The notes beneath the pieces were generated by a model. It had not been told where the DNA came from. It made no database searches and was given only the letters and a program-made list of their open reading frames with translations. Made by a program: the position numbers and the translations under genes. A DNA stretch of 64,000 nt from Nocardioides iriomotensis. Its GTDB lineage: Bacteria; Actinomycetota; Actinomycetes; Propionibacteriales; Nocardioidaceae. Positions within the stretch are counted from its first letter, which is position 1; each line of letters opens with the position of its first letter. This document shows, piece by piece, positions 1 to 64,000 of the stretch. The stretch spans positions 62,001 to 126,000 of the forward strand of contig NZ_SDPU01000012.1 in assembly GCF_004168035.1 (NCBI RefSeq), given 5' to 3'.

Positions 1-1062
1 ATCACCACCGGGCTGGTCAACATGCGCCGCTTCGAGCAGCGCCCGACCGAGACCCTGGTGTTCGGCCAGATGCTCGACCGCCGGGTGACGATCAGGGAGT
101 CCGGCGCGCAGGGCCTCGTCTACGACATGGCCATGGAGCTGGCCCGCAACCGCGACTGGGTGATCAGCCGGGTGGCCCTGCAGGAGGGCACCGCCAAGCG
201 GTTCGGGAGGCGCGGCCAGACCCACCAGGTCGAGTGGCGCGACATCGAGGGCTTCGCCCCGCCGGAGGAAGCCCAGGGAGCCACCCACCTGCTCGCCGCG
301 CTCGAGGAGATGCGCCCGGCCGACCTGGCCCACGTGATCCACGACCTGCCGCCCAAGCGCCGCGGCGAGATCGCCGCGGCCCTCAACGACGAGCGCCTCG
401 CCGACGTGCTCGAGGAGCTGCCGGAGGAGGACCAGGTCCAGATCCTCGGCGCCCTCGACAGCGAGCGGGCCGCCGACGTCCTCGAGGAGATGTCCCCCGA
501 CGACGCGGCCGACCTGATCGCCGAGCTGCCGCCCGAGACCGCGGAGACGCTGCTCCAGCTGATGGAGCCGGAGGAGGCCGAGGACGTCCGGCGGCTGATG
601 TCCTACGAGGAGCACACCGCCGGCGGCATGATGACCACCGAGCCGGTGATCCTGCCTCCCGACGCGACGATCGCCGACGCCCTGGCGCACGTGCGGCAGG
701 CCGAGCTCAGCCCGTCGCTCGCCGCCCTCGTCTACGTCGTACGCCCGCCGCTCGAGCCGCCCACGGGCCGGCTGATCGGCGTCGCGCACATCCAGCGGCT
801 GCTGCGCGAGCCCCCGTCGTCCCTCGTCGGGGCCGCCCTCGACACCGACATCGAGCCGCTGCGCCCGGACTCGACGCTCGAGGAGGTGGCGCGCCACCTG
901 GCGACGTACAACCTGGTCGCCGCCCCGGTCGTCGACGAGGACAACCGCCTGGTCGGCGCGGTGACCGTCGACGACCTGCTCGACCACCTGCTCCCGGAGA
1001 ACTGGCGCGACACCCCTGCCCCGCTGCGCGGGCTCGGTGACGGACGGAACCTCCGTGGCTAG
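1..1062 (+). CDS. MgtE N-terminal/CBS domain protein (5' end outside window)
   Basis: The reading frame is open to the left edge, so the true start lies upstream and the visible protein is partial. After about 80 residues that may be the end of a PRC-barrel-like region, residues about 90-200 are acidic helical repeats typical of the MgtE intracellular N domain (repeated Leu-Glu-Glu-Leu/Met units). Residues about 205-330 form a CBS pair starting at the TAGGMMT motif. No membrane helices follow, so this is the soluble MgtE-N/CBS protein common in actinobacteria rather than a full Mg2+ channel. A role in sensing Mg2+ or nucleotides is inference. Its 3' end overlaps the next gene by 26 bp. Confidence 0.85.
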   Translation: MTTGLVNMRRFEQRPTETLVFGQMLDRRVTIRESGAQGLVYDMAMELARNRDWVISRVALQEGTAKRFGRRGQTHQVEWRDIEGFAPPEEAQGATHLLAALEEMRPADLAHVIHDLPPKRRGEIAAALNDERLADVLEELPEEDQVQILGALDSERAADVLEEMSPDDAADLIAELPPETAETLLQLMEPEEAEDVRRLMSYEEHTAGGMMTTEPVILPPDATIADALAHVRQAELSPSLAALVYVVRPPLEPPTGRLIGVAHIQRLLREPPSSLVGAALDTDIEPLRPDSTLEEVARHLATYNLVAAPVVDEDNRLVGAVTVDDLLDHLLPENWRDTPAPLRGLGDGRNLRG

Positions 1063-1600
1063 CCGCCGGGAGGACCGTGGTCCGCGGCTCGACCAGCCGA
1101 AGGAGACGCGGCGGCAGCTGATCCGCCGGCCGGACGTGGACAGCGACCGGTTCGGCCGGTTCGCGGAGAACTTCGCGCGCTTCATGGGCACCGCGCGATT
1201 CCTGCTCTACATGACGCTGTTCGTGGTCGTCTGGCTGCTCTGGAACTGGCTCGCGCCGGCCTCGTGGCTGTTCGACGGCTTCCCGTTCATCTTCCTGACG
1301 CTCATGCTCAGCCTGCAGGCGTCGTACGCCGCTCCCCTGATCCTGCTGGCGCAGAACCGTCAGGAGGACCGCGACCGGGTCATCGCCGAGCAGGACCGGC
1401 AGGCCAACACCCGGGCGCACGCCGACATGGAGTTCCTCGCGCGCGAGATGGCGAGCCTGCGCATGGCGCTCGGGGAGGTCGCCACCCGCGACTACGTCCG
1501 CTCCGAGCTGCGGGCGCTGCTGGCCGAGCTGGAGGAGAAGGACCGCAAGGCCCGCGACCTGGCGGAGTCCGGCGACCCGGACCGCGACCCGCTCCACTGA
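1037..1600 (+). CDS. DUF1003 membrane protein
   Basis: A 187-residue protein with a basic N-terminus, then two membrane helices at about residues 55-75 and 82-100 separated by a short Pro-rich turn, then a long charged, probably coiled-coil C-terminus. This is the DUF1003 layout, and the helix pair is preceded by the usual region with FAENFARFMGT. The molecular function of the family is not established. The GTG start overlaps the upstream CBS gene and suggests translational coupling; GTG at 1055 is an alternative. DUF1003 genes next to MgtE-N/CBS genes are a common actinobacterial pairing. Confidence 0.85.
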   Translation: MTDGTSVASRREDRGPRLDQPKETRRQLIRRPDVDSDRFGRFAENFARFMGTARFLLYMTLFVVVWLLWNWLAPASWLFDGFPFIFLTLMLSLQASYAAPLILLAQNRQEDRDRVIAEQDRQANTRAHADMEFLAREMASLRMALGEVATRDYVRSELRALLAELEEKDRKARDLAESGDPDRDPLH

Positions 1601-1610
1601 TCCCGCCACG

Positions 1611-1616
1611 TACCCT
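1611..1616 (+). promoter_or_regulatory. -10 box of a likely leaderless mrp transcript
   Basis: TACCCT sits exactly 6 nt before the mrp ATG and no Shine-Dalgarno sequence is present between them. This TANNNT-N6-RTG arrangement is the signature of actinobacterial leaderless promoters. No convincing -35 box was seen. Confidence 0.55.
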
Positions 1617-1622
1617 TTCGGT

Positions 1623-2804
1623 ATGGCTTCCCCCGCTCTCGACGCGATCCAGGCTGCGCTGGCCACGGTCAACGACCCGGAGATCCGCCGGCCGATCACC
1701 GACCTCGGGATGGTCGACTCCGTGGAGGTCGGCGACGACGGCGTCGTGCACGTCAAGGTGCTGCTCACCGTCGCCGGCTGCCCGCTCAAGGACACCATCA
1801 CCCGCGACGTCAACGCCGCCGTCGGCAAGGTCCCCGGCGTCACCGGCGTCGACCTGAGCCTCGGCGTGATGACCGCGGAGCAGCGCTCGGGCCTGCAGGA
1901 CTCCCTGCGCGGCGGCCAGGCGCAGAAGGAGATCCCGTTCGCCCAGCCCGGCTCGCTGACCAAGGTCTACGCGATCGCCAGCGGCAAGGGCGGTGTCGGC
2001 AAGTCGTCGGTCACCGTCAACCTGGCGGCCGCGATGGCCAAGCAGGGGCTCAAGATCGGCATCGTCGACGCGGACATCTACGGTCACTCCGTGCCGGCCA
2101 TGCTCGGTGTCGGCGACACCCGGCCCACCCAGGTCGAGGACATGATCATGCCGGTGCCGACGCCGCTCACCCGGGAGTACGCCGGGGAGCTGTCGGTGAT
2201 CTCGATCGGCATGCTCAAGCCGCGGCGCGACCAGGTCGTCGCCTGGCGCGGCCCGATGCTCGACCGGGCACTCGTGCAGATGCTCAGCGACGTGTACTGG
2301 GGCGACCTCGACGCGCTCTTCCTCGACCTGCCCCCGGGCACCGGCGACATCGCGATCTCGCTCGGCCAGCACCTGCCCAACGCCGAGGTGGTCGTCGTGA
2401 CCACCCCCCAGGAGGCCGCGGCCGAGGTCGCCGAGCGCGCCGGCACGATGGCGTCGATGATGCACCAGCGCGTCGTCGGCGTGGTCGAGAACATGTCGTT
2501 CCTGCCCTGCCCGCACTGCGCCGAGGAGGGCAGGGAGCACCGCCTCGAGGTGTTCGGCAGCGGTGGCGGAGCCCGGGTCGCGGCCACCCTGTCCGGCCGG
2601 TTCGGCTACGACGTCCCGGTGCTCGGCGAGATCCCGCTCGACCTCGACCTGCGCGAGGGCGGCGACTCCGGCCGCCCGATCGTCACGACCGCCCCCGGCT
2701 CGGCCTCGGCGGCCGCCCTCGAGAAGGTCGCGGCGACGCTGTCCGGCCGCGGCCGCGGCCTGGCCGGCCTGCAGCTCGGGCTCACGCCCGCCGGTAGGCT
2801 CTAG
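1623..2804 (+). CDS. mrp: Mrp/NBP35-family iron-sulfur cluster carrier ATPase
   Basis: A 393-residue protein combining an N-terminal MIP18/DUF59 domain (about residues 5-80) with a MinD-like P-loop ATPase. The deviant Walker A motif GKGGVGKSS lies near residue 122. The CPHC pair near residue 299 is the conserved cysteine motif used for bridging Fe-S binding at the dimer interface. Family members load 4Fe-4S clusters onto apoproteins in the cytoplasm. The ATG at 1623 is chosen because a TANNNT box lies 6 nt upstream. The gene sits directly ahead of tatB, in the broader SigE region where mrp is also found in mycobacteria. Confidence 0.93.
   Translation: MASPALDAIQAALATVNDPEIRRPITDLGMVDSVEVGDDGVVHVKVLLTVAGCPLKDTITRDVNAAVGKVPGVTGVDLSLGVMTAEQRSGLQDSLRGGQAQKEIPFAQPGSLTKVYAIASGKGGVGKSSVTVNLAAAMAKQGLKIGIVDADIYGHSVPAMLGVGDTRPTQVEDMIMPVPTPLTREYAGELSVISIGMLKPRRDQVVAWRGPMLDRALVQMLSDVYWGDLDALFLDLPPGTGDIAISLGQHLPNAEVVVVTTPQEAAAEVAERAGTMASMMHQRVVGVVENMSFLPCPHCAEEGREHRLEVFGSGGGARVAATLSGRFGYDVPVLGEIPLDLDLREGGDSGRPIVTTAPGSASAAALEKVAATLSGRGRGLAGLQLGLTPAGRL
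2795..2800 (+). promoter_or_regulatory. -10 box of a likely leaderless tatB transcript
   Basis: TAGGCT lies 6 nt before the tatB GTG and overlaps the last codons of mrp. TatB may therefore be transcribed on its own as well as by read-through. Confidence 0.5.
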
Positions 2805-2806
2805 GC

Positions 2807-3154
2807 GTGTTCGGAGTCGGCCTGCCGGAGATGGCAGTCATCGCAGTGGTGGCACTCCTCATCTTCGGTCCCGACCGGCTCCCCGAGTTCGCGAAGCAGG
2901 CCGGCCGCATGGTCCGCCAGGTCCGGCAGTTCTCGCAGGCCGCGCGCGACGACATCCGCTCCGAGCTCGGCCCCGACTACGCCGACTTCGAGCTGCGCGA
3001 CCTCGACCCCCGCCGCGCGGTGCGCAAGTACATCAACGAGGCGTGGGACGAGAACGACGACGACCAGACGGCCTCCGCCCGCGAGCCGGAGCGGCCGGGC
3101 CTTCGCCCCCTGGCTGCGGGCGAGCGACCGCCGTACGACGCCGACGCGACCTGA
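2807..3154 (+). CDS. tatB: Twin-arginine translocase subunit TatB
   Basis: A 115-residue protein with a single N-terminal membrane helix (about residues 5-20) followed by the FGPDRLPEF hinge and an amphipathic helix, then a charged tail. The Glu in the GLPEM segment is at the position that is polar in TatB proteins. TatB forms the receptor complex for folded precursors with TatC at the cytoplasmic membrane. It starts at GTG 2 nt after the mrp stop. The last about 120 bp overlap the antisense 3' end of the DUF2784 gene. In Mycobacterium tatB follows htrA in the same direction; here it converges on that group. Confidence 0.92.
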   Translation: MFGVGLPEMAVIAVVALLIFGPDRLPEFAKQAGRMVRQVRQFSQAARDDIRSELGPDYADFELRDLDPRRAVRKYINEAWDENDDDQTASAREPERPGLRPLAAGERPPYDADAT

Positions 3155-3488
3155 CGAAGCCGACCCACGACGCCACGACGAGCAGCCCGACGAGGACCTG
3201 CACGACGGCGAGGTACCGCTCCGGGTAGACCACACCCGTCAGGTAGTGCTGGATGAAGCCGCCCGCGGGCAGGGCGGGACGTCCCGCCCGCTCCCGGGCC
3301 CACTGCTCCGCCGCGGTGAGCGGGCAGGGGTACCCGATCACCACCGAGCCGAGACCCCACGCCACGACGGCGACGTGGACGGGCAGGGTGCGCGGGTAGC
3401 GCCAGGCGAGGAACCCGCCCAGCGTCAGGTACCCGAGGAAGGCGAGGTGCGCGGCCAGCGCGGCCACGACGAGGAGGTCGTAGGGCAC
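3033..3488 (-). CDS. DUF2784 membrane protein
   Basis: A 151-residue protein with about four hydrophobic helices. Residues 1-110 match the DUF2784 pattern: an N-terminal helix pair, the CPLT element after a Gly-Tyr-Pro turn, and a GGFIQHYL element. The function is unknown. The C-terminal about 40 residues are Arg/Pro/Gly-rich, lie opposite the end of tatB and are probably unconserved. It follows htrA by 28 bp on the same strand, so it may be the last gene of the sigE group. Confidence 0.85.
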   Translation of the reverse strand: MPYDLLVVAALAAHLAFLGYLTLGGFLAWRYPRTLPVHVAVVAWGLGSVVIGYPCPLTAAEQWARERAGRPALPAGGFIQHYLTGVVYPERYLAVVQVLVGLLVVASWVGFVRSRRRRTAVARPQPGGEGPAAPARGRRPSGRRRSRPTPR

Positions 3489-3516
3489 CCCGCACCTCCC
3501 GTCCCTCGGTGGCCGG

Positions 3517-4908
3517 TCAGCCCACCTTCGCGTCGAGGGTGATGTCGACCTGCACCTCGTCGCCGTCGCGCAGCACGGTCAGCCGGATCGTCTCACCCGG
3601 CTGGTGGCTGCGGATCGCGACGATCAGCCCGATGCCGTCGGTGATCCTCTTGTCGTCGACGGAGGTGACCACGTCGCCCTCCTCGAGACCCGCCACCGCC
3701 GCCGGCGTGCCGGACGGGACGTCGACCACCTCGGCCCCGCCGCGCTGCTCGCCGGTGTTGACGTTGGCGCCGATGACGGGGTACTTCGCCTCGCCGCTCG
3801 ACAGGATCTGGGCCGCCGTGACCTTGACCTGCTCCATCGGGATCGCGAACCCCACGCCGATGTTGCCGGACTCGCCGCCGAACGACCCGCCGGTGGTGGC
3901 GATCGCCGAGTTGACGCCGACGACCTGCCCCCGCAGGTTCACCAGCGGGCCGCCGGAGTTGCCCGGGTTGATCGCGGCGTCGGTCTGCACGGCGTTGATG
4001 TACGACGACTCGTCCTCGGTGCCGGTCGTGACCGGCCGGTCGATCGCCGAGACGATGCCGGACGTGACCGTGCTGCTCAAGCCGAGGGGCGAGCCGATCG
4101 CGACGACACTCTCGCCGATGCGCATCGAGCGGGAGGAGCCGAGCGACGCCGGGCGGAGCCCCTCGAAGTCCTCGACCTGCAGCACGGCGATGTCGTAGAC
4201 GGGGCTGCGGCCCACGATCGACGCCGCGTGCTCCTCGCTCTTGTTGTCGACGACGGTGATCTCGCCGTCCCCGGTCGCCTCGGCGACGACGTGGTTGTTG
4301 GTGATGACGTGGCCCTTGCCGTCCAGCACGAAGCCGGAGCCGGTCGCGCCGCCACCGCTGCCGGCCCCGCCGGCGGCGAGGATCTGCACCGTGCTGGGGA
4401 GCAGCTTGGCGGCCACCGCCGCGATGCTGCCGTTGTCGGCCGCGAGCGGCTCGGCGGCCTGCTCGTCGGACTCGATGGTCGGCACGTTGACCGAGCCCGT
4501 GCCGTCGAGGGACCGGAAGACCGCCACGGACGCGAGCGTGCCGCCCAGCAGCCCGACGACGAGGGCTACCGCGGCGACGACGGGCCAGAACCAGCCGGGC
4601 TGGCCGCTGCTCGACGACGTTCCGCCGGTGGGCGCGGGCTCGCCGTAGGCCTGCTGGTCGTAGGTGCCGTAGGCGGACGTGGGCCAGGCCGGGGTGTGCT
4701 GGTCGGGTGCCGGGTCACCGGCCGGCGGCTGCCAGATCGGCGGCGCCTGCCCGGTCGGGGCGTCAGCCGGCGGGTCGGTCTCAGGGCTCGGCGCGTGCGG
4801 GTCGGCGCCGGCGATGGGCTGGGTGTCGTCCCAGGCGCCGCGGTCGCCTGCCTGCCCGGTGTCGTCACCGGACACGGGCGGCTGGTCGCGGTCGTCGTAC
4901 TGGCTCAC
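3517..4908 (-). CDS. htrA: HtrA-like S1C serine protease with PDZ domain
   Basis: About 463 residues: a long Pro/Gln/Asp-rich cytoplasmic N-terminus, one membrane helix near residues 125-150, a trypsin-like domain and a C-terminal PDZ domain. The catalytic triad is visible as His in TNNHVVA, Asp in YDIAVLQ and Ser in NPGNSGGPL. It acts on misfolded envelope proteins and, in mycobacteria, is linked to cleavage of the SigE anti-sigma factor. GTG at 4908 is chosen; GTG at 4926 is also possible. It lies 50 bp downstream of the anti-sigma gene, which fits a shared envelope-stress operon. Confidence 0.93.
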   Translation of the reverse strand: MSQYDDRDQPPVSGDDTGQAGDRGAWDDTQPIAGADPHAPSPETDPPADAPTGQAPPIWQPPAGDPAPDQHTPAWPTSAYGTYDQQAYGEPAPTGGTSSSSGQPGWFWPVVAAVALVVGLLGGTLASVAVFRSLDGTGSVNVPTIESDEQAAEPLAADNGSIAAVAAKLLPSTVQILAAGGAGSGGGATGSGFVLDGKGHVITNNHVVAEATGDGEITVVDNKSEEHAASIVGRSPVYDIAVLQVEDFEGLRPASLGSSRSMRIGESVVAIGSPLGLSSTVTSGIVSAIDRPVTTGTEDESSYINAVQTDAAINPGNSGGPLVNLRGQVVGVNSAIATTGGSFGGESGNIGVGFAIPMEQVKVTAAQILSSGEAKYPVIGANVNTGEQRGGAEVVDVPSGTPAAVAGLEEGDVVTSVDDKRITDGIGLIVAIRSHQPGETIRLTVLRDGDEVQVDITLDAKVG

Positions 4909-4958
4909 CCCTCCATGATGGACCACCGGCCCAACGGCGAAACGCCCGCCCGGGACGG

Positions 4959-5612
4959 TCAGCGGGGGGTCTCGACCGCGGCGCCGGCGACCCGCGCCGC
5001 CACGGGGGTGGAGAAGCTCCAGCCGGAGAAGGGCACGAACGACGACGGCACGGTGGCGCCCGTCGACGGGTCGGCCGAGCGCCGGCCACGGACGTCGAGC
5101 GTCGAGCCGAGCTGGGCCAGCGGGCCGGTCGTGGGGGTGTTGCGCGTCAGCGCGGAGGGTGGCGGCCCGGAGGGCACGCCGCCGATGCCGAGCGGGGAGC
5201 CGCTCAGGGCGGTGAAGCCGAGGACCGCGGCCGAGACGGAGCCGACGCCCACCGCGGCGAGGCCGGCCCGGCGACGGCCTCGGCCGCGCTCCTCGATCTC
5301 ACCGACCGCGGCCCAGGCCTCGCGCGTCTCGCGCTCGACGGGGTCGAGGTCCGTCAGGGGATGCAGGGCGTGGAGGGAGCCGAGGAGCCCGTCGGGCACG
5401 TCGGCCTCGGGGCTGCTGCCGGCCATCCGGGCGAGCTGGCACTTGACCCAGCCCTCGCGCTCGACGGCGCGACGGCACGACGGGCAGTGCAGGACGTGCG
5501 TCCACGCCCGCTCGGTGGACTCCTCGTCGAGCTGACCGTCGACGAGGGCGCTCACCGTCGGGCCACCGAGGTGACCGCCGAGGGGTCCGAGTCGCCAGCC
5601 GCCGCCCATCAC
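4959..5612 (-). CDS. rseA: Zinc-finger anti-sigma factor for SigE (RseA-like)
   Basis: A 217-residue protein whose N-terminal half carries the zinc-binding anti-sigma signature, His then Cys-x2-Cys in HVLHCPSC, following the typical VSALVDGQL helix. A hydrophobic stretch near residues 120-140 could be a membrane or hinge segment, followed by a Pro/Ser/Gly-rich tail. Its ATG overlaps the sigE stop by 4 bp, so the two proteins are translationally coupled at near-stoichiometric levels. It should bind SigE and release it upon stress. Position between sigE and htrA matches the mycobacterial rseA locus. Confidence 0.9.
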
Positions 5613-6268
5613 GTCGGTTGGGCGGTCAGGCCCCCGCGCCGCGGCGAGGGTACGTCGAGCGGGCCGGAGTAGCGCGAGCGGCCGGCGCCGGGGGCGCGGT
5701 GCGCCAGCGCCTTGCGCAGCATCGAGCGGCCGCGGTGGATGCGGGAGCGGACGGTGCCGAGCTTGAGCCCGAGCACGTCGGCGATCTCCTCGTAGCTGAG
5801 GCCCTCGATGTCGCAGAGCACGACCGCCGCGCGGAAGTCGGGCGACAGCGCGGACAGCGCCGCCTCGACGTCGTCGTCGAACAGGCCGGCGAGCACGGCG
5901 GCGTCGGGCGTCACGGCCCGGCTGGGCAGCCGGGTGTCGGCGTCGTCGGCGAGCGCGTCGAAGCGGATCTTCGCCTTGCGGCGGGCGCCGTCGAGGAACA
6001 GGTTGGTGGTGATGCGGTGCAGCCAGCCCTCGAACGTGCCGGGGGTGTAGGAGGACAGCGACCGGAACACCCGGACGAAGACCTCCTGGGTGAGGTCCTC
6101 GGCGTCGTGCTTGTTGCCGGTCAGGCGGTAGGCGAGCCGGTAGACCCGGGCGGAGTGCTGCTCGACGATCTCGTCCCAGGTGGGCACGGCCGGGGCAGCG
6201 GGCGACGCAGCGGCCGTGTCGGGCGCACGCCCGTCGGCCGGACTGGCAGGGCTCGTGCTGTCCAACAT
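5609..6268 (-). CDS. sigE: ECF RNA polymerase sigma factor SigE
   Basis: A 219-residue ECF sigma factor. Region 2 (about residues 30-100) contains the core-binding and -10 recognition motifs ending with the DLTQEVF and FEGWLHRI elements. Region 4 (about 150-205) ends in the helix-turn-helix of [11 protein letters not shown] with the [10 protein letters not shown] signature. ATG 6268 is preferred to the upstream GTG at 6295 because GAGGAG lies 5 nt ahead of it. The partner anti-sigma gene overlaps by 4 bp and htrA follows. An ECF-type promoter about 130 bp upstream implies autoregulation. Confidence 0.95.
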
Positions 6269-6395
6269 GGCGTCTCCTCGACGTCGGGTACTCACCGGAG
6301 CGGTTCGTCCTCCTCTGAACCTAGGATCTGCGCCTGAGAGCGACCTGAGGAGCAGGCTCGATCATGCTGGGAGTTCCCCCAGCTGTTCCCTCTTG

Positions 6396-6421
6396 AACGT
6401 GTGACGCCGTTCCGGTGTTCC
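6396..6421 (-). promoter_or_regulatory. ECF (SigE-type) promoter ahead of sigE
   Basis: On the minus strand GGAAC (6417-6421) is followed after exactly 17 nt by CGTT (6396-6399). This matches the GGAAC-N16-18-CGTT consensus of ECF/SigE promoters. It points toward sigE, leaving a leader of roughly 120 nt, which fits autoregulation of the sigE operon. Confidence 0.65.
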
Positions 6422-6461
6422 CGGGTTCGATGCCGGTAGAGTCCCGCGCAGGATTCGGACC

Positions 6462-6468
6462 GAGGAGG
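6462..6468 (+). promoter_or_regulatory. Strong Shine-Dalgarno ahead of an ATT start
   Basis: GAGGAGG is followed by a 5-nt spacer and then ATT at 6474. The spacing is ideal, and no ATG, GTG or TTG exists in frame between the upstream stop at 6402 and GTG 6534. This decides the start of the methyltransferase. Confidence 0.65.
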
Positions 6469-6473
6469 CCACC

Positions 6474-7121
6474 ATTTCGGGACTCAAGCCGGCCAGCTGG
6501 GCCTACGCCGAGGAGTTCGTCACCGAGGACGAGGTGCTGGCCAACGCCCGAGCCCGCGCCCAGGAGGTCGGCGTCGCGCCGATCGGCCCCGGCGGCGGCG
6601 CGGCGCTGCGCTTCCTCGCGGCGATCACCGAGGCGCGGGCCGTCGTCGAGATCGGCACGGGCACCGGCGTGTCCGGGGTCTGGCTGCTGCGCGGGATGCG
6701 TCCCGACGGCGTGCTGACCACGGTCGACACCGAGGGCGAGCACCAGCGGCTGGCCAAGGAGGCGTTCACCGAGGCCGGGATCCCGTCCCAGCGGGTGCGG
6801 CTCATCCCGGGCCGGGCGCTGGAGGTGCTGCCACGGCTGACCGACGGCCACTACGACCTCGTGTTCGCCGACGGCGACAAGGAGGAGTACCCCGCCTACC
6901 TCGACGAGGCGCTCCGCCTGGTCAAGCCCGGCGGCATCGTGGCCTTCGACAACGCCCTCTGGCACGACCGCGTCGCCGACCCGGCCCAGCGCGACGGCGA
7001 GACCGTGGCGATCCGCGAGCTGGTCCGCACCGTGGCCGAGCACGACCGGCTGGTGCCGGTGCTGCTGCCGGTCGGCGACGGCCTGCTCGTCGCCAAGAAG
7101 GTCTGGACCCCCGAGACCTGA
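6474..7121 (+). CDS. O-methyltransferase (class I SAM-dependent, Rv1220c-like)
   Basis: About 215 residues with a Rossmann SAM-binding fold: motif I VEIGTGTGVSG, an acidic strand end in TTVDTE, and the metal-site-like FADGDKEEY and DNALWHD segments of the O-methyltransferase family 3. The N-terminal WAYAEEFVTEDEVL segment aligns with the start of the mycobacterial homologue, which also lies divergently upstream of sigE. That segment lies upstream of GTG 6534, so the true start must be earlier; ATT 6474 is the only well-placed candidate. The substrate is unknown. It shares the intergenic region with sigE and so could respond to the same stress. Confidence 0.88.
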   Translation: MSGLKPASWAYAEEFVTEDEVLANARARAQEVGVAPIGPGGGAALRFLAAITEARAVVEIGTGTGVSGVWLLRGMRPDGVLTTVDTEGEHQRLAKEAFTEAGIPSQRVRLIPGRALEVLPRLTDGHYDLVFADGDKEEYPAYLDEALRLVKPGGIVAFDNALWHDRVADPAQRDGETVAIRELVRTVAEHDRLVPVLLPVGDGLLVAKKVWTPET

Positions 7122-7126
7122 GCCGC

Positions 7127-7678
7127 GTGGGCACGTTCCGGCTCGTCGACCCGGACCCCGGCTTCCAGCGGTCGTTCCTCGACGCGGCCGACGAGTTCGT
7201 CGCGTCCGGGCAGCCGTCGTACGCCGGGATCGTGCACCTGCCTGAGGCCGGCGTGGTCTTCACCCGGGAGGGGCTGGAGGAGCCGGCGGAGTTCGCCCGG
7301 CTGGTCGCCTACCTGCTCGGGGACCGGCGCGAGGACTCCCCCCGCCCCGACGGCTGGGTGCCGGCGACGGTCAAGTGGATCGTCGAGGACGACGAGTACG
7401 TCGGCCGGGTCAGCCTGCGCCACCGGCTCACCCCCGACCTGCTCACGTGGGGCGGCCACATCGGGTACGGCGTCCGGCCGAGCGCGCGCGGCCGGGGCGC
7501 GGCGACGTACGCCCTGCGGGCGATGCTCGAGGTCGCGGGCGGGCGCGGCATCGCGCGGGCGCTGGTCACGTGCGACGTCGACAACGAGGCCTCGCGGCGC
7601 ACGATCGAGCGCAACGGGGGCGTCTACGAGGACACCCGCGAGGGCAAGCTGCGCTACTGGGTACGGACCCGGCCCTGA
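7127..7678 (+). CDS. GNAT-family N-acetyltransferase
   Basis: A 183-residue acetyltransferase of the RimJ/RimL type. The acetyl-CoA binding loop is seen in the YGVRPSARGRGAATYALR segment (about residues 115-132), preceded by the GHIGYGV strand and followed by the CDVDNEASRRTIERNGG segment typical of the fold. It starts at GTG five bases after the methyltransferase stop, so co-transcription is likely. The acceptor substrate cannot be read from the sequence. Confidence 0.87.
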   Translation: MGTFRLVDPDPGFQRSFLDAADEFVASGQPSYAGIVHLPEAGVVFTREGLEEPAEFARLVAYLLGDRREDSPRPDGWVPATVKWIVEDDEYVGRVSLRHRLTPDLLTWGGHIGYGVRPSARGRGAATYALRAMLEVAGGRGIARALVTCDVDNEASRRTIERNGGVYEDTREGKLRYWVRTRP

Positions 7679-7682
7679 CGGA

Positions 7683-8027
7683 TCACATGGCGTAGGACGG
7701 CGCGGCGAGGAACCCGGAGCCCCCCTCGGCGACCGCGACGACCTCGCAGGGCTCGATCAGGACCGGGGCGGAGCCGACCAGCTGCGAGCCGGGCGACTCG
7801 GCCGCGACGGCGGTGAACTCGCGCTCGAACGTGTCGCGCTGGTCGGGGGACTCGAAGACGTAGCAGCCCTCGAACCACTCCCCCTCGCGCATCCGCCAGG
7901 TCTTGAAGCGCAGTCCCTCCTTGCCCGTGAAGCGGGCGTGGGAGGTCGACTCGACGTACCCCCGGAGCGCCTCGGCGGCACCCCCGGGGGCGTCCTCGAG
8001 CGACCAGCGGACGGTCAGGCCGTGCAT
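7683..8027 (-). CDS. YdhR-like dimeric alpha/beta-barrel protein
   Basis: A 114-residue protein resembling the YdhR/monooxygenase-like ferredoxin-fold family. It has the LRFKTWRM strand, the GCYVFESPDQRDTF segment and a C-terminal region rich in small residues. Family members form dimers and are proposed to act as small monooxygenases or ligand-binding proteins; activity is unproven. ATG 8027 is chosen because GAAGGAG lies about 7 nt upstream. The gene follows pepA by 40 bp and could be in the same transcript. Confidence 0.75.
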   Translation of the reverse strand: MHGLTVRWSLEDAPGGAAEALRGYVESTSHARFTGKEGLRFKTWRMREGEWFEGCYVFESPDQRDTFEREFTAVAAESPGSQLVGSAPVLIEPCEVVAVAEGGSGFLAAPSYAM

Positions 8028-8067
8028 GGGAGGCTCCTTCGTTCGGCTTCTGGGGTGGGTCGTCGGG

Positions 8068-9621
8068 TCAGCCGCCGACGCCGGCGAGCGGCTCGCGCAG
8101 CTCCAGCCAGTGCAGGAGCGCGCGGGCGCCGAAGCCGGTGGCGCCCTTGGTGTACTCGTACTCGTCCTTGGGTGCGTCGCCGACCGACGCGATGTCGAGG
8201 TGCGCCCACGGCACGTCGCCGGCGAAGTGGCGCAGGAACAGCGCGGCGGTGATCGCGCCGGGCGGACCGGCGGCGTTGTCGGCGTCGGCGACCTTGGAGG
8301 AGAGCCGCTCCTCGTAGTCGTCGACGAGCGGCATCCGCCACAGCGGCTCGTCCGCGGAGAGCGAGGCGGTGCGGAGCAGGTCGGCGAGCGCCTCGTCGGT
8401 GGCGAAGTAGCCGCCGGTCTTCTGCCCGAGCGCAATCTTCATCGCGCCGGTGAGCGTGGCGATGTCGACGAGGGCGTCGGGCGCGAGCTCGTCGACGGCG
8501 TACGCCATCGCGTCGGCGAGCACCAGCCGGCCCTCGGCGTCGGTGTTGGTGACCTCGGACGTGCGGCCGCCGTAGTGGACGAGCACGTCGCCGGGGCGGA
8601 TGGAGTTCGCGCCGACGGAGTTCTCGGCGAGCGGCAGCAGGCCGGTCACCCGGACGGGGCAGTCGACGGCAGCCAGCGCACCCATGACCGCGAGCACCAC
8701 GCCCGCGCCGGTCATGTCGCGCTTCATCAGCATCATGTTGTCCTTGGGTTTGATCGACAGCCCGCCGGTGTCGAACGTGATCCCCTTGCCGACCAGGACG
8801 ACGTGCTTCGCCTTGCGGGCGCCCGACGCCGGCGTGTAGTCGAGCCGGACCATCCGCGGCGGGCGTGCCGAGCCCTGGCCGACGCCGAGGATCCCGCCGA
8901 AGCCCTGGGCGGCGAGCTGCTTCTCGTCCCACACCTTGACGGTCAGGCCGGCGTTGCGCGCGACGGTCCGCGCCTGGTCGGCGAGCCACTCGGGCGACTT
9001 CTCGTTGGAGGGCACCAGCGCGAGGGTGCGGGACATCCAGCCGGCGCCGGCCACGGCGACCGCCCGGTCGAGCGCGGCCTTGCGCCCGGCCGCGTCGGAG
9101 ACGCCGGCGAGCACGACCCGCTCGACCGGCTCCTTCAGCGCCCCCGTGGAGCGCCAGTGGAACTCGAACGAACCGAGCACCAGGCCCTCCACCAGCGCGC
9201 GGAGGCCCCCGTCGTCGGCGAGCGCCGCCAGCGACGTCGCGACGGTCTCGTGGCCCTTGGCGCGGCGGACCAGGGCGGCGCCGGCGCGGCGCAGCTCGGA
9301 CGGCGAGCCGCCGCCGACCCCGACCAGCAGGACGAGGCGGAGCGCGTCGTTGGTGAGCCCGGACGGCGACAGCACGGCGTGCTCGACGACCTCACCGACG
9401 GCCCCCGTCGCCTTGTGCAGCTCGAGCAGGGAGAACAGGTCGAGGTCGAGCTCGTCGAGCAGCTCGGCCGCACCGGGCCCGAGGGTCGGTCCGGCGGCCT
9501 CGGCCCCGTCGCCGGGGTCGGCCAGCACGGGGAGCGCGACGACGTCGGCGCCCACCACCGCGGACGGCGCCACGTCGCTCAGCGCGATCTGCGGCGGGCT
9601 GACCTGGGCGGGGAGGGACAC
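8068..9621 (-). CDS. pepA: Leucyl aminopeptidase (M17)
   Basis: A 517-residue M17 peptidase. The N-terminal half is the macro-like domain and the C-terminal half is catalytic. Metal and catalytic motifs are clear: VGKGITFDTGG, the MKRDMTGAG element, and NTDAEGRLVL with the metal-binding Asp and Glu. It releases N-terminal amino acids from peptides in the cytoplasm and normally works as a two-metal hexamer. GTG 9621 is chosen because AGGAG lies about 5 nt upstream; an earlier in-frame extension lacks family similarity. Confidence 0.94.
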   Translation of the reverse strand: MSLPAQVSPPQIALSDVAPSAVVGADVVALPVLADPGDGAEAAGPTLGPGAAELLDELDLDLFSLLELHKATGAVGEVVEHAVLSPSGLTNDALRLVLLVGVGGGSPSELRRAGAALVRRAKGHETVATSLAALADDGGLRALVEGLVLGSFEFHWRSTGALKEPVERVVLAGVSDAAGRKAALDRAVAVAGAGWMSRTLALVPSNEKSPEWLADQARTVARNAGLTVKVWDEKQLAAQGFGGILGVGQGSARPPRMVRLDYTPASGARKAKHVVLVGKGITFDTGGLSIKPKDNMMLMKRDMTGAGVVLAVMGALAAVDCPVRVTGLLPLAENSVGANSIRPGDVLVHYGGRTSEVTNTDAEGRLVLADAMAYAVDELAPDALVDIATLTGAMKIALGQKTGGYFATDEALADLLRTASLSADEPLWRMPLVDDYEERLSSKVADADNAAGPPGAITAALFLRHFAGDVPWAHLDIASVGDAPKDEYEYTKGATGFGARALLHWLELREPLAGVGG

Positions 9622-9710
9622 GCGGGCTCCTGACGGCTGCGGGGCGGGGTGGCCGGCGTACGCCGGGGTGGCCCCGACCCTACTCGCGGAGACCGCCGTC
9701 CCGGCACGGC

Positions 9711-9745
9711 AGGACCCCGCCCACCCTGAGGGTGGACGGGGTCCT
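9711..9745 (-). terminator. Strong GC-rich hairpin after the DUF3117 gene
   Basis: An inverted repeat with outer arms AGGACCCCG/CGGGGTCCT and inner arms CACCCT/AGGGTG around a one-base loop. It begins about 35 bp past the DUF3117 stop and ahead of pepA. There is no T-run, as is common for actinobacterial terminators. Confidence 0.65.
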
Positions 9746-9781
9746 GGCGATCCGATGATCAGTGGTTGTGCGGGGTGGGGG

Positions 9782-9949
9782 TCAGCCCACGACCTCGTTG
9801 AGCGCCGCGCCGAGGGCACCTGCCTCCTCGGCGTTGAGCTCGACCACGAGGCGGCCACCGCCTTCGAGCGGGACCCGCATCACGATGCCCCGACCCTCCT
9901 TGGTGACCTCGAGCGGACCGTCGCCCGTCCGCGGCTTCATCGCCGCCAT
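9782..9949 (-). CDS. DUF3117 small protein
   Basis: A 55-residue protein starting with MAAMKPRTGDGPLEVTKEGR, the highly conserved actinobacterial DUF3117 family start, and ending in an acidic, Ala-rich helix. The function is unknown. ATG 9949 is supported by GGAAGAGG about 7 nt upstream. The gene is short and stands alone between pepA and the divergent enoyl-CoA hydratase, with its own hairpin terminator. Confidence 0.9.
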   Translation of the reverse strand: MAAMKPRTGDGPLEVTKEGRGIVMRVPLEGGGRLVVELNAEEAGALGAALNEVVG

Positions 9950-10169
9950 GCGCACACCTCTTCCTGTACCAGTTCAGTGCGCCGTTGCTGTGCGTGGCCT
10001 GATCCCACCCGGGTGTGAACCGACCGTGGCGCTGCTTCGTGGTCCATTATTCCCCAAAGACACCCGGTTCGACGGTCGAGTTCCCGAACGGCGGCCGGAT
10101 CGGTGTCCGCGGCGTGCGGCAGACTGCGTCCAGACGACCCCCGCCACCACCGCGAGAGGCCACCTGCCG

Positions 10170-10973
10170 ATGTCCGACCCGACCCAGCCGCCCGTCCTGC
10201 TCGACGTCAGCGACGGCGTCGCGACCGTGCAGCTCAACCGTCCCGAGGCGATGAACAGCCTCGACGTCGCGACCAAGGAGCTGCTGCGCGACACCCTGCA
10301 GCAGGTCGCCGCCGACGACGCGGTGCGCTGCGTGGTGCTGACCGGCAGCGGCCGTGCGTTCTGCGTCGGCCAGGACCTCAAGGAGCACATCGGGCTGCTG
10401 GAGAGCGGGACCTCGGACTCGCTGTTCACCACGGTCCCGGACCACTACAACCCGATCGTCACCGCGCTCGTCACGATGCCGAAGCCGGTCGTCGCCGCCG
10501 TCAACGGCGTCGCCGCCGGCGCCGGCTGCAGCCTGGCGTTCGCATGCGACCTGCGCGTCGTCGCCGACACCGCCGGGTTCAACCTGGCGTTCACCGGGAT
10601 CGCGCTGTCCTGCGACACCGGCTCCTCGTGGACCCTCCCCCGCCTGGTCGGCCGGGCGAAGGCGCTCGAGCTGCTCTACTTCCCCCGCACCATCCCGGCC
10701 GCCGAGGCGCTCGACCTGGGCTTGGCCACCAAGGTGGTGCCGGCCGACGAGCTCGCCGGCGAGGTGGCCGAGCTCGCCACCCGGCTGGCGGAGGGCCCGA
10801 CCGTGGCCTACGGCGCGGTCCGCCGCGCGGTGACGCACTCCTCCGAGCACGACTTCGCCGACTCGGTCGCGTTCGAGGCCGAGATGATGGCGCTGACCGG
10901 CCGTACCCGCGACCACCGGCACGCGGTCGAGGCGTTCGTGGGCAAGCAGAAGCCGTCGTTCGAGGGCCGCTGA
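10170..10973 (+). CDS. Enoyl-CoA hydratase/isomerase family protein
   Basis: A 267-residue crotonase-fold protein. The oxyanion-hole segments are the GSGRAFCVGQDL loop and the NGVAAGAGCSLAFACD loop. The acidic pair expected in classical hydratases is not clearly both present: the second position is in the GIALSCDTGSSW segment, where Asp is found. Such variants include PaaG-type isomerases. It may act in fatty acid or aromatic acyl-CoA degradation. ATG 10170 is preferred because upstream codons lack similarity. The 220 bp upstream is shared with the DUF3117 promoter region. Confidence 0.88.
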   Translation: MSDPTQPPVLLDVSDGVATVQLNRPEAMNSLDVATKELLRDTLQQVAADDAVRCVVLTGSGRAFCVGQDLKEHIGLLESGTSDSLFTTVPDHYNPIVTALVTMPKPVVAAVNGVAAGAGCSLAFACDLRVVADTAGFNLAFTGIALSCDTGSSWTLPRLVGRAKALELLYFPRTIPAAEALDLGLATKVVPADELAGEVAELATRLAEGPTVAYGAVRRAVTHSSEHDFADSVAFEAEMMALTGRTRDHRHAVEAFVGKQKPSFEGR

Positions 10974-10975
10974 TC

Positions 10976-11746
10976 GTGGGCCGCCTCTCGGGAGTGCTCG
11001 CGGCCGGCCTCGGCGCGGTCCTGCTCGTCACGACCGTGGCGGTGCCCGGTCCCGCCGCGGCCGCCGGTTCGCTGCCGTCGTACCTCCAGGTGGGCGACGG
11101 GGTCCGCCAGCTCGTCACCGTCACCAGCGACCGGTGGAGCGACACGCGGGCGCGGTTGTCGGTGTGGGAGCGCGCAGCGGGCGGTGACTGGCAGCGGGTC
11201 CGCGGCCCGGTGCGGGTGCGGCTGGGCTGGAACGGCTGGGTGCCGGGCGGCAGGCGGCGGCAGAACACCGGGACGACGCCGGCCGGGTCGTACTCCATGG
11301 AGCGCGCCTTCGGCACCCGCACGAGTCCCGGCACCGCGCTGGACTACCGGCACGTCGACCGCGACGACGTCTGGCCCTACGAGCCGCGCGACCCGGCGAC
11401 CTACAACATCCTGCAGCCGCGCCGGGCGGCCGGCTCGCACTGGCGGCCCGACTACCACGAGCGGCTGCGGTCCTACGGCTACGAGTACTCCTACGCGGTC
11501 GTGCTGGGGTTCAACCTGCCCCGGGACGTGCGCTGGTCGTCGGAGCGGCGGCAGTACGTCGCGGGCACGCCGGCCGACACCAGGCGGGGCGGCGGGATCT
11601 TCCTGCACGTGCAGCGCTCGACGTACACCGCCGGCTGCGTGGCGGCGCCGCTCGACGACGTCCGCTGGATCGTGCGGCGGCTCGACCCGGCCGCCTCGCC
11701 GCGGATCGTGATGGGCCCGACGGACTGGGTGAAGCGCCGCTACTAG
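10976..11746 (+). CDS. Secreted YkuD-like (L,D-transpeptidase family) protein
   Basis: A 256-residue exported protein with an N-terminal signal peptide ending after the Ala-rich GPAAAAG stretch (about residue 30). The C-terminal half carries a YkuD-like catalytic pattern, with His in FLHVQRS and Cys in AGCVA, although the usual Arg after the Cys is replaced by Ala. The family crosslinks or modifies peptidoglycan, or hydrolyses related bonds. GTG 10976 starts 2 nt after the enoyl-CoA hydratase stop. The 3' end overlaps the convergent carboxypeptidase by 4 bp. Confidence 0.78.
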   Translation: MGRLSGVLAAGLGAVLLVTTVAVPGPAAAAGSLPSYLQVGDGVRQLVTVTSDRWSDTRARLSVWERAAGGDWQRVRGPVRVRLGWNGWVPGGRRRQNTGTTPAGSYSMERAFGTRTSPGTALDYRHVDRDDVWPYEPRDPATYNILQPRRAAGSHWRPDYHERLRSYGYEYSYAVVLGFNLPRDVRWSSERRQYVAGTPADTRRGGGIFLHVQRSTYTAGCVAAPLDDVRWIVRRLDPAASPRIVMGPTDWVKRRY

Positions 11747-12489
11747 TAGTGGCCGCCGAGCGTGCGCACCAGCTGGCGCGGGGCGCGGTGCCGCATCCGG
11801 TGCTGGCCGGGACGGGCGGCGTACTCGACGGTGACGGCCTTGCCGCGGTACCGGTGGTTGAACCACTGCGTGAACGTGCCGTGGCAGACGCCGCCGCAGA
11901 CGAATCGCTTGCGCGGCAGGTTCAGCCCGCGCGAGAGCCGCAGCGCGAACCGCCGTACCGACGGGACCGACGTGTCCACGCCGTGCAGCGGCTGGTGGAA
12001 GCTGACGACGTACCGCGGCCGGATCTCGTCGAAGAAGGCCATGACCGCCCGCGTCTCCGGCTCCGACGCAGCGTGCGGCCCGGACTCGTAGCTGCCGTCG
12101 AGGTCGGCCCAGCGGTAGGGGAAGTTGCGGTTGAGGTCGACCCCGTGGGCGTTGCGGCGGGTGTGGCGGGCCAGACCGTCGGGGTTGTAGGTCGGGATCA
12201 CCCAGAGGTCGAGCCCCTTGACCTTCCGGCCGTCACGGATGCCGCGCAGGATGTGCCGTGTGGCCGGCTCGTTGCCGTGCATGGTCGCCATCGCGACGGC
12301 GGTGACCTTCGCGTCCGGGTTGCCGACCCGGTAGGCCATGATCTTGCGGCCCTTGACCGACAGCCCGACCACGCGGGTCTGGACCACTGCGGAGCGCTCC
12401 TCCCCGGCGGCGCGGACCGCACCGGCGGGCGGGGGTACGACGAGCAGGGCGGCGAGGACGACGAGGGCGGTCCCGAGAGCGCGGCGCAT
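11743..12489 (-). CDS. Secreted M14 zinc carboxypeptidase (murein peptide type)
   Basis: A 248-residue secreted peptidase: signal peptide in the first about 25 residues, then an M14 fold. Zinc ligands are seen in MHGNE (His and Glu) and the later His in SFHQPLHG. The substrate-binding Arg lies in NAHGVDLNRNFPY, and the catalytic Glu is in VTVEYA near the C-terminus. The size and motifs resemble MpaA/gamma-D-glutamyl-meso-DAP peptidases, so a cell-wall peptide substrate is likely but not proven. It follows a membrane-protein gene by 3 bp. Confidence 0.85.
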   Translation of the reverse strand: MRRALGTALVVLAALLVVPPPAGAVRAAGEERSAVVQTRVVGLSVKGRKIMAYRVGNPDAKVTAVAMATMHGNEPATRHILRGIRDGRKVKGLDLWVIPTYNPDGLARHTRRNAHGVDLNRNFPYRWADLDGSYESGPHAASEPETRAVMAFFDEIRPRYVVSFHQPLHGVDTSVPSVRRFALRLSRGLNLPRKRFVCGGVCHGTFTQWFNHRYRGKAVTVEYAARPGQHRMRHRAPRQLVRTLGGHY

Positions 12490-12492
12490 GAC

Positions 12493-12897
12493 CTAGATGT
12501 TGCCGGTGGCGAGGAAGCCGGTGAAGAGCAGGACGCCGACCAGCAGACCGACATGGGCCAGGGCGGAGAGCCCGGGGCCCTCGCCCCAGGTGTCCGCGGT
12601 CGGTCCGGACGAGTGCCGCCCCCGGGCCGGGAGCCAGCGCGCCAGGATCAGCAGGCCGGCGACCACGGTGACCCACCAGAACAGCAGCGCGATCCAGCCG
12701 AGCAGGGCGTTCCCGGTGACGAGGAAGGCGACCCACAGGATGACGGCCGGCACGCCCGAGAACGTGTGCGTGTTGAGCAGACCACGCGGGATCGAGAGTC
12801 GTCCGGCGCCCTCGTCCTTCGCGAGCCGGACGCGGGTGAGGACCACGACGACCGCGGCGAGGACGGTGAGCACCAGGGTGATGCGGTACGGAGTCAC
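12493..12897 (-). CDS. Four-helix integral membrane protein, unknown function
   Basis: A 134-residue hydrophobic protein with about four membrane helices. Histidines occur in the NTHTF segment before the second helix and in the ALAHVG start of the last helix, which could suggest a small cytochrome-like protein, but no heme motif is certain. GTG 12897 is chosen because it opens directly onto the first helix. The M14 peptidase gene follows after 3 bp, so they form a two-gene operon. Confidence 0.7.
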   Translation of the reverse strand: MTPYRITLVLTVLAAVVVVLTRVRLAKDEGAGRLSIPRGLLNTHTFSGVPAVILWVAFLVTGNALLGWIALLFWWVTVVAGLLILARWLPARGRHSSGPTADTWGEGPGLSALAHVGLLVGVLLFTGFLATGNI

Positions 12898-12991
12898 GCG
12901 ACGATCCTGCCGTAACGCCCTGGTCACCTGCACGCAACCTGCCGTCGCGGTCCGAACCGGTGGTGCTCTCCGGGACTCTCCGGGGCCGCGG

Positions 12992-13474
12992 CTAGGCCCG
13001 GGCGGCTTCCTCGGGGCCGCCCTCGAGGCGCTCCTTGAGCACGGCCAGCCCCTGGTCGAGGAGCCGCTCGATGACGGGCCGCGCGACCTTCCAGCCGAGC
13101 GCCCCGAGGCGCCCGCCGGGCACGACCGCGAGCTCGGACCACAGGAACCGCGAGGCGTCGGGGCCGTCGGCGACGACCTCGAACTCGCCCTCGCCGCGCA
13201 CGACCGTGCCGGTGTGCAGCACCTCGCAGCGGCCGCCCCCGTCGGGCCGGACCTCCCAGGAGGTGATCGTCATGGTGTCCCAGAACCCGATCCGGCCCAG
13301 CCCGGACCAGGCGCGGATCCGTCCCCCGACGCCGCGCGCCGGTGCGGCGGGGTCGGCGTGCTCGACACGGGTGTGCGGCACCCAGTCGCTCTGGCTCGGC
13401 CAGTCGGTGACGTACTCCCACGCCGCCGCGGCCGGCACGGCGAGGGGCACCTCGCGCCGGATCAGGGCGCGCAT
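12992..13474 (-). CDS. SRPBCC (START-like) family protein
   Basis: A 160-residue protein with the polyketide cyclase/SRPBCC pattern: an N-terminal beta strand ending in VPAAAAWEYVTDW, the central acidic strands and a long C-terminal helix ending in LKERLEGG. Members bind hydrophobic ligands in a deep pocket. The ligand is unknown. The start codon shares one base with the stop of the DivIVA-like gene, so the two are translationally coupled. Confidence 0.85.
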   Translation of the reverse strand: MRALIRREVPLAVPAAAAWEYVTDWPSQSDWVPHTRVEHADPAAPARGVGGRIRAWSGLGRIGFWDTMTITSWEVRPDGGGRCEVLHTGTVVRGEGEFEVVADGPDASRFLWSELAVVPGGRLGALGWKVARPVIERLLDQGLAVLKERLEGGPEEAARA

Positions 13475-13782
13475 CAGCCCGCCCCGTCCTCGCGCCGTAC
13501 CCCCTCGTCGCGGTCGGCGTCGCCGATCTCGGCCGCGTCGCGCTCGGCGGCGAGACGGTCGAGCAGCGCGTCGACCTCGGACATCCGGTAGCCGCGGAAC
13601 GCGGTGGAGAAGCGCACCCGCCGCAGGTCCTGCGAGGTCAGCGGGCCGTCGGCCTGGACGCGGCTGTCGGGCCGGTCGTCGAACGTCTCCGCCATCGCCC
13701 CGCCGCGCCCGGTCGCCGCGACGGCGACCACGCCGATCAGCGCGACGATCAGGATCGCGAACACCCAGGTCATGAGGCCCAT
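13474..13782 (-). CDS. DivIVA-domain small membrane protein
   Basis: A 102-residue protein with one N-terminal membrane helix (about residues 4-24), then the DivIVA-domain motif (VRFSTAFRGYRMSEVDALLD) and a charged coil. The motif is the one seen in cell-division and polar-growth proteins such as Wag31, but this version is anchored and much shorter. A role at the division site or membrane curvature is inference. It lies 22 bp after the LOG-family gene in a dapE-LOG-DivIVA-SRPBCC operon. Confidence 0.82.
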   Translation of the reverse strand: MGLMTWVFAILIVALIGVVAVAATGRGGAMAETFDDRPDSRVQADGPLTSQDLRRVRFSTAFRGYRMSEVDALLDRLAAERDAAEIGDADRDEGVRREDGAG

Positions 13783-13804
13783 CCTGCGCTACTCACCCTG
13801 ACGG

Positions 13805-14608
13805 TCACTCGGGCGGCACCGTCGCGTCGCCCGGCTCCGCCTTGGCCCGGTCGCTGCCCCGCGGGCGGCGGGTGCGCGCCTCGACCATCAGCGCGACCGC
13901 CTCGTCGACGTCGTCGGTGACCGTGAACATGTCGAGGTCGGCCGGGCTGACCTTGCCCTCGGCGAGCACGGTGCCGCGGATCCAGTCGACGAGTCCGGCC
14001 CAGTAGGAGGTGCCCATCAGCACGATCGGGAACGAGGTGACCTTGCGGGTCTGCACCAGCGTCAGCGCCTCGAACAGCTCGTCGAAGGTGCCGAAGCCGC
14101 CCGGAAGCACGACGAAGCCCTGGGCGTACTTGATGAACATCGTCTTGCGCGCGAAGAAGTAGCGGAAGTTCAGGCCGAGGTCGACGTACTCGTTGAGCCC
14201 CGACTCGAACGGCAGCTCGATGCCGAGCCCGACGGAGTGGCCGCGCGCGGCGCGGGCGCCCTTGTTGGCCGCCTCCATGACGCCGGGACCGCCGCCCGTG
14301 ATCACCGCGAAGCCCGCCTCGACGAGCTTGCGGCCGATCTCCTCCCCGAGGGCGTACGACGGGTCGTCGAGGGTCGTGCGCGCGGAGCCGAACACCGAGA
14401 TGGCCGGTCCGAGCTCGGCCAGAGAGCCGAAGCCCTCGATGAACTCGCTCTGGATACGCAGCACTCTCCATGGGTCGGTGTGCACCCAGTCCGTCGGGCC
14501 GCGCGAGTCCAGCAGCCGCTGGTCCGTCGTACTCGTGTCGAGCTCGCCGCCGCGGAGCCGGGTGCGACCGCGGTACTTCTCGTGGGGCTGCTCGGTCAGG
14601 TCGCTCAC
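13805..14608 (-). CDS. LOG-family Rossmann protein (TIGR00730)
   Basis: A 267-residue protein with both lysine-decarboxylase-like/LOG motifs: the nucleotide-binding GGGPGVMEAANKGA and the catalytic LPGGFGTFDEL. LOG enzymes hydrolyse cytokinin riboside 5'-monophosphates or other nucleotides, while bacterial members are broad nucleotide phosphoribohydrolases. The GTG start overlaps the dapE stop by 4 bp, indicating coupling. The link to dapE is common in actinobacteria, but its biochemical meaning is unclear. Confidence 0.9.
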   Translation of the reverse strand: MSDLTEQPHEKYRGRTRLRGGELDTSTTDQRLLDSRGPTDWVHTDPWRVLRIQSEFIEGFGSLAELGPAISVFGSARTTLDDPSYALGEEIGRKLVEAGFAVITGGGPGVMEAANKGARAARGHSVGLGIELPFESGLNEYVDLGLNFRYFFARKTMFIKYAQGFVVLPGGFGTFDELFEALTLVQTRKVTSFPIVLMGTSYWAGLVDWIRGTVLAEGKVSPADLDMFTVTDDVDEAVALMVEARTRRPRGSDRAKAEPGDATVPPE

Positions 14609-15669
14609 GACGCGGCCCCCAGCCAGGTGCGCAGCTGCTCCTCGACGGAGCGGATGTGGTCGAGCGGCACGAACTCCTCCTGCTTGTGGGCGAGGTGCGG
14701 GTCGCCGGGGCCGAAGTTCACCGCCGGCACGCCGAGCACGCTGAAGCGGGCGACGTCGGTCCAGCCGAACTTCGGGTTGGCCGTGCCGCCGACCGCCTCG
14801 ACGAAGGCGGCCGCCGCGGGCACGCTCAGCCCGGGCATCGCGGCGGGCGCTGAGTCGCTGACCTCGATGTCGAAGCCGTCGAACACCTCCCGCATGTGCG
14901 CGAGCGCCTGCTCCTCGGTGCGGTCGGGCGCGAAGCGGTAGTTGATCGAGACCCGGCACTCGTCGGGGAGCACGTTGCCGGCGACGCCGCCGGAGATGAA
15001 GACGGCGTTGAGGCCCTCGTGGTACTCCAGCCCGTCGATGACCGGTCGGCGCGGCTCGTACGCGTTGAGCCGCGCGAGCACCTCGGCGGCGCCGTGGATC
15101 GCGTTGACGCCCATCCAGGAGCGGGCCGAGTGGGCGCGCTCGCCGCGCGTGATCACGTCGACGCGCATCGTGCCCTGGCAGCCGGCCTCGACGACCGCGT
15201 CGGACGGCTCCATCAGGATCGCGAAGTCCGCCTGCAGCAGCTCCGGGTGGCTCTGCGAGAGCAGGAATAGGCCGTTGCGCTCGGCCTCGACCTCCTCGCA
15301 CTCGTAGAACACGTACGTCACGTCGCGGTTGGGAGCCGGCACCGTGGCGGCCGTCCGGAGCGCGACCGCGACCCCGCCCTTCATGTCGCAAGCACCGAGG
15401 CCGTGCAGGTCGGTGTCGGTCAGCTTGGCGGGCAGGTTGTCGTTGAGCGGCACCGTGTCGATGTGCCCGGCGATCACGACGCGCTCGTCGCGGCCGAGGT
15501 CGGTGCGCGCCACCAGCGTGTGGCCGAAGCGCTGCACCGTCAGGTGGTCGAGCCCGCCGAGCGCGGCCTCGATCGCGTCGGCGATCGCCGCTTCGTTGCC
15601 GCTCACCGACTCGATGTCGACGAGGTCGCGGGTCAGGCTGACGGCGTCCTGCGTGAGGTCGAGAGACAT
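14605..15669 (-). CDS. dapE: Succinyl-diaminopimelate desuccinylase
   Basis: A 354-residue M20 amidohydrolase. Metal motifs are visible: GHIDTVP, CDMKGG, the Glu pair in YECEEVEAERNG and the MEPSDA ligand. It hydrolyses N-succinyl-LL-DAP to LL-DAP and succinate in lysine and peptidoglycan synthesis, using two zinc ions. ATG 15669 is chosen over the upstream in-frame ATG 15678 because of the AGGA spacing. It heads the operon with the LOG-family gene. dapD and dapC lie a few kb away in this window. Confidence 0.94.
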   Translation of the reverse strand: MSLDLTQDAVSLTRDLVDIESVSGNEAAIADAIEAALGGLDHLTVQRFGHTLVARTDLGRDERVVIAGHIDTVPLNDNLPAKLTDTDLHGLGACDMKGGVAVALRTAATVPAPNRDVTYVFYECEEVEAERNGLFLLSQSHPELLQADFAILMEPSDAVVEAGCQGTMRVDVITRGERAHSARSWMGVNAIHGAAEVLARLNAYEPRRPVIDGLEYHEGLNAVFISGGVAGNVLPDECRVSINYRFAPDRTEEQALAHMREVFDGFDIEVSDSAPAAMPGLSVPAAAAFVEAVGGTANPKFGWTDVARFSVLGVPAVNFGPGDPHLAHKQEEFVPLDHIRSVEEQLRTWLGAAS

Positions 15670-15760
15670 ATGGGTCATCCTGCCAGCGCAACCGGTGGTC
15701 CGCCCCAGGACCGTGGTTCCTGCCATCCAGAACTGTCGGTGCTCGGTGGTCGAATGAGTC

Positions 15761-17077
15761 ATGGCAGAGATCCCGGCACCCGAGCAGGCGGACACCCCTG
15801 CCGCGGTGCTGGCTGCGGTCCGCGCCGAGCGTGAGGCCGCGGATCGCGCGGAGTGCCGGGTCCTGGAGCTGGCCCAGGACTGGGCGGCGATGCACGCTCC
15901 CGATGGTCTCGATCCGCTGGGCATGGAGCGGTCGACGCTCGTTGCTGGCCCCGGGACACCGCCGGTCGGCGAGTTCTGTGTCGCCGAGCTCGCTTCCGCG
16001 CTGCGGATCAGCACCGACGCCGGCCGGACCCTGCTGGCCGAAGCGGTCGAGCTGGCCCACCGACTCCCCCAAACCTGGCGGCGGGTCCGTGCCGGTGAGC
16101 TGCCCGCCTGGCGGGCCCGGCGGGTCGCGCGGTCCACCCTCGCGCTGACCCGGGAGGGGGCGGCGTTCGTGGACCGGCACGTCGCCTCCTTCGCGCACAA
16201 GGTCGGGCCCGCGCAGCTGGACCGGCTGGTCGAGGAGGCCCTGGTCCGGTTCGAGCCCGACCTCGCCGACGCCCGCCGCCGCGCGGCCGCCGACGGTCGG
16301 CACGTCACGGTGCACACCGACCAGGTCGGCTACGACGGCACCGTGCACGTCGAGGGCGACCTCGACCTCGCCGACGCGCTCGACCTCGACGCCGCCCTGA
16401 TCACCGGCGCGGCTCGGCTGGCCGACCTGGGCTGCACCGACTCGCTCGACGTCCGCCGCGCGCACACGCTCGGCGAGCTCGCCCGCGGCACCGACCCGAC
16501 CCTCGACCTGGACCAGCCCGGCCACGGCCGCGAGGTCGTGCTCCACGTCCACATCACCCCCGACGCCCTCAACGGGCACGACGGCACTCACCTCGCGCGG
16601 GTCGACAACACCCGCAGCTTCGTCGACGCCGACCAGGTCCGCACCTGGTGCGGCACCCCCGGCACCACCGTCACCGTCCGGCCAGTGCTCGACCTCGACG
16701 AGCACATCAGTAGCACCGCCTACGAGACCCCCGACCGGCTCGCCGAACAGGCCACCCACGTCGACGGCACCTGCGTGTTCCCCTGGTGCACCCGCCCCGC
16801 CCGCAGCACCCACGGCACCGACTGCGACCACGTCGTCCCGCATGCCGAGGGCGGGACCACCTGCTCCTGCAACATCGCGAGGCTCTGCCGCCGGCACCAC
16901 CGGCTCAAGACCCACACCGCCTGGCACTACGACGTCCTCGAGCGCGGCAGCTACCTGTGGACCAGCCCGCACGGACTGGGATTCCTCCGGGACCGCACCG
17001 GCACGATCGACGTGACGCCGCCCGATCGACCGTCAGGCAGACACGCCGGCCATCTCCTCGTCGTCTCCGACCCCTGA
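15761..17077 (+). CDS. DUF222 / HNH endonuclease protein
   Basis: A 438-residue protein typical of the actinobacterial 13E12-like DUF222 family: a long helical N-terminal domain (about residues 1-310) followed by a C-terminal HNH nuclease domain (about 340-400). The nuclease domain has CVFPWC, the CDHV motif of the beta-beta-alpha-Me finger and the NIARLCRRHHRLK motif with paired His residues. These proteins occur in many paralogous copies and are associated with mobile DNA. The gene lies immediately upstream of a transposase remnant, consistent with an accessory insertion point between dapE and dapD. Confidence 0.9.
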   Translation: MAEIPAPEQADTPAAVLAAVRAEREAADRAECRVLELAQDWAAMHAPDGLDPLGMERSTLVAGPGTPPVGEFCVAELASALRISTDAGRTLLAEAVELAHRLPQTWRRVRAGELPAWRARRVARSTLALTREGAAFVDRHVASFAHKVGPAQLDRLVEEALVRFEPDLADARRRAAADGRHVTVHTDQVGYDGTVHVEGDLDLADALDLDAALITGAARLADLGCTDSLDVRRAHTLGELARGTDPTLDLDQPGHGREVVLHVHITPDALNGHDGTHLARVDNTRSFVDADQVRTWCGTPGTTVTVRPVLDLDEHISSTAYETPDRLAEQATHVDGTCVFPWCTRPARSTHGTDCDHVVPHAEGGTTCSCNIARLCRRHHRLKTHTAWHYDVLERGSYLWTSPHGLGFLRDRTGTIDVTPPDRPSGRHAGHLLVVSDP

Positions 17078-17142
17078 TCACCGCGCCCCTTCCTGCGTGT
17101 GTCCTTATCGCACGGACGGAGCCGATGGTCACCGTGCGAGGC

Positions 17143-17684
17143 ATGTCGTACCCAAGTGACCTGACCGATGACCAGTGGGGGCTGCTGGAGCCGGTGTTCA
17201 ACGCGCCGGGCAAGCGTGGCCGCAAGCACGCCGATGACCTGCCCACCGTGGTGGACGCGATGCTCTACATCGCCCAGACCGGTTGCCAGTTGCGCTACCT
17301 CCCGGAGTCGTTCGGACCCTGGACTCGGGTCTGGTCGCAGTTCCGTCGCTGGACACGCAACGGCACTTGGGCGCGAGCGCTGACGGTGCTGCACGAGGCC
17401 GCGCGCGCAGCGGAAGGCCGGGCCGATGCGACGCCGTCGATGGTGGTGGTCATCGACCCCACCCCGCCCGAGGAGCGTCTAACGGCGGCTTCTCCTTCCA
17501 CGACCGCGGCGGCCCCTACGGCCGCAACAAGGGCGCGAAGCGCATCGTTGCGGTCGACGTGCCCGGCCTCCCGGTGGGTGCTCGGGTCGTGCCGGCCTCC
17601 ACCCACGACAACGGGACCAGCGAGCTCATGCTGGTGCACCTCACTCGACGCCAAGCCCGCGCGCTCGTTCCGGCCGCAGGGTGA
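17143..17684 (+). pseudogene. IS5-family transposase remnant (frameshift, 3' truncated)
   Basis: Residues of the first half encode the IS5/IS427-type start with the LTDDQWGLLEPVF motif, the DDLPTVVDAMLYI and CQLRYLPESFGPW segments, then the frame is lost near 17460. The continuation, with SNGGFSFHDRGGPYG and the VPASTHDN segment, lies in another frame and stops at 17684. IS427 elements can use programmed frameshifting, so the shift itself may be genuine. The C-terminal about 100 residues with the rest of the DDE site are missing. No terminal repeats were found. The element is therefore a dead fragment. Confidence 0.82.
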
Positions 17685-17733
17685 GAACGCCGGACTAGGC
17701 CCCACCCGGACGATCGTCGCAGCCTGCGTGCTA

Positions 17734-17756
17734 GGAGGCTCAACCCTCGAGCCTCC
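17734..17756. repeat. 8-bp perfect inverted repeat
   Basis: GGAGGCTC (17734-17741) and GAGCCTCC (17749-17756) form a hairpin with a 7-nt loop. It lies between the transposase fragment and the kinase gene and could terminate read-through from the insertion. Confidence 0.55.
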
Positions 17757-17768
17757 CGAAGATCGACG

Positions 17769-17774
17769 TAGGGT
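17769..17774 (+). promoter_or_regulatory. -10 box of a likely leaderless kinase transcript
   Basis: TAGGGT lies exactly 6 nt before the GTG at 17781, with no Shine-Dalgarno sequence in between. Confidence 0.45.
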
Positions 17775-17780
17775 CCATGC

Positions 17781-18242
17781 GTGAGCCGCGTGGTCTTCAT
17801 GTGCGGGCCCTCGGGGGCCGGGAAGTCGACATACGCCCAGCGCCTGGAAGGCGAGGGGATGGTTCGGCTCTCATTCGACGTGGAGATGTGGCGTCGCGGG
17901 ATCTCGACGGTGCCCCTACCCCCAGACGTACGCGACGAGATCGAGACTGACCTGCGGGCTCGGCTGCTGGAGCTTGTCGCGGCGGGCACCGACGTCGTCC
18001 TCGACTTCTCGTTCTGGTCGCGACGTATGCGCGACGACTACCGCGAGCTGCTCGAGCCGACTGGCGTCGTACCCGAGACGATCTACCTTGCGACCGATCG
18101 CGAAACGGCCCTGAGGCGCATGAGAGCCAGGCGTGGCGGCCATTCCGATGACTTCGTGCTCACCGAAGACCTCGTCGCCCAGTACTTCGACCACTTCGAG
18201 ACCCCGACGCCGGACGAAGGCCCGCTCACAGTCATTCGGTAG
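17781..18242 (+). CDS. Small P-loop kinase (AAA/zeta-toxin-like)
   Basis: A 153-residue P-loop protein: Walker A GPSGAGKST at residues 9-17, a Walker B-like strand with DVVLDFSFW near residue 73 and a C-terminal LID-like segment with several Arg residues. The overall pattern is that of small gluconate/nucleotide/zeta-toxin-like kinases. The substrate is unknown. No antitoxin gene is visible beside it. The region is somewhat less GC-rich than its neighbours and follows a transposase remnant, suggesting horizontal acquisition. Confidence 0.75.
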   Translation: MSRVVFMCGPSGAGKSTYAQRLEGEGMVRLSFDVEMWRRGISTVPLPPDVRDEIETDLRARLLELVAAGTDVVLDFSFWSRRMRDDYRELLEPTGVVPETIYLATDRETALRRMRARRGGHSDDFVLTEDLVAQYFDHFETPTPDEGPLTVIR

Positions 18243-18312
18243 CCCAGTCACCGACATGCCGTTCCGTGCGGACGGCAACGCCCGAGAAGACCGAGCCGTT
18301 GAGCGATCGGGT

Positions 18313-18834
18313 TCACATCGGATCGGCGTTGCTGCCGTCGATCGCCCCCGCTCGGCGGAGTATCTCGTCGACGACATGGTCGAGTGGTGCGGTCGCGTCG
18401 ATCGGGATGCCGTCCGTGGGGATGTCTTCGCCCGTGCGATGCAGCCGCACGATCAGGTCGCGTTCTGACTCCCGCGCGCCGAACTCGTCGTCCGGCCGCT
18501 GGTCGAGTCGCCGGTTCAGGGTGTCGAGATCGACCTCCAGGACGAAGACGCCGTCGAACAGGTCCACGAACTTCGAGAAGTTCCGCGAGCCGCCGCAGAA
18601 GAAGGTGACAGGCTCGCCCTGGTCGGCCACCAGCGCTCGGACCTTGTCCACGTCCCAGATGTGATGGAAGTGCGACGGCGTGCCGTTCGCGGGCTCACCC
18701 GTCTCCGGGTCCCCCTGGTAGGCCAGGTCGGTGTCACCGTTGACGGCGTGGAAGCCACGGCGGCGCAGCTCGTGGCAGACCGACGTCTTGCCGGTGCCCG
18801 AGACGCCCTCGACCAGGTAGTTGCGTAGGCCCAC
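18313..18834 (-). CDS. Small P-loop nucleotide kinase-like protein
   Basis: A 173-residue protein starting with a P-loop (GVSGTGKTS at about residues 9-17), then the NGDTDLAY acidic motif, the THFFCGGSRNF-like segment in the middle and an Arg-rich lid with RLDQRPDDEFG. This is a nucleoside/adenylate-kinase-type fold seen in actinobacterial proteins of unknown substrate. It converges on the other P-loop kinase across about 70 bp, and its start is 1 nt from the stop of the upstream VOC gene, so the VOC gene is downstream in the same operon. Confidence 0.75.
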   Translation of the reverse strand: MGLRNYLVEGVSGTGKTSVCHELRRRGFHAVNGDTDLAYQGDPETGEPANGTPSHFHHIWDVDKVRALVADQGEPVTFFCGGSRNFSKFVDLFDGVFVLEVDLDTLNRRLDQRPDDEFGARESERDLIVRLHRTGEDIPTDGIPIDATAPLDHVVDEILRRAGAIDGSNADPM

Positions 18835-18835
18835 G

Positions 18836-19534
18836 TCAGACCGGCGGGAAGACGCAGAACTCGTTGCCCTCGGGGTCGGCCATCGTGATCCACTTCGGCA
18901 TCTCCCACAGCACGGTCGCGCCGGCTCGCTCGAACGCGGCGACGTCGCCGTACACGTCCCAGTGCACGCGGTTCTTGACCGTCTTCGGCTCGGGCACGGG
19001 GGCGAAGTCGAGCGTCATGACCGGGTCGTGGGTGACCTTCTCGAGGGTCCACCAGTCCTCGCCCTCGGGGTTGACCGGCTCGACGCCGAAGCGCTCGCCC
19101 CACCACCGCGCGGTCGCCTCGGCGTCGACGCAGTCGATACCGACCCCGTGCAGGCGGTACGGCGGCAGCTTGTCGGGCTCGCGCAGGAAGGCGCAGAACT
19201 CGCCGCCCTCGGGGTCGGCCATCACCGTCCAGCCGAGCCCGGACTCCTCGGCCGGGATCTGCACGGTGGCGCCCAGCGCCTCGAGGTCGGCGATCGAGGC
19301 GGTGTAGACGTCGAGGTGGACGCGGTGCTTGACGGTCTTGCCCTCGGGCACGACGCACATCGCGATGCCACCGCCCTCCGGCACGTCGACGACGACGTCG
19401 CCGGCCGGGTCGTCGGCCGAGGCGCGGTGCTCGCCGCCGATCACGGCCGCCCAGAACGCACCCAGGCGCGGACCGTTCTCCTGCGTGTCCATGCACAGCT
19501 CCAGCCAGCGGGCGTCGGGTGTGGCGGGGGTCAT
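18836..19534 (-). CDS. Two-domain VOC-family protein
   Basis: A 232-residue protein with two vicinal-oxygen-chelate-like modules, each ending with a similar ADPEG(G/N)EFC segment (about residues 118 and 222). Domain sequences resemble the glyoxalase/bleomycin-resistance-like proteins of actinobacteria that lack an obvious full metal site. Start ATG 19534 is chosen because GAGAGGA lies 8 nt upstream; the longer reading frame lacks similarity. The function is unknown. Confidence 0.85.
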
Positions 19535-19574
19535 CGCAGTGCGGTCCTCTCGGCGGCGGGTCGGCGTGCCTGGG

Positions 19575-19580
19575 TAGCGT
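19575..19580 (+). promoter_or_regulatory. -10 box of a likely leaderless dapD transcript
   Basis: TAGCGT lies 7 nt before the dapD ATG with no Shine-Dalgarno sequence in the gap. Confidence 0.45.
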
Positions 19581-19587
19581 TGCACAG

Positions 19588-20592
19588 ATGACGGACAACG
19601 CCGCGCCTACGACGCCTGCCCCGACGACCGCCTGGGCCTACGGCCTCGCGACCTTCGCCGGCACCGAGGGCGAGGCCCCGTCCGGTGCGCGTGTGCTCGA
19701 CACCTGGTACCCGATGCCGGCGCTGGGCCGCGCAGAGGACGACAAGGCGTCCAGTGAGGCGCCGGCCGAGCTGGTGAGGCTGGAGGGTGTCGACGAGGCG
19801 CGCGGCGTCCGCCGGTCGGTCGTGCTCACGATGATCGAGGACCTCCAGGCGCCGCCGGTCGACACCCACGACGTCTGGCTGCGGCTGCACCTGCTCAGCC
19901 ACCGTTTGGTGGCACCGCACAGTGTCAACCTCGACGGCGTGTTCGGCCTGCTCACCAACGTCGTGTGGACCAGCGCAGGCCCCTGCGCGGTCGACGGCTT
20001 CGAGCTCACCCGGATGCGGTTGAGGGAGGCGCACGGCCACGTCACCGTGTACGGCGTCGACAAGTTCCCGCGCATGGTCGACTACGTGCTGCCGGCGGGC
20101 GTGCGGGTCGCCGACGCCGACCGGGTCCGTCTCGGCGCCCACCTCGCGGACGGCACGACCGTCATGCACGAGGGCTTCGTGAACTTCAACGCCGGCACGC
20201 TCGGCACGTCGATGGTCGAGGGCCGGATCAGCGCCGGCGTCGTGGTCGGCGACGGCTCCGACGTGGGCGGCGGCGCCTCCGTCATGGGCACCCTGTCCGG
20301 CGGCGGCAAGCAGGTCGTCTCGATCGGCGAGCGCTGCCTGGTCGGCGCCAACGCGGGCATCGGCATCTCGCTCGGTGACGACTGTGTCGTCGAGGCGGGC
20401 TGCTACGTCACGGCCGGCACCAAGGTGCTGCTCACCGACCACACCGGCGCGGAGCCGAAGGTGGTCAAGGCGCTCGAGCTGTCCGGCGCCTCCAACGTCC
20501 TGTTCCGCCGCAACTCGACCACCGGCGCCGTGGAGGCCGTGCCGTGGAAGGGCCAGGGCATCGAGCTCAACGCGGACCTCCATGCCAACTAG
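19588..20592 (+). CDS. dapD: Tetrahydrodipicolinate N-succinyltransferase
   Basis: A 334-residue protein of the actinobacterial DapD type. After an N-terminal domain it carries a left-handed beta-helix of hexapeptide repeats (about residues 190-290), with segments such as [19 protein letters not shown] and a run of Gly-rich turns. It succinylates tetrahydrodipicolinate using succinyl-CoA in lysine/DAP synthesis. It acts with DapC and DapE, which are both in this window. The 3' end overlaps the next gene by 11 bp. Confidence 0.94.
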
Positions 20593-21571
20593 CCGACCCA
20601 GCCCCGCGCGCCTGCGGGCCAGGCGTGCGGGGGCTGTCGTGATCACCCTCCTCCTCGCCGTCGGTGTCGTCGCGGGCGTGGGGTGGTACCTGCGCGGCGG
20701 TCCCCCGCTGCTCGACCTCAACGGCTGCACGGCCGAGGTCGGCGGCGTGGTGGTGGACCTCGACACGGAGCAGGCCGAGAACGCCGCGACGATCGCTGCC
20801 ATCGGCGTCCGCCGCGGCATGCCCGCGCGGGCGGTGTCGATCGCCCTCGCCACGGCGTACCAGGAGAGCAAGATCCGCAACCTCGACCATGGGGACCGCG
20901 ACTCGCTGGGCATCTTCCAGCAGCGGCCGTCGATGGGCTGGGGCACGGAGGAGCAGATCCAGAACGTCCGCTACGCGACGAACAAGTTCTACGACGAGCT
21001 GCAGAAGGTCGACGGCTACGAGTCGATGCGGATCACCGAGGCCGCGCAGATCGTGCAGCGGTCCGGCTTCCCCGAGGCCTACGAGGACCACGCCGAGGAC
21101 GGCCGCGCGCTCGCGTCCGCGCTGACCGGCTACAGCCCGCACGCGTTCACGTGCGAGGTGGACGACGTCGACGGCATGGACGAGCAGGACCTCAACCCGG
21201 CCGGCCTGACCCCGCGGGCGGCGAAGGTACGGCGCACGCTGGAGCGCGCCTTCGGCTCGCAGTCGCTCGGCGGGTTCGCGCCCGGCGGCGTCCAGGACGG
21301 CCACCAGGAGGGGTCGGCGCACTACGAGGGCCGGGCGGTCGACGTGTTCTTCCGGCCGGTCAATGCCGAGAACCAGCGACTCGGCTGGGCGATGGCGCAG
21401 TACCTGGTCGCGCACGCCGAGCGGCTGGACATCGCGACCGTCATCTTCGACGCCCGGATCTGGTCCGCCCGGCACTCCGACGACGGCTGGCGGACGTACG
21501 ACCCGGGCGAAGGACCCGGCGACCCGGCCGTCCGGCTGCACCGGGACCACGTCCACGTGGACGTGGGGTAA
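20582..21571 (+). CDS. Secreted lysozyme-like plus M15-like cell-wall protein
   Basis: A 329-residue protein with an N-terminal signal anchor (about residues 15-35). Residues about 60-190 resemble a lysozyme/transglycosylase fold, with a Glu in the [13 protein letters not shown] segment and [14 protein letters not shown]. Residues about 220-329 carry an ARB_07466-like/M15-like domain with HYEGRAVD and the terminal HRDHVHVDV zinc-type motif. This suggests a glycan cleavage plus peptide-processing enzyme for peptidoglycan remodelling, but activity is inferred. It overlaps dapD, which makes a peptidoglycan precursor. Confidence 0.78.
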
Positions 21572-21748
21572 CGCTTCCTGGACGGGTGAGCCACCCGATC
21601 GGAGTCGGGGATCGGCCAAACGGACATTCCTTGCCTGTCAGGCGGTGGATCCGCGTGTCTCGCCGTCATGCGGGGACGTTCCGGGCGTCTACATTTCCAG
21701 AAGTCAGACCTGTGGGGGTCCATCTCGGGACTTGAGGGGAGGCAGACG

Positions 21749-22042
21749 ATGAGCTCGATCCTGTACACCATCGGCACCGCACTGAACCGCGCGCACGACA
21801 ACGACGTGCCCGTGCAGGTGCTCGTCGAGGGCCAGTGGCTGTCCGGCCGCGTCGCGGCCGTCGACGGTCACGGCCTGGTCCTGCACTCCGACGAGCTCGA
21901 GCACTCGGTCATCCGCGTCGAGAACGTCGCGGCGGTCCGCGTGTTCAGCGAGGCGCCCCAGCGCACCCCTATCCCCAAGGAGGCGACCCCGATGGGGCCG
22001 CGTCCGATGGCCTTCGCCGCGGCCGCGGCCGCGGGCGCCTGA
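21749..22042 (+). CDS. Small actinobacterial protein, unknown function
   Basis: A 97-residue protein whose middle (VEGQWLSGRVAAVDGHGLVL) looks like a small beta-barrel strand pair reminiscent of LSm/SH3-like folds, followed by an Ala/Pro-rich tail. ATG 21749 is supported by GGGAGG about 6 nt upstream. No family is recognised with confidence. The preceding 177 bp contains no other gene. Confidence 0.7.
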   Translation: MSSILYTIGTALNRAHDNDVPVQVLVEGQWLSGRVAAVDGHGLVLHSDELEHSVIRVENVAAVRVFSEAPQRTPIPKEATPMGPRPMAFAAAAAAGA

Positions 22043-22045
22043 ACC

Positions 22046-23164
22046 CTACGCAGCCACCTCGGCGAGGCGGCGTACCGCAGCCTCCACGCGCTCGTCCGTC
22101 GCGGTGAACGCGACCCGGACGTGCTCGGCCCCCTTCGGACCGTAGAAGTCGCCGGGGGCGACGAGGATCCCGAGCTCGGCCATCGCGGCGACCGTGTCCC
22201 AGCACGGTTCGCCGCGGGTGGCCCACAGGTACAGCGACGCCTCGGAGTGGTCGACCCGGAAGCCGGCGCGCTCCAGCGCCGCCCGCAGCCCGGCGCGCCG
22301 CGCGGCGTACCGGGTGCGCTGCTCCTCGACGTGGACGTCGTCCTCCAGCGCCGCGCGCATCGCGACCTGCTGGGGGCCGGGCAGCATCAGCCCGAGGTTC
22401 TTGCGGACCGCGAGCAGCTCCCCGACGACGGCCGGGTCGCCGGCGACGAATGCGCAGCGGTAGCCCGCGAGGTTGGAGCGCTTGGACAGCGAGTGCACGG
22501 TGAGGATGCCGGTCGGGTCTCCCCCGCACACGTCGGGGTGCAGGACACTGACCGGCCGGATCTCCCAGCCGCACTCGAGATAGCACTCGTCGGAGACGAG
22601 CAGGGCGCCGCGCTCGCGGCACCAGTCGACGACCTTGCGCAGGTGCTCGACCGGCAGGACGCGGCCGGTCGGGTTGGACGGCGAGTTGACCCAGACCATC
22701 GACACCCGCTCCGGGCCGACGGACGTCAGCGCGTCGGTCGCGACCGTCCGTGCGCCGACGAGGCGGGCACCGACCTCGTAGGTCGGGTAGGCGAGCTCGG
22801 GGTGGACGACCAGGTCACCCGGGCCGAGGCCCAGCAACATCGGGAGCGACGCGACGAGCTCCTTGGAGCCGATCGTCGGCAGCACCGTGTCCAGGCCCAG
22901 CCCGGTGACTCCGAAGCGGCGGGCCAGCCAGTCGGCCGCCGCCTGCCGGGTCGTCGGCAGCCCGACGGTGGTCGGGTAGCCGGGCGAGTCGGACGCCTCG
23001 GCCAGCGCCGCCCGCACGACCTGCGGTGTCGGGTCGACGGGAGTGCCGACCGAGAGGTCGACGATCCCGTCGGGGTGGGCGCGCGCCCGCTCGCCGTACG
23101 GGAGGAGCTTGTCCCACGGGAAGTCCGGCAGGCGCTCGCTGACGCGGCCCACCGGCCCCGTCAC
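22046..23164 (-). CDS. dapC: Succinyldiaminopimelate transaminase
   Basis: A 372-residue class I/II PLP aminotransferase. The PLP lysine is in HSLSKRSNLAGYR (about residue 227) and the conserved Asn and Tyr lie in VNSPSNPTGR and DECYLE. It aminates N-succinyl-2-amino-6-ketopimelate with glutamate in the DAP/lysine pathway. The GTG start overlaps the fdxA stop by 4 bp (GTGA), the well-known fdxA-dapC pairing of actinobacteria. Confidence 0.92.
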   Translation of the reverse strand: MTGPVGRVSERLPDFPWDKLLPYGERARAHPDGIVDLSVGTPVDPTPQVVRAALAEASDSPGYPTTVGLPTTRQAAADWLARRFGVTGLGLDTVLPTIGSKELVASLPMLLGLGPGDLVVHPELAYPTYEVGARLVGARTVATDALTSVGPERVSMVWVNSPSNPTGRVLPVEHLRKVVDWCRERGALLVSDECYLECGWEIRPVSVLHPDVCGGDPTGILTVHSLSKRSNLAGYRCAFVAGDPAVVGELLAVRKNLGLMLPGPQQVAMRAALEDDVHVEEQRTRYAARRAGLRAALERAGFRVDHSEASLYLWATRGEPCWDTVAAMAELGILVAPGDFYGPKGAEHVRVAFTATDERVEAAVRRLAEVAA

Positions 23165-23484
23165 TCCTGGTTCTGCGGCGGCAGAGCGGCGATCAGCGGG
23201 TGGTCCTTCTCGATGACGCCCATCTTGGCGGCGCCGCCCGGCGAGCCGAGGTCGGAGAAGAAGTCCACGTTGGCGGTGTAGTAGTCCTTCCACTGCTCCG
23301 GGGTGTCGTCCTCGTAGAAGATCGCCTCCACCGGGCACACCGGCTCACACGCACCGCAGTCGACGCACTCGTCGGGGTGGATGTAGAGCATCCGCGAACC
23401 CTCGTAGATGCAGTCCACGGGGCACTCGTCGACGCAGGCGCGGTCCTTGAGGTCCACACACGGCTGCGCGATGACGTAGGTCAC
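23161..23484 (-). CDS. fdxA: 7Fe ferredoxin
   Basis: A 107-residue ferredoxin with the two cluster motifs ACVDECPVDC and CVDCGACEPVCP, matching one 3Fe-4S and one 4Fe-4S centre of the mycobacterial FdxA type. It carries electrons in the cytoplasm. The GTG start is supported by AGGAGG with a 6-nt spacer. dapC follows with a 4-bp overlap; co-expression is clear, though the physiological link is unknown. Confidence 0.95.
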   Translation of the reverse strand: MTYVIAQPCVDLKDRACVDECPVDCIYEGSRMLYIHPDECVDCGACEPVCPVEAIFYEDDTPEQWKDYYTANVDFFSDLGSPGGAAKMGVIEKDHPLIAALPPQNQE

Positions 23485-23586
23485 CTGGTTCCTCCTCTGT
23501 GTTACCGGTCCTCACAGCCTAGTGTGTCGGTCGGTCGGACCGGCGCCCCGGTCCGCCACCTGTCGCCCCGCCGTCCCCGGCCCTCC

Positions 23587-23591
23587 GGAGG
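23587..23591 (+). promoter_or_regulatory. Shine-Dalgarno deciding the GNAT start
   Basis: GGAGG is followed by 5 nt and then GTG 23597. It favours this start over ATG 23702 and keeps the conserved N-terminal QRVVVRR segment in the protein. Confidence 0.65.
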
Positions 23592-23596
23592 TCCCC

Positions 23597-24592
23597 GTGC
23601 CGCCCGCGTCCCCGCCCGGTCTCGGTCCGCACTGCGTCGGGCAGAGGGTGGTCGTACGGCGGGTCGTCCGCGGCGAGACCGGACCCTCCGGGGGTCCCGC
23701 GATGACCGACCTGCTGGGCGAGATGACGGCGTGGTCGGCGACGTCGACGACGGTGCGCGCCGAGGACGGCAGCCTGGTGGAGATCGCCCTCGCCGACATC
23801 GTCTCCGGCAAGCCGGTGCCGCCCCGGCCGTCGGTGCGGCTGCGGGTCTCGCCCGACCGTGCCGAGCGGCTCGCGCTCGCCGGGTGGCCGGCGCCGGACA
23901 GCGAGCCGTTGGGCGACTGGGTGCTGCGCGCCGCCGGCGGCTTCTCGGCGCGCGCCAACTCCGCGCTCGCCTCGGGCTCCCCGGGCGTGCCGTTCGCCGA
24001 GGCCGTCGCCGCGGTCTGCGCCTTCTACGACACACACGGGCTGCCGGCCTGGGTGCAGGTCGTGGTCGGCACGGACGAGCACCGCGGCTTCGAGGAGGCC
24101 GGGTGGATGCACGCCCGTCCCGGCGAGGCCGACTCCTGCTTCCAGATCGCCTCGACCGCCCAGGTCGCGCGGGCGCTCCGCCCGCTGGTCCCCGCCGACG
24201 CGCCGCCTGCGCACCTGGCCGCGACGGCGTCGGACGCCTGGCTGGCCAACGACAGCCGCGCCCTGCGCTCCCCTGGCGTCGCCCGGGCGGTGCTCGAGGG
24301 TCCGGCCGACGTGGGCTTCGTGACCGTCGGCCCCACCCCCGACGACGTGTGGGCCAAGGGCCGGGTCAGCGCCGCCGACGACTGGGCGGGCTTCACCGAC
24401 GTGTGGGTCGACCCAGCGCAGCGCCGACGCGGTCTCGCCCTGGTCGTGGTGCAGGAGCTCGTGCGCTGGGCCGCGGAGCGCGGGGCCGGCACGGCGTACC
24501 TGCAGACGCGGGGCGACAACCCGGCCGCGCTCGCGCTGTACGACCGGCTCGGCTTCGTCACGCACCACGAGTACCGGTACCTCGCGCCGTAG
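23597..24592 (+). CDS. GNAT-family N-acetyltransferase, long actinobacterial type
   Basis: A 331-residue protein. The N-terminal region with QRVVVRRVVRGETGP and the strand TDLLGEMTAW is a small beta domain seen in actinobacterial relatives such as Rv2170-like proteins. The C-terminal GNAT domain has the acetyl-CoA loop DPAQRRRGLALVVVQEL (about residues 273-290) and the ALYDRLGF motif. The acceptor is unknown. ATG 23702 would remove the N-terminal domain; GTG 23597 with a strong Shine-Dalgarno is preferred. Confidence 0.85.
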   Translation: MPPASPPGLGPHCVGQRVVVRRVVRGETGPSGGPAMTDLLGEMTAWSATSTTVRAEDGSLVEIALADIVSGKPVPPRPSVRLRVSPDRAERLALAGWPAPDSEPLGDWVLRAAGGFSARANSALASGSPGVPFAEAVAAVCAFYDTHGLPAWVQVVVGTDEHRGFEEAGWMHARPGEADSCFQIASTAQVARALRPLVPADAPPAHLAATASDAWLANDSRALRSPGVARAVLEGPADVGFVTVGPTPDDVWAKGRVSAADDWAGFTDVWVDPAQRRRGLALVVVQELVRWAAERGAGTAYLQTRGDNPAALALYDRLGFVTHHEYRYLAP

Positions 24593-24595
24593 GCT
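24590..24595 (+). promoter_or_regulatory. -10 box overlapping the upstream stop
   Basis: TAGGCT includes the TAG stop of the GNAT gene and lies 6 nt before GTG 24602. This suggests a leaderless transcript for the secreted protein. Confidence 0.45.
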
Positions 24596-24601
24596 GCGCG
24601 G

Positions 24602-25180
24602 GTGCGCACCCTCCTGGCCGGCCTGATCGTGGCGCTCGCCGTCCTCACGCCGTCCGGCGCGGTCTCCGCGGACACCCGGCCGCTGCGGGCGACGATCACG
24701 TTCGACAAGAACTGGCGCGATCCGCACCGCTCCACCCTCACCTGGGAGGTCCGCCGGGGCACCGAGGTCGTCGAGCGGCGCACCTGGCGCGCGGGCTCCG
24801 GCTTCACCAAGCGCTCGACCGACGCGTGCCGCCGCAACGACGGGTGGCTCCCCGACGGCAGCTACCGGCCGCGGCTGTACGCCGACTACTGGGGCAGCCT
24901 GATCAAGGGCCGCGCCATCGGCCTCGGTCAGAAGCCCTGCGCGAACGGCACGATGCGCACCGACTTGTTCATCCACACCGAGCAGGGCGCCCGCTCGCGG
25001 CAGTGCCCCGACACCCGCGGCGACCAGGCGTGCCGGTGGGAGTACCCGCGGATCGACGACTACCGCTCCTACGGCTGCATCAAGCTGTCGCCGGGCGACC
25101 TGCGCGAGCTGTGGCGGGCGTGGCGCCGGCACTTCGCCCTCGGGTACGACGCCCGGGTCAGCGTCGTGGTCCGGGCCTGA
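24602..25180 (+). CDS. Secreted YkuD-like catalytic protein
   Basis: A 192-residue protein with a signal peptide (about residues 1-24). The C-terminal half has the L,D-transpeptidase-like pattern: a His in FIHTEQG (about residue 120) and the SYGCIKLS segment with the Cys (about residue 159). This is a variant of the HGT/SHGCIR motifs of YkuD enzymes. It is likely a periplasmic peptidoglycan-modifying enzyme, but the assignment rests on motif similarity only. The GTG start fits the leaderless pattern. Confidence 0.75.
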   Translation: MRTLLAGLIVALAVLTPSGAVSADTRPLRATITFDKNWRDPHRSTLTWEVRRGTEVVERRTWRAGSGFTKRSTDACRRNDGWLPDGSYRPRLYADYWGSLIKGRAIGLGQKPCANGTMRTDLFIHTEQGARSRQCPDTRGDQACRWEYPRIDDYRSYGCIKLSPGDLRELWRAWRRHFALGYDARVSVVVRA

Positions 25181-25181
25181 G

Positions 25182-25535
25182 TCACGCCGCCAGCAGCACC
25201 AGCGCGAGCAGCGGCGGCACGCCCTGCACCGCGGCAGCGGGCAGGAACTTCCGGTCGGTCGTCACGAGCACGACGGCGGCGCCGGCCATCACCGCGCACG
25301 CGAAGGCCGCGACCGGCACGCTCGACGTCACGACGCCGACGACGGCGCCGACGGCGAGGAACAGGTTGTAGAAGCCCTGGTTGTACGCCATCGGCCGGAC
25401 CACCTCGGCGTCCGCCGCGGACAGCCCGAACCGGCGCCGCACCGGGGGCCGCGTGAACAGCAGGCTCTCCATCACGAAGAACCCGACGTGCAGGGCGGCG
25501 GCGAGGACCACGAGCACCGCGGCGAGCGTCGACAT
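25182..25535 (-). CDS. DUF1304 membrane protein
   Basis: A 117-residue protein with about four membrane helices and a DUF1304-type central loop containing NQGFYNLFLAVG. The function is unknown; family members are widespread small membrane proteins. It starts at ATG 25535 and is convergent with the upstream secreted gene, the stops being 1 nt apart. Confidence 0.88.
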   Translation of the reverse strand: MSTLAAVLVVLAAALHVGFFVMESLLFTRPPVRRRFGLSAADAEVVRPMAYNQGFYNLFLAVGAVVGVVTSSVPVAAFACAVMAGAAVVLVTTDRKFLPAAAVQGVPPLLALVLLAA

Positions 25536-25584
25536 GCGCTCACTGTCCCACCGGCGGCTGGGTGCGGTCCGGCATGCTGGCCGC

Positions 25585-26589
25585 GTGTCCGGCGACCTGG
25601 CAGCGACCCTCGAGCGCGTGGTCGCGCCCACGGCCGGCCGGTACGTCGCCGTGGCGGCCGCCGCGACGCGGGCCGGGGCGACGGCGTCCCTCACGAGCGG
25701 GGTGCGGGACGCGGAGCGGGGCGGCGCGGTCGACGAGCACACCGTGTTCGAGATCGGCTCGGTCACCAAGGTGTTCACCGCGCTGCTGCTGGCCGACCAG
25801 GTCGTCGCGGGCGCCGTCGTGCTGGCCGAGCCGCTCCAGGCACTGCTGCCGGACGTCGTCATCCCGGTGCGCGGCCGCCCGGTGACGCTGCTCGACCTGG
25901 CGACGCACACGAGCGGCTTCCCGCGGTTGCCACCCGGCCTGGTGCGGCAGGCGCTGCGTCACCGGGACGACCCCTACGCGCGGTTCACCGAGGACGACCT
26001 GCACGCCGCGCTCGAGCGGGTGAAGCCGAAGCGCGAGCCCGGCGGGAAGTGGTCCTACTCCAACTTCGGGGCGGCCGTGCTCGGGCACGCGCTCGCGCGG
26101 CGGGCGGGCACGACGTACGACCGGCTGCTCGCGGAGCGGGTCACCGGACCGCTGGGGCTGGCCGACACCGTGCTCGCCCTGCGGCCGGACCAGGAGGACC
26201 GGCGCGCCCACGGCCACACCCGGCGAGGGAGACCCACCGACGACTGGTCGATGCCGGCGATGCCCGGGATGGGGGCGCTGCACTCGACCGTCACGGACCT
26301 GACGACGTTCCTGCGCGCCCAGCTCGACCCGGAGAGCACCCCGCTGGCCGAGGCGATCCGGATGACCCGCGAGCCGCGTGCGGGCAGGGAGCCGATGCAG
26401 GTCGCGCTCGGCTGGCTGGTGTCCCCGATGCCGAAGGGCGGCCCGGTCGTGCACTGGCACAACGGCGGCACCGGCGGCGCCCGCAGCTGGGCCGGCTTCT
26501 CCGTCGCCGACGACACCACGTGCGTCGTGCTGACGACGGGTCAGCGCAGCCCGGACCAGCTGGGGTTCGACGTGCTCAGGAGCAGATGA
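25585..26589 (+). CDS. Serine hydrolase, beta-lactamase/D-Ala-D-Ala carboxypeptidase family
   Basis: A 334-residue class C-like serine hydrolase without an obvious signal peptide. Motifs are the nucleophile SVTK (about residues 57-60), YSN of the YSNFG segment (about 155) and the HNGG triad (about 293). Such proteins act as beta-lactamases, esterases or peptidases. Substrate cannot be stated. GTG 25585 is chosen because it lies at the beginning of the conserved region. The last 14 bp overlap the convergent vanW gene. Confidence 0.83.
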   Translation: MSGDLAATLERVVAPTAGRYVAVAAAATRAGATASLTSGVRDAERGGAVDEHTVFEIGSVTKVFTALLLADQVVAGAVVLAEPLQALLPDVVIPVRGRPVTLLDLATHTSGFPRLPPGLVRQALRHRDDPYARFTEDDLHAALERVKPKREPGGKWSYSNFGAAVLGHALARRAGTTYDRLLAERVTGPLGLADTVLALRPDQEDRRAHGHTRRGRPTDDWSMPAMPGMGALHSTVTDLTTFLRAQLDPESTPLAEAIRMTREPRAGREPMQVALGWLVSPMPKGGPVVHWHNGGTGGARSWAGFSVADDTTCVVLTTGQRSPDQLGFDVLRSR

Positions 26590-28306
26590 CCGTGTCCGAC
26601 GGGGTGTAGGTCGTGTGGAACGTCTCCCGCTTGACCAGCTCGTCGCCGCCGGGCTGGAAGAACGACCGGAAGACGTCGATGTCGAAGCCGCCGTACCCCT
26701 CGTTGGGCACGCAGTCGTCGCCGGAGAGCCGCCGGGTCTCCGGCTGCGTCTGGTTGTAGCGGTCGCTCGTGGACGCCTTGATGTCCCAGGTCTTGGTCGA
26801 CCACATCTTCACGGTCATCGCGCCGGACCGGGACGGGGTGCTCGGCGTGATGTACGCCTGCACCAGCACGCCGTGGTCGGTGTCGTTCTGGAACTGCAGG
26901 TCGACGTACGGCCACGCCACCGTCGCCTCGCGCCCGACCGGGTAGCGGTCGATGTAGAACGAGTGCGGCTTGTGCTCGATGTCCTTGAGACCGGCGAAGA
27001 ACATCGCGTTGAACGTCGTCGTGGCGACCTGGCTGACGCCGCCGCCGAAGTCCTCCTTGTAGACGCCGTCGCTGATGATGAAGCCCTCGGTGAAGCCGTT
27101 CTCCTTCGTGCGCTCGCCCACGACGTCGTTGAGGCTGAAGACGTCGCCGGGCTTGAGCACGGTGCCGTTGACCAGCTCGGCGGCGCGACCCAGGTTGGTG
27201 TTGCGGTAGGAGGCGTGCGGGTAGTACGTCGTGAACTCCGAGACGACCTCCTTGATCCCGAGGTTGCGCGCGTCCTTCGTCGAGAAGTCCGGCTTCGACA
27301 CGACCGACGACACGCGCAGCGTGCGGTTGCCGGTGGTCTTCACCACGTCGAGGAAACCGCCGACGAGCTCGTCGGGGTTGTAGGTGACGCCCTTCTGGGA
27401 CTTGACCACCTTGGGGGCGCCGTTGCGCAGCACGACGGTGGCGTCCTTGGCGGCCAGCGGGTTGCCGGCCATCCGGTCGTCGACCGCCTTGAGCAGCACG
27501 TCCCGGTCGAGCACGGGCGCGAGGTCGCCGTCCTCGACCTTCATCGACAGCGCGGGCAGGAAGTCCACGGGCCGCAGCACGACCTGCTCGTTCTCGAGCT
27601 CGATCCTCACGTCACCGGACACGGCCGGGTTCGCGAAGCTGTGCATCGCGGTGGACACGTCGGCCTTGCCGATGTCGGGGTCGGCCGTCGTCGTGGGCAG
27701 CTCGACCCGCTCCACGTCGGGCTCGGTGAGACCGGCCAGGTAGGCGTCGGTGACCGGACCGAGCGAGCCGTCACGGTCGACGACCTGGCCGGTGCGTGGC
27801 TCCTTGGCGACCGCCCGGTCACCCTTGAACAGCACGCGCCCGTCGCGCGGCTTGGTGTCGACCTTGTCGCCGAACTCGTCGAGAGCCTTGGTGAGCCGCG
27901 GCTCGTCGACGGTCACGATCGCGTCGAAGTCGTCGCCGCCGGTCAGCGAGTCCCAGATCCGTGCGGGGTTCCACGAGCGGCCTCCCCCGGCCTGCGCGAC
28001 CGAGGCGGCGACGTCGACGTCGAGGCCTGCGCGGCCCGGGTCGATCCGGCCCCGCTCGCCGAGCGCCCGGACCTTGACCGGCGCGCCGCGGGTGTCGTCG
28101 AGGCCGTCGGCCAGCGCGGCACGCGCCCCGGCCGGCTCCAACCCGCCGATGTCGACGCCGGCCACGGTCGCCCCGCGCGGCACCCGGTCTCCGGTCACGG
28201 CGTACGCCGCCAGGTACGCGCCACCGAAGAGCAGCACCAGGCCCAGCAGCAGCCACGGGATGACCCTGCGGTCGTTGGTGCGGTAGGGGTCGCGGTCTCG
28301 ACTCAC
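26576..28306 (-). CDS. VanW-family peptidoglycan-binding protein
   Basis: A 576-residue protein with a membrane anchor at residues about 17-37, two PG_binding_4/YoaR-type modules (about 60-330) and a C-terminal VanW domain (about 355-500) including VSQVATTTFNAMFFAG. VanW proteins are linked to cell-wall function, although their activity is unknown. The GTG start has a TAGGCT box 7 nt upstream that overlaps the stop of the previous gene. The Cys pair near the C-terminus (DDCVPNEG and the final VICS) could form a disulfide. Confidence 0.9.
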   Translation of the reverse strand: MSRDRDPYRTNDRRVIPWLLLGLVLLFGGAYLAAYAVTGDRVPRGATVAGVDIGGLEPAGARAALADGLDDTRGAPVKVRALGERGRIDPGRAGLDVDVAASVAQAGGGRSWNPARIWDSLTGGDDFDAIVTVDEPRLTKALDEFGDKVDTKPRDGRVLFKGDRAVAKEPRTGQVVDRDGSLGPVTDAYLAGLTEPDVERVELPTTTADPDIGKADVSTAMHSFANPAVSGDVRIELENEQVVLRPVDFLPALSMKVEDGDLAPVLDRDVLLKAVDDRMAGNPLAAKDATVVLRNGAPKVVKSQKGVTYNPDELVGGFLDVVKTTGNRTLRVSSVVSKPDFSTKDARNLGIKEVVSEFTTYYPHASYRNTNLGRAAELVNGTVLKPGDVFSLNDVVGERTKENGFTEGFIISDGVYKEDFGGGVSQVATTTFNAMFFAGLKDIEHKPHSFYIDRYPVGREATVAWPYVDLQFQNDTDHGVLVQAYITPSTPSRSGAMTVKMWSTKTWDIKASTSDRYNQTQPETRRLSGDDCVPNEGYGGFDIDVFRSFFQPGGDELVKRETFHTTYTPSDTVICS

Positions 28307-28313
28307 CCGGAGA

Positions 28314-28319
28314 AGCCTA
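28314..28319 (-). promoter_or_regulatory. -10 box of a likely leaderless vanW transcript
   Basis: TAGGCT on the minus strand lies 7 nt before GTG 28306 and contains the TAG stop of the upstream DUF6113 gene. Confidence 0.45.
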
Positions 28320-28685
28320 CGGGCCGGGATGGGCCCTTCCGGGGGCGGCCAGCGACGCCACGCCGAGGACGACGAGGGCGAAGCCGGTGCCCATCAGCGC
28401 GTACCCGGGCACGTCGGCGGCGACGGCGTAGTCGCCCTCGGGCCGCCCACCGAGCGCCACGCCCACGACGACCACCCAGCCCAGGCAGTACGCCGCCGCA
28501 CTCCTGGGCGCCGGGCCGCGCCGGACGTGCCACGCGGTCAGCAGCGAGACGGCCACGGCGAGCAGCAGCCCGGCCGGGACGCCGAGCACCACCCAGCGGT
28601 GCACGGCCGTCGCCGCCAGCCCGACGACCCCGCCGAGCAGCAGCGCACCGACGTAGCGCCCGACCGCGACCGGGCCGCGAGTCAC
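28317..28685 (-). CDS. DUF6113-like membrane protein
   Basis: A 122-residue protein with about four membrane helices. The position directly after mshB, overlapping its stop by 4 bp, matches the common mshB-DUF6113 arrangement of actinobacteria. The sequence ([20 protein letters not shown]) fits the family only loosely, and the function is unknown. Confidence 0.72.
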
Positions 28686-29584
28686 AGCCCGGCGAACAGG
28701 TCCGTCTCCCAGCCGTGCTCCCCGGTCGGACCCTGCTGTCCCTTCGCCAGGCGGTAGAACTCGGTGCCCCAGACCTCGTTGCCGAGGTTGTTCGACAGCG
28801 CGAAGAAGGGGCCGTCGACCTGGATCTGCGTGGAGTGCGCCTTCATCGCCCGCAGCTTGGCGTCGACGAAGTCGTTGGCGTCGACGGCGGCGCCGATGTG
28901 CTCGTCCGGGATCGCGAAGCGCGGCAGCGGCTTGTCGGGGTCCATGCCCTCGAAGGTGGTGGTGTCACCGGCCTCGCGCAGGTGCCGGATGCCCTCGCGC
29001 AGCCGGCTCTCCGACATCGCGACCCAGTAGATCTTGGCGACGTCGTGCGCGGGGCCGAGGTCCTCGCGGTAGGACGGGACGGCCGCGAGCGAGGCGGCGT
29101 AGGTCGCGACGCGGTGCGCCTGGATGTGGTCGGGGTGTCCGTAGCCGCCGAACTCGTCGTAGGTGACCAGCACCTGGGGCCGGACCTCGCGGATCACGTC
29201 GACCAGGTGGTCGGCGGCCTCGGTGAGGTCTGCCCGCCAGAACGTGCCCTCCTTGACGTCCTCGCCCGCGACGGCGTGGCCCTCGTCGTGCCAGACCATG
29301 CCGCTGTCGCGGTAGCGGCCCTCGCCGCCCAGGAAGCGGTGGTCGGTGACGCCGAGCTCGCGCATCGCGTTGGCCAGCTCGGTGATCCGGTGCGGACCGA
29401 GCGCGTCGTCGCGGTCGGCGGCCAGGTGGGCGAGCTCGGGGACGAGCACCTCGCCCTCCTCGCCGAGCGTGCAGGTGACGAGCGTGACCCGGGTGCCGCG
29501 GGCGGCGTACTTGGCCATCGTGGCGCCGTTGTTGATGGTCTCGTCGTCGGGGTGCGCGTGCACGAGCAGCAGGCTCTGGTCCAT
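28682..29584 (-). CDS. mshB: Mycothiol biosynthesis deacetylase
   Basis: A 300-residue LmbE-family deacetylase. The zinc site is formed by HAHPDDE near the N-terminus and HPDHIQAH near residue 144. It removes the acetyl group from GlcNAc-inositol in mycothiol biosynthesis, the thiol buffer of actinobacteria. Identity is supported by length and by the following DUF6113-like gene. The ATG has TAGGCT 7 nt upstream, indicating a leaderless transcript. MshA, MshC and MshD are not in the window. Confidence 0.94.
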
Positions 29585-29591
29585 GCCGCTG

Positions 29592-29597
29592 AGCCTA
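29592..29597 (-). promoter_or_regulatory. -10 box of a likely leaderless mshB transcript
   Basis: TAGGCT on the minus strand lies 7 nt before the mshB ATG at 29584. No Shine-Dalgarno sequence is seen. Confidence 0.5.
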
Positions 29598-29611
29598 CGG
29601 CCGGGCTCCGA

Positions 29612-29902
29612 CTACTCGGTGAAGTGACCCTTGATCCGCCGCGGGCCGTCCGGCAGGTCCAGCGGGGACGGCGACGCCGGTCGCGACGCCGGCGGCTCGC
29701 CGTGGTCGACCCAGCCGTCGTGCTCCTCGGTGAGCAGCTCGAGCACGACCTCGGGCGCGTCGGTGAGCACGGCCCAGGCGTGGTCCTCGTCGTCGTCCTC
29801 GCCGGCGAACCGGTCCTGCGCGACCATCGCGTCCCAGCCCTCGCGCCGCAGCCGGGCGACGACTGTCTCGGCGTCGTCCTGCCCGTGGAACACCGCCCTC
29901 AT
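29612..29902 (-). CDS. Small acidic protein, unknown function
   Basis: A 96-residue protein. Its first 70 residues contain an alternating beta/alpha pattern with DDAETVVARLRREGWDA and an acidic DDDEDH stretch, then a Pro/Ser-rich linker and a basic tail. The ATG overlaps the Nudix-gene stop by 4 bp, so it is translationally coupled. Its association suggests a small partner protein, but no family is recognised. Confidence 0.75.
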   Translation of the reverse strand: MRAVFHGQDDAETVVARLRREGWDAMVAQDRFAGEDDDEDHAWAVLTDAPEVVLELLTEEHDGWVDHGEPPASRPASPSPLDLPDGPRRIKGHFTE

Positions 29903-30324
29903 CCGGCCGCCTCCTCCGCATCGTCGAGCAGCACGCGCAGCTCGGCGAGGAAGGGTACGTCGGGCGCCAGCCACCGGACCGCGTCGAGCTCGTCGGCCGC
30001 CAGCCAGCGCACGGCGTCGTGCTCGTGCGGCACCGGCTCGCCGTCGACCAGCACCGCGGTGACCACCTCGAGCGTGTAGCCGGGCTTGACCGGCTGGGAC
30101 CCGGCGAGCCGGCCGGTCACAGCCACGCCGCAGCCGAGCTCCTCCCGGACCTCGCGGACGACGGCGGTCGCGGCGTCCTCGCCCGGCTCGACCTTGCCGC
30201 CCGGGAACTCCCAGGCCCCGGCCGCCTCGGGCGGCGTGGTCCGGCGCGCCGCCAGCACCCGGCCCTCGTGCAGGATCGCGGCCCCGACCACGAGGATGCC
30301 GTCCGGAGCCGTCATGCGCGTCAT
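29899..30324 (-). CDS. Nudix hydrolase (MutT-like)
   Basis: A 141-residue Nudix protein with a complete Nudix box, GGKVEPGEDAATAVVREVREELG (given as start and end: GGKVEPGED ... REELG). This is G-x5-E-x7-REUXEEXGU and supports a divalent-metal-dependent pyrophosphohydrolase. The size fits 8-oxo-dGTP or similar sanitising enzymes. Alternative in-frame ATG codons lie within the first five codons. The next gene overlaps it by 4 bp. Confidence 0.88.
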   Translation of the reverse strand: MTRMTAPDGILVVGAAILHEGRVLAARRTTPPEAAGAWEFPGGKVEPGEDAATAVVREVREELGCGVAVTGRLAGSQPVKPGYTLEVVTAVLVDGEPVPHEHDAVRWLAADELDAVRWLAPDVPFLAELRVLLDDAEEAAG

Positions 30325-30365
30325 GGTGCCATGAGGTCGCGGGCGGATCGGGAAGGATGGGGCCC

Positions 30366-31415
30366 GTGCACGATCCCCCCGGCGTCCACCTCGTCCGCGG
30401 CGCGGAGCGGTCCGACGAGGTCGACGCCCTCGCGACGCGGCTCGGCGGCCGGGTCGGCCTCGACGGCGTGCTGGCGGACCTCAACCGGGTCGCCGAGCCG
30501 GTCCGCGTCCCCGGGCTCGCCGTGCACGCGGGCTTCAGGTGGCAGCACGACGACCAGACGACCCGGCGGTGGTGGCCGCAGGGCATCACCACCTCGGCCG
30601 ACGCGGGGCCGGACGAGACGTTCGCCGGGCGCCGGGTCGTGATGACCAGCGCCTACAGCCAGCGCGTCGACGGCGTCTCCTGGGGCTCGCGCATCTCGGT
30701 CGTGGACGTCACCGACCCGCAGGCGATCCGCTACCGGCACGTGCTGCTCGTCGAGCCGTACGTCGACGGCGACGGCCGGGGCGCGGCCCGCGCGCTGCAC
30801 GTTCACGCCGGCGGCATCGTGTGGCACGGCGAGCACCTGCACGTGGCGGGCACCCGCCGTGGCTTCTGCACGTTCCGGCTCGCCGACCTCCTCCGGGTGC
30901 CCGACGACGCGGGGCTCGACGTCGCCGGCTACCGCTACGTGCTGCCGCTGCGGTTCGGGTACGACGCTGTCACGGCCGACGGCCACGAGCAGCTGCGCTA
31001 CTCGTTCCTGTCGCTCGACCGGAGCACCACACCGCACGAGCTGGTCGCCGGCGAGTACGGCCGCGACGCGATGACCACCCGCCTCGCGCGCTACGAGATC
31101 GACCCGGAGACCGACCTGCTGCGGGCCGAGGAGGACGGCTCGGCCCGGCCGCTGCTGATCGACGAGCGCGGCATCGGGCACATGCAGGGGGCGGTCGTCG
31201 TGGGCGGTCGCTGGTACCTGACGACCAGCGCCGGCCGCTACCGCCTCGGCAGCGTCTGGTCGGGCACCCCGGGCGCGCTGCGCCGGCACCGGTTCGCGAT
31301 CCCGGTCGGGCCCGAGGACATCACCTACTGGCCCTCGACCGACGAGCTGTGGTCGCTCAGCGAGTACCCCGGGCACCGCTACGTGTTCGCGATGCGCCGC
31401 GCCTGGTTCGGGTGA
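30366..31415 (+). CDS. Actinobacterial protein of unknown function
   Basis: A 349-residue soluble protein with no signal peptide or membrane helix. It contains repeated Trp/His-rich beta segments (HAGGIVWHGEHLHVAG, HMQGAVVVGGRWYL and EDITYWPSTDELW) spaced roughly 90-100 residues, compatible with a beta-propeller-like or repeated-sheet fold. GTG 30366 is chosen over ATG 30357 because GGAAGGA then lies 8 nt upstream. No family is recognised. It is divergent from the Nudix gene and convergent with the following gene. Confidence 0.72.
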   Translation: MHDPPGVHLVRGAERSDEVDALATRLGGRVGLDGVLADLNRVAEPVRVPGLAVHAGFRWQHDDQTTRRWWPQGITTSADAGPDETFAGRRVVMTSAYSQRVDGVSWGSRISVVDVTDPQAIRYRHVLLVEPYVDGDGRGAARALHVHAGGIVWHGEHLHVAGTRRGFCTFRLADLLRVPDDAGLDVAGYRYVLPLRFGYDAVTADGHEQLRYSFLSLDRSTTPHELVAGEYGRDAMTTRLARYEIDPETDLLRAEEDGSARPLLIDERGIGHMQGAVVVGGRWYLTTSAGRYRLGSVWSGTPGALRRHRFAIPVGPEDITYWPSTDELWSLSEYPGHRYVFAMRRAWFG

Positions 31416-31418
31416 CGC

Positions 31419-31856
31419 TCACGACAGCGACGACTGCCGGTTGTCCGCGGCGTCGTGCGCCGAGCGTTGCGCCGGGATGACCGCCCGCTGCGCGACGAGG
31501 TGCACCGTCACGTAGCCGCCGACGGTGCTCGGCCGGGTCGCGGCCTCGAACTCGACGTGGTCGGACATGACGTCGGTCGCGTGCGCCTCCCAGAACGAGT
31601 AGCTGACCCGGTCGGCCCAGATCTCCTCGAGCCGTCGGGCCACGTCGGCCGCGGCGACCTCGGGCTTGAACTGGCAGAGCGCGATCACGAGCTGGTCGGG
31701 GTCGTCTGTGTGCTCGACCTCGACCTCCTCGAACAGCCCGCTGGTGAGCAGCATGTAGCGCAGCGAGCCCTCGACGGTCACCAGCTCCTGCTCGGGCCCA
31801 GGGGAGGCGTTGTCCTGGATCGCCGTCCGCATGCGGTGGAATTGCATGAGATCCAT
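31419..31856 (-). CDS. Hypothetical protein, unknown
   Basis: A 145-residue protein with no signal peptide and an acidic middle (EEVEVEHTDDPDQL). It contains two regular alpha/beta stretches, the second at EIWADRVSYSFWEAH. ATG 31856 (MDLMQFHRMR) is chosen, since the longer reading frame would run into the aldo/keto reductase tail. No family is recognised. The end lies 3 nt from the convergent upstream gene. Confidence 0.68.
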   Translation of the reverse strand: MDLMQFHRMRTAIQDNASPGPEQELVTVEGSLRYMLLTSGLFEEVEVEHTDDPDQLVIALCQFKPEVAAADVARRLEEIWADRVSYSFWEAHATDVMSDHVEFEAATRPSTVGGYVTVHLVAQRAVIPAQRSAHDAADNRQSSLS

Positions 31857-31971
31857 GAAGAGATGATCCTGGTTCGGCCCGGTCCGGCTATCCCCCGTTT
31901 TGATGAGGCATCGCCGGAGGTTCCGGGCAGAACCGGACGATCCAGGACAGATCGAAGGTAAAACTTCTCGC

Positions 31972-33015
31972 TCAGCCGCGGCCACCCCGGCGCCGCACCG
32001 GGTCGACGAGCGACGGCGGTGCGTAACCGCGGTCGGCCTCGTTGAGCGTCGTCCCCGGAGGCACGATCTCGTCGATCCGGTCCAGCACGTCCGGGGAGAG
32101 CGTCACCTTCTCCACCCCCAGCTGCGAGTCGAGCTGCTCCATCGTGCGCGGCCCGATGATCGCCGAGGACACGGCCGGGTGCTCGAGCACGAAGCCGAGC
32201 GCCAGGTGGATCAGCGAGATCCCGGCCTGGTCGGCGAGGTCCTGCAGCGCGTGCACGGCCTCGAGCTTGCGCCGGTTCTCCGGCAGCGTCGGGTCGTGCC
32301 GTGCCGGCTGCCGCTGCTGGCGGCTCGACACCGGGGCCTGCTCCCCCTTGCGGTGCCGGCCGGACAGCCAGCCGCCGGCCAGCGGGCTCCACGGCAGGAT
32401 CCCGAGGCCGTACTTCTGCGCGGTCGGCAGCACGTCACGCTCCACCTCGCGAGCGAGGATGGAGTACGGCGGCTGCTCGGTCACCGGGCGCTCCCGGTGC
32501 CGCTTCTCCGCCACCCACTGCGCCTCGACGATCTGCGAGGGCAGGAACGTCGACGTGCCGATGTAGCGGACCTTGCCCTGGCGGACCAGGTCGGTGAGCG
32601 CACCGAGCGTCTCGTCGACGTCGATCTCCGGGCGCGGCCGGTGCACCTGGTAGAGGTCGATGTGGTCGGTCTGGAGCCGGCGGAGGCTGTTCTCGACCTC
32701 GCGGACGATCCAGCGCCGCGAGTTGCCGCCCTGGTTGGGGTCGTCGTCGCTCATCGCGCCGTGGAACTTCGTGGCGAGGACGACGTCGTCGCGACGGCCC
32801 TTGAGGGCCCGCCCGACGATCTCCTCCGACTCTCCGCGCGCGTAGACGTCGGCGGTGTCGATGACGTTGATGCCCGCGTCGAGCGCACGGTGGATGATCC
32901 GGACGGACTCGTCGTGGTCGGTGTTGCCCCAGGCGCCGAACATCATCGCGCCGAGGGTCAGCGGGCTGACCTGGACGCCGGTGGTGCCGAGACTGCGCCA
33001 CTGCTGGGTGCTCAT
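31972..33015 (-). CDS. Aldo/keto reductase in a sulfonate-type operon
   Basis: A 347-residue NADPH-dependent oxidoreductase with the AKR tetrad visible: Asp in DTADVYA, Tyr of DVYARGE, Lys in LATKFHG and His in YQVHRP. The NADPH-binding C-terminus includes the SSAIIGPRTMEQL segment. It is the last gene of the uptake/monooxygenase operon and overlaps the LLM gene by 4 bp, suggesting reduction of an aldehyde produced upstream. This role is inferred from context. Confidence 0.88.
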   Translation of the reverse strand: MSTQQWRSLGTTGVQVSPLTLGAMMFGAWGNTDHDESVRIIHRALDAGINVIDTADVYARGESEEIVGRALKGRRDDVVLATKFHGAMSDDDPNQGGNSRRWIVREVENSLRRLQTDHIDLYQVHRPRPEIDVDETLGALTDLVRQGKVRYIGTSTFLPSQIVEAQWVAEKRHRERPVTEQPPYSILAREVERDVLPTAQKYGLGILPWSPLAGGWLSGRHRKGEQAPVSSRQQRQPARHDPTLPENRRKLEAVHALQDLADQAGISLIHLALGFVLEHPAVSSAIIGPRTMEQLDSQLGVEKVTLSPDVLDRIDEIVPPGTTLNEADRGYAPPSLVDPVRRRGGRG

Positions 33016-34364
33016 GCCGTCTCCTTCGTGAGGGCCTGTCGGTCGGGGTGCGCCGGCGAGTACTGGCTGACCGGCCGGTCGAGGCCGAGGTGCTCGCGCA
33101 GCGTGCTTCCTGTGTACTCCTCGCGGAACAGGCCGCGCTTGCGGAGGATCGGCACGACGTGCTCGACGAACTCGTCGAACCCGCCGGACAGCCACGGCGG
33201 CATCACGTTGAAGCCGTCGGCGGCACCGCTCTCGTACCAGGCCTGGATCTGGTCGGCGACGTACTCCGGCGTGCCGGTGACCACGCGGTGCCCGCGCGCG
33301 CCGGCGAGGCGGTGCATGAGCTGGCGGATCGTCGGCTTCTCGCGGTCGACGATGTCGAGCACGAGCCGCGAGCGGCTGCTCACGCCGCGCTCCCCCGACT
33401 CGTCGACGAGCTCGCGCGGGAAGGGCCCGTCGAGGTCGTACGACGACAGGTCGGCGCCGGTGAGCCGGTGCAGCACGTCGAGGGAGTACGCCGGCTGGGT
33501 GAGGCCGTTCAGCTCGTCGTGCTTGTCCTGCGCCTCCCTGGTCGTGGAGCCGATGAACGGGCTGATGCCCGGCAGGATCTTGACCTGGCCGGGGTCGCGG
33601 CCGAGACGCGCGGCACGGGACTTCACGTCGGCGTAGAACGCCTGCGCGCTCTCCAGCGTCTGGTGCGCGGTGAAGATCGCCTCGGCCCAGCGGGCGGCGA
33701 AGGAGCGCCCGTCCTCGGACGAGCCGGCCTGCACGTAGACCGGCCGGCCCTGCGGCGAGCGGGCGGTGTTGAGCGGACCGGCCACGTCGAAGAGCGGGCC
33801 CTTGTGGTCGATCGGGTGGATCCGGTCGGTGTCCGCGAACAACCCCGACTCGGCGTCGGCGACGAACGCCTCGTCCTCCCACGAGTCCCACAGCTTCGTG
33901 ACGACCTCGACGAACTCCTCGGCACGGGCGTAGCGCTCGGCGTGCACCGGGTGCTCGGCGAGGCCGAAGTTCTGGGCGGCGTTGGGCGCCCCGGTCGTCA
34001 CGATGTTCCAGCCGGCCCGGCCCTTGCTCAGGTGGTCGAGCGAGGCGAACAGGCGGGCGAGGTTGTAGGGCTCGGAGTACGTCGTGCTCGCCGTACCGAT
34101 GAAGCCGATCTTCTCGGTCACCGCGGCGAGCGCCGCCATCCAGGTGAACGGCTCGAGGCGGAACCGCGAGGCGTACCTGATGTTGTCGGCGAGCGCCGGA
34201 CCGTCGGCGAAGAAGACGGCGTCGAACGTCGCCGCCTCGGCCTTCTTGGCGAGCTCCTGGTAGTAGGAGATGTCCAGCACCCGCTCAGGCGCCGAGTCCG
34301 GGTGCCGCCAGGCGGCCTCGTGGTGGCCGCCGGGGTAGATGAACAGGTTGAGGTGCAGGGTCAC
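33012..34364 (-). CDS. LLM flavin-dependent monooxygenase (NtaA/DmoA/SsuD-like)
   Basis: A 450-residue luciferase-like flavin monooxygenase. The fold is shown by the N-terminal LNLFIYPGGHHEAAWR, the FDAVFFAD segment and the GTASTTYSEPYNLAR and AGWNIVTTG blocks of the NtaA/DmoA subfamily. It should use FMNH2 supplied by a reductase to oxidise a sulfur or nitrogen compound, cleaving C-S or C-N bonds. It is translationally coupled to the ABC ATPase and the AKR by 4-bp overlaps, so the transported substrate is likely its target. No dedicated flavin reductase is in the window. Confidence 0.9.
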   Translation of the reverse strand: MTLHLNLFIYPGGHHEAAWRHPDSAPERVLDISYYQELAKKAEAATFDAVFFADGPALADNIRYASRFRLEPFTWMAALAAVTEKIGFIGTASTTYSEPYNLARLFASLDHLSKGRAGWNIVTTGAPNAAQNFGLAEHPVHAERYARAEEFVEVVTKLWDSWEDEAFVADAESGLFADTDRIHPIDHKGPLFDVAGPLNTARSPQGRPVYVQAGSSEDGRSFAARWAEAIFTAHQTLESAQAFYADVKSRAARLGRDPGQVKILPGISPFIGSTTREAQDKHDELNGLTQPAYSLDVLHRLTGADLSSYDLDGPFPRELVDESGERGVSSRSRLVLDIVDREKPTIRQLMHRLAGARGHRVVTGTPEYVADQIQAWYESGAADGFNVMPPWLSGGFDEFVEHVVPILRKRGLFREEYTGSTLREHLGLDRPVSQYSPAHPDRQALTKETA

Positions 34365-35149
34365 GATGCGGCCTTCCGGTCGTAGCGGGTGTGCGCGTGC
34401 CGCGGCGCGGGCGCGGAGTCGTCCTCGACGCCGAGCTCGGCCAGCAGCTGGGCGCGCAGCGCGGCGAACTCCGGGTCGGCCTGGGACCGCCGGTCGAGGT
34501 CGACACGCAGGTCGCGGGCGACGACGCCGTCGTCGAGCACGATCACCCGGTCGGCGAGCACGATCGCCTCGTCGACGTCGTGGGTGACGAGCAGGACGGC
34601 GGGCTGGTGCGCCTCGCAGAGCTTGCGCAGCAGCACGTGCATCCGGATCCGGGTCAGCGCGTCGAGCGCGCCGAACGGCTCGTCGGCGAGCAGCAGCTCG
34701 GGGTCGCGGACGAGCGAGCGGGCCAGGGCGGCACGCTGCTGCTCCCCGCCGGAGAGCTCGTGCGGCCACGCCTTCTCGCGGCCCTCCAGGCCGACCTCGG
34801 CGAGGGCGACCTGGCCGCGCTGGGCGGCGTCCTTGTCGCGCAGGCCGAAGGTGACGTTGTCGAGGACCCGCTTCCACGGCAGCAGCCGCGAGTCCTGGAA
34901 GACGACCGACACCTTGTCGGGTACGTCGACCGCGCCGTGCCCGGCGACGTCCCGGTCGAGTCCGGCGAGGGCACGCAGCAGCGTGCTCTTGCCGGAGCCG
35001 CTGCGGCCGATCAGGGCGACGAACTCGCCGGGTGCGATGTCGAGGTCGAGCCCGTTGAGCACGCCTCCCGCCCTGCTGAAGCTGCGGTGCAGGCCGCGGA
35101 CGCGGACCGCCGCGGTGCGGTCGGTCAGCCGGCCAGGGTGCGTCGCCAT
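34361..35149 (-). CDS. ABC transporter ATP-binding protein (SsuB/TauB-like)
   Basis: A 262-residue ATPase with Walker A (IGRSGSGKST), signature LSGGEQQRAALA, Walker B (LLLADEP) followed by FGALDALTR, the sequence typical of the nitrate/sulfonate/taurine ATPase family, and the switch THDVDEA. It energises import with the permease encoded next. Its start overlaps the permease gene by 25 bp and its GTGA end overlaps the LLM start by 4 bp. Confidence 0.93.
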   Translation of the reverse strand: MATHPGRLTDRTAAVRVRGLHRSFSRAGGVLNGLDLDIAPGEFVALIGRSGSGKSTLLRALAGLDRDVAGHGAVDVPDKVSVVFQDSRLLPWKRVLDNVTFGLRDKDAAQRGQVALAEVGLEGREKAWPHELSGGEQQRAALARSLVRDPELLLADEPFGALDALTRIRMHVLLRKLCEAHQPAVLLVTHDVDEAIVLADRVIVLDDGVVARDLRVDLDRRSQADPEFAALRAQLLAELGVEDDSAPAPRHAHTRYDRKAAS

Positions 35150-35967
35150 GACAGTGCCTTCCTCTCGATGAGCCGGACGGACCCGTCTGCGACGAGGCCG
35201 AGGATCGCGTAGACGACGAGCCCGACGACGATGACGTCGGTCTGGCCGTAGTTGGACGCGAGCGTGATCATGTGGCCGATCCCGCTCGTGGAGTTGATCT
35301 GCTCGACGACGACCAGCGCGAGCAGCGCACCGGTCACCGCGAAGCGCAGGCCGAGCAGGAACCCGGGCATCGCACCGGGGAGCACGACGTGGCGGACGAA
35401 CTCGCCCCGGCTGACGCCGGCGGTCTCGGCGAGCTCGGCGTACTTGCCCTCGATGCTGCGCAGGCCGTTGTGCGTGTGGATGTAGATCGGCACGAAGACG
35501 CCGAGCGCGATCGTGATGACCTTCATCTCCTCGCCGATGCCGAACCAGAGGATCAGCAGCGGGATGAGCGCCAGGTTGGGGATGGATCGCTTGATCTGGA
35601 CGGGACCGTCGATGAACGACTCACCCAGCCGGGAGAGGCCGGAGACGATCGCGAGGACCGTGCCGGCCGCGACGCCGATGAGCAGGCCGAGGACCGCGCG
35701 GACCGCCGAGGTGGCCAGGCTCTCCTGGAGCCGGCCGCTCTCGATCAGGCCACCGGCGGTGGCCACGACGGTCCACGGCTCCGACAGCGTGCGCGGGTCG
35801 ATGAGGCCCGTGGCGGAGCCGACGACCCAGAGCGCGAGCAGCGCGACCGGGCCGACGGCGTACCCGAACCGGATGCGCCGGCCGGGGCCGAGCCGCCGAC
35901 GGACCACGCGGTCGTCGGCCGGCTCGGCGCTAGGAAGCCGGGGACGGGTTGCTTCGATCGTGGTCAC
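35125..35967 (-). CDS. ABC transporter permease (SsuC/TauC-like)
   Basis: A 280-residue BPD-family permease with about six helices. The EAA loop is recognisable in the ELAETAGVSRGEFVRHVVLPGA region. It belongs to the sulfonate/taurine/nitrate permease group. It should pair with the ATPase and lipoprotein of the same operon. The start overlaps the substrate-binding gene by 4 bp. Confidence 0.93.
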   Translation of the reverse strand: MTTIEATRPRLPSAEPADDRVVRRRLGPGRRIRFGYAVGPVALLALWVVGSATGLIDPRTLSEPWTVVATAGGLIESGRLQESLATSAVRAVLGLLIGVAAGTVLAIVSGLSRLGESFIDGPVQIKRSIPNLALIPLLILWFGIGEEMKVITIALGVFVPIYIHTHNGLRSIEGKYAELAETAGVSRGEFVRHVVLPGAMPGFLLGLRFAVTGALLALVVVEQINSTSGIGHMITLASNYGQTDVIVVGLVVYAILGLVADGSVRLIERKALSWRRTLAG

Positions 35968-37046
35968 GAGTCACCTCCGAGGGCCTGCGCGATGGCCTCC
36001 TCGTAGCGGCGGTCGTAGAGGTCCTCGACGTTCAGCGGCTCCTGCTTCTGCTCCTTGACGAGCAGGTCGACGGTCTCCTGGTGACGGGCGATGAAGTCGT
36101 CCCAGCTGGTCGGGACGTTGAACTTCCCGAGCGTCTCGACGACGAACTCGGCGTCCTCGGGCGACAGGCCCTCGTGCTCGACGTAGTAGCCCTGGGCGAA
36201 CTCGTCGGGGTGCTCGGAGATCCACTGCTGAGCCTTGGCCCAGACCCCGACGTACTCCTTGAGCGCCGCGGCCTTGTTGGCGTCCTCGACGGTCTCGACG
36301 GGCGCGTACAGGGTCCAGGAGTCGTCGCGGACCCCGGGCTTGATGGTGGTGGCGCCGTCGCGCTCGTACTTGGCGAGGTAGGTCTTGACCAGGCTCTGGC
36401 CGAGCGGGGCGACGTCGACCTGCTTGCTGGCCAGCGCGTTGACGTAGGAGTCGTCGACGCTGGTCATCTCGACGAGCTCGACGTCGTCCTGGGTGAGGCC
36501 GGCCTGCTTGAGCACGCGCAGGACGAGCGCGCCCTGCGCCTGACCCGGGCTGTATGCGACCTTCTTGCCCTTCAGGTCCTCGAGGCTGTCGACCGTCTGG
36601 CCGGGGGCGACGCCGAGCTCGTACGTCGGGTGCTCGAGCGGGTCGACGGTCTCACGGGCGGCGACGATCCTGATGTCGGTGCCGGTCCAGTGCGCGAACA
36701 GCGGCGGGATGTCGGCGACACCGCCGACGTCGATCGCGTCGGCGCGGAACGCCTCGAGCGTCTTGGGGCCGCCGCTGATGTTGGCCCACTCGACGTCGAC
36801 GTCGAGCTCGTCGTCGAGGCCGGAGAGCTCGAGGGCGGTCTGGGTGGCGGGGTCACCGACCCGGAGGACGGTGCCCTCCTCGGGCTTGTCGGGCACGGCC
36901 GCCGTCAGCTCCAGGTGCGGGCCCTTCTCCTCGGCGCCGCAGCCGGTCAGACCGAACACGGCCAGGAAGACCGCGACCGCGTAGAGGACCACGAGTCGGG
37001 GAGACCGGGCCGCGAGGCGGGCCGGGGTGGTTCCAGGGGATGGCAT
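35964..37046 (-). CDS. ABC transporter substrate-binding lipoprotein (SsuA/TauA-like)
   Basis: A 360-residue lipoprotein: signal peptide with lipobox VFGLTGC (Cys near residue 36), then a NMT1/SsuA-type binding fold. Segments such as ADAIDVGGVADIPPLFAH (about residues 103-120) and GKKVAYSPGQAQG resemble aliphatic sulfonate/taurine binding proteins. It is the first gene of the operon and so defines its promoter at 37085-37112. GAGGAG lies ahead of ATG 37046. Confidence 0.92.
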   Translation of the reverse strand: MPSPGTTPARLAARSPRLVVLYAVAVFLAVFGLTGCGAEEKGPHLELTAAVPDKPEEGTVLRVGDPATQTALELSGLDDELDVDVEWANISGGPKTLEAFRADAIDVGGVADIPPLFAHWTGTDIRIVAARETVDPLEHPTYELGVAPGQTVDSLEDLKGKKVAYSPGQAQGALVLRVLKQAGLTQDDVELVEMTSVDDSYVNALASKQVDVAPLGQSLVKTYLAKYERDGATTIKPGVRDDSWTLYAPVETVEDANKAAALKEYVGVWAKAQQWISEHPDEFAQGYYVEHEGLSPEDAEFVVETLGKFNVPTSWDDFIARHQETVDLLVKEQKQEPLNVEDLYDRRYEEAIAQALGGDS

Positions 37047-37072
37047 GGGGGACTCCTCGGGACGTTGTTCTC

Positions 37073-37112
37073 AGTAAGTCACCTAAATTACTACACTAAA
37101 GTTCGGACGCAA
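37073..37112 (-). promoter_or_regulatory. Promoter and palindrome ahead of the sulfonate-type operon
   Basis: On the minus strand TTGCGT (37107-37112) and TAATTT (37085-37090) form a -35/-10 pair with a 16-nt spacer. A 5-bp perfect dyad AGTAA-N10-TTACT (37073-37077 and 37088-37092) straddles the -10. The AT-rich patch stands out in this GC-rich region and could be an operator for a sulfur-responsive repressor. Confidence 0.5.
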
Positions 37113-37245
37113 GCCGGCCGTCCCATCTGGCGGGCGCGTGTCGGCGCAGCCGAAGATCATGCGATCGGAGGATCCGACGTCCGGTCTGGCGTTCCTAGCC
37201 TGTAGGCGAGATCGGTGACCGCGCCGACCGTCGGGAGGAGAGCCC

Positions 37246-38031
37246 ATGCCGTCCACACGCAGCCCGCTCACCATGTCCACCACGCCCACCACGGCGCAAC
37301 GGCTCGCCGCCGAGTTCCTCGGGACCTTCGTGCTCGTCCTGGGCGGCTGCGGCTCCGCGGTGCTCGCGGCCGTCTTCCTCGACGACGCCGACACCCAGCT
37401 CGGCATCGGCTTCCTCGGCGTCGCGCTCGCGTTCGGCCTGACCGTCACGACCATGGCGTACGCCGTGGGGCACGTGTCCGGCGGGCACTTCAACCCGGCG
37501 GTCACGCTGGGGCTGGCCGCCTCGCGCCGGTTCACCTGGCGCGACTGCGGGGCCTACATCGCGACCCAGGTGGTCGCCGCCATCGTCGCGGCGACCGTGC
37601 TCTACGTGATCGCGTCCGGGGTCGCCGGCTTCTCGGCGAGCGAGTCGGGCTTCGCCACCAACGGGTACGGCGACCGCTCCCCCGGCGGCTACAGCCTGCT
37701 CGCGTGCGCGGTCGCCGAGGTCGTGCTGACCGCCGTCTTCCTGTTCGTCATCCTCGGCATCACCGACACCCGGGCGCCGAAGGGCTTCGCCCCGCTGGCC
37801 ATCGGCCTGTCGCTCACCCTGATCCACCTCGTGAGCATCCCGGTCACGAACACGTCGGTGAACCCGGCCCGGTCCATCGGGCCGGCGCTCTTCGCCGGCG
37901 GCGACGCGATCGCGCAGCTGTGGCTGTTCATCCTCGCGCCGATCGCCGGTGCGCTCCTCGCCGGCTTCAGCTACGCAGCCCTGCTCGGCCAGGGACCGGC
38001 CGCGCCCCTCGAGGAGGCCACCGAGGGCTGA
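37246..38031 (+). CDS. aqpZ: Aquaporin/MIP-family channel
   Basis: A 261-residue six-helix channel with both NPA-type motifs, FNPAVT (about residue 85) and VNPARS (about 207). The AQPZ-like Arg follows the second motif. The N-terminal half has [10 protein letters not shown]. It is expected to conduct water, perhaps other small solutes. GGGAGGAG lies 3 to 10 nt before ATG 37246; an internal start at MSTTP is a possible alternative. Confidence 0.93.
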
Positions 38032-38042
38032 GTTGTCGCCGG

Positions 38043-39092
38043 TCAGTGACCGTGCGGGATGACCACCGCGCGGCCGTTCAGCTCGCCGGCCTCCAGGCGG
38101 CGGTACGCCTCGAGCCCGTCGTCGAGGCCGAACAGCTCGACCTGGGGCGTGACCTTCCCCGCCCGGTACAGGTCGGCCACCTCGTGCAGCTCCTCGATGG
38201 TGCCCCAGTAGGTGCTGGTGAGCTCGACCTCGTAGGGCACGCCGTAGAAGTTCCAGGCGTAGCTGCCGTTGCCGATGCCGACGATCGTCACCCGCCCCTG
38301 CAGCGCGACCACCGACATCGCCAGCGCGAGCGTCGGATCCACGCCGACGAAGTCGAACACCGCGTCGACGCCACGGCCACCGGTCAGCTCGCGGACGGCG
38401 CCGGCCTGGTCGGGCCCGCCCGGCACCGTGACCGCGCCGTACCCCTCCGCCTGCGCGAGCGCCTCGGGCTTCTGGTCGGTCGCGATCACGGTCGCGCCGG
38501 TCAGCGCGCGGAGGATCTGCACCGCCACCTGGCCCAGGCCGCCCAGGCCGATGACCAGAGCGGACCGGCCGCCGCCCGCCAGCACCGGCAGCGACTTCTT
38601 GATCGCGTGGTACGGCGTCAGCCCGGCGTCCGCGAGCGGCGCGGCGGCCACGGGGTCGGCCTGCCCGAGCGGGACCAGGTTGCGCGCCGGCACGGCGAGG
38701 TACTCCGCCATGCCACCGTCGCGGCCGAGGCCGGCCGCCAGGTACGGCATCGTCGCGGCGTTCTCGCAGTAGGTGTCCTGCCCTCGCGAGCAGGCGCGGC
38801 AGTGCCCGCACCCGATCGGCCCGTAGACGAGGAAGGCGTCGCCGACGGTGAAACCCTCCACACCCGGGCCGAGCTCCTCGACCCAGCCGGAGCTCTCGTG
38901 CCCGAGCACGAACGACGGCCGCAGCTGCGGCGGACCGAACGACTCGTCGAAGTCGCGGTACACCGCGACGTCGGAGTGGCACGCCCCCGCCCCGGCCACC
39001 TTCAGCAGGACCTCACCCGGGCCGGGTGCGGGACGGTCGACCTCCTTGAGCACGGGGGTCGACTTGTACTGGTCGAAGACGATCGCTCGCAT
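38043..39092 (-). CDS. Zinc-dependent alcohol dehydrogenase
   Basis: A 349-residue medium-chain dehydrogenase. Catalytic zinc ligands are Cys in GACHSD and the His-Glu of GHESSG. The structural zinc site is CGHCRACSRGQDTYC. The NAD-binding GLGGLGQVA lies near residue 183. It oxidises alcohols or reduces aldehydes; the precise substrate is unknown. The stop is 11 bp from the convergent aquaporin gene. Transcription likely starts near 39095 with the GGGAGC Shine-Dalgarno. Confidence 0.92.
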   Translation of the reverse strand: MRAIVFDQYKSTPVLKEVDRPAPGPGEVLLKVAGAGACHSDVAVYRDFDESFGPPQLRPSFVLGHESSGWVEELGPGVEGFTVGDAFLVYGPIGCGHCRACSRGQDTYCENAATMPYLAAGLGRDGGMAEYLAVPARNLVPLGQADPVAAAPLADAGLTPYHAIKKSLPVLAGGGRSALVIGLGGLGQVAVQILRALTGATVIATDQKPEALAQAEGYGAVTVPGGPDQAGAVRELTGGRGVDAVFDFVGVDPTLALAMSVVALQGRVTIVGIGNGSYAWNFYGVPYEVELTSTYWGTIEELHEVADLYRAGKVTPQVELFGLDDGLEAYRRLEAGELNGRAVVIPHGH

Positions 39093-39135
39093 GACGCTCC
39101 CTCGGGGTCCCGCCGACCCCTCGGGAGGCGTCGGC

Positions 39136-40440
39136 TCAGCGCTTGGACCGAGCGTACGGCGTGGGCGACCAGATGAGCGCGTCGCCGACGGAGCGCTCGC
39201 TGCCGCCGCTCACCGAGTTGGCGACCGCGCCGTTGATGGCCATCGTCGTGGAGCCGCCACCGTCGAGGTTGATGGCGTTGGTGAGGCCGAGCGACAGCGC
39301 GACCTGCGCCGTCTCCCGCAGGCTGGCGCCGACGCTGCTGGGCTGCCGGCCGTCGATGGTGACGATGCCGATCTGCCCGGCGTCGGTGCGACCGACGAAG
39401 GTGCGCGGGTGCCGCATGAACAGCGACGTGTCGCCGCGCGGGACGACCGCCACGCCGTCGCGGGTCAGCGTGAAGCGGCCGTTGACGCCGTACACCCACG
39501 GGCCGGTCGGGATCCGGTTGCCGAGCGCGTCACGCAGGCGCATGGTGCTCCGCAGGCAGGCCTTCTTCTCGCCGGCCTTCTTCTTGGCACGGCTGATCGT
39601 CCAGAGGCGCTCGGTCTGCTTGCCGGTGGCCTGGAGCGACGTCTGCACCGGCGTGAGCGTGGTGCCGCGCTCCTTCTCCCGGCTGACCACGCAGCCGCTC
39701 CGGCCGAGCACGACCTCGACGCCCTTGCCCGCGGGCGTGGTCTCGCTGAACTTCGCCGGCAGCTTGACCACGTCGCCGTCCTGGCGGCAGTTGGTCGGGT
39801 CCTTCTTCTTGGCGCACTTCGACGGCACGACCGGAGGGTGGCCGAGGAACTCGAGCTTGAGGCCGTTGCCGGAGCGCTTGTTGACCATCCGCTCCTGCCA
39901 CGCGAGCTTGCCGGGGAACGTCACCTGGTTGGTGCGGGCGTCCATGAGCATCGACACCTCCGCGGTGCCGCTGCTCGGCTCGCTGAGCAGGTCCCCGTCG
40001 TACAGGCCGAGACCGACGGGGTCTCCGGGGAACGACCGGCTCGCGGTGAAGGTGAAGTACGACGCGTTGACCGCGACCTGGGCGCCGGAGTACGCCGCGA
40101 GCTGGCTGACCGTCTCGGTCGGGGCGAGCGTCGGGCCGTAGGTGGCGCGCAGGCTGCCGACGGCCCCGGCGGCCGGGTCGATCGTCACCATCCGCACGCG
40201 CCACGGGCCGGTGCGCGTGGTCTGGTAGTCCTTCTCCTTCGCCTCTCCGGTGCCGCGCGTGATGTCGGTGAGGCTCACGCCGGGCGCGATGGGGGTGACC
40301 GTGCGCGTCTCCGGCAGCGCCGGGTCACCGAGCGGCAGCCCGGTGTTCTTGGACTGGGCCGGGCCGGCGGTCAGCGACGCCGCCACCAGGGCGGTCAGGC
40401 CGACGGCGGCGGCGACAGGACGGACTCGGGATCGGCGCAC
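39136..40440 (-). CDS. Secreted phosphodiester glycosidase (NAGPA/DUF2233-like)
   Basis: A 434-residue exported protein with a signal peptide (about residues 1-30). The C-terminal half matches the phosphodiester glycosidase family: QVAVNASYFTF (with the Asn), PRGDTSLFM, GIVTIDGRQP and the NLDGGGSTTM signature of the active site. Related enzymes remove N-acetylglucosamine phosphodiester caps or cleave exopolysaccharide phosphodiesters. A role in teichoic or capsule polysaccharide turnover is speculative. GTG 40440 is chosen for Shine-Dalgarno spacing to GGGGGAG; GTG 40443 is adjacent. Confidence 0.86.
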   Translation of the reverse strand: MRRSRVRPVAAAVGLTALVAASLTAGPAQSKNTGLPLGDPALPETRTVTPIAPGVSLTDITRGTGEAKEKDYQTTRTGPWRVRMVTIDPAAGAVGSLRATYGPTLAPTETVSQLAAYSGAQVAVNASYFTFTASRSFPGDPVGLGLYDGDLLSEPSSGTAEVSMLMDARTNQVTFPGKLAWQERMVNKRSGNGLKLEFLGHPPVVPSKCAKKKDPTNCRQDGDVVKLPAKFSETTPAGKGVEVVLGRSGCVVSREKERGTTLTPVQTSLQATGKQTERLWTISRAKKKAGEKKACLRSTMRLRDALGNRIPTGPWVYGVNGRFTLTRDGVAVVPRGDTSLFMRHPRTFVGRTDAGQIGIVTIDGRQPSSVGASLRETAQVALSLGLTNAINLDGGGSTTMAINGAVANSVSGGSERSVGDALIWSPTPYARSKR

Positions 40441-40513
40441 CACGATCTCCCCCGGGGTATGGGACGGACACAGAAGTAAAGAGTGTGACTCATGGTGCAC
40501 GCGGGACGCCACA

Positions 40514-40538
40514 CCGGGGCCGCGTGTCGGTGCCCCGG
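40514..40538. repeat. 7-bp perfect GC-rich hairpin in the leader of the GGDEF-EAL gene
   Basis: CCGGGGC (40514-40520) and GCCCCGG (40532-40538) enclose an 11-nt loop. It lies about 100 nt before ATG 40638, in the region shared with the divergent glycosidase promoter. It could be a leader hairpin or terminator; no family is identifiable. Confidence 0.5.
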
Positions 40539-40637
40539 CCACGAGCCGCTTCGCACCCACTCGTCTCGTATTCCTCAGGTCCCGCGCCCGCCTGCCGATG
40601 AGGGCTTCCGGCGGATCAGTCCGAGGGGAGAACAGGC

Positions 40638-42617
40638 ATGGCGTGGTCGCAGCGCGCGGCGCGGCGGCGCGTGCACAAGGGCACGACGCTGCTGGCGATC
40701 TATGCCGCGGCGAGCCTCGTCCCGGTGCTCGCCCTCGGTGTCACCCTGGTGCGCGGGTACCACGACGCCGGCATCACGCGCGCCACCTCCCAAGCCTTGC
40801 ACCAGGTGGCGGTCATCGAGCGGATGGTCGTCTCACCCGCACTTCGCGACGCCGATTTCAGCCAGGGTCTGACCGACTCCGAGGAGTACTCGCTCCGGCT
40901 CTCCACCGACCTCGCCGTCTACGACGGCGGAGTGGCGCGACTGCGCCTCTATGACTTCGACGGCCACGTGGTGTTCGCTGAGAACGGCGACACAGGCACC
41001 GTCCTCGCGGACGACCCTGCCTTCCAGCGAGCCGCCAACGGCAAGCCAAGTGCGACGCTTCTCGACTCGGGCGACGCAAGCTCTCGTGGCGCGGTCATCC
41101 GAGTGCTCGCGCAAGTGGTTCCCGAGGCCACCGGTCGCGCGCTCGGCGTGCTGGAGGTCCAGCTGACCTACGACAAGATCGCCGACCAGATCGCCGCCGA
41201 GACCCGCGCCGCGATCATCCGGCTCGCGATCGGCCTGGCCGCGCTCTACGCCGTCCTGGGCCTGATCTCCTGGTGGACCACCCGGGCCCTCGGCCGGCAC
41301 GCGGCGGCGAAGGAGCACCAGGCTCTGCACGACCCGCTGACCGGGCTGCCGAACCGCGACCTGTTCCGGCGGGTGTCCGAGCGTGCCGTGGAGCGCGCGC
41401 AGGGCCGCGGCGCCCTGGTGCTCGTCGACCTCGACCGGTTCAAGGAGGTCAACGACACCCTCGGCCACCACGCCGGCGACGAGCTGCTGCAGGTGGTCGG
41501 CCGGCGGCTGCAGGAGTCGCTGCGCACCGACGACACGGTCGCGCGGCTCGGCGGCGACGAGTTCGGCATCCTGCTGCCCGGTGAGTCCGACCGGGCCGCG
41601 ACCGTCGAGCTGCTCACCCGCGTGCGCGAGGCCGTCGGCGCCGAGATCACCCTCGACGACTCCACCCTGACCGTCGACGCCAGCTTCGGCATCTGCTTCT
41701 TCCCCGACGACGCCGACACCGTCGAGGACCTGCTGAAGAACGCCGACGCGGCGATGTACCAGGGCAAGCACGGACCCACCGGCGTGGTCGTCTACGAGGA
41801 GTCGGCGGCGCGTCCCGCGACCGACTCGCTCGTGCTCCAGCGCGAGCTGCGCCGCGCGATCGCCGACGACCAGCTGCTCCTGCAGTACCAGCCCAAGCTG
41901 CACCTGAGCACCGGCCAGGTCAGCTGCGTGGAGGCGCTCGTCCGCTGGCAGCACCCCGAGCGCGGCCTGCTCCCGCCGATCGACTTCCTGCCGGTAGCGG
42001 AACGGAGCGAGCTCATCGAGCCGCTGACCCGCTGGGTCCTCCGCCAGGCGCTCACCGACTGCGCGCGCTGGGCCGAGGCCGGCCGGCCGTGGTCCGTCGC
42101 GGTGAACGTGTCGGCTCGCAACCTCGCGACCCTGGAGTTCGTCGAGGTCGTGCGCGAGACGCTCGCCGCGACCGCCGTACCGCCGGAGCGGCTGTACCTC
42201 GAGATCACCGAGACCGCCGTCGCTTTCGACGCCGGGCAGGTGCGGGAGGTGGTCGAGCGGCTGGCCGAGATCGGCATCTCGGTGTCGGTCGACGACTTCG
42301 GCGTCGGCTACACCGGACTCTCCCAGCTGCGCGCCATGTCGATCCGCGAGATCAAGATCGACCGCGCGTTCATCGCCAACCTCGAGGAGAGCCAGCAGGA
42401 CCGCGCGATCGTCGCGTCGGTCATCGACCTGGCGCACGGCCTCGGCTGCACCGTCACCGCCGAGGGCGTCGAGACCCAGCAGGTCGCGGACTGGCTCGCC
42501 GACGCCGGCTGCGACCACGGCCAGGGGTACCTGTGGCTGCGGCCCTCGCCCTGGCAGGAGATCGTCCCGGCCGGCGAGGCGTCCGGCACCGCTCTCCCCG
42601 CGTCACCCGCACCCTGA
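40638..42617 (+). CDS. Membrane GGDEF-EAL protein (diguanylate cyclase/phosphodiesterase)
   Basis: A 659-residue signalling protein. A membrane helix near residues 15-35 and another near 185-205 flank an extracellular sensory region of about 145 residues. The GGDEF domain (about 225-385) has intact GGDEF and, five residues upstream, an RTDD product-inhibition site. The EAL domain (about 400-640) has EALVRW, NVSARNL, LEITETA, DDFGVGY, KIDRAF and AEGVETQ, so all catalytic residues appear present. It should make and degrade c-di-GMP in response to an external cue. ATG 40638 has GGGGAG upstream. The binding-protein gene starts 17 bp after it. Confidence 0.95.
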   Translation: MAWSQRAARRRVHKGTTLLAIYAAASLVPVLALGVTLVRGYHDAGITRATSQALHQVAVIERMVVSPALRDADFSQGLTDSEEYSLRLSTDLAVYDGGVARLRLYDFDGHVVFAENGDTGTVLADDPAFQRAANGKPSATLLDSGDASSRGAVIRVLAQVVPEATGRALGVLEVQLTYDKIADQIAAETRAAIIRLAIGLAALYAVLGLISWWTTRALGRHAAAKEHQALHDPLTGLPNRDLFRRVSERAVERAQGRGALVLVDLDRFKEVNDTLGHHAGDELLQVVGRRLQESLRTDDTVARLGGDEFGILLPGESDRAATVELLTRVREAVGAEITLDDSTLTVDASFGICFFPDDADTVEDLLKNADAAMYQGKHGPTGVVVYEESAARPATDSLVLQRELRRAIADDQLLLQYQPKLHLSTGQVSCVEALVRWQHPERGLLPPIDFLPVAERSELIEPLTRWVLRQALTDCARWAEAGRPWSVAVNVSARNLATLEFVEVVRETLAATAVPPERLYLEITETAVAFDAGQVREVVERLAEIGISVSVDDFGVGYTGLSQLRAMSIREIKIDRAFIANLEESQQDRAIVASVIDLAHGLGCTVTAEGVETQQVADWLADAGCDHGQGYLWLRPSPWQEIVPAGEASGTALPASPAP

Positions 42618-42634
42618 GCCCGGAAGGCACCACC

Positions 42635-43522
42635 ATGCTCGTTCGCAGGACCGCCCTCGCGTCACTGTTGCCCGCCCTCCTGCTCGCCGGCTGCGCCGCC
42701 GCCGGGTCCGAGCCGGACCAGCAGGACGCGCCGAGCCTGAGCGTCGACGAGGACCTGCACGCGCTGCTCCCCGCCGACGTCCGCGAGCGCGGCGTGCTGC
42801 GCATCGGCACGGACCCGTCGTACGCACCGATGTCGTCGTACGGCGAGGACGGCCGCACGATCGTCGGCATGGAGCCGGACCTCGGTGACGCGCTGGGCGA
42901 CGTCCTCGGCGTCGACGTGCGCTTCGTCGACACCGACTTCACCACGATCCTCCCCGACGTGGACACCGGCCGCCTCGACCTCGGCATGTCCGCCATGACC
43001 GACACGCCGGAGCGCGCGGAGCAGGTCGACTTCGTGAACTACTTCAGCGCCGGCACCTCGATCCTGGTGCAGCGGGGCAACCCCGCTGGCGTGTTCGAGC
43101 TCGAGGACCTGTGCGGCAAGGTCGCGGCGGTCGAGAAGGGCACCACGCAGGTCGACCTGCTCGACCGCGCGCAGGGCCGGTGCGACGACGAGCCGATCGA
43201 CGTGCGCACCTACGGCACCAACTCCGATGCGCTGGTCCAGCTCCGCACCGGCCGCGCCGCCGCCGTCCTCAACGACCTGCCCCCGGCAGCGCTGCTGGTC
43301 ACCGATCCCGACACCAAGGCGAACTACCAGCTCGCCTCGACCGCGCAGCTCGAGCCGGGGCTGTACGGCGTGGCCGTCGACAAGGACCTGCCCGGGCTGC
43401 GGGACGCCGTCCAGGCGGCGCTGGAGGTCCTCGTCGACCGCGGCGTCTACGCCGACGTGCTGGCCCACTGGGGCGTCGAGGACGGCGCCGTGCAGGACGT
43501 GACGGTGAACTCGGGTCGCTGA
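42635..43522 (+). CDS. Orphan family-3 solute-binding lipoprotein
   Basis: A 295-residue lipoprotein with lipobox LLLAGC (Cys near residue 20). The mature protein resembles polar amino acid binding proteins: LRIGTDPSYAPMS, GMEPDLGDAL and the DLGMSAMTDTPERA segment. No ABC permease or ATPase gene is adjacent, so import is doubtful. It lies 17 bp after the GGDEF-EAL gene with GGAAGG ahead of its ATG, so the two form a pair. A ligand-sensing role coupled to that membrane protein is inference. Confidence 0.88.
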   Translation: MLVRRTALASLLPALLLAGCAAAGSEPDQQDAPSLSVDEDLHALLPADVRERGVLRIGTDPSYAPMSSYGEDGRTIVGMEPDLGDALGDVLGVDVRFVDTDFTTILPDVDTGRLDLGMSAMTDTPERAEQVDFVNYFSAGTSILVQRGNPAGVFELEDLCGKVAAVEKGTTQVDLLDRAQGRCDDEPIDVRTYGTNSDALVQLRTGRAAAVLNDLPPAALLVTDPDTKANYQLASTAQLEPGLYGVAVDKDLPGLRDAVQAALEVLVDRGVYADVLAHWGVEDGAVQDVTVNSGR

Positions 43523-43546
43523 CGCGACCCGGGGGCCGCGGACGGC

Positions 43547-43552
43547 TAGCGT
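43547..43552 (+). promoter_or_regulatory. -10 box of a likely leaderless merR transcript
   Basis: TAGCGT lies 6 nt before ATG 43559 with no Shine-Dalgarno sequence, giving the regulator its own promoter after the binding-protein gene. Confidence 0.5.
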
Positions 43553-43558
43553 TCCCCC

Positions 43559-44422
43559 ATGGACGAGCGGGAGCGGAGCGGTGACGCCGTGCTCTCGATC
43601 GGCGACCTCGCGGAGCGCACCGGCGTCAGCACCGCGACGCTGCGGACGTGGGAGACCCGCTTCGGCTTCCCCGAGCCCGTCCGGCGGCCCGGCGGTCACC
43701 GCCGCTACACCGAGCGGCACGTCGCCGAGATCGGCGTGGTGCTGCGGCTGCGCGCCCAGGGCCTGGGGGTCCACGCCGCGATCGAGCAGGCCCGCACCAC
43801 CGCCACGGCCCCGCACCAGTCGATCGTCGGCGCGCTGCGCGCCACCCACCCCCATCTGCGCAGCCAGCCGCTGAGCAAGCGGACCCTGTTGGCGCTCACG
43901 CACGCGATGGAGGACGAGAGCGCTGCCCGGGCGCAGCGTCCGGTGCTGTTCGCGAGCTTCCAGGAGGCGCGGTTCTACGAGGTGGCCAGCCGCCGGTACG
44001 CCGACCTCGCCCGCACCGCCGAGCGGGTCGTGGTGCTCGCCGACTTCGACCGGCACGGCAGCGTCGACGAGACGCCTGTGCGGGTCGCCGTGCCGCCCGA
44101 CTCGCCGGTACGGCGTGAGTGGGTGCTGGTCTGCCAGAGCGCCACGCACCAGGCCTGCCTGGCCGGCTGGGAGGTGCCCGGCCAGGCCGGCGTGCCCGAC
44201 GGCGACCGGCGCTTCGAGACGGTCTGGAGCACGGCCCCCGACGTGGTGCTCGCGGCGGCCCGGGCGTGCACCGACATCCTCGCCGCGGTCGGCGACGAGG
44301 ACGTCCGGATCCTCGCCGGCGAGCTCGCGGTGCGGTGGGACGGCGAGCCGGTGCGCGCGGCCGACCCGCAGAGCGTGACCGGCCTGCTCGACCGCGCGCT
44401 GCACTACCTCGACGCGCGCTGA
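43559..44422 (+). CDS. MerR-family regulator with DICT domain
   Basis: A 287-residue regulator. The N-terminal MerR helix-turn-helix (about residues 13-80) has SIGDLAERTGVSTATLRTWE and the GGHRRYTERHV wing. The C-terminal half (about 108-250) resembles the DICT sensory domain: SKRTLLALTHAMEDES, PVLFASFQEARFYE, a strand with LADFDRH, then REWVLVC and AGWEVPG. DICT is named for its association with diguanylate cyclases and two-component systems, matching this location. Its targets and ligand are unknown. Confidence 0.87.
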   Translation: MDERERSGDAVLSIGDLAERTGVSTATLRTWETRFGFPEPVRRPGGHRRYTERHVAEIGVVLRLRAQGLGVHAAIEQARTTATAPHQSIVGALRATHPHLRSQPLSKRTLLALTHAMEDESAARAQRPVLFASFQEARFYEVASRRYADLARTAERVVVLADFDRHGSVDETPVRVAVPPDSPVRREWVLVCQSATHQACLAGWEVPGQAGVPDGDRRFETVWSTAPDVVLAAARACTDILAAVGDEDVRILAGELAVRWDGEPVRAADPQSVTGLLDRALHYLDAR

Positions 44423-44426
44423 CCCG

Positions 44427-46085
44427 TCACCGCTCGAGCGCGTGCTGCTCCCGCTGCTCCCGCTGCTCGAGCTGCTCGTGCTCGTGCGCCGCCTCCAGCT
44501 CCTCCGCCGTCGGCTTCTGCACGTTGTGCGCGAACCACGCGCGCGACAGGCGCGCCCGCAGCCGGCCGAGCCGGGGGTGCCGGGCGGCGACGCCGTTCTC
44601 GTCGGTCGCGTCGGGCGCCGGGAGCAGCGGGTCGCGGTCGCGGGCGGTCAGCCGGTAGGCCTCGTCCGCCGGGAGCGGCAGGTGCTTCTCGGCGTACCCG
44701 CCCTCGGGCGAGCGGGTGATCACGCCGGTCTCGTAGCCGTGCAGCAGCCGCGCCTCGTCCTGGCGCTGGAGCGAGATGCACCAGCGTCGCGTGACGACGA
44801 ACGCGATCACCGGGCCGAGGAACACCATCACCCGCATGAAGTAGGTGATGTTGTTGATGCTCAGGTTGAACACCACCGCCAGGATGTCGTTGCCGCCGGC
44901 CGCCCAGAGCAGGCCGTAGAACGTCATCAGTGCGACGAACAGGGCCGTCCTCGTGGGTGCGTTGCGCGGTCGCTGCAGCAGGTGGTGCTCGCGCCGGTCG
45001 CCCGTGATCCAGGCCTCCACGAATGGCAGCACGAGGAGGATCGTGAACATCAGGCCGGGCAGCACGATGATCGGCAGGAAGACGTTCCAGCTCAGGGTGT
45101 ACCCGAGCAGGTGCGTCTCCCAGCCGGGCATGATCCGCAGCGCGCCGTCAGGCCAACCCATGTACCAGTCGGGCTGCGATCCCGCCGTGACCTCCGACGG
45201 GTTGTAGGGCCCGTAGCGCCACACCGGGTTGATGGACAGCAGGCCGCCCATGACCGCGACCAGGCCGAAGACGATGAAGAAGTACCCGCCTGCCTTGGCG
45301 GCGTACACCGGCAGCATCGGGTAGCCGACGACGTTGTCGTTGGTGCGGCCCGGACCCGGCCACTGCGTGTGCTTCTGGAAGACCAGCAGCAGCATGTGCG
45401 CGCCGATCAGCGCCAGCAGCACGCCGGGGATCAGCAGCACGTGCACGGTGTACAGGCGGGAGATGATCGCGCCGCCGGGGAACTCGCCGTCGAACAGGAA
45501 GAACGACGCGTAGGTGCCGATGACCGGGATCGACTTCATGAAGCCGTCGGCCGCGCGGAGGCCGGTGCCGGACAGCAGGTCGTCGGGCAGCGAGTAGCCG
45601 GTGAACCCCTCGAGCGTGCCCAGCATCAGCAGCAGGCAGCCGATCACCCAGTTGAGCTCGCGCGGCTTGCGGAAGGCGCCGGTGAAGAACACCCGCATCA
45701 TGTGGATCAGCATCGCCGCGACGAAGAGCATCGCGGCCCAGTGGTGCATCTGCCGCATCAGCAGTCCGCCGCGCACCTCGAAGGAGATGTGCAGCGTGGA
45801 CGCGTAGGCCTCGGACATCTCCAGGCCGCGCAGCTGGTCGTAGGAACCGTCGTAGACGACCTCGGCCATGCTCGGCTTGAACCACAGGGTCAGGAACGTG
45901 CCGGTGAGCAGCAGGACGACGAAGCTCCAGAGGGCGATCTCGCCCAGCATGAACGACCAGTGGTCGGGGAAGACCTTGCGGATCTGCTTCTTCGACGCCG
46001 TGGCGAGGCCCGTGCGGTCGTCCACCCAGGTGGCGAGCACCGCGCCGGGCCGGCGCCGCGGGACAGTGGCGGCTTCGGCGGGCAT
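44427..46085 (-). CDS. qcrB: Cytochrome bc complex cytochrome b subunit (stand-alone QcrB)
   Basis: A 552-residue actinobacterial QcrB. About eight helices carry the four heme His residues: RQMHHWAAMLFVAAMLIH and the YTVHVLLIPG/GAHML pair. A PEWY-like site is present as PDWYMG. It forms the quinol-oxidising core of the bcc complex. There is no adjacent qcrC, qcrA or cta gene, so this is a lone copy, possibly a second isoform. The C-terminus is unusually Glu/Gln-rich with EQLEQREQREQ. A TACTGT box lies 7 nt before ATG 46085. Confidence 0.92.
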   Translation of the reverse strand: MPAEAATVPRRRPGAVLATWVDDRTGLATASKKQIRKVFPDHWSFMLGEIALWSFVVLLLTGTFLTLWFKPSMAEVVYDGSYDQLRGLEMSEAYASTLHISFEVRGGLLMRQMHHWAAMLFVAAMLIHMMRVFFTGAFRKPRELNWVIGCLLLMLGTLEGFTGYSLPDDLLSGTGLRAADGFMKSIPVIGTYASFFLFDGEFPGGAIISRLYTVHVLLIPGVLLALIGAHMLLLVFQKHTQWPGPGRTNDNVVGYPMLPVYAAKAGGYFFIVFGLVAVMGGLLSINPVWRYGPYNPSEVTAGSQPDWYMGWPDGALRIMPGWETHLLGYTLSWNVFLPIIVLPGLMFTILLVLPFVEAWITGDRREHHLLQRPRNAPTRTALFVALMTFYGLLWAAGGNDILAVVFNLSINNITYFMRVMVFLGPVIAFVVTRRWCISLQRQDEARLLHGYETGVITRSPEGGYAEKHLPLPADEAYRLTARDRDPLLPAPDATDENGVAARHPRLGRLRARLSRAWFAHNVQKPTAEELEAAHEHEQLEQREQREQHALER

Positions 46086-46092
46086 GCCTCCC

Positions 46093-46098
46093 ACAGTA
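46093..46098 (-). promoter_or_regulatory. -10 box of a likely leaderless qcrB transcript
   Basis: TACTGT on the minus strand lies 7 nt before the qcrB ATG. The GGGAGG between them is too close to the ATG to act as a normal Shine-Dalgarno sequence. Confidence 0.5.
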
Positions 46099-46110
46099 GG
46101 CCGGAACTTC

Positions 46111-46142
46111 GTCAAACTGAAGAAGTTGACTTCGCCAGTTTG
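46111..46142. promoter_or_regulatory. Nested inverted repeats upstream of qcrB
   Basis: CAAACTG (46113-46119) and CAGTTTG (46136-46142) form a perfect 7-bp dyad with 16 nt between arms. GTCAA (46111-46115) and TTGAC (46126-46130) form a second one. They lie just upstream of the qcrB -10 and overlap the mmpL stop, so they are candidate operator sites. Confidence 0.5.
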
Positions 46143-48220
46143 TCGAGGTTTGGCGCCGACCCGGGGCGGCGGGGCCACCAGAACCGGTCCCCCAGCACCA
46201 CGCCCAGCGCGGGCACGACCACCGTGCGCACGAGCAGGGTGTCGAGCAGGACGCCCACGCAGATCACGACGCCGAGCTGGGCGAGCACGACCAGCGGCAG
46301 CACGCCCAGCACGGCGAAGACCGCCGCGAGCAGGACGCCGGCGCTGGTGATCACGCCCCCGGTCGCGCCGAGGGCGCGCAGCATGCCGCGTCGCGCGCCG
46401 TGCTCGCGCGCCTCCTCGGCGGCCCGGGTGACGAGGAAGATGTTGTAGTCCACGCCGAGCGCCACGAGGAACAGGAACGCCAGCAGCGGTACGCCGACGT
46501 CGAGCGCGTCGAACCCGAGCACGGACACGAAGAGCCACCACGACGCACCCAGGGCCGCGACGTACGTCGCCAGCACCGTGAGCACCAGCAGCACCGGCGC
46601 GACCAGCGAGCGGAGCAGCAGCCCGAGGGCGAGCAGGACGAGGCCCGCGATCAGCGGCAGGATCACGGCGCGGTCCCGGCCGGCCGCCGCGCGCTCGTCG
46701 ACCGCCTCGGCGTCGGTCCCGCCGACGAACGTGTCGGCGAGGCCGGCCAGCGACGAGCGGATCTCCCCCACCGCACGCTCGGCCTCGTCGCTGCCGGGTG
46801 GCACGGTGAGCACGACGTCGACGCGGCTGAGCCCGGCCTCGCGGGCCGTGACCCGCGTGGACTGCACGACGTCGAGCGGCGCGAGGGCGCGACGCACCGC
46901 GCCGGGGTCGTCCTCGGTCAGGACCTGCACCGGGTCGGTGCTGCCCGCGGGGAACGAGTCGGCCAGCCGCTCGGCCGCCGCGATGGACTCCGGCCGGTCG
47001 AGGAACTGGTCGGCGGTGCCGAGCCCGCTGTCGATGCGCACCACGCCCGTCGCGAGGGCGGTCAGCACGACGGCGGACGACACCAGCAGCAGGACCGGCC
47101 GGCGCGCGACCACCGAGCCGACCCGGCCCCACAGCGTGCGGCTCTCCACCAGCGGGGTCTGGCCGACCCGCGGGACGCGCGGCCAGAAGACCCAGCGGCC
47201 GAACACCACGAGGGCGGCCGGCAGCACGACCAGCGCGAAGGCCGCCGCGACGACGACGCCGACCGCACACGCGAGGCCGAGTCCGCGGGTCGACGGCACC
47301 ACGGACAGCAGCAGCGTGAGCAGGCCGAGCACGACGGTGGTGGCGCTGGACAGCACCGCCTCCGCCGTGCGCCGCAGCGCGTGCGCCATCGCCGCGAACC
47401 GGTCGTCGGTGACGCGCAGCTCGTCGCGGTAGCGCGAGATCAGGAGCAGGGCGTAGTCGGTGCCCGCGCCGAAGACGAGGACCGACAGGATCCCGACGGT
47501 GGACTCGTCCCACGGGATGCCGGCGAGCGCGAGGGTGTGCGTCGACGCCGAGGCCGCGAGCCGGTCGGCCACGCCCACGACCGCCAGCGGGACGATCCAG
47601 AGGATCGGGCTGCGATAGGTGATCAGCAGGAGCAGCGTCACCACACCCGCGGTCGCGAGCAGCAGGTCGACGTCGGCACCCTGGAAGACGGCCGCGAGGT
47701 CCGCCTGCACGGCGGCCGGGCCCGTGACGGCGACGTCGACCCCGTCCGGCGCGTCGGCCCGAAGCAGCGAGCGCAGCTCCTCCACCCGGTCGGCGTTGTC
47801 GGTCGCGCTGCCGCCCGGGAGCGTGACCACACCGACGGCGGCGGTGCTGTCCTCGCTCGGCTGGGGCGGCGGCCCCTGCTGCAGGTCCAGCTCGTCACGG
47901 ACACCGTCGAGCACCGAGGCCAGCTCGCCGACCTGGGCGCGGGACAGTCCGTCACCCTCCCCGGACGTCCACAGCACCACCGCGGTCGAGGCGTCCCGGG
48001 CGGGCAGCTGCTCCTGCAGCTCCACGGCCCGGGTGCTGTCGTAGCCCGCAGGCAGCGCGTCGAGCGCCCCCGGGTCGCGCTCGGCCTCGCCCACGCCGAA
48101 GGCGACGAACCCGCCGAGGCCGAGCAGGATCAGCGCGACGAGCCCGGCGGTGCGGCGTCCGGTGACCATGCCGACCAGCACCGCGAAGGGGCCGCGACGA
48201 CTACGGTGTCCTCGGGACAT
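46112..48220 (-). CDS. MMPL-family (RND) transporter
   Basis: A 702-residue RND-like exporter with two repeats, each a membrane helix, a large extracellular loop (about residues 50-170 and 400-520) and five helices. The GXXXDY-type motifs FGAGTDYALLLISRYRDEL and ALGVDYNIFLVTRA mark the proton-relay helices. MMPL proteins export lipids or small molecules. Start ATG 48220 is chosen because AGAGGA lies 8 nt upstream. It is divergent from a MarR gene with a perfect palindrome between them, so it is probably repressed by that regulator. Confidence 0.93.
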   Translation of the reverse strand: MSRGHRSRRGPFAVLVGMVTGRRTAGLVALILLGLGGFVAFGVGEAERDPGALDALPAGYDSTRAVELQEQLPARDASTAVVLWTSGEGDGLSRAQVGELASVLDGVRDELDLQQGPPPQPSEDSTAAVGVVTLPGGSATDNADRVEELRSLLRADAPDGVDVAVTGPAAVQADLAAVFQGADVDLLLATAGVVTLLLLITYRSPILWIVPLAVVGVADRLAASASTHTLALAGIPWDESTVGILSVLVFGAGTDYALLLISRYRDELRVTDDRFAAMAHALRRTAEAVLSSATTVVLGLLTLLLSVVPSTRGLGLACAVGVVVAAAFALVVLPAALVVFGRWVFWPRVPRVGQTPLVESRTLWGRVGSVVARRPVLLLVSSAVVLTALATGVVRIDSGLGTADQFLDRPESIAAAERLADSFPAGSTDPVQVLTEDDPGAVRRALAPLDVVQSTRVTAREAGLSRVDVVLTVPPGSDEAERAVGEIRSSLAGLADTFVGGTDAEAVDERAAAGRDRAVILPLIAGLVLLALGLLLRSLVAPVLLVLTVLATYVAALGASWWLFVSVLGFDALDVGVPLLAFLFLVALGVDYNIFLVTRAAEEAREHGARRGMLRALGATGGVITSAGVLLAAVFAVLGVLPLVVLAQLGVVICVGVLLDTLLVRTVVVPALGVVLGDRFWWPRRPGSAPNLDKLAKSTSSV

Positions 48221-48239
48221 GGGTCCGGATCCTCTCAGT

Positions 48240-48264
48240 AGATTGCTAACTAGATTAGCAATCT
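48240..48264. promoter_or_regulatory. Perfect 10-bp inverted repeat (MarR operator candidate)
   Basis: AGATTGCTAA (48240-48249) and TTAGCAATCT (48255-48264) are exact reverse complements around ctaga. The site is centred between the divergent mmpL and marR genes, AT-rich in a GC-rich setting, and has the size of MarR binding sites. It should control both genes. Confidence 0.75.
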
Positions 48265-48278
48265 GGAAAGGTAGCAGG

Positions 48279-48764
48279 GTGGTCCGAGAACGACAACGCG
48301 TGCTCACCGGTGACGTCGACGACTACCGCGACGACTGGGGTGCCTCCGACAGCCTCCAGGCGCTGCGCGACCTCACCGACGCCGCCGCCGCGACCCGACC
48401 CGCCCTCGCCCGCCGCGCCGGGATGAGCCACTCCGAGCTGGTCGCGCTGGAGCACCTGTTCGCCGGCCCGCTCGGCCCGGCCGAGCTCGCGCGACGGCTG
48501 GGGGTCACCACGGCCGCGTCGACGACGATCATCGACCGGCTCGTCGAGCGCGGCCACGTACGCCGTACCCCTCATGCGACGGACCGCCGGCGCACCGAAG
48601 TGGGGCTCACCGACTCCGGGCGCCGCGAGGTGCTGACCTACCTGATGCCGATGTTCCAGCAGCTCGAGGAGCTCGACCACGAGCTCACCGACGAGGAGCG
48701 CGCGGTCGTCACGCGCTACCTGCGCCGGGCCACCCGCGCGCTGCGCTTGCTGGCGCTCGACTGA
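48279..48764 (+). CDS. MarR-family transcriptional regulator
   Basis: A 161-residue winged-helix protein. The recognition region is [24 protein letters not shown] followed by the wing with the [16 protein letters not shown] segment. The C-terminal helices are suited for dimerisation. GTG 48279 is chosen for its position after GGAAAGG. It should bind the palindrome overlapping its own promoter and regulate the divergent mmpL. Effector is unknown. The 3' end overlaps the antisense GvpA-type gene by 49 bp. Confidence 0.9.
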
Positions 48765-49150
48765 GGCTCGGCCGCGTCCTTGACCGCGTCGACGGCGTCC
48801 CGGGTCGCGCCCACCACCTTCCGAACCGGCTTGGCGACCGGCTCGATCTTCTTCTCGACGACCTTGGCCGCGACGTTCTCGACGACTTCGCCGCCTATGT
48901 CCGTGACGAGGTCCGTGAGTCCGCGCCCCTGCTTGGGCTCGAGCTCGAGGCGGTTCGTGGCCTCGGCGAAGCGCAGGTAGGTGTCGACGCTGGCGACCAC
49001 CACGCGAGCGTCGACCGTGAGCAGCTCGATGCCGAGCAGGCTGACCCGCACGTACGCGTCGATGACCAGACCACGGTCGAGGAGGACCTCGACCACGTCC
49101 GCGAGCCCGCTGGGAGCCGGCCGCTCCAGGTAGCCACCCGACGCCGTCAC
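48716..49150 (-). CDS. Gas vesicle GvpA/GvpJ-type protein with a basic C-terminal extension
   Basis: A 144-residue protein whose residues about 14-70 match the GvpA/GvpJ core: [30 protein letters not shown] (core start and end) then [16 protein letters not shown]. GvpA forms the gas-vesicle shell and GvpJ is a related minor protein. The C-terminal half is Lys/Val/Ala-rich and does not belong to GvpA. No other gvp gene is in the window. It is thus an orphan; shell formation is not expected from it alone. Confidence 0.85.
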
Positions 49151-49222
49151 CGGCCGCTCTCCCTGCCGACGAGAACCGTCCTTGTCGTCTGCATCTGATC
49201 GACGTACCCATCGAACGACGGG

Positions 49223-49588
49223 TCAACCGCTCAGGTCGAACCAAACACTCTTCGTGCCGGCGTGGTGCTCCACACCCCACGTGTCGGCGAGCGCCGCGAT
49301 GATGACGAGTCCGCGCCCCCTTTCCTCGGTGTGGCTCAGCGACTTCGCCGAGATCTCACGGCTGTCCTCGTCGGTGACGGTCACCCGCAGCGTGGGAGCG
49401 GTGAAGGCGGCGTGGACCACGCAGTCGGTGCGCGCATGCAGGAAGGCGTTGGTCACCAGCTCGGTGACCATGAGCGCGGCGGAGTCGGCGAGCGCGCCGC
49501 ACTGCCACTCGTCGCAGCGCTGGATGATCCAGTGCCGCGCCCGTCTCGGCGCCCGAACGTCGTGCTCGAGCCGCAGAGTCTCGATCAT
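49223..49588 (-). CDS. RsbW-like anti-sigma/ATP-binding regulatory protein
   Basis: A 121-residue HATPase_c_2 protein. The N box is ELVTNAFLHA and the G box is RGRGLVIIAALAD, so ATP binding is likely. Such proteins are anti-sigma kinases or stand-alone regulators common in actinobacteria. ATG 49588 is chosen; a longer in-frame start is less likely. It lies 72 bp upstream of the GvpA-type gene on the same strand and may be co-transcribed. No partner anti-sigma antagonist is visible. Confidence 0.85.
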   Translation of the reverse strand: MIETLRLEHDVRAPRRARHWIIQRCDEWQCGALADSAALMVTELVTNAFLHARTDCVVHAAFTAPTLRVTVTDEDSREISAKSLSHTEERGRGLVIIAALADTWGVEHHAGTKSVWFDLSG

Positions 49589-49770
49589 GCGCCCCCATCT
49601 CGGGCTCCGACCCCGTCGCGGCCCTGCCCGGAGCACCGCGTCCGTAGCCCTCTGCCACCACTATGCCCCCCGATACGCCGGATCGACAGTCTGGACGGTT
49701 ATCGGGCGAATGGGTTGCGGGTGCGAGGTTGCGCGGCATGACCGGGCCACGGACGATCGTGACCGGGCCG

Positions 49771-51096
49771 TCAACGGGGGCCGCCGCCCTCACGAGACCG
49801 GGTACGCACGGCCTCCAGGGTCTCGATCGTGAGGTAGGCGACCACGGCAGCCACGATGATGATGGGCCCCACGCCGGCGCCGGACCTGGACGTCAGCAGC
49901 AGCGTGATGACCACCGCCGAGAGGGGAAGGCGGAGGACCGCCACCGTGCTCGCGGCCATCAGGGCGGCCACGGCCGGCGTCTCCGAGAAACCGGGGAGCT
50001 GGGCAGCCATCAGTCCTCCGGCTGCCCCGAGGAACAGGGCCGGGAACGTGGGGCCACCACGGAAGCTGCCCAACGAGATCGCCCAGGCCACTCCCTTGAG
50101 CGCGACCAGCAGGAAGAGGGTCCAACCCGAGACAGAGCCTGCCTGGGACAGCAGGGCGCTGAACGCGTCCTCCCCGGAGAACAGGACGGCTTCCGCGCTC
50201 TGGTCGGTCGAGGCCACGAACACGATCGCCAGCGCGGCGACCACCAGCCCGGCGACCGGGGTCAGCACCCAGGGACTCCTCGCCACGACGCGCGCGGACA
50301 CCTTTGCCGCCTCGACGACGAGGAACACCGCGAGCGCGGCGGCCACGGACAGGGGCAGGGTCCAGGCGAAGTCGACCGCAGTGGGAACCGGGTACGACGG
50401 GAGGGAGAACGGGCTCAGCGAGTAGTCGCTGTTGTCCAGCCCCGTCCACGTGCCGATGCCGACGAAGACCAGGGAGCCGATCCCGGCCGACATCAGTCCC
50501 GGCAGCAGGATCAGCGGCAGCATCGCGCCCCCGAGACCGGCCGCCTCGATGAGGATGACGGCACCGATCACCGGGGATCCGAAGATCGTGGCCAGCGCCG
50601 CGAACGCGGCCGAGGCCGAGATCACCGACACGGCCTGGTCGGGGATGTCGCGCAGCGCCTTGACGGCGAAGATCGCCAGGCCGGAGCCCAGCGCGATGAG
50701 TGGAGCCTCCGGCCCGAGGACGAGTCCGAGCCCGATGCTCGCCAGCGCCGCCAGCAACACGCCGGGTACCGCGTTCGGGAGCGTCACCCCTCCGGACAGG
50801 CCCTGGTAGGGCACGTGTCCCCCTCCGCCGGTAAGGCGGACGGCCCCTGCCGTCACGATCCCCGCGAGGACCAGCACCGGCACCGGCCACCAGATCGGCG
50901 CCGAGTCGTGGCCGAGCGCCTGCGGAAGCTCCTCGTAGACCCACACCTGGATCCAGTGGAGCAGCTCGAGGAACGCCCAGGAGGCCAGCGAGACGACGAC
51001 ACCGACGAGCGCTGCGACGACGAGGAGCCGGCGGTAGTCGCTGCTCCTGATCAGCGTGCCGGGGTCACTCGCCGGCGCCGCCTGCGCCTCGCCCAC
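49771..51096 (-). CDS. ClC-family chloride/proton transporter
   Basis: A 441-residue ClC protein with about 12-14 helices. Conserved segments are GLVLGPEAPLIALGSG (the GxEGP-type motif with its gating Glu kept), SFRGGPTFPALFLGA (GGxFxP-type) and the inner helices. The motif variations place it outside the classical ClC-ec1 group. It may exchange Cl- for H+, as in extreme acid resistance. It is 58 bp after gadB on the same strand, so they form a two-gene operon. Confidence 0.9.
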   Translation of the reverse strand: MGEAQAAPASDPGTLIRSSDYRRLLVVAALVGVVVSLASWAFLELLHWIQVWVYEELPQALGHDSAPIWWPVPVLVLAGIVTAGAVRLTGGGGHVPYQGLSGGVTLPNAVPGVLLAALASIGLGLVLGPEAPLIALGSGLAIFAVKALRDIPDQAVSVISASAAFAALATIFGSPVIGAVILIEAAGLGGAMLPLILLPGLMSAGIGSLVFVGIGTWTGLDNSDYSLSPFSLPSYPVPTAVDFAWTLPLSVAAALAVFLVVEAAKVSARVVARSPWVLTPVAGLVVAALAIVFVASTDQSAEAVLFSGEDAFSALLSQAGSVSGWTLFLLVALKGVAWAISLGSFRGGPTFPALFLGAAGGLMAAQLPGFSETPAVAALMAASTVAVLRLPLSAVVITLLLTSRSGAGVGPIIIVAAVVAYLTIETLEAVRTRSREGGGPR

Positions 51097-51154
51097 CTCG
51101 ACCCTCCACCCGCTCCGTCTGCCGGTCAGCGCCTCGTCGAGCCCTCGACCCGGG

Positions 51155-52525
51155 TCAGTAGCCGGTGCCCTGCTTGACCTGCTGCCGCTCCTTCTCGTGC
51201 GCGCCGCCCTTCTGGTCGAGCGTGGTGCAGGCGTCGTCCACGTCCCGGGCCAGGCGCTCGACCTGCTCGCGGCTCAGCGTCTCCTTGACCAGAGCGCGAA
51301 GGATCTTCACGTGCTGCGCGTTCGGGGGGAGGGTGTAGGCCGGCACCATCCAGCCGCGCTCGGCCGAGAGCTGCCAGGCGATGTCCGACTCGTCGTACGC
51401 CTGCGCACGGGCCAGCCGGAACGCGACCAGCGGCAGCTGCTCGAGGTCGCTGCCGATCACCTCGAACCGGCCGCTCTTCTCCAGGTGGAGGGCCAACGCC
51501 CGCGCGTTCTCCTGCATCTGCATCATCACGTAGGTGTAGCCCTGCCGGCCGAGCCGGACGAAGTTGTAGTACTGCGCCAGCACCATCGACGCACCGGTGG
51601 AGAAGTTCAACGTGAAGGTGGCGTCCGTCTTGCCGAGGTAGTTCTCGTAGAAGACCAGGTCCTTGGCCAGGTCGGACTCCGTCCGGAACACCAGCCAGCC
51701 GATGCCGGGGTAGACCAGGCCGTACTTGTGACCGGAGACGTTGATCGAGCGGACCTGCTCGAGCCGGAAGTCCCACGCCGACTCCGGGTAGAGGAACGGC
51801 CACACGAAGCCGCCGCTGGCGGCGTCGACGTGGAGGGGGATGTCGAGGCTGCGCTCCTGCTTGACCCGCAGGAGGAGCTCGTTGATGCCGACGACGTCGT
51901 CCATGTGTCCGGTGAAGGTGGTCCCGAGGACCGCCACCACGCCGATCGTGTTCTCGTCGAGGTGCGCCTCGACGTCGTCGGGGCCGATCGTGTACTTGTT
52001 CTCGGCGAGCGGGATGATCCGCGGTTCCACGTCGAAGTAGCGGCAGAACTTCTCCCAGACCACGTGCACGTCGCCGCCGAAGACGAGGTTCGGCCGGTCC
52101 ACCGGCTCGCCGGCCGCCGTGCGGCGCTCGCGCCACTTCCACTTCAGGGACAGGGCGCCCAGCATGATCGCCTCGGACGAGCCCTGGGTCCGGCACCCCG
52201 CCGTGGCTCCGGGAGCGTGGAAGAGGTCCGCGAGCATCCGCACGCACCGCTGCTCGATCTCGGCGGAGATCGGGTACTCGGCGTGGTCGATGAAGTTGCG
52301 GTGCAGGTTCTCCGCGATGATCCGCTGCGCCTCCGGCTCCATCCAGGTGGTGACGAAGGTGGCGAGGTTGCGCTGCGGGTCTCCTTCCATCGCGAGGTCC
52401 TCCCCCACCAGCCGCATCGCCTCCACCGGGCTCATCCCGACGTCCGGGAACCGGGTGGCTGGTGCGGGCTGGGTCAGGAAGCGGTTGCCGTACAGCGCCG
52501 CCGCGGCGTCGTCACCGATGGTCAT
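51155..52525 (-). CDS. gadB: Glutamate decarboxylase
   Basis: A 456-residue PLP decarboxylase. The PLP lysine is in NVSGHKYGLVYPG (about residue 270). The TQGSSEAIMLG substrate segment and the HVDAASGGFVWPFL strand are present. It converts glutamate plus a proton to GABA and CO2, consuming intracellular protons. ATG 52525 has AGGAG about 7 nt upstream. It is followed by the ClC transporter, which in E. coli acid resistance supports the same process. No GABA antiporter gene was seen in the window. Confidence 0.94.
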   Translation of the reverse strand: MTIGDDAAAALYGNRFLTQPAPATRFPDVGMSPVEAMRLVGEDLAMEGDPQRNLATFVTTWMEPEAQRIIAENLHRNFIDHAEYPISAEIEQRCVRMLADLFHAPGATAGCRTQGSSEAIMLGALSLKWKWRERRTAAGEPVDRPNLVFGGDVHVVWEKFCRYFDVEPRIIPLAENKYTIGPDDVEAHLDENTIGVVAVLGTTFTGHMDDVVGINELLLRVKQERSLDIPLHVDAASGGFVWPFLYPESAWDFRLEQVRSINVSGHKYGLVYPGIGWLVFRTESDLAKDLVFYENYLGKTDATFTLNFSTGASMVLAQYYNFVRLGRQGYTYVMMQMQENARALALHLEKSGRFEVIGSDLEQLPLVAFRLARAQAYDESDIAWQLSAERGWMVPAYTLPPNAQHVKILRALVKETLSREQVERLARDVDDACTTLDQKGGAHEKERQQVKQGTGY

Positions 52526-52871
52526 GCCGAGGACTCCTGTCAGACGTGATCGCCCCGGCGACCGCTGAGCTGCGGGTTCCCGTCGTCGGACGTGCAGTCG
52601 GTCGTCATGGGCGACGCCTCGGGGAGAACCGCTCCTCGACGCCGCTGCTCGACGTCCTAGCCCCGAGGATTCACCGGTCGCGTGGCGAGGCACAACCGCC
52701 CAGGCAGGCGGGATCGTGTGGCCCGGACGTGGGCGGACGAGGCCCAAATCCACCCTCACCTCGCAAACCGTCGAGCGACATGACGGCCCGCCTGAGCGGC
52801 GTACCGCGGATCGGGCGGGTCGTCGCGTTCACGTCGTCGAGCGCTTCGACGGGTTCGCCCGGAGCCCGGGA
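52526..52871. other. 346-bp gap between gadB and the GAP-family gene
   Basis: This stretch holds the upstream region of gadB and the region after the GAP-family gene stop. I see no convincing ORF, terminator with T-run or known RNA motif. A weak TAGGAC box on the minus strand near 52655-52660 could be part of the gadB promoter, but this is uncertain. Confidence 0.6.
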
Positions 52872-53546
52872 TCACCTGAGGACCGACGCCAGGTCCACCA
52901 GGCCGTCGAGCACGAGGAATGCCCCGGCGACGCCTGCCACCACGGCGAAGACCGCCGGCGCCAGGTCGATGGCGCGATCGCGCAGGTGGGCCAGGTACGC
53001 CTGCGCCTCGGCGGGCTTCCGCGCGTAGAAGAGGTACATGAGCACGACGCTGGCGGTGGAGGCGACGGCGAAGCAGGCGAAGGCGATGAGGGCGACGAGG
53101 CGGGGTGGCTGGTGGTGCACCACCAGGACGGCCGCGGCCGTGGTGATCGCCCACGGCTGCTTGAGCACGCCGAACAGCGCTGCACCGCGCGGGCTCAGGT
53201 CGTCCACGCCCCCGGACAGCAGACGAGCCTGCCAGCCGTCGGTGGTGTCCGGGGCCTCGGCGCGGCTACGCCACTGACGAACGCCCGCGACGACGAGCGC
53301 GCATCCGAGCACGACCTCGACGACCAGGACCACGGTCCGGCCGTCCCTGTGCTGCACGCTCCTCGACGAGCTCAGCAGGTACCCGAGCGTGAAGACGACG
53401 GTCAGTGATGCTGTCCAGCCGACCAGGAACGCGGTCGCGTTGACGCCGGCTCTGGCCGACTCGAGCACCAGGATGAACACCACGATCGTGATGGGAGACA
53501 GGCTTGCCACCAGACCCATCAGCAAGATCGACAGGATCAGCCCCAT
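52872..53546 (-). CDS. GAP-family membrane protein
   Basis: A 224-residue integral membrane protein with about six helices. The N-terminal ILLMGLVASLSPITIVVFILVL and the later LFGVLKQPWAITTAAA segment resemble the GAP (Sap, sulfolipid-1-addressing) family of actinobacteria, which carry lipid-related or small-molecule export roles. The specific substrate is unknown. ATG 53546 is chosen because GGAG lies about 8 nt upstream. It is divergent from the antiporter gene across 153 bp. Confidence 0.78.
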   Translation of the reverse strand: MGLILSILLMGLVASLSPITIVVFILVLESARAGVNATAFLVGWTASLTVVFTLGYLLSSSRSVQHRDGRTVVLVVEVVLGCALVVAGVRQWRSRAEAPDTTDGWQARLLSGGVDDLSPRGAALFGVLKQPWAITTAAAVLVVHHQPPRLVALIAFACFAVASTASVVLMYLFYARKPAEAQAYLAHLRDRAIDLAPAVFAVVAGVAGAFLVLDGLVDLASVLR

Positions 53547-53699
53547 GGCGGCGCTCCAGGCATCCTCTGGGCGGGCGCCTGCCCGCGCCTTGGAAGGAAG
53601 ATATAGCAGCGCCCCGGTCCGTCGGCTCGATCCGACGAGGTTCGAGCCGGGAGCGCCTAGCATGTTCGAGGGACTTGGTCGGCGGAGGGTGGAGCGGCC

Positions 53700-54998
53700 A
53701 TGAACTGGGCCCTCGCGGTGATCGCGCTGATCGTCCTTGCCTATGCCGTGTGGGTACGTCGGCTGGGCGCGGTGAACGTCTCGGCCGCCATGTTCTTCAC
53801 CACGGCCGGTCTGGTCGCCGGTCCGGTGCTCGGCGTGCTCGACCTCCATCTCCGGAGCGAGGCGATCAAGCTCCTCGCCGAGATCACCCTCGTGCTGGTG
53901 CTGTTCTCCGACGCCTCGCGGATCTCGCCGCGGGCTCTCCGCCGGGGGGCGGCGATCCCACTCCGGCTGCTCGGGATCGGCCTCCCGCTGACCATCATCG
54001 CCGGCACCGCGGTCGGCACCCTGGTGCTGCCCGACCTGGCCGGCGTCGAGACGCTGATCCTGGCGGTGATGCTCGCCTGCACCGACGCCGCGCTCGGGCA
54101 GGCGGTCGTGGTCGACGAACGTCTCCCCGCCCGGATCCGGCAGGGACTCAACGTCGAGAGCGGGCTCAACGACGGGCTGTGCGTCCCGATCTTCCTGATC
54201 GCGATCGGTTTCGCCGAGGCCGACCAGGGCGACACGTCCGGTCACCACGCGCTGCGTATCGTCGTCGAGCAGCTGGGGTACGGCCTGGTCGCCGGCGCGG
54301 TCGCCGGGGCACTCGGGGTCGTCGCGCTCCGGACGGCGCTGCGCCCGAAGCACCGGGAGACCGGCTGGCTCCAGGTCCTCCCCGTCGCGACCGCCACCGC
54401 GGCAGCAGGAGGCGCGTCCGCACTCGGCGGCAGCATCTTCATCGCCGCGTTCACCGCGGGCATGGTGTTCGCGTGGTACCACCGCGCGCACGACGCGCAG
54501 GTCACCCACCTGGTCGACGAGTCCGGCGAGCTGTTCAACGCGGTGACGTTCATCGTCTTCGGGGCCGTCATCCTCGGCCCGACCCTGAGCCACCTCACGT
54601 GGCAGCTGCTCGGGTACGCCGTCCTCAGCCTGACCGTGGTCCGGATGGTCCCGGTCGCGGCGGCGATGCTCGGCAGCGACAGCCGTCCCGCGACGCTCGC
54701 GTTCCTCGGCTGGTTCGGCCCCCGCGGGCTCGCGTCGATCGTGTTCGGCGTGATCCTGCTCGACGACACCAGCCTCCACGGCGAGACCGAGATCCTCCGC
54801 GCGGTCGCCTTCACCGTCGCGCTGTCGGTGTACGCGCACGGACTGACCGCCGGACCGCTGACCGACCGCTACGCGCGGTGGTGGGCCTCGCAGCCGGGCC
54901 GAGGCGCAACCGAGGCCGAGCCGGAGGACGCCACCCCCCACGTCCGGCCGCGATGGCACAGACCGGCCCCGCCCCACGGGGAGACGACGAGCCCGTGA
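53700..54998 (+). CDS. Cation:proton antiporter (CPA1, NhaP-like)
   Basis: A 432-residue antiporter with about 12 helices. Key segments are ACTDAALG (the TD of the transport site), NVESGLNDG (the ESGLNDG signature) and FGPRGLAS (the charged Arg). It should exchange Na+ or K+ for H+ at the cytoplasmic membrane. It is placed close to gadB and the ClC transporter, giving an ion and pH homeostasis neighbourhood. The C-terminal about 35 residues are Pro-rich and cytoplasmic. Confidence 0.92.
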   Translation: MNWALAVIALIVLAYAVWVRRLGAVNVSAAMFFTTAGLVAGPVLGVLDLHLRSEAIKLLAEITLVLVLFSDASRISPRALRRGAAIPLRLLGIGLPLTIIAGTAVGTLVLPDLAGVETLILAVMLACTDAALGQAVVVDERLPARIRQGLNVESGLNDGLCVPIFLIAIGFAEADQGDTSGHHALRIVVEQLGYGLVAGAVAGALGVVALRTALRPKHRETGWLQVLPVATATAAAGGASALGGSIFIAAFTAGMVFAWYHRAHDAQVTHLVDESGELFNAVTFIVFGAVILGPTLSHLTWQLLGYAVLSLTVVRMVPVAAAMLGSDSRPATLAFLGWFGPRGLASIVFGVILLDDTSLHGETEILRAVAFTVALSVYAHGLTAGPLTDRYARWWASQPGRGATEAEPEDATPHVRPRWHRPAPPHGETTSP

Positions 54999-55107
54999 CC
55001 CGCCGGACGGGCTGGGTCAGCTGGACCGGACCTGCAACCGTGGGGTGTGACTTCGCTGTTCGCGGCCAGAGGAGCCCGATCTCCGTCGACGCGTCCAGCG
55101 GTCGCGG

Positions 55108-55848
55108 TCAGACCGGAGAGCTCGTGCACGCGGTCCAGTGCGGGCCGACGAACTCGGGGAACCGTGCCCCGAGCCGGTTCAGCGCAACGGTGGCTTCCTC
55201 CACCTCCGGCCCGGTGAACCCGAGGCCGTCGCGGCGCAGCTGATAGGTCCGACGGGTCACCCGGAACCGCTTGCCATCGCTGGTCTGCGCGGCCTGGGAG
55301 AGGATGAGCCGCCCATCGGCGGTGCAACCGGCTCCGCGTGGGTAGATCACGCCGCCGCCCTCGACGATGAACGAACCGTCCGGCTGGTCCGGTACGTGCA
55401 GCGCCCGCAGCCCTCCGCCGGAGAACGTGAACATCTGCGCGAGCACGGCGTCGACCGCGGCCCCGGTGTCGACGACGATCTCCGCGCCGTGCCGGTCGCC
55501 GAGATGCGGGAGACCGACGATCCGGGCACGGATGCCCTTGATCGGCACAGCGGCCGGGATCAGGTGTGTGGAGGAGATGCCTGCTCCGTCCACGCGGACG
55601 CCGACGAAGCCTCGGCAGGGCTCGGCAGCGCCGGGGTCGGATGCGGCGGCCACCGTGTCCGGCTTCCCGTCACCGGACACGTCGACCCGCAGGTGCGACC
55701 TCTCCAGCGCACGTCGTACCACCGCCTGCTCGTGCGGGCACTCCGAGGAGTCGGCGACCTGCGCCCGGGGCTCGGCCGCACCCCCGCAGCCCGACACCGC
55801 GAGCAGGCCGACCACGATGACGGCGATCAAGAAGCGCCCCAGACGCAT
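55108..55848 (-). CDS. Lipoprotein of unknown function
   Basis: A 246-residue protein with a signal peptide and lipobox LLAVSGC (Cys near residue 21). An SGDGKPD segment near residue 58 recalls the VCBS/FG-GAP loop that binds Ca2+. Four Cys residues remain in the mature part (near residues 37, 78, 175 and at the C-terminus), which may form disulfides. No enzyme motif was recognised. It lies alone, with about 110 and 200 bp of gap on its sides. Confidence 0.78.
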   Translation of the reverse strand: MRLGRFLIAVIVVGLLAVSGCGGAAEPRAQVADSSECPHEQAVVRRALERSHLRVDVSGDGKPDTVAAASDPGAAEPCRGFVGVRVDGAGISSTHLIPAAVPIKGIRARIVGLPHLGDRHGAEIVVDTGAAVDAVLAQMFTFSGGGLRALHVPDQPDGSFIVEGGGVIYPRGAGCTADGRLILSQAAQTSDGKRFRVTRRTYQLRRDGLGFTGPEVEEATVALNRLGARFPEFVGPHWTACTSSPV

Positions 55849-56052
55849 CAGCGGCTCCCGCGTGATGGTGGCCGACTCTCGAAGTTCCGGCGCACCACGC
55901 AGAACCCATCGTCACACCTCCAGCGGCCTTCCGCGAGAAATCGCGGCGATCCCGCCCGTACGGCGTGCGATGGAGTGCGTCGGCGCCGCCATCCAGCCTG
56001 GCCGGACAGGTCGGCGACTGCCAGGGCCCTTGGTCCTGCGGACCGGGCCGCA

Positions 56053-57138
56053 TCAGACGTTGAAGCGGAACTCCACGACGTCACCGTCCTGCATGACGTA
56101 GTCCTTGCCCTCCATGCGCACCTTGCCGGCGGACTTCGCGGCGGCCATCGTGCCGGCCTCGACGAGGTCGTCGAACGACACGATCTCGGCCTTGATGAAG
56201 CCGCGCTGGAAGTCGGTGTGGATCACGCCGGCCGCCTCGGGGGCGGTCGCGCCCTTGCTGATCGTCCAGGCGCGGGACTCCTTGGGCCCGGCGGTCAGGT
56301 ACGTCTGCAGGCCGAGGGTGTCGAAGCCGACGCGGGCGAGCACGTCGAGGCCGGGCTCGTCGATGCCCATCTCCTCGAGCATCGCGCGGGCCTCGTCGTC
56401 GTCGCCGAGCTCGACGAGCTCCGACTCGAACTTCGCGTCGAGGAAGATCGCCTCGCTCGGTGCGACCAGGTCGCGCATCTTCTGCTTGAGCTCCTCGTCG
56501 CCGAGCTCGTCGGAGTCGCAGTTGAAGACGTAGATGTACGGCTTGGCGGTGAGCAGCGAGAGCTCGCGGATGACGTGCGGGTCGATCCGACGACGGTCTG
56601 CCGCGATGATCGGCGTGCCGCCCTCAAGAAGCTCTTTGGCCTCCTTGGCGGCCTCGAGGACGGCGACGTTCTCCTTCTTCATCCGCGCCTCCTTCTCCAG
56701 GCGCGGGATCGCCTTGTCGACCGTCTGGAGGTCGGCGAGGATCATCTCGGTCTGGATCGTGGAGATGTCGTTGGCGGGGTTGACCTCGCCGTCGACGTGC
56801 GTGACGTCCTCGTCGCGGAACACCCGGGTCACCTGGCAGATCGCGGCGGACTCGCGGATGTGCGAGAGGAACTTGTTGCCGAGGCCCTCGCCCTCCGACG
56901 CACCGCGCACGATGCCGGCGATGTCGACGAACTCCACGGTCGCGGGCAGCACCCGCGCCGACTGGAAGATCTCCGCGAGCTTGCCGAGCCGGGGCTCGGG
57001 GACGCCGACCACCCCGACGTTCGGCTCGATCGTCGCGAACGGGTAGTTCGCCGCGAGCACGTCGTTCTTGGTCAGGGCGTTGAAGAGCGTCGACTTGCCC
57101 GCGTTGGGGAGACCGACGATGCCGATGGTGAGAGCCAC
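56053..57138 (-). CDS. ychF: YchF/OLA1 GTPase-family ATPase
   Basis: A 361-residue protein with the Obg-family P-loop GLPNAGKST at residues 9-17, the NVGVVGVPEPRL G2 region, DIAGIV (G3-like), and the NCDSDE altered G4 motif that gives the family its ATP preference. The C-terminal TGS-type domain ends with MQDGDVVEFRFNV. It binds ribosomes and acts in stress and translation regulation. The GTG start has TAGAAT 8 nt upstream, fitting the leaderless class. Confidence 0.96.
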   Translation of the reverse strand: MALTIGIVGLPNAGKSTLFNALTKNDVLAANYPFATIEPNVGVVGVPEPRLGKLAEIFQSARVLPATVEFVDIAGIVRGASEGEGLGNKFLSHIRESAAICQVTRVFRDEDVTHVDGEVNPANDISTIQTEMILADLQTVDKAIPRLEKEARMKKENVAVLEAAKEAKELLEGGTPIIAADRRRIDPHVIRELSLLTAKPYIYVFNCDSDELGDEELKQKMRDLVAPSEAIFLDAKFESELVELGDDDEARAMLEEMGIDEPGLDVLARVGFDTLGLQTYLTAGPKESRAWTISKGATAPEAAGVIHTDFQRGFIKAEIVSFDDLVEAGTMAAAKSAGKVRMEGKDYVMQDGDVVEFRFNV

Positions 57139-57146
57139 GGGCGGCG

Positions 57147-57152
57147 ATTCTA
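57147..57152 (-). promoter_or_regulatory. -10 box of a likely leaderless ychF transcript
   Basis: TAGAAT on the minus strand lies 8 nt before the ychF GTG. The spacing is slightly long for the typical leaderless pattern, so this is tentative. Confidence 0.4.
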
Positions 57153-57176
57153 CGTTTCCGCTGAGACACTCCGGAC

Positions 57177-57773
57177 ATGACCTACGTCGCCAGCGCTCGT
57201 GCCGTCTCCGACCTGGTACGGCGGATCGCCCCGGACGCCTGGGACGGGCCGGGGCTGGGCGCGTGGTCGGTGCGCGACCTGGTGGGCCACACGAGCCGCT
57301 CGCTGGTGACCGTCATCGAGTACTTCGAGCGTCCCGTCGAGCACGAGGAGCTGGCCGACGCGGCCGACTACTACGTCGCAGCGGCCGCGATGCTGGCCGT
57401 CGCGGACGGCAGCGTGGACGAGCGCGGCCGTGAGGCCGGACGCGCGCTCGGCGAGGACCCGGCCGCGCGCTTCGCCGAGCTGGTCGACCAGGCCGAGGCG
57501 GTCGCCGCCCGCACCGACCCGGACCTCGTCGTGCACACGATCTGCGGCGGGATGCGCGCGGCGGCGTACCTGCCGACGCGCACCTTCGAGCTCGTCGTGC
57601 ACGGTCTCGACCTGTCCCGCGCCACGGGGCTGCCACTCGACCTCCCTCCCGGGGCGGTCGAGGAGGCCGTCACGCTCGCCGCGCGCGTCGCTGCACGCAC
57701 CGGCAAGGCTCCGGACCTGCTCATGGCCCTGACCGGTCGTGAGTCGCTCGCCGCCGGCTTCTCGATCTTGTAG
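57177..57773 (+). CDS. Maleylpyruvate isomerase N-terminal-domain protein (DinB-like)
   Basis: A 198-residue protein with the mycothiol-dependent maleylpyruvate isomerase/DinB four-helix pattern: WDGPGLGAWSVRDLVGHTSR near residues 22-41 with the His in LVGHT, and a later FELVVHGLDLS. The metal-binding His are the likely metal ligands. Members use mycothiol as cofactor in actinobacteria or have unknown activity. It ends next to the convergent helicase gene with 0 bp separation. Confidence 0.85.
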   Translation: MTYVASARAVSDLVRRIAPDAWDGPGLGAWSVRDLVGHTSRSLVTVIEYFERPVEHEELADAADYYVAAAAMLAVADGSVDERGREAGRALGEDPAARFAELVDQAEAVAARTDPDLVVHTICGGMRAAAYLPTRTFELVVHGLDLSRATGLPLDLPPGAVEEAVTLAARVAARTGKAPDLLMALTGRESLAAGFSIL

Positions 57774-60281
57774 CTACAGCAGCGCCAGCCGCACGTCGCG
57801 CAGCACCAGCTCGCCCTCGGCGTCGGAAGCCGCGAGGTCGACCGTCGCCGTGACGCGCCAGTCGTGGTTGCCCTCGGGGTCGTCGAGGATCTGCGCGACG
57901 TCCCAGGTCAGCGTCGTCTCATCGACGACGAACAGGCCGGGTCCGCGCGCGTCCGGGCCGGTGCCGACGTCGGCGTGCTCGGCGAAGTAGTCGTCCAGCA
58001 GCTCCCACGCCTCCTCGCCGTCGAGCTCCACGAGCTCCTCGACCTGGCGCAGCGCGGCGAGCTCGACCCGCCGGAACAGCGCGTTGCGCACGAGCACCGT
58101 GAACGCCCGCTTGTTGGCGGTGAGCAGCGAAGGCTCGGGCGGGCGCAGCGGGTCCTGCTGCACGGGTACGGCGGACGGGTCGGTGAGCTGCTCCCACTCG
58201 TCGAGCAGCGACGAGTCGGTCTGCCGCACGACGGCGCCGAGCCACTCGACCAGGTCGTCCAGCTCGTCGGTGCGCACCCGGTCGGGCACGGTCTGCCGCA
58301 GCGCGCGGTAGGCGTCGGACAGGTAGCGCAGCACCAGCCCCTCCGACCGCGACAGCCCGTAGGCGGCGACGTACTCCTGGAACGTCATCGCCTGCTCCCA
58401 CATGTCGCGCACCACCGACTTCGGCGACACCGGCGTCTCCGCGATCCACGGGTGGGTCCGCGCGTACATCTCGAACGTCGCGGTCAGCAGCTCCTCGAGC
58501 GGCTTGGGCCAGGTGACGTCGTCGAGCAGCTCCATCCGCTCGTCGTACTCGACGCCGTCGGCCTTCATCTCCGCCACCGCCTCGCCGCGCGCCCTGAACT
58601 GCTGCGCGAGCAGCACCTGCCGCGGGTCGTCGAGGGTCGACTCGATGACGGACACGACGTCGAGGGCGTAGGTCGCCGCCTCGGGGTCGAGGGTGTCGAA
58701 CGTCGCCAGCGCGTACGTCGACAGCGGCTGGTTGAGCGCGAGCCGGTCGCCGACGTCCTCGACGACCCGGCAGCCGTCCTCGCCGCCGGACACCACGCCG
58801 GCCGTGATGAGCGACCGGTACTGCGCGACGGCCCGCCGCACCAGCCGCACCTGCGCGCGGCCGTCCTCGTGGTTGTCGCGCAGCAGGTGATGCATCGAGG
58901 CGAACGCGTCGCCGTCGCGCTGCAGGACGTTGAGGAGCATCGCGTGCGTGACCCGCATCCGCGACACCAGCGCCTCGGGCTCGGCCGCGACCAGCCGGTC
59001 GAAGGTGGCCTCGCTCCAGGTCACCTGCCCCTCGGGTGCCTTCTTGCGCTGCACCCGCTTGAGCTTCTTCGGGTCGTCGCCGGCCTTCTTCACCAGCCGG
59101 GCGTTCTCGACCACGTGGTCCGGCGCCTGCACGACGACGTGCCCGGCCGTGTCGTAGCCGGCCCGGCCCGCGCGCCCGGCGATCTGGTGGAACTCGCGGG
59201 CCTTGAGCACGCGCTGCCGCCGCCCGTCGTACTTCGTCAGCGCGGTCAGCACCACCGTCCGGATCGGCACGTTGATGCCCACCCCGAGCGTGTCGGTGCC
59301 GCAGATGACCTTGAGCAGCCCGGCCTGGGCGAGAGTCTCGACGAGCCGGCGGTACTTCGGCAGCATCCCGGCGTGGTGCACGCCGATGCCGTGCTTGACC
59401 AGCCGCGACAGGGTCTTGCCGAACCCGGTGCCGAACCGGAACGCGCCGATCAGCTCGGCGATCCGGTCCCGCTCCTCCCGCGTCGCGACGTTCACCGAGG
59501 TCAGCGCCTGCGCGCGCTCCAGCGCCGCCGCCTGGGTGAAGTGCACGACGTACACCGGCGCCTGGTTCGTCGTCAGCAGCTCCTCGAGCGTCTCGTGCAG
59601 CGGCGTCTCGGCCCACTCGTAGCTCAGCGGCACCGGCCGCTCCATCGACGAGACGACCGCGGTGTCCCGTCCGGTACGGCGGGTCAGGTCGTCGCGGAAG
59701 AACGCCACGTCGCCGAGCGTCGCGGACATGAGCAGGAACTGCGCCTGCGGCAGCTCGATCAGCGGCACCTGCCACGCCCAGCCGCGGTCGGGCTCGGCGT
59801 AGAAGTGGAACTCGTCCATCACCACCTGCCCGACGTCGGCGGCGCGGCCCTCGCGCAGCGCGAGGTTCGCGAGGATCTCGGCGGTGCAGCAGATGACCGG
59901 GGCGTCGCGGTTGACCGAGGCGTCGCCGGTCAGCATCCCGACGTTCTCGGGACCGAACACGTCGCAGAGCGCGAAGAACTTCTCGCTCACCAGCGCCTTG
60001 ATCGGCGCGGTGTAGAAAGTGCGATCGCCCCGGGCCAGCGCGGTCGCGTGCGCGGCGAGCGCGACCAGGCTCTTCCCGGACCCGGTGGGCGTCGACAGGA
60101 TCACGTTGCTGCCGGTCAGGACCTCCAGGAAGGCCTCGTCCTGCGCGGGGTAGAGCGTGATGCCCTGGTCGGCGGCCCAGCCGGTGACGGCGTCGTAGAC
60201 CGCGTCGGTGTCGAGGTCGGCGTCGAGGTGGGGGGCATCGCCGTCGACGGGCGGGCGCGGCAGCAGGTCGGTGAGGGACAT
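57774..60281 (-). CDS. Ski2-like DEAD/DEAH helicase with DUF3516 C-terminus
   Basis: An 835-residue helicase. N-terminal motor: Walker A STPTGSGKS (about residues 64-72), MDEFHFYA (Walker B), LMSATL and the QIAGRAGRAG arginine-finger motif. The C-terminal about 400 residues belong to the DUF3516 extension found in actinobacteria, absent in yeast Ski2. It probably unwinds RNA, or acts in DNA repair, but the substrate is unproven. The gene is convergent with the DinB-like gene at 57773. Confidence 0.92.
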   Translation of the reverse strand: MSLTDLLPRPPVDGDAPHLDADLDTDAVYDAVTGWAADQGITLYPAQDEAFLEVLTGSNVILSTPTGSGKSLVALAAHATALARGDRTFYTAPIKALVSEKFFALCDVFGPENVGMLTGDASVNRDAPVICCTAEILANLALREGRAADVGQVVMDEFHFYAEPDRGWAWQVPLIELPQAQFLLMSATLGDVAFFRDDLTRRTGRDTAVVSSMERPVPLSYEWAETPLHETLEELLTTNQAPVYVVHFTQAAALERAQALTSVNVATREERDRIAELIGAFRFGTGFGKTLSRLVKHGIGVHHAGMLPKYRRLVETLAQAGLLKVICGTDTLGVGINVPIRTVVLTALTKYDGRRQRVLKAREFHQIAGRAGRAGYDTAGHVVVQAPDHVVENARLVKKAGDDPKKLKRVQRKKAPEGQVTWSEATFDRLVAAEPEALVSRMRVTHAMLLNVLQRDGDAFASMHHLLRDNHEDGRAQVRLVRRAVAQYRSLITAGVVSGGEDGCRVVEDVGDRLALNQPLSTYALATFDTLDPEAATYALDVVSVIESTLDDPRQVLLAQQFRARGEAVAEMKADGVEYDERMELLDDVTWPKPLEELLTATFEMYARTHPWIAETPVSPKSVVRDMWEQAMTFQEYVAAYGLSRSEGLVLRYLSDAYRALRQTVPDRVRTDELDDLVEWLGAVVRQTDSSLLDEWEQLTDPSAVPVQQDPLRPPEPSLLTANKRAFTVLVRNALFRRVELAALRQVEELVELDGEEAWELLDDYFAEHADVGTGPDARGPGLFVVDETTLTWDVAQILDDPEGNHDWRVTATVDLAASDAEGELVLRDVRLALL

Positions 60282-60369
60282 GAGGCGCCCATCGTCCCCG
60301 ATGCGCGCCAGGGACGGACGCGGCGACCCCTGACGGGTGCCAGCCGAGGGGCCGCCGTCGCTGCCGTTC

Positions 60370-60816
60370 CTACTTCTTCTGCGAGGTGGTCAGCTTCTCG
60401 GGCAGCAGCCCGAGCTGGGCCATCATGGACCCCGTGTCGAAGTAGCTGCGCTGCCGCGCGATGAGCCCGTCGCGGAACTCGATCACGTCGCACAGCTTCA
60501 GGGTCATCGACCGGCCGGTCGCCGGGATGTCGCCCATGGACGTGGCGAGGGTCCCGGTGTGCGTGCCCTGCCCGGTGAACTCCACGACGACGGTGTCGCC
60601 GTCGCCGTGCACCCGGTCGACGGCCACCCGGCCGTCCGGGAAGCCGGTCGCCCAGTTCTCGTTGTACTTCCGCACGCCGTCCTTGCCCCGGAACACGTCG
60701 CCGGTGCCGACGATCGTCAGCTCGGCGTCGTCCGCGGCGTACTGGACGATCTCGTCGAACGCGCGCTCGTTCCAGCCGTCGTACAGCCGCCGAGCGATGG
60801 AAACGTTGTCTGCCAT
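60370..60816 (-). CDS. SnoaL-like/NTF2-fold protein
   Basis: A 148-residue NTF2-like protein. ARRLYDGWNERAFDEIVQY (helix) and the VVEFTGQGTHTG strand with KLCDVIEFRDGLI are typical of the SnoaL-like ester cyclase group. The family binds small hydrophobic molecules or acts as cyclases. ATG 60816 is chosen because GGAGG lies 5 nt upstream. The function is unknown. Confidence 0.85.
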   Translation of the reverse strand: MADNVSIARRLYDGWNERAFDEIVQYAADDAELTIVGTGDVFRGKDGVRKYNENWATGFPDGRVAVDRVHGDGDTVVVEFTGQGTHTGTLATSMGDIPATGRSMTLKLCDVIEFRDGLIARQRSYFDTGSMMAQLGLLPEKLTTSQKK

Positions 60817-60940
60817 GCGAGCCTCCGCTCCGGCACCCGCCACCCACGAACCTAGGGGTCGGTCTGGTCCACGGCCATAGCGTGTTTGGGCCCTTGCCCC
60901 GGCGGAAACTCTCCCGGCACCGAGGCGAAGGAGGTGGGCC

Positions 60941-61165
60941 GTGTTCCCGTCCCGCTTCATGCCGTGCCCCGAGTGCGGCGGGTCCGTCGAGCGCGCCGAG
61001 CAGGAGAGCCACGCCTGCGACCCCGAGCGTCGCCTCGACTTCCGGATGTTCCTGCTGCGCGAGGAGATCCTCTCGTTCGAGCGGCAGTTCCACGAGTTCG
61101 CCGACACCCGCGACGGCCGCTTCGAGACCTGGGTCGCGTCCCGGACCGTCCGCGGCCGCCCCTGA
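60941..61165 (+). CDS. Small zinc-ribbon-like protein, unknown function
   Basis: A 74-residue protein. The N-terminal CPEC plus a later His-Ala-Cys (SHACDPERR) could form a small zinc site, and the remainder is helical with LREEILSFERQFHEF. The GTG start has GAAGGAGG about 6 nt upstream. It lies 22 bp before xth and may be the first gene of the xth-rmuC group. No family is recognised. Confidence 0.7.
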   Translation: MFPSRFMPCPECGGSVERAEQESHACDPERRLDFRMFLLREEILSFERQFHEFADTRDGRFETWVASRTVRGRP

Positions 61166-61175
61166 GCACCGTCCC

Positions 61176-61181
61176 TACAGT
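61176..61181 (+). promoter_or_regulatory. -10 box of a likely leaderless xth transcript
   Basis: TACAGT lies exactly 6 nt before the xth GTG at 61188. Confidence 0.5.
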
Positions 61182-61187
61182 GACCAC

Positions 61188-61964
61188 GTGCGTATCGCCA
61201 CGTGGAACGTCAACTCCGTCCGCTCCCGCATCAGCCGCGTCGAGGCGCTCGTCGAGCGCCACGACATCGACGTGCTCGCCCTCCAGGAGACCAAGGCCCG
61301 CGACGACCAGTGGCCACTGATGGGGCTGCAGGCGATGGGGTACGACGTCGCCACGCTCGGCTTCAACCAGTGGAACGGTGTCGCCCTGGTGTCACGCGTC
61401 GGGCTCGAGGACGTCCAGCGCGGCTTCTCCGGGATGCCCCAGTGGGGTGAGCCGCTCGCCGACGAGGCGCGCGCGATCGGCGCCACCTGCGGCGGCGTCC
61501 GCGTCTGGTCGCTCTACGTCCCCAACGGCCGCAAGATCGACGACCCGCACTACGTCTACAAGCTCGACTGGCTGGCCCGGCTACGCGACGCCGCGAAGCC
61601 CTGGCTCGACGCCGACACCGCCCTGGTCGGCGACTGGAACATCGCGCCGCTCGACGAGGACGTCTTCGACATGGCGGCGTACGCCAAGGACACCCACGTC
61701 ACGCCGCCCGAGCGGGCCGCCTTCAAGGCCTTCCTCGACGACGGGTACGTCGACGTGGTCCGTCCGCACACGCCGGGCCCGGGGGTCTTCACGTACTGGG
61801 ACTACTACCGCCAGCGCTTCGAGCGGAACCGCGGCATGCGCATCGACTTCGTCCTCGGCTCGCCGTCGCTCGCCGGCCGGGTCACCACCGCCTTCATCGA
61901 CCGCGACGAGCGGGCCGGCCAGGGCGCGAGCGACCACGCCCCGGTGGTCGTCGACCTGGACTGA
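61188..61964 (+). CDS. xth: Exodeoxyribonuclease III
   Basis: A 258-residue Mg2+-dependent nuclease of the ExoIII/APE family. Signature segments are TWNVNSVRSR, LQETKA (catalytic Glu), GDWNIAP (Asp-Asn), and the terminal SDHAPVVVDL (Asp-His). It cleaves DNA at abasic sites and degrades 3' ends. The GTG start matches the leaderless TACAGT box. The genes downstream are rmuC and DUF6542. Confidence 0.94.
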   Translation: MRIATWNVNSVRSRISRVEALVERHDIDVLALQETKARDDQWPLMGLQAMGYDVATLGFNQWNGVALVSRVGLEDVQRGFSGMPQWGEPLADEARAIGATCGGVRVWSLYVPNGRKIDDPHYVYKLDWLARLRDAAKPWLDADTALVGDWNIAPLDEDVFDMAAYAKDTHVTPPERAAFKAFLDDGYVDVVRPHTPGPGVFTYWDYYRQRFERNRGMRIDFVLGSPSLAGRVTTAFIDRDERAGQGASDHAPVVVDLD

Positions 61965-62013
61965 CCGAGCGCCGCTCCCCGATCCTGTCGGCGGCCTCCG
62001 CCATCCTCGGGGC

Positions 62014-63192
62014 ATGGATCTCGGTACGACGCTCTCGCTCCTCGTCACGCTGCTCGTCGGCGTCGCGATCGGCACCGGCGTGGGCTGGCTCCTCGCCCGC
62101 ACCCGCGCCACCGGGCACGACGCCGCCATCGCCCGGCGCGAGATCGAGTCGCGTGCCGCCGACCACGCCGTGGTCCGCGAGGGGCTCGACCGGCTCCACG
62201 ACCGCATGCGCGACCTCGAGCACCACCGCGTCTCGTGGCAGAGCCAGCTCAAGCAGCAGGTCGACGAGATGCGGCTCTCCACCGAGTCGCTGCGCCGCGA
62301 GACGTCGACCCTCACGACCGCCTTGCGGCGGCCCCAGGTCCGCGGCCGCTGGGGCGAGCTGCACCTCCGCCGCGCCGTCGAGCTCGCCGGCCTGGTCGCG
62401 CGCTGCGACTTCGACGAGCAGGTCTCCGTGCGCCACGACCCTTCGACAGGCTCAGGACACGGCGAGGCCGCCCTCCGGCCCGACATGGTGGTCCACCTCG
62501 CCGGCGGCAAGCAGGTCGTCGTCGACGCCAAGGTGCCGCTCGACGCCTTCCTCGACGCCACCTCGGCCGACGACGAGGAGGAGCACCTCGCCCACCTGCG
62601 CCGGCACGCCCGCCAGCTGCGCCAGCACGTCGACACGCTCGGCGGCAAGGCCTACTGGCGCGGCCTCCGGGCGACGCCCGAGTTCGTCGTGCTCTTCGTG
62701 CCCGGGGAGTCGTTCCTCTCGGCCGCGCTCGAGGCCGACCCCACGCTGATCGAGCACGCCGCCTCGCGCCAGGTGGTGCTGGCCACCCCGACCACGCTCA
62801 TCGCCCTGCTCCGCACCATCGCCCACGCCTGGACGCAGGAGGTCCTCGCCGACCGGGTGCACGACATCCACGTGCTCGGCCGCGAGCTGCACGAGCGGCT
62901 CGCCACCATGGGCGACCACCTCGACAAGGTCGGCCGCGGGCTCACCGCCGCCGTCGCCGCCTACAACCGCGCGATCGGCTCGCTGGAGTCGCGCGTGCTC
63001 GTGTCGGCCCGGCGCTTCACCGACCTGGAGGTCACCCCCGACGCACTCCCCGCTCCCGAGCCGGTCACCGACGCCCCGCGCCAGCTCAGCGCGGCCGAGC
63101 TGCTCGACGCCGTCGCGGAGCCACGACCCGAGCTGCCCGACGCCGCCGACGAGGGGCCGCGGGGCGACAGCACCCCCCGACGCACCGCATGA
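62014..63192 (+). CDS. rmuC: RmuC-family DNA recombination protein
   Basis: A 392-residue protein: N-terminal membrane helix (about residues 3-25), a coiled coil (about 40-110) and the nuclease-like RmuC core. The RGRWGELHLRRAVELAGL and VVDAKVPLDAF segments are characteristic, with a catalytic-like Asp-Ala-Lys. It limits DNA rearrangement at inverted repeats. An in-frame insertion at about residues 142-149 (DPSTGSGH) comes from a REP-like element. The ATG is 49 bp after the xth stop. Confidence 0.92.
   Translation: MDLGTTLSLLVTLLVGVAIGTGVGWLLARTRATGHDAAIARREIESRAADHAVVREGLDRLHDRMRDLEHHRVSWQSQLKQQVDEMRLSTESLRRETSTLTTALRRPQVRGRWGELHLRRAVELAGLVARCDFDEQVSVRHDPSTGSGHGEAALRPDMVVHLAGGKQVVVDAKVPLDAFLDATSADDEEEHLAHLRRHARQLRQHVDTLGGKAYWRGLRATPEFVVLFVPGESFLSAALEADPTLIEHAASRQVVLATPTTLIALLRTIAHAWTQEVLADRVHDIHVLGRELHERLATMGDHLDKVGRGLTAAVAAYNRAIGSLESRVLVSARRFTDLEVTPDALPAPEPVTDAPRQLSAAELLDAVAEPRPELPDAADEGPRGDSTPRRTA
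62440..62460 (+). repeat. REP-like element inserted inside rmuC
   Basis: CCTTCGACAGGCTCAGGACA resembles the widespread bacterial interspersed repeat that encodes PSTGSG in this frame and LRQAQ in the opposite sense-frame. It falls where RmuC homologues go directly from the VSV strand to ALRPDMVV, so it is an in-frame insertion. No second copy was noticed in the window. Confidence 0.65.
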
Positions 63193-63233
63193 GTCCCCCG
63201 GCGCGTCGCCACGACCGAGGACGCGCAGGGCCC

Positions 63234-63239
63234 TACCGT
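63234..63239 (+). promoter_or_regulatory. -10 box of a likely leaderless DUF6542 transcript
   Basis: TACCGT lies 7 nt before GTG 63247. Confidence 0.4.
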
Positions 63240-63246
63240 GGGCTGC

Positions 63247-63771
63247 GTGAGCAGCACGCGCACCGCTCGGAGGAGGACCCTCTGGGAGGAAGGGCGCCAC
63301 CCTGGTCGCCTGATCCGCACGGTCACCGCCGCCGTGCTGCTCGTCGTCGCCCTCGTCGAGGCGACCGCGCTCGACTCGCTCGGCTGGATCTTCGACCTCA
63401 CGTTCGTGGCGGTCTGCGTGGCGGCCGCACTGCTCGTCCGCCCGCGGGACTTCTTCGTCGTCGGGGTGCTCCCGCCGTTGAGCATGCTGGTGATCGTCGC
63501 GGTCCTCGCCGCGTTCGACCGCACGGCGGTGGCCGACCCGGGCGACGGCTTCGCGCAGGCGACCGTGTCCGGCCTGGCGCACCACGCGGGCGCGCTGGTC
63601 GTGGGCTACATCCTCACCCTGGGCCTGCTCGCGCTCCGCCAGGTCGCGCTCAAGAACGCCGGCGCGATCCGGCACGGCGCCCGCCCGCACGCACACGCAC
63701 CGGCGGCCGACGGTCCCGCGACCGTGCCGCAGCAGCGTCGCGCGTCCGAGTCCGCGCGCCGGGTCGGCTGA
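63247..63771 (+). CDS. DUF6542-type membrane protein
   Basis: A 174-residue protein with three to four membrane helices (about residues 25-125) and a basic Arg/His/Pro-rich tail. The pattern of TAVLLVVALVEATALDSLGWIF and LLVRPRDFFVVGVLPPLSML (both cut here) fits the DUF6542 family near ychF/rmuC/xseA loci in actinobacteria. The function is unknown. GTG 63247 is chosen over GTG 63238 because the latter falls within the -10 box. Confidence 0.75.
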   Translation: MSSTRTARRRTLWEEGRHPGRLIRTVTAAVLLVVALVEATALDSLGWIFDLTFVAVCVAAALLVRPRDFFVVGVLPPLSMLVIVAVLAAFDRTAVADPGDGFAQATVSGLAHHAGALVVGYILTLGLLALRQVALKNAGAIRHGARPHAHAPAADGPATVPQQRRASESARRVG

Positions 63772-63783
63772 CCGACCCTCCGC

Positions 63784-64000
63784 TCAGCGCCCGCGGGTGC
63801 TCGACGAGAACGACGCCGCGCTGTGGCTGCGTCCCGACGACGCGGGACGCTTGCGCCCCTCCGAGCGTCCGCTGCCACTGGGCTTGCCCCCGCCGGTCGT
63901 CCCGGTGGTCCCGGTCTTCGCCGTCGTCCCGCGACCGGACGAGCCGCCGCGTCGCCGCCGCTGACCGCCGCGGCCGGTGGGCTTGGCGCCGCCGGCCGGC
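63784..64000 (-). CDS. C-terminal fragment of a Gly/Arg/Ser-rich protein (cut by right edge)
   Basis: On the minus strand an open frame runs from the right edge to a stop at 63784, encoding about 71 residues with RGGQRRRRGG, TTAKTGTTGTTGGG and SSGRSHSA segments. The basic, low-complexity tail resembles the C-terminus of actinobacterial DEAD-box RNA helicases, but no catalytic motif is inside the window. The assignment is therefore only tentative. Confidence 0.5.
   Translation of the reverse strand, partial: PAGGAKPTGRGGQRRRRGGSSGRGTTAKTGTTGTTGGGKPSGSGRSEGRKRPASSGRSHSAASFSSSTRGR

Follow-up and report, generated by a model that had tools for sequence, protein, structure and literature searches.

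A membrane GGDEF-EAL enzyme and the solute-binding lipoprotein encoded directly downstream of it constitute a real, conserved two-gene unit, probably a sensory one, that we identified in Nocardioides iriomotensis and five other species. The locus lies in a 64,000-nucleotide stretch of DNA, here called the window. From comparison with known systems, we think it likely that the two proteins act as a two-component receptor in which the ligand-loaded lipoprotein gates the enzyme through an extracellular Cache-like domain. To our knowledge, the input is known for only a minority of c-di-GMP enzymes; at this locus, a likely sensor subunit is encoded beside its enzyme, so that this subunit can be purified for direct ligand screening.

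The locus

The three open reading frames of the locus were confirmed (Table 1) and are clearly coding, with a third-position GC of 0.94–0.97. Their positions and domains are as described in a first-pass annotation, which had also noted the short junction between the enzyme and lipoprotein genes and the lack of transporter partners for the lipoprotein, both of which hold at this locus. The gap between the lipoprotein and MerR-DICT genes is 36 bp. A scan of the locus for sigma-70 promoters and terminators gave no match. The divergent gene for a NAGPA-domain protein (39136-40560) was considered as an output partner and rejected, as it was not found near the other pairs.

The same annotation had grouped all three genes as a trio and had named a gene-neighbourhood search as its own refutation test. 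This search upheld the linkage between the enzyme and the solute-binding protein (SBP), which is conserved in six species, but not that of the MerR-DICT gene, which adjoins none of the five other pairs.

Table 1. Features of the enzyme-lipoprotein locus, numbered from the first base of the window
Feature	Coordinates	Strand	Evidence or remarks
Membrane GGDEF-EAL enzyme, 659 aa	40638..42617	+	GGDEF, RxxD I-site, full EAL motif set
Extracellular sensor, residues 38-188, between two TM helices	40749..41201	+	Predicted single-Cache-like fold
GGDEF domain, residues 229-378	41322..41771	+	PF00990, 1.3e-43
EAL domain, residues 402-636	41841..42545	+	PF00563, 2.5e-71
Junction	42618..42634	+	17 bp, GGAAGG ahead of lipoprotein ATG; start/stop overlap instead in the other five species
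Orphan SBP_bac_3 lipoprotein, 295 aa	42635..43522	+	SBP_bac_3, 1.5e-29; lipobox LLAGC, Cys20
MerR-DICT regulator, 287 aa	43559..44422	+	MerR_1, 2e-15; DICT, 4.6e-21; neighbour only

Conservation of the enzyme-lipoprotein pair

The search for relatives of the lipoprotein covered 7 genomes of the genus, 341 of the family and samples of 391 from the order and 393 from the class, as well as a pattern-based scan of ~85,000 species. The adjacent pair occurs in six species, which represent three genera and two families: the 4.71 Mb window genome (G000), G002, G005, G077 (whose contig is the same as L023), G706 and G795, the last two belonging to a different family (f43). Identities for the pair across the six species are 54–65%, and the lipoproteins of the five other species are 58–65% identical to that of the window. 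In all six, the enzyme gene comes first, on the same strand and directly upstream of the lipoprotein gene, and in five the start of the lipoprotein gene, as inferred from the reading frame, overlaps the enzyme stop codon: ATGA in G002, G706 and G795, GTGA in G077 and TGATG in G005. Nothing recognisable as an ABC transporter gene lies next to any of the six pairs, although the G005 contig stops ~0.3 kb past the lipoprotein gene.

The genes surrounding the pair, named here from their sequences, vary by lineage: G005 has a dihydrolipoamide dehydrogenase-kind oxidoreductase; G002 has a GAF/phosphatase-type regulator as well as an MFS-type transporter; G077 has a cation-efflux-like protein together with GGDEF proteins; and G706 and G795 have NUDIX/metallo-hydrolases and a CRP-type regulator. 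None of the window neighbours tested was found near the other pairs, and the neighbourhoods retrieved revealed neither a third gene common to the pair loci nor a recognisable common signal-synthesis gene. It is therefore the pair and not the region that is conserved, and the variation of the outer neighbours indicates that selection acts on the pair. By a rough estimate from the 21 GGDEF matches and six SBP_bac_3 genes in the window genome, the chance of any GGDEF-SBP adjacency is a few percent per genome, which does not explain six conserved pairs.

Phylogenetic trees of the SBPs placed the pair SBPs in one group (4/4 at 100/99 and 6/6 at 100/99). In the input to the six-species tree and identity comparison, the G795 enzyme was 13 codons too long at its front, the extra leader containing a stop, with little effect on the aligned columns, and the G005 lipoprotein began a few codons late. 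In the outgroup SBPs inspected (≤43% identity), the next gene downstream encodes a permease and, in most cases, an ATPase gene comes after it. SBPs of ~40% identity from Microbacteriaceae and other Nocardioidaceae were considered as further cases and rejected, as they group apart from the pair SBPs; permeases were found downstream of the ~40%-identity SBPs inspected at family and class level.

The corresponding group in the enzyme tree (100/100) includes an enzyme from G081, with 52% overall identity, that has no adjacent SBP, which indicates that the enzyme is able to exist without its partner; partner loss is the simplest reading of this case. Most of the branch order within the SBP group lacks resolution, which leaves a transfer of the pair between families as a unit plausible but not proved. 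Enzyme and SBP identities correlate (r = 0.87 over 15 species pairs), although shared ancestry alone would be expected to produce such co-variation.

The GGDEF-EAL enzyme and its extracellular sensor

The GGDEF motif is located at residue 305, with an RTDD motif at residue 296 (the canonical I-site spacing), and the EAL motif at residue 432 is accompanied by DDFG, EITE, IKID and AEGVE motifs. L046, L045 and L023, the three orthologues compared for motifs, retain the GGDEF, I-site and EAL motifs throughout. The enzyme has the complete GGDEF and EAL motifs and the RTDD inhibitory site that were ascribed to it at first pass, and its catalytic and I-site residues predict activity of the bifunctional type. 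The window genome has no PilZ match, so output must pass through other c-di-GMP receptors.

Hydropathy peaks at residues 15–41 and 189–215 flank a segment of ~150 residues, which is consistent with the earlier description of a membrane enzyme with an extracellular sensory segment. Pfam returned only a weak dCache_1 match for this segment. No credible sequence relatives with solved structures were found for it, so its fold was compared instead. An AlphaFold2 model (pLDDT 77, from an alignment of two sequences) is a helix-flanked five-strand domain for which Foldseek returned the extracellular domain of WalK as the nearest match, with the CitA and DctB sensor domains also similar. The model supports a single Cache domain and not the double Cache domain that the weak Pfam match might hint at.

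Small ligands are often bound directly by Cache domains, and together with the G081 orthologue that has no SBP this raises the alternative that the enzyme senses the ligand itself, leaving the lipoprotein either to deliver or buffer the ligand or to be a passenger unrelated to the enzyme. We consider this unlikely, as the pair is kept in two families, no other partner is visible for the SBP, and the closest solved fold is the extracellular domain of the kinase WalK, which has partner proteins in the membrane. Conservation of the pair and the lack of a transporter for the lipoprotein instead argue that the lipoprotein is probably the outside sensor of the enzyme.

The SBP_bac_3 lipoprotein

The lipoprotein begins with a lipoprotein signal peptide and matches SBP_bac_3 as its only Pfam family; it is not a PotD-type polyamine binder, and its nearest solved structures are amino-acid binders. 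Its AlphaFold2 model (pLDDT 84) has the two-lobe fold and matches ornithine-, glutamine- and arginine-binding proteins, while the residues that hold alpha-amino and alpha-carboxylate groups are all present. Pocket residues were mapped by alignment to Escherichia coli GlnBP, in which we take D10, F13, F50, T70, R75 and D157 to be the ligand-contacting core. The equivalent residues of the lipoprotein, D60, Y63, F102, T122, R127 and D214, are kept in all six pair SBPs, and this conservation predicts a ligand with an alpha-amino and an alpha-carboxylate group.

Four other positions, S67, N196, S197 and N213 (H156 in GlnBP), set the pair SBPs apart from the transport SBPs first compared, so the ligand or the docking surface may differ. 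N213 also occurs in a few class-level transport SBPs (in VNDFP, LNDYP and MNDYP motifs) and is therefore not diagnostic alone. The known pairs number only six, and residues such as these four, which tell pair SBPs from transport SBPs, provide a handle for finding more.

No amino-acid ABC permease or ATPase gene lies beside the window lipoprotein gene: the nearest BPD_transp_1 gene in the genome lies on the opposite strand at a distance of 7 kb, next to a different binding-protein gene. Four of the six SBP_bac_3 genes in the window genome adjoin a permease gene, and the window gene does not. Given these four permease-adjoining genes and the ordinary SBP fold and binding residues of the lipoprotein, it could be a spare capture protein for an amino-acid ABC transporter encoded elsewhere, with the locus providing shared expression only. 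This is quite improbable when partner and gene order are identical in six species belonging to two families, with overlapping genes in five, no adjacent permease and some conserved lipoprotein residues that differ from those of transport SBPs.

The MerR-DICT regulator gene

The MerR-DICT gene belongs to a regulator family that is common and not linked to the pair, and it is in all likelihood a bystander. It is found beside none of the other five pairs, where the downstream side of the G005 locus is cut by the contig end; the best homologue in G002 is ~2.8 Mb from the pair, and that in G005 is on a different contig. The family occurs in 156 of the 341 genomes of the bacterial family (E ≤ 1e-40). 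Elsewhere, relatives of the window regulator are encoded near NAD(P)-binding proteins or an oxidoreductase, an amine-oxidase-type flavoprotein, a photolyase or a polyprenyl synthase. CarH and regulators like it are the closest sequence matches to the DNA-binding part of the window protein. A second DICT-MerR gene in the window genome has this usual setting. A TAGCGT hexamer resembling a -10 element (43547-43552) ends six bases ahead of the MerR-DICT ATG, which suggests that the gene may have its own leaderless start with this hexamer as candidate -10.

The first-pass annotation had also cited an association of the DICT domain with diguanylate cyclases. A review places DICT among sensory domains without a discernible purpose (PMC8846402), so the name of the domain does not speak for a function in c-di-GMP signalling. 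A literature search for DICT domains with MerR found nothing. A single circuit of all three genes in this species, with the MerR gene recruited recently, would suit the shared strand, the short gap and the presence of a DICT-MerR gene beyond the copy in the usual setting, but is highly improbable given the absence of the gene from the other pairs, its common and unlinked family, its possible own promoter, the photolyase, oxidoreductase and polyprenyl-synthase genes beside its relatives and its CarH-like DNA-binding part.

Proposed mechanism

We propose that the lipoprotein is anchored on the outside of the cell membrane and there captures an amino-acid-like solute or, alternatively, a compound made by the cell itself that carries an alpha-amino and an alpha-carboxylate group. 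In one ligand state, it would dock on the extracellular single-Cache-like domain of the enzyme, and docking would shift the dimeric enzyme from diguanylate cyclase to phosphodiesterase activity or the reverse, thereby setting the intracellular c-di-GMP level. The MerR-DICT gene would be a separate unit. We infer the docking, the ligand class and any switching direction by reasoning from the features above; the direction of switching is not readable from the sequence. At first pass, the lipoprotein had been said to carry the ligand to the enzyme, which is better put as docking of the ligand-loaded lipoprotein on the Cache-like domain.

Comparison with known systems

Signalling from SBPs to receptors is already regarded as general (PMC9602780). 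In the NspS-MbaA system, MbaA is a phosphodiesterase when free, and docking of NspS with its ligand favours the cyclase activity (PMC8967002); the two genes overlap by 16 bp in Vibrio cholerae and by 3 bp in Sinorhizobium meliloti (PMC9993111). As in the present pair, a solute-binding protein is combined with a bifunctional membrane GGDEF-EAL enzyme that has an extracytoplasmic domain, and the genes are adjacent or overlapping. However, NspS is a PotD-type polyamine binder and not an SBP_bac_3 lipoprotein, nspS precedes mbaA whereas the enzyme gene is first in all six pairs, and the present pairs come from a Gram-positive lineage. Given the different SBP family and gene order, the pair is not a member of the NspS-MbaA system.

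ScrB of Vibrio parahaemolyticus, an extracytoplasmic binding protein, switches the dual-function enzyme ScrC and is encoded in one operon with ScrA (PMC10269520). This system likewise joins a binding protein to a dual-function c-di-GMP enzyme, but it is Gram-negative and ScrA makes the signal molecule, whereas no common gene for signal synthesis was recognised beside the pairs. In Salmonella, ArtI, described as a putative periplasmic arginine-binding protein, is needed for the Cache-domain diguanylate cyclase STM1987 to respond to arginine (PMC8846402). The combination of an amino-acid-binding protein and a Cache-domain c-di-GMP enzyme is shared with the present pair; in contrast, ArtI is not described as a dedicated operon partner, and STM1987 is listed as a dCache cyclase (PMC8846402), whereas the enzyme of the pair is of the GGDEF-EAL type with a single-Cache-like domain. 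An actinobacterial parallel is GlnH-GlnX-PknG of mycobacteria and corynebacteria, in which an amino-acid-binding lipoprotein relies on a membrane partner encoded in the same operon to signal to a kinase (PMC6069109), although its output is a Ser/Thr kinase and not c-di-GMP.

For this Gram-positive lineage, the open-access papers searched yielded no described example of a binding protein signalling to c-di-GMP. On balance, we lean towards an undescribed actinobacterial receptor class, in which a dedicated amino-acid-type lipoprotein would gate a bifunctional c-di-GMP enzyme through a single Cache domain and which would be inherited as a coupled cassette of two genes, probably with transfer between families. 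The best reading by analogy is that the pair would link an extracellular ligand to c-di-GMP as a switch like NspS-MbaA or ScrB-ScrC, with a binding protein from another family, a reversed gene order and a Gram-positive host lineage.

Genomic neighbourhoods of the pair and of related genes

The pair of GGDEF-EAL enzyme and solute-binding protein (SBP) genes is directly preceded in G706 and G795 by a putative CRP/FNR-like regulator gene, named from its sequence; at locus L023 two more GGDEF/EAL genes lie upstream of it, making up a local c-di-GMP gene cluster. Tandem GGDEF-EAL paralogues in G223 and G293 feature the same sensor type as the pair enzyme and are accompanied by an additional GGDEF protein, with no SBP beside them at either locus. 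Relatives of the MerR-DICT regulator (L106, L111, L112 and L113) lie close to genes for NAD(P)-binding/NmrA-like proteins, an amine oxidase, a photolyase or a polyprenyl synthase, which suggests a regulator family for light or oxidative stress.

Across the whole N. iriomotensis genome, 21 GGDEF matches and no PilZ matches were found; the c-di-GMP receptors of this lineage must therefore be of other kinds. The other SBP_bac_3 gene without a permease in this genome is the last of a conservon-like operon, following genes for a histidine kinase, a Roadblock/LC7 protein, a DUF742 protein and a small GTPase-like ATP_bind_1 protein, in that order. This operon is possibly a second signalling unit gated by an SBP.

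Coordinates of the features discussed
Feature	Position	Genome	Strand
CRP/FNR-like regulator gene	L123:4705-5382 and L124:4446-5123	G706, G795	same as pair
Two GGDEF/EAL genes before pair	L023:33-3053	G077	same as pair
Tandem GGDEF-EAL paralogues (n = 2)	L100:3552-7685 and L101:3824-7971	G223, G293	
Conservon-like operon ending in SBP_bac_3 gene	L114:2591-7426 (contig C26, ~209.6-214.4 kb)	G000 (N. iriomotensis)

Follow-up and report, generated by a model that had tools for sequence, protein, structure and literature searches.

We found that the rmuC gene of Nocardioides iriomotensis harbours, inside its coding region and in frame, a short DNA element that is repeated elsewhere in the genome. 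The segment most probably represents a non-autonomous mobile stem-loop of the REP-like type, one copy of which was inserted after an Asp codon and is tolerated in a loop of the protein. The gene is located on the plus strand at positions 62014..63192 of the window (the whole 64-kb stretch of DNA that was analysed), with its ATG at 62014 and its stop codon ending at 63192, and encodes a protein of 392 amino acids that was identified as RmuC (Pfam PF02646, E 2.8e-91). RmuC is a predicted PD-(D/E)XK nuclease (PMC1189080), and P156, D157, D171 and K173 are invariant columns across 29 RmuC sequences. The ORF directly upstream of rmuC (60882-61964) resembles exodeoxyribonuclease III by eye; about 50 bases separate its stop from the rmuC start.

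The core of the element, the 17-mer CCTTCGACAGGCTCAGG, lies at 62440..62456 (+) and forms codons 143-148, encoding PSTGSG. It contains the constant loop of the stem-loop, TCGACAGGCTC, at 62443..62453 (+). Immediately 5′ of the element, GAC at 62437..62439 (+) encodes Asp142; this is the commonest triplet before in-gene copies, and residues 142-149 of RmuC read DPSTGSGH. Within the window the core was the sole match to the 17-mer at up to three mismatches, compared to a mean of 0.41 chance matches in shuffles, and the loop TCGACAGGCTC had a single exact occurrence. The window alone is little proof, because this chance figure only covers up to three mismatches. In the whole genome (4,713,567 bases, 47 contigs), 15 exact copies and six copies with one mismatch were counted, and none for a backwards control. 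The initial annotation had described a short sequence of a widespread, REP-like type within the RmuC coding region, and both its presence and its REP-like nature are supported.

To compare RmuC with its relatives, we searched 81 genomes of the family Nocardioidaceae, obtained a match in 75, and compared the best 30 loci (the N. iriomotensis gene and 29 others). The core was present only in N. iriomotensis. The distance from the CDF to the MVV motif is 30 residues in this species and 22, exactly eight shorter, in 19 of the 29 relatives; in the others it is 20 (two loci), 23 (four), 26 (one), 27 (one) or 29 (two). The nearest relative (77% identity) reads SVRSD-DGLLRPD where N. iriomotensis reads SVRHD-PSTGSGHG-EAALRPD, from which an insert of 24 bp encoding PSTGSGHG can be placed at 62440..62463 (+). 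Its edges are uncertain by about one codon, so that it may be read as DPSTGSGH or PSTGSGHG, and as 24 bp or as 21 bp plus loop drift. The claim that about eight residues were added without disturbing the frame therefore holds, as does the expectation that relatives lack them, and none of the loci compared encodes the same segment in different DNA. Could the segment be a native variable loop of RmuC that happens to carry the sequence? Loop length drifts naturally by a few residues, as the range of 20-29 in the relatives shows, and two RmuC loci (L025 and L290) have longer loops of their own that are unrelated to the element. However, eight extra residues together with repeat DNA are peculiar to N. 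iriomotensis among the 30 loci, the exact 17-mer is repeated in the genome while its control is absent, and identical DNA is found in unrelated genes. We consider a native loop extremely improbable.

The copy number of the element differs strongly between genomes. Exact copies in N. iriomotensis and six congeners numbered 15, 5, 0, 0, 0, 0 and 0. The loop 11-mer TCGACARGCTC occurred 115 times in the N. iriomotensis genome, compared to 31 for its control; in the six congeners the corresponding pairs were 35/33, 47/28, 29/30, 13/19, 31/20 and 22/31, two of them mildly exceeding the control. The element family was amplified in N. iriomotensis. Furthermore, the exact core was found in 53 of 197 genomes of the family, at 0-49 copies per genome and with controls at 0, and the R-variant of the core in 11 of 296 genomes of the phylum (N. 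iriomotensis included), so its distribution is patchy. As the copies were collected by the exact core, decayed copies are under-sampled.

In public genome contigs, the core was present in at least 118 stretches. Among the matches listed, the record titles, taken as given and many of them belonging to metagenome bins, name Pseudomonadota groups, Bacteroidetes, Chloroflexi, Cyanobacteria, Armatimonadetes, Patescibacteria, Eremiobacterota, Myxococcales, Zixibacteria, Elusimicrobia, Dadabacteria and Actinomycetota. Viral contigs contained at least 120 stretches (L385-L504), compared to six for the backwards pattern. On a contig titled Synechococcaceae, the core forms a tandem array with a 24-bp period (L064:89-153). 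Since a random 17-mer is estimated to match such a collection dozens of times, the case rests on the anatomy of the element.

This anatomy was studied by taking all copies of the loop, leaving out those with the CCT..AGG flanks used in searching, and scoring four bases on each side for complementarity. In public genome contigs, stem pairs 1-4 were Watson-Crick in 81-82% of 68 copies among the matches listed, compared to 15-38% when slid by one base. Among the matches listed for viral contigs the values were 77-83% of 47 copies and 13-36%, and in the family set 60-79% of 70 copies and 16-63%, with pair 3 of the latter showing no excess over its slid control (0.60 vs 0.63). A reversed-loop control with 16 copies paired at 56, 38, 31 and 19%. 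Pairs 2-4 are made up of several pair types. Covarying flanks around a constant centre indicate a stem-loop with a constant loop; four to five covarying pairs surround an 11-base constant stretch, within which, by inspection, pairing continues with mismatches. Directly outside the 17-mer, the first base was paired in 17 of 39 in-gene copies compared to 48 of 70 non-coding ones. The RmuC copy itself keeps little of the stem, its plus strand folding no better than shuffles (z 0.22).

A short, highly conserved 17-mer that is found on both strands and in coding as well as non-coding DNA might also be a binding site for a host protein or a DNA-uptake-type signal, selected at many places and not mobile. 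However, the number of exact copies jumps between congeners, the copies in genes bring extra bases and not point changes, and a covarying stem with a constant loop fits a hairpin element. Such a signal is therefore unlikely, and we infer that the stem-loop spreads by copying and insertion.

Among the 21 copies in the N. iriomotensis genome, five are internal to genes, namely rmuC, tsaE and those encoding an M1 peptidase, an SdhA-like protein and a carbon-nitrogen hydrolase. Six others are in frame at the presumed starts of genes for PRA-CH (hisI), a CoxE-like protein, hydantoinase B, urocanase, D-Ala-D-Ala ligase and a flavin/iron-sulfur reductase, and the other ten were placed in no gene by eye. 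A longer palindromic form, which reads as an in-frame N-terminal extension, lies by the presumed starts of five genes of this genome (L002, L006, L011, L013 and L021, around position 1501), and in L012 such a form lies upstream of the gene start. The protein encoded by tsaE is eight residues longer than in five of six congeners; the sixth (G004) has PGTGSG in other codons. The carbon-nitrogen hydrolase is eight residues longer than all three proteins compared, and the M1 peptidase eight longer than in one and seven longer than in five of six congeners, while the length difference of sdhA is variable. PSTGSG-like peptides in different DNA include, besides PGTGSG of G004, PSTGSA in L365; these sequences show that a native origin or decay of such loops is possible.

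In the relatives, the element is found in genes for acyl-CoA dehydrogenases, aconitase-like and DapF-like proteins and others (named by eye). Four acyl-CoA dehydrogenases (assigned by eye) from four species (L044, L188, L199 and L218) carry the insert at a common place in the alignment, and in three species the element follows the same Asp of an sdhA-like gene (L015, L053 and L054). These shared sites suggest that sites are filtered by protein tolerance, and rmuC is one target among many. Insert length in the relatives was compared for 14 in-gene proteins, with close relatives usable for eight, distant paralogues for four and none for two. Two acyl-CoA dehydrogenases gained seven residues over 10 of 10 relatives (L044, 79-89% identity) and six of six (L199, 67-88%), L045 gained eight over five of nine and 12 over four of nine, and the remaining proteins 1-12. 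Inserts were most often 6-8 residues in the genes compared; the net difference to relatives without the core was 1-12 residues depending on gene and relative, part of which is ordinary loop variation. The gain of eight residues in RmuC, TsaE and the carbon-nitrogen hydrolase, together with nested 24-bp copies described below, had favoured a fixed 24-bp unit as the rule; this was dropped, as insert lengths vary.

Next, we classified 168 distinct family sites among the matches listed, including 100 extra stretches, using a home-made codon-usage classifier trained on 124 ORFs. Forty-four sites were internal to a gene and in frame, 48 had coding sequence on one side and 70 on neither side; three had both sides coding on one strand with another frame or a stop, and three lay between opposite strands. 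The peptide encoded at the 44 in-frame sites was PSTGSG in 39 cases, PEPVEG in four and LRQAQ in one. This excess of PSTGSG gave p 2e-22 against equal use of the five open frames, p 6e-7 when weighted by the availability of GAC and p 3e-4 when weighted by CGAC; these values are too small, since the sites in orthologous or similar genes (L028/L034, L015/L053/L054 and L038/L203) were all counted although they are not independent. GAC preceded 25 of the 39 in-gene PSTGSG copies but only 12 of the 70 copies with neither side coding (Fisher p 2e-6), which would fit a preference for GAC as target. Such a target explains much of the frame bias, because GAC triplets in coding DNA fall most often in frame, and with the mirror arrangement a 24-bp unit contains a stop. 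Of the in-gene copies without a preceding GAC, 14 of 18 were still PSTGSG. We had also considered the frame preference as pure selection and dropped this, since part of it follows from the placement of GAC codons; what remains after GAC weighting points to selection for the flexible polar peptide.

An E. coli phenotype implicates RmuC in restraining inversions where short inverted repeats occur, and the protein is predicted to cut structures at such repeats (PMC1189080). The initial annotation had linked the element to this role, a link that found no support: the element is also in frame in the four other genes named above. An inverted repeat in an anti-inverted-repeat gene needs no explanation, because 44 in-gene sites are known and most are in other kinds of genes. 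The coincidence is probably just that. An adaptive role, in which the insertion would tune RmuC (for example the action of its nuclease domain at inverted repeats), would be favoured by the predicted activity and by the position of the insert, which lies about six residues ahead of the invariant P156-D157. In an AlphaFold2 model of middling quality (mean pLDDT 76.1, pTM 0.50) the insert lies in a flexible loop (residues 135-152; 62416..62469, +) just N-terminal to the PD motif and strand 158-161, with pLDDT below 50 at residues 135-142 and 144-152 (residue 143 excepted). A search for solved structures matching RmuC by sequence gave none at E 0.01. The low confidence of the loop, the occurrence of the element in many unrelated genes and its restriction to one species among 30 loci all speak against a benefit for RmuC, which we regard as very unlikely. 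The model instead fits an insertion that is tolerated in a flexible loop.

Some copies of the element are nested, with a 24-bp unit (the core plus ACGGCGC or ACATCGC) located exactly within the loop of another palindrome. These were found in the N. iriomotensis genome (L006:1495-1535, and L013 near 1501 on the minus strand) and in contigs titled Bacteroidales (L085) and Litorilinea (L092); a fifth match of the nested scan, L132, differs in its layout and contains 25 bases. In the N. iriomotensis genome the pattern TCTCGACN{0,30}AGGCTCGACC gave 37 matches, of which 35 were empty palindromes TCTCGACAGGCTCGACC, one had exactly 24 extra bases at the loop apex and one spanned two adjacent palindromes. 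This suggests that the element inserts at hairpin apices. The nested form, present across contigs of three phyla, may also be one compound element that spread.

As to what moves the element, we searched 20 element-bearing genomes for the Y1 transposase family PF01797 (E 0.001), which we take to cover RAYTs, and found it in none, N. iriomotensis included; the control search was positive in five of 14 known genomes. A MITE would carry the terminal inverted repeats of an insertion sequence and a target duplication; by eye, the five genes of this genome with an insert showed no consistent target duplication. A REP of the GTAG type that is mobilised by a RAYT (TnpA-REP, a Y1 transposase) would match the size, the palindromic shape and the patchy copy number. 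The absence of PF01797 rules it out in these 20 genomes unless a Y1 gene is missing from the assemblies, and the core contains no GTAG, leaving little chance for such an origin. It is conceivable, if doubtful, that dedicated non-Y1 machinery moves the element. The same tentative standing applies to a broader picture, in which a mobile hairpin, shared by several phyla and fixed in its 11-base loop, would be carried by candidate non-Y1 machinery that favours GAC and hairpin apices; landing after Asp codons with a unit that is a multiple of three, it would repeatedly write DPSTGSG linkers into surface turns of unrelated proteins. The copy number contrasts sharply between congeners, and the mover could therefore be sought by comparing which genes are present in sister species rich in the element and in those free of it.

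For rmuC we propose the following course. A stem-loop with the constant loop and a variable stem would have multiplied in N. iriomotensis, its insert in genes being most often about 18-24 bp and 24 bp in rmuC, and one copy would have landed after an Asp codon of this gene. As a multiple of three in the PSTGSG register, it would have added eight polar, flexible residues to the loop before the PD-(D/E)XK motif, which RmuC presumably tolerated.

We searched literature text for the core or its A variant (15-base strings, either strand) without a match, figures, supplements and subscription papers lying outside the search; among PSTGSG-type peptide strings only PSTSSG matched, in an unrelated context. 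The available portion of PMC12306157 contains neither TTCGAC nor Nocardioides. The element has thus not been met in these actinobacteria in the literature searched. The closest known systems are GTAG REPs, CGTC-tagged REPs and Rickettsia palindromic elements. GTAG REPs are likewise imperfect palindromes in high copy number, of which some lie in ORFs (PMC3733652), and are recognised and cut by TnpA-REP (PMC8266576). Unlike these, our element lacks GTAG in the core, the flanks of 97 sites inspected by eye show no constant GTAG, and the Y1 transposase of REP/RAYT systems was not detected in the genomes searched.

CGTC-tagged REPs (Di Nocera 2013, PMC3733652) are also short stem-loops from several phyla, some in genes, and are described as having no dedicated transposase. 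Our genomes agree with this as far as PF01797, the sole class sought, is concerned. The five phyla listed for them in the portion of PMC3733652 available to us do not include Actinobacteria, and its main text mentions neither 'actinobacteria' nor 'nocardioides'. A CGTC REP has a stem of 8-9 bp, a loop of 4-5 bases and a CGTC (or TGTC/CCTC) end. The present element has 4-5 covarying pairs around its 11-base constant stretch, and further, mismatched pairing inside this stretch by inspection. A CGTC tag appears not to be constant in it: by eye, some of the 97 sites continue with GACG or GACA after the stem (CGTC or TGTC in reverse), but many with GAACGG or GACCG. In the RmuC copy, TGTC precedes CTGAGC on the minus strand.

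Rickettsia palindromic elements (RPEs) are likewise palindromic and in frame in many unrelated genes, in solvent-exposed parts of the proteins (PMC3767692, PMC10969869). As described there, they measure about 100-150 bp and belong to Rickettsia and Wolbachia, whereas the present element is found in Actinomycetota and adds at most 24 bp in most genes; with a core of 17 bp and a gain of eight residues in RmuC, it falls well below the RPE size. The in-frame REP-like insertion in rmuC is real, and is of a kind already described for RPEs and intragenic GTAG and CGTC REPs. In-frame palindromic inserts are visible cases in which selfish DNA contributes protein sequence; the best-known ones come from Rickettsia (PMC10969869). 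The element shows an RPE-like process in Actinomycetota, with no Y1 transposase found, a much smaller unit and a strong frame preference.
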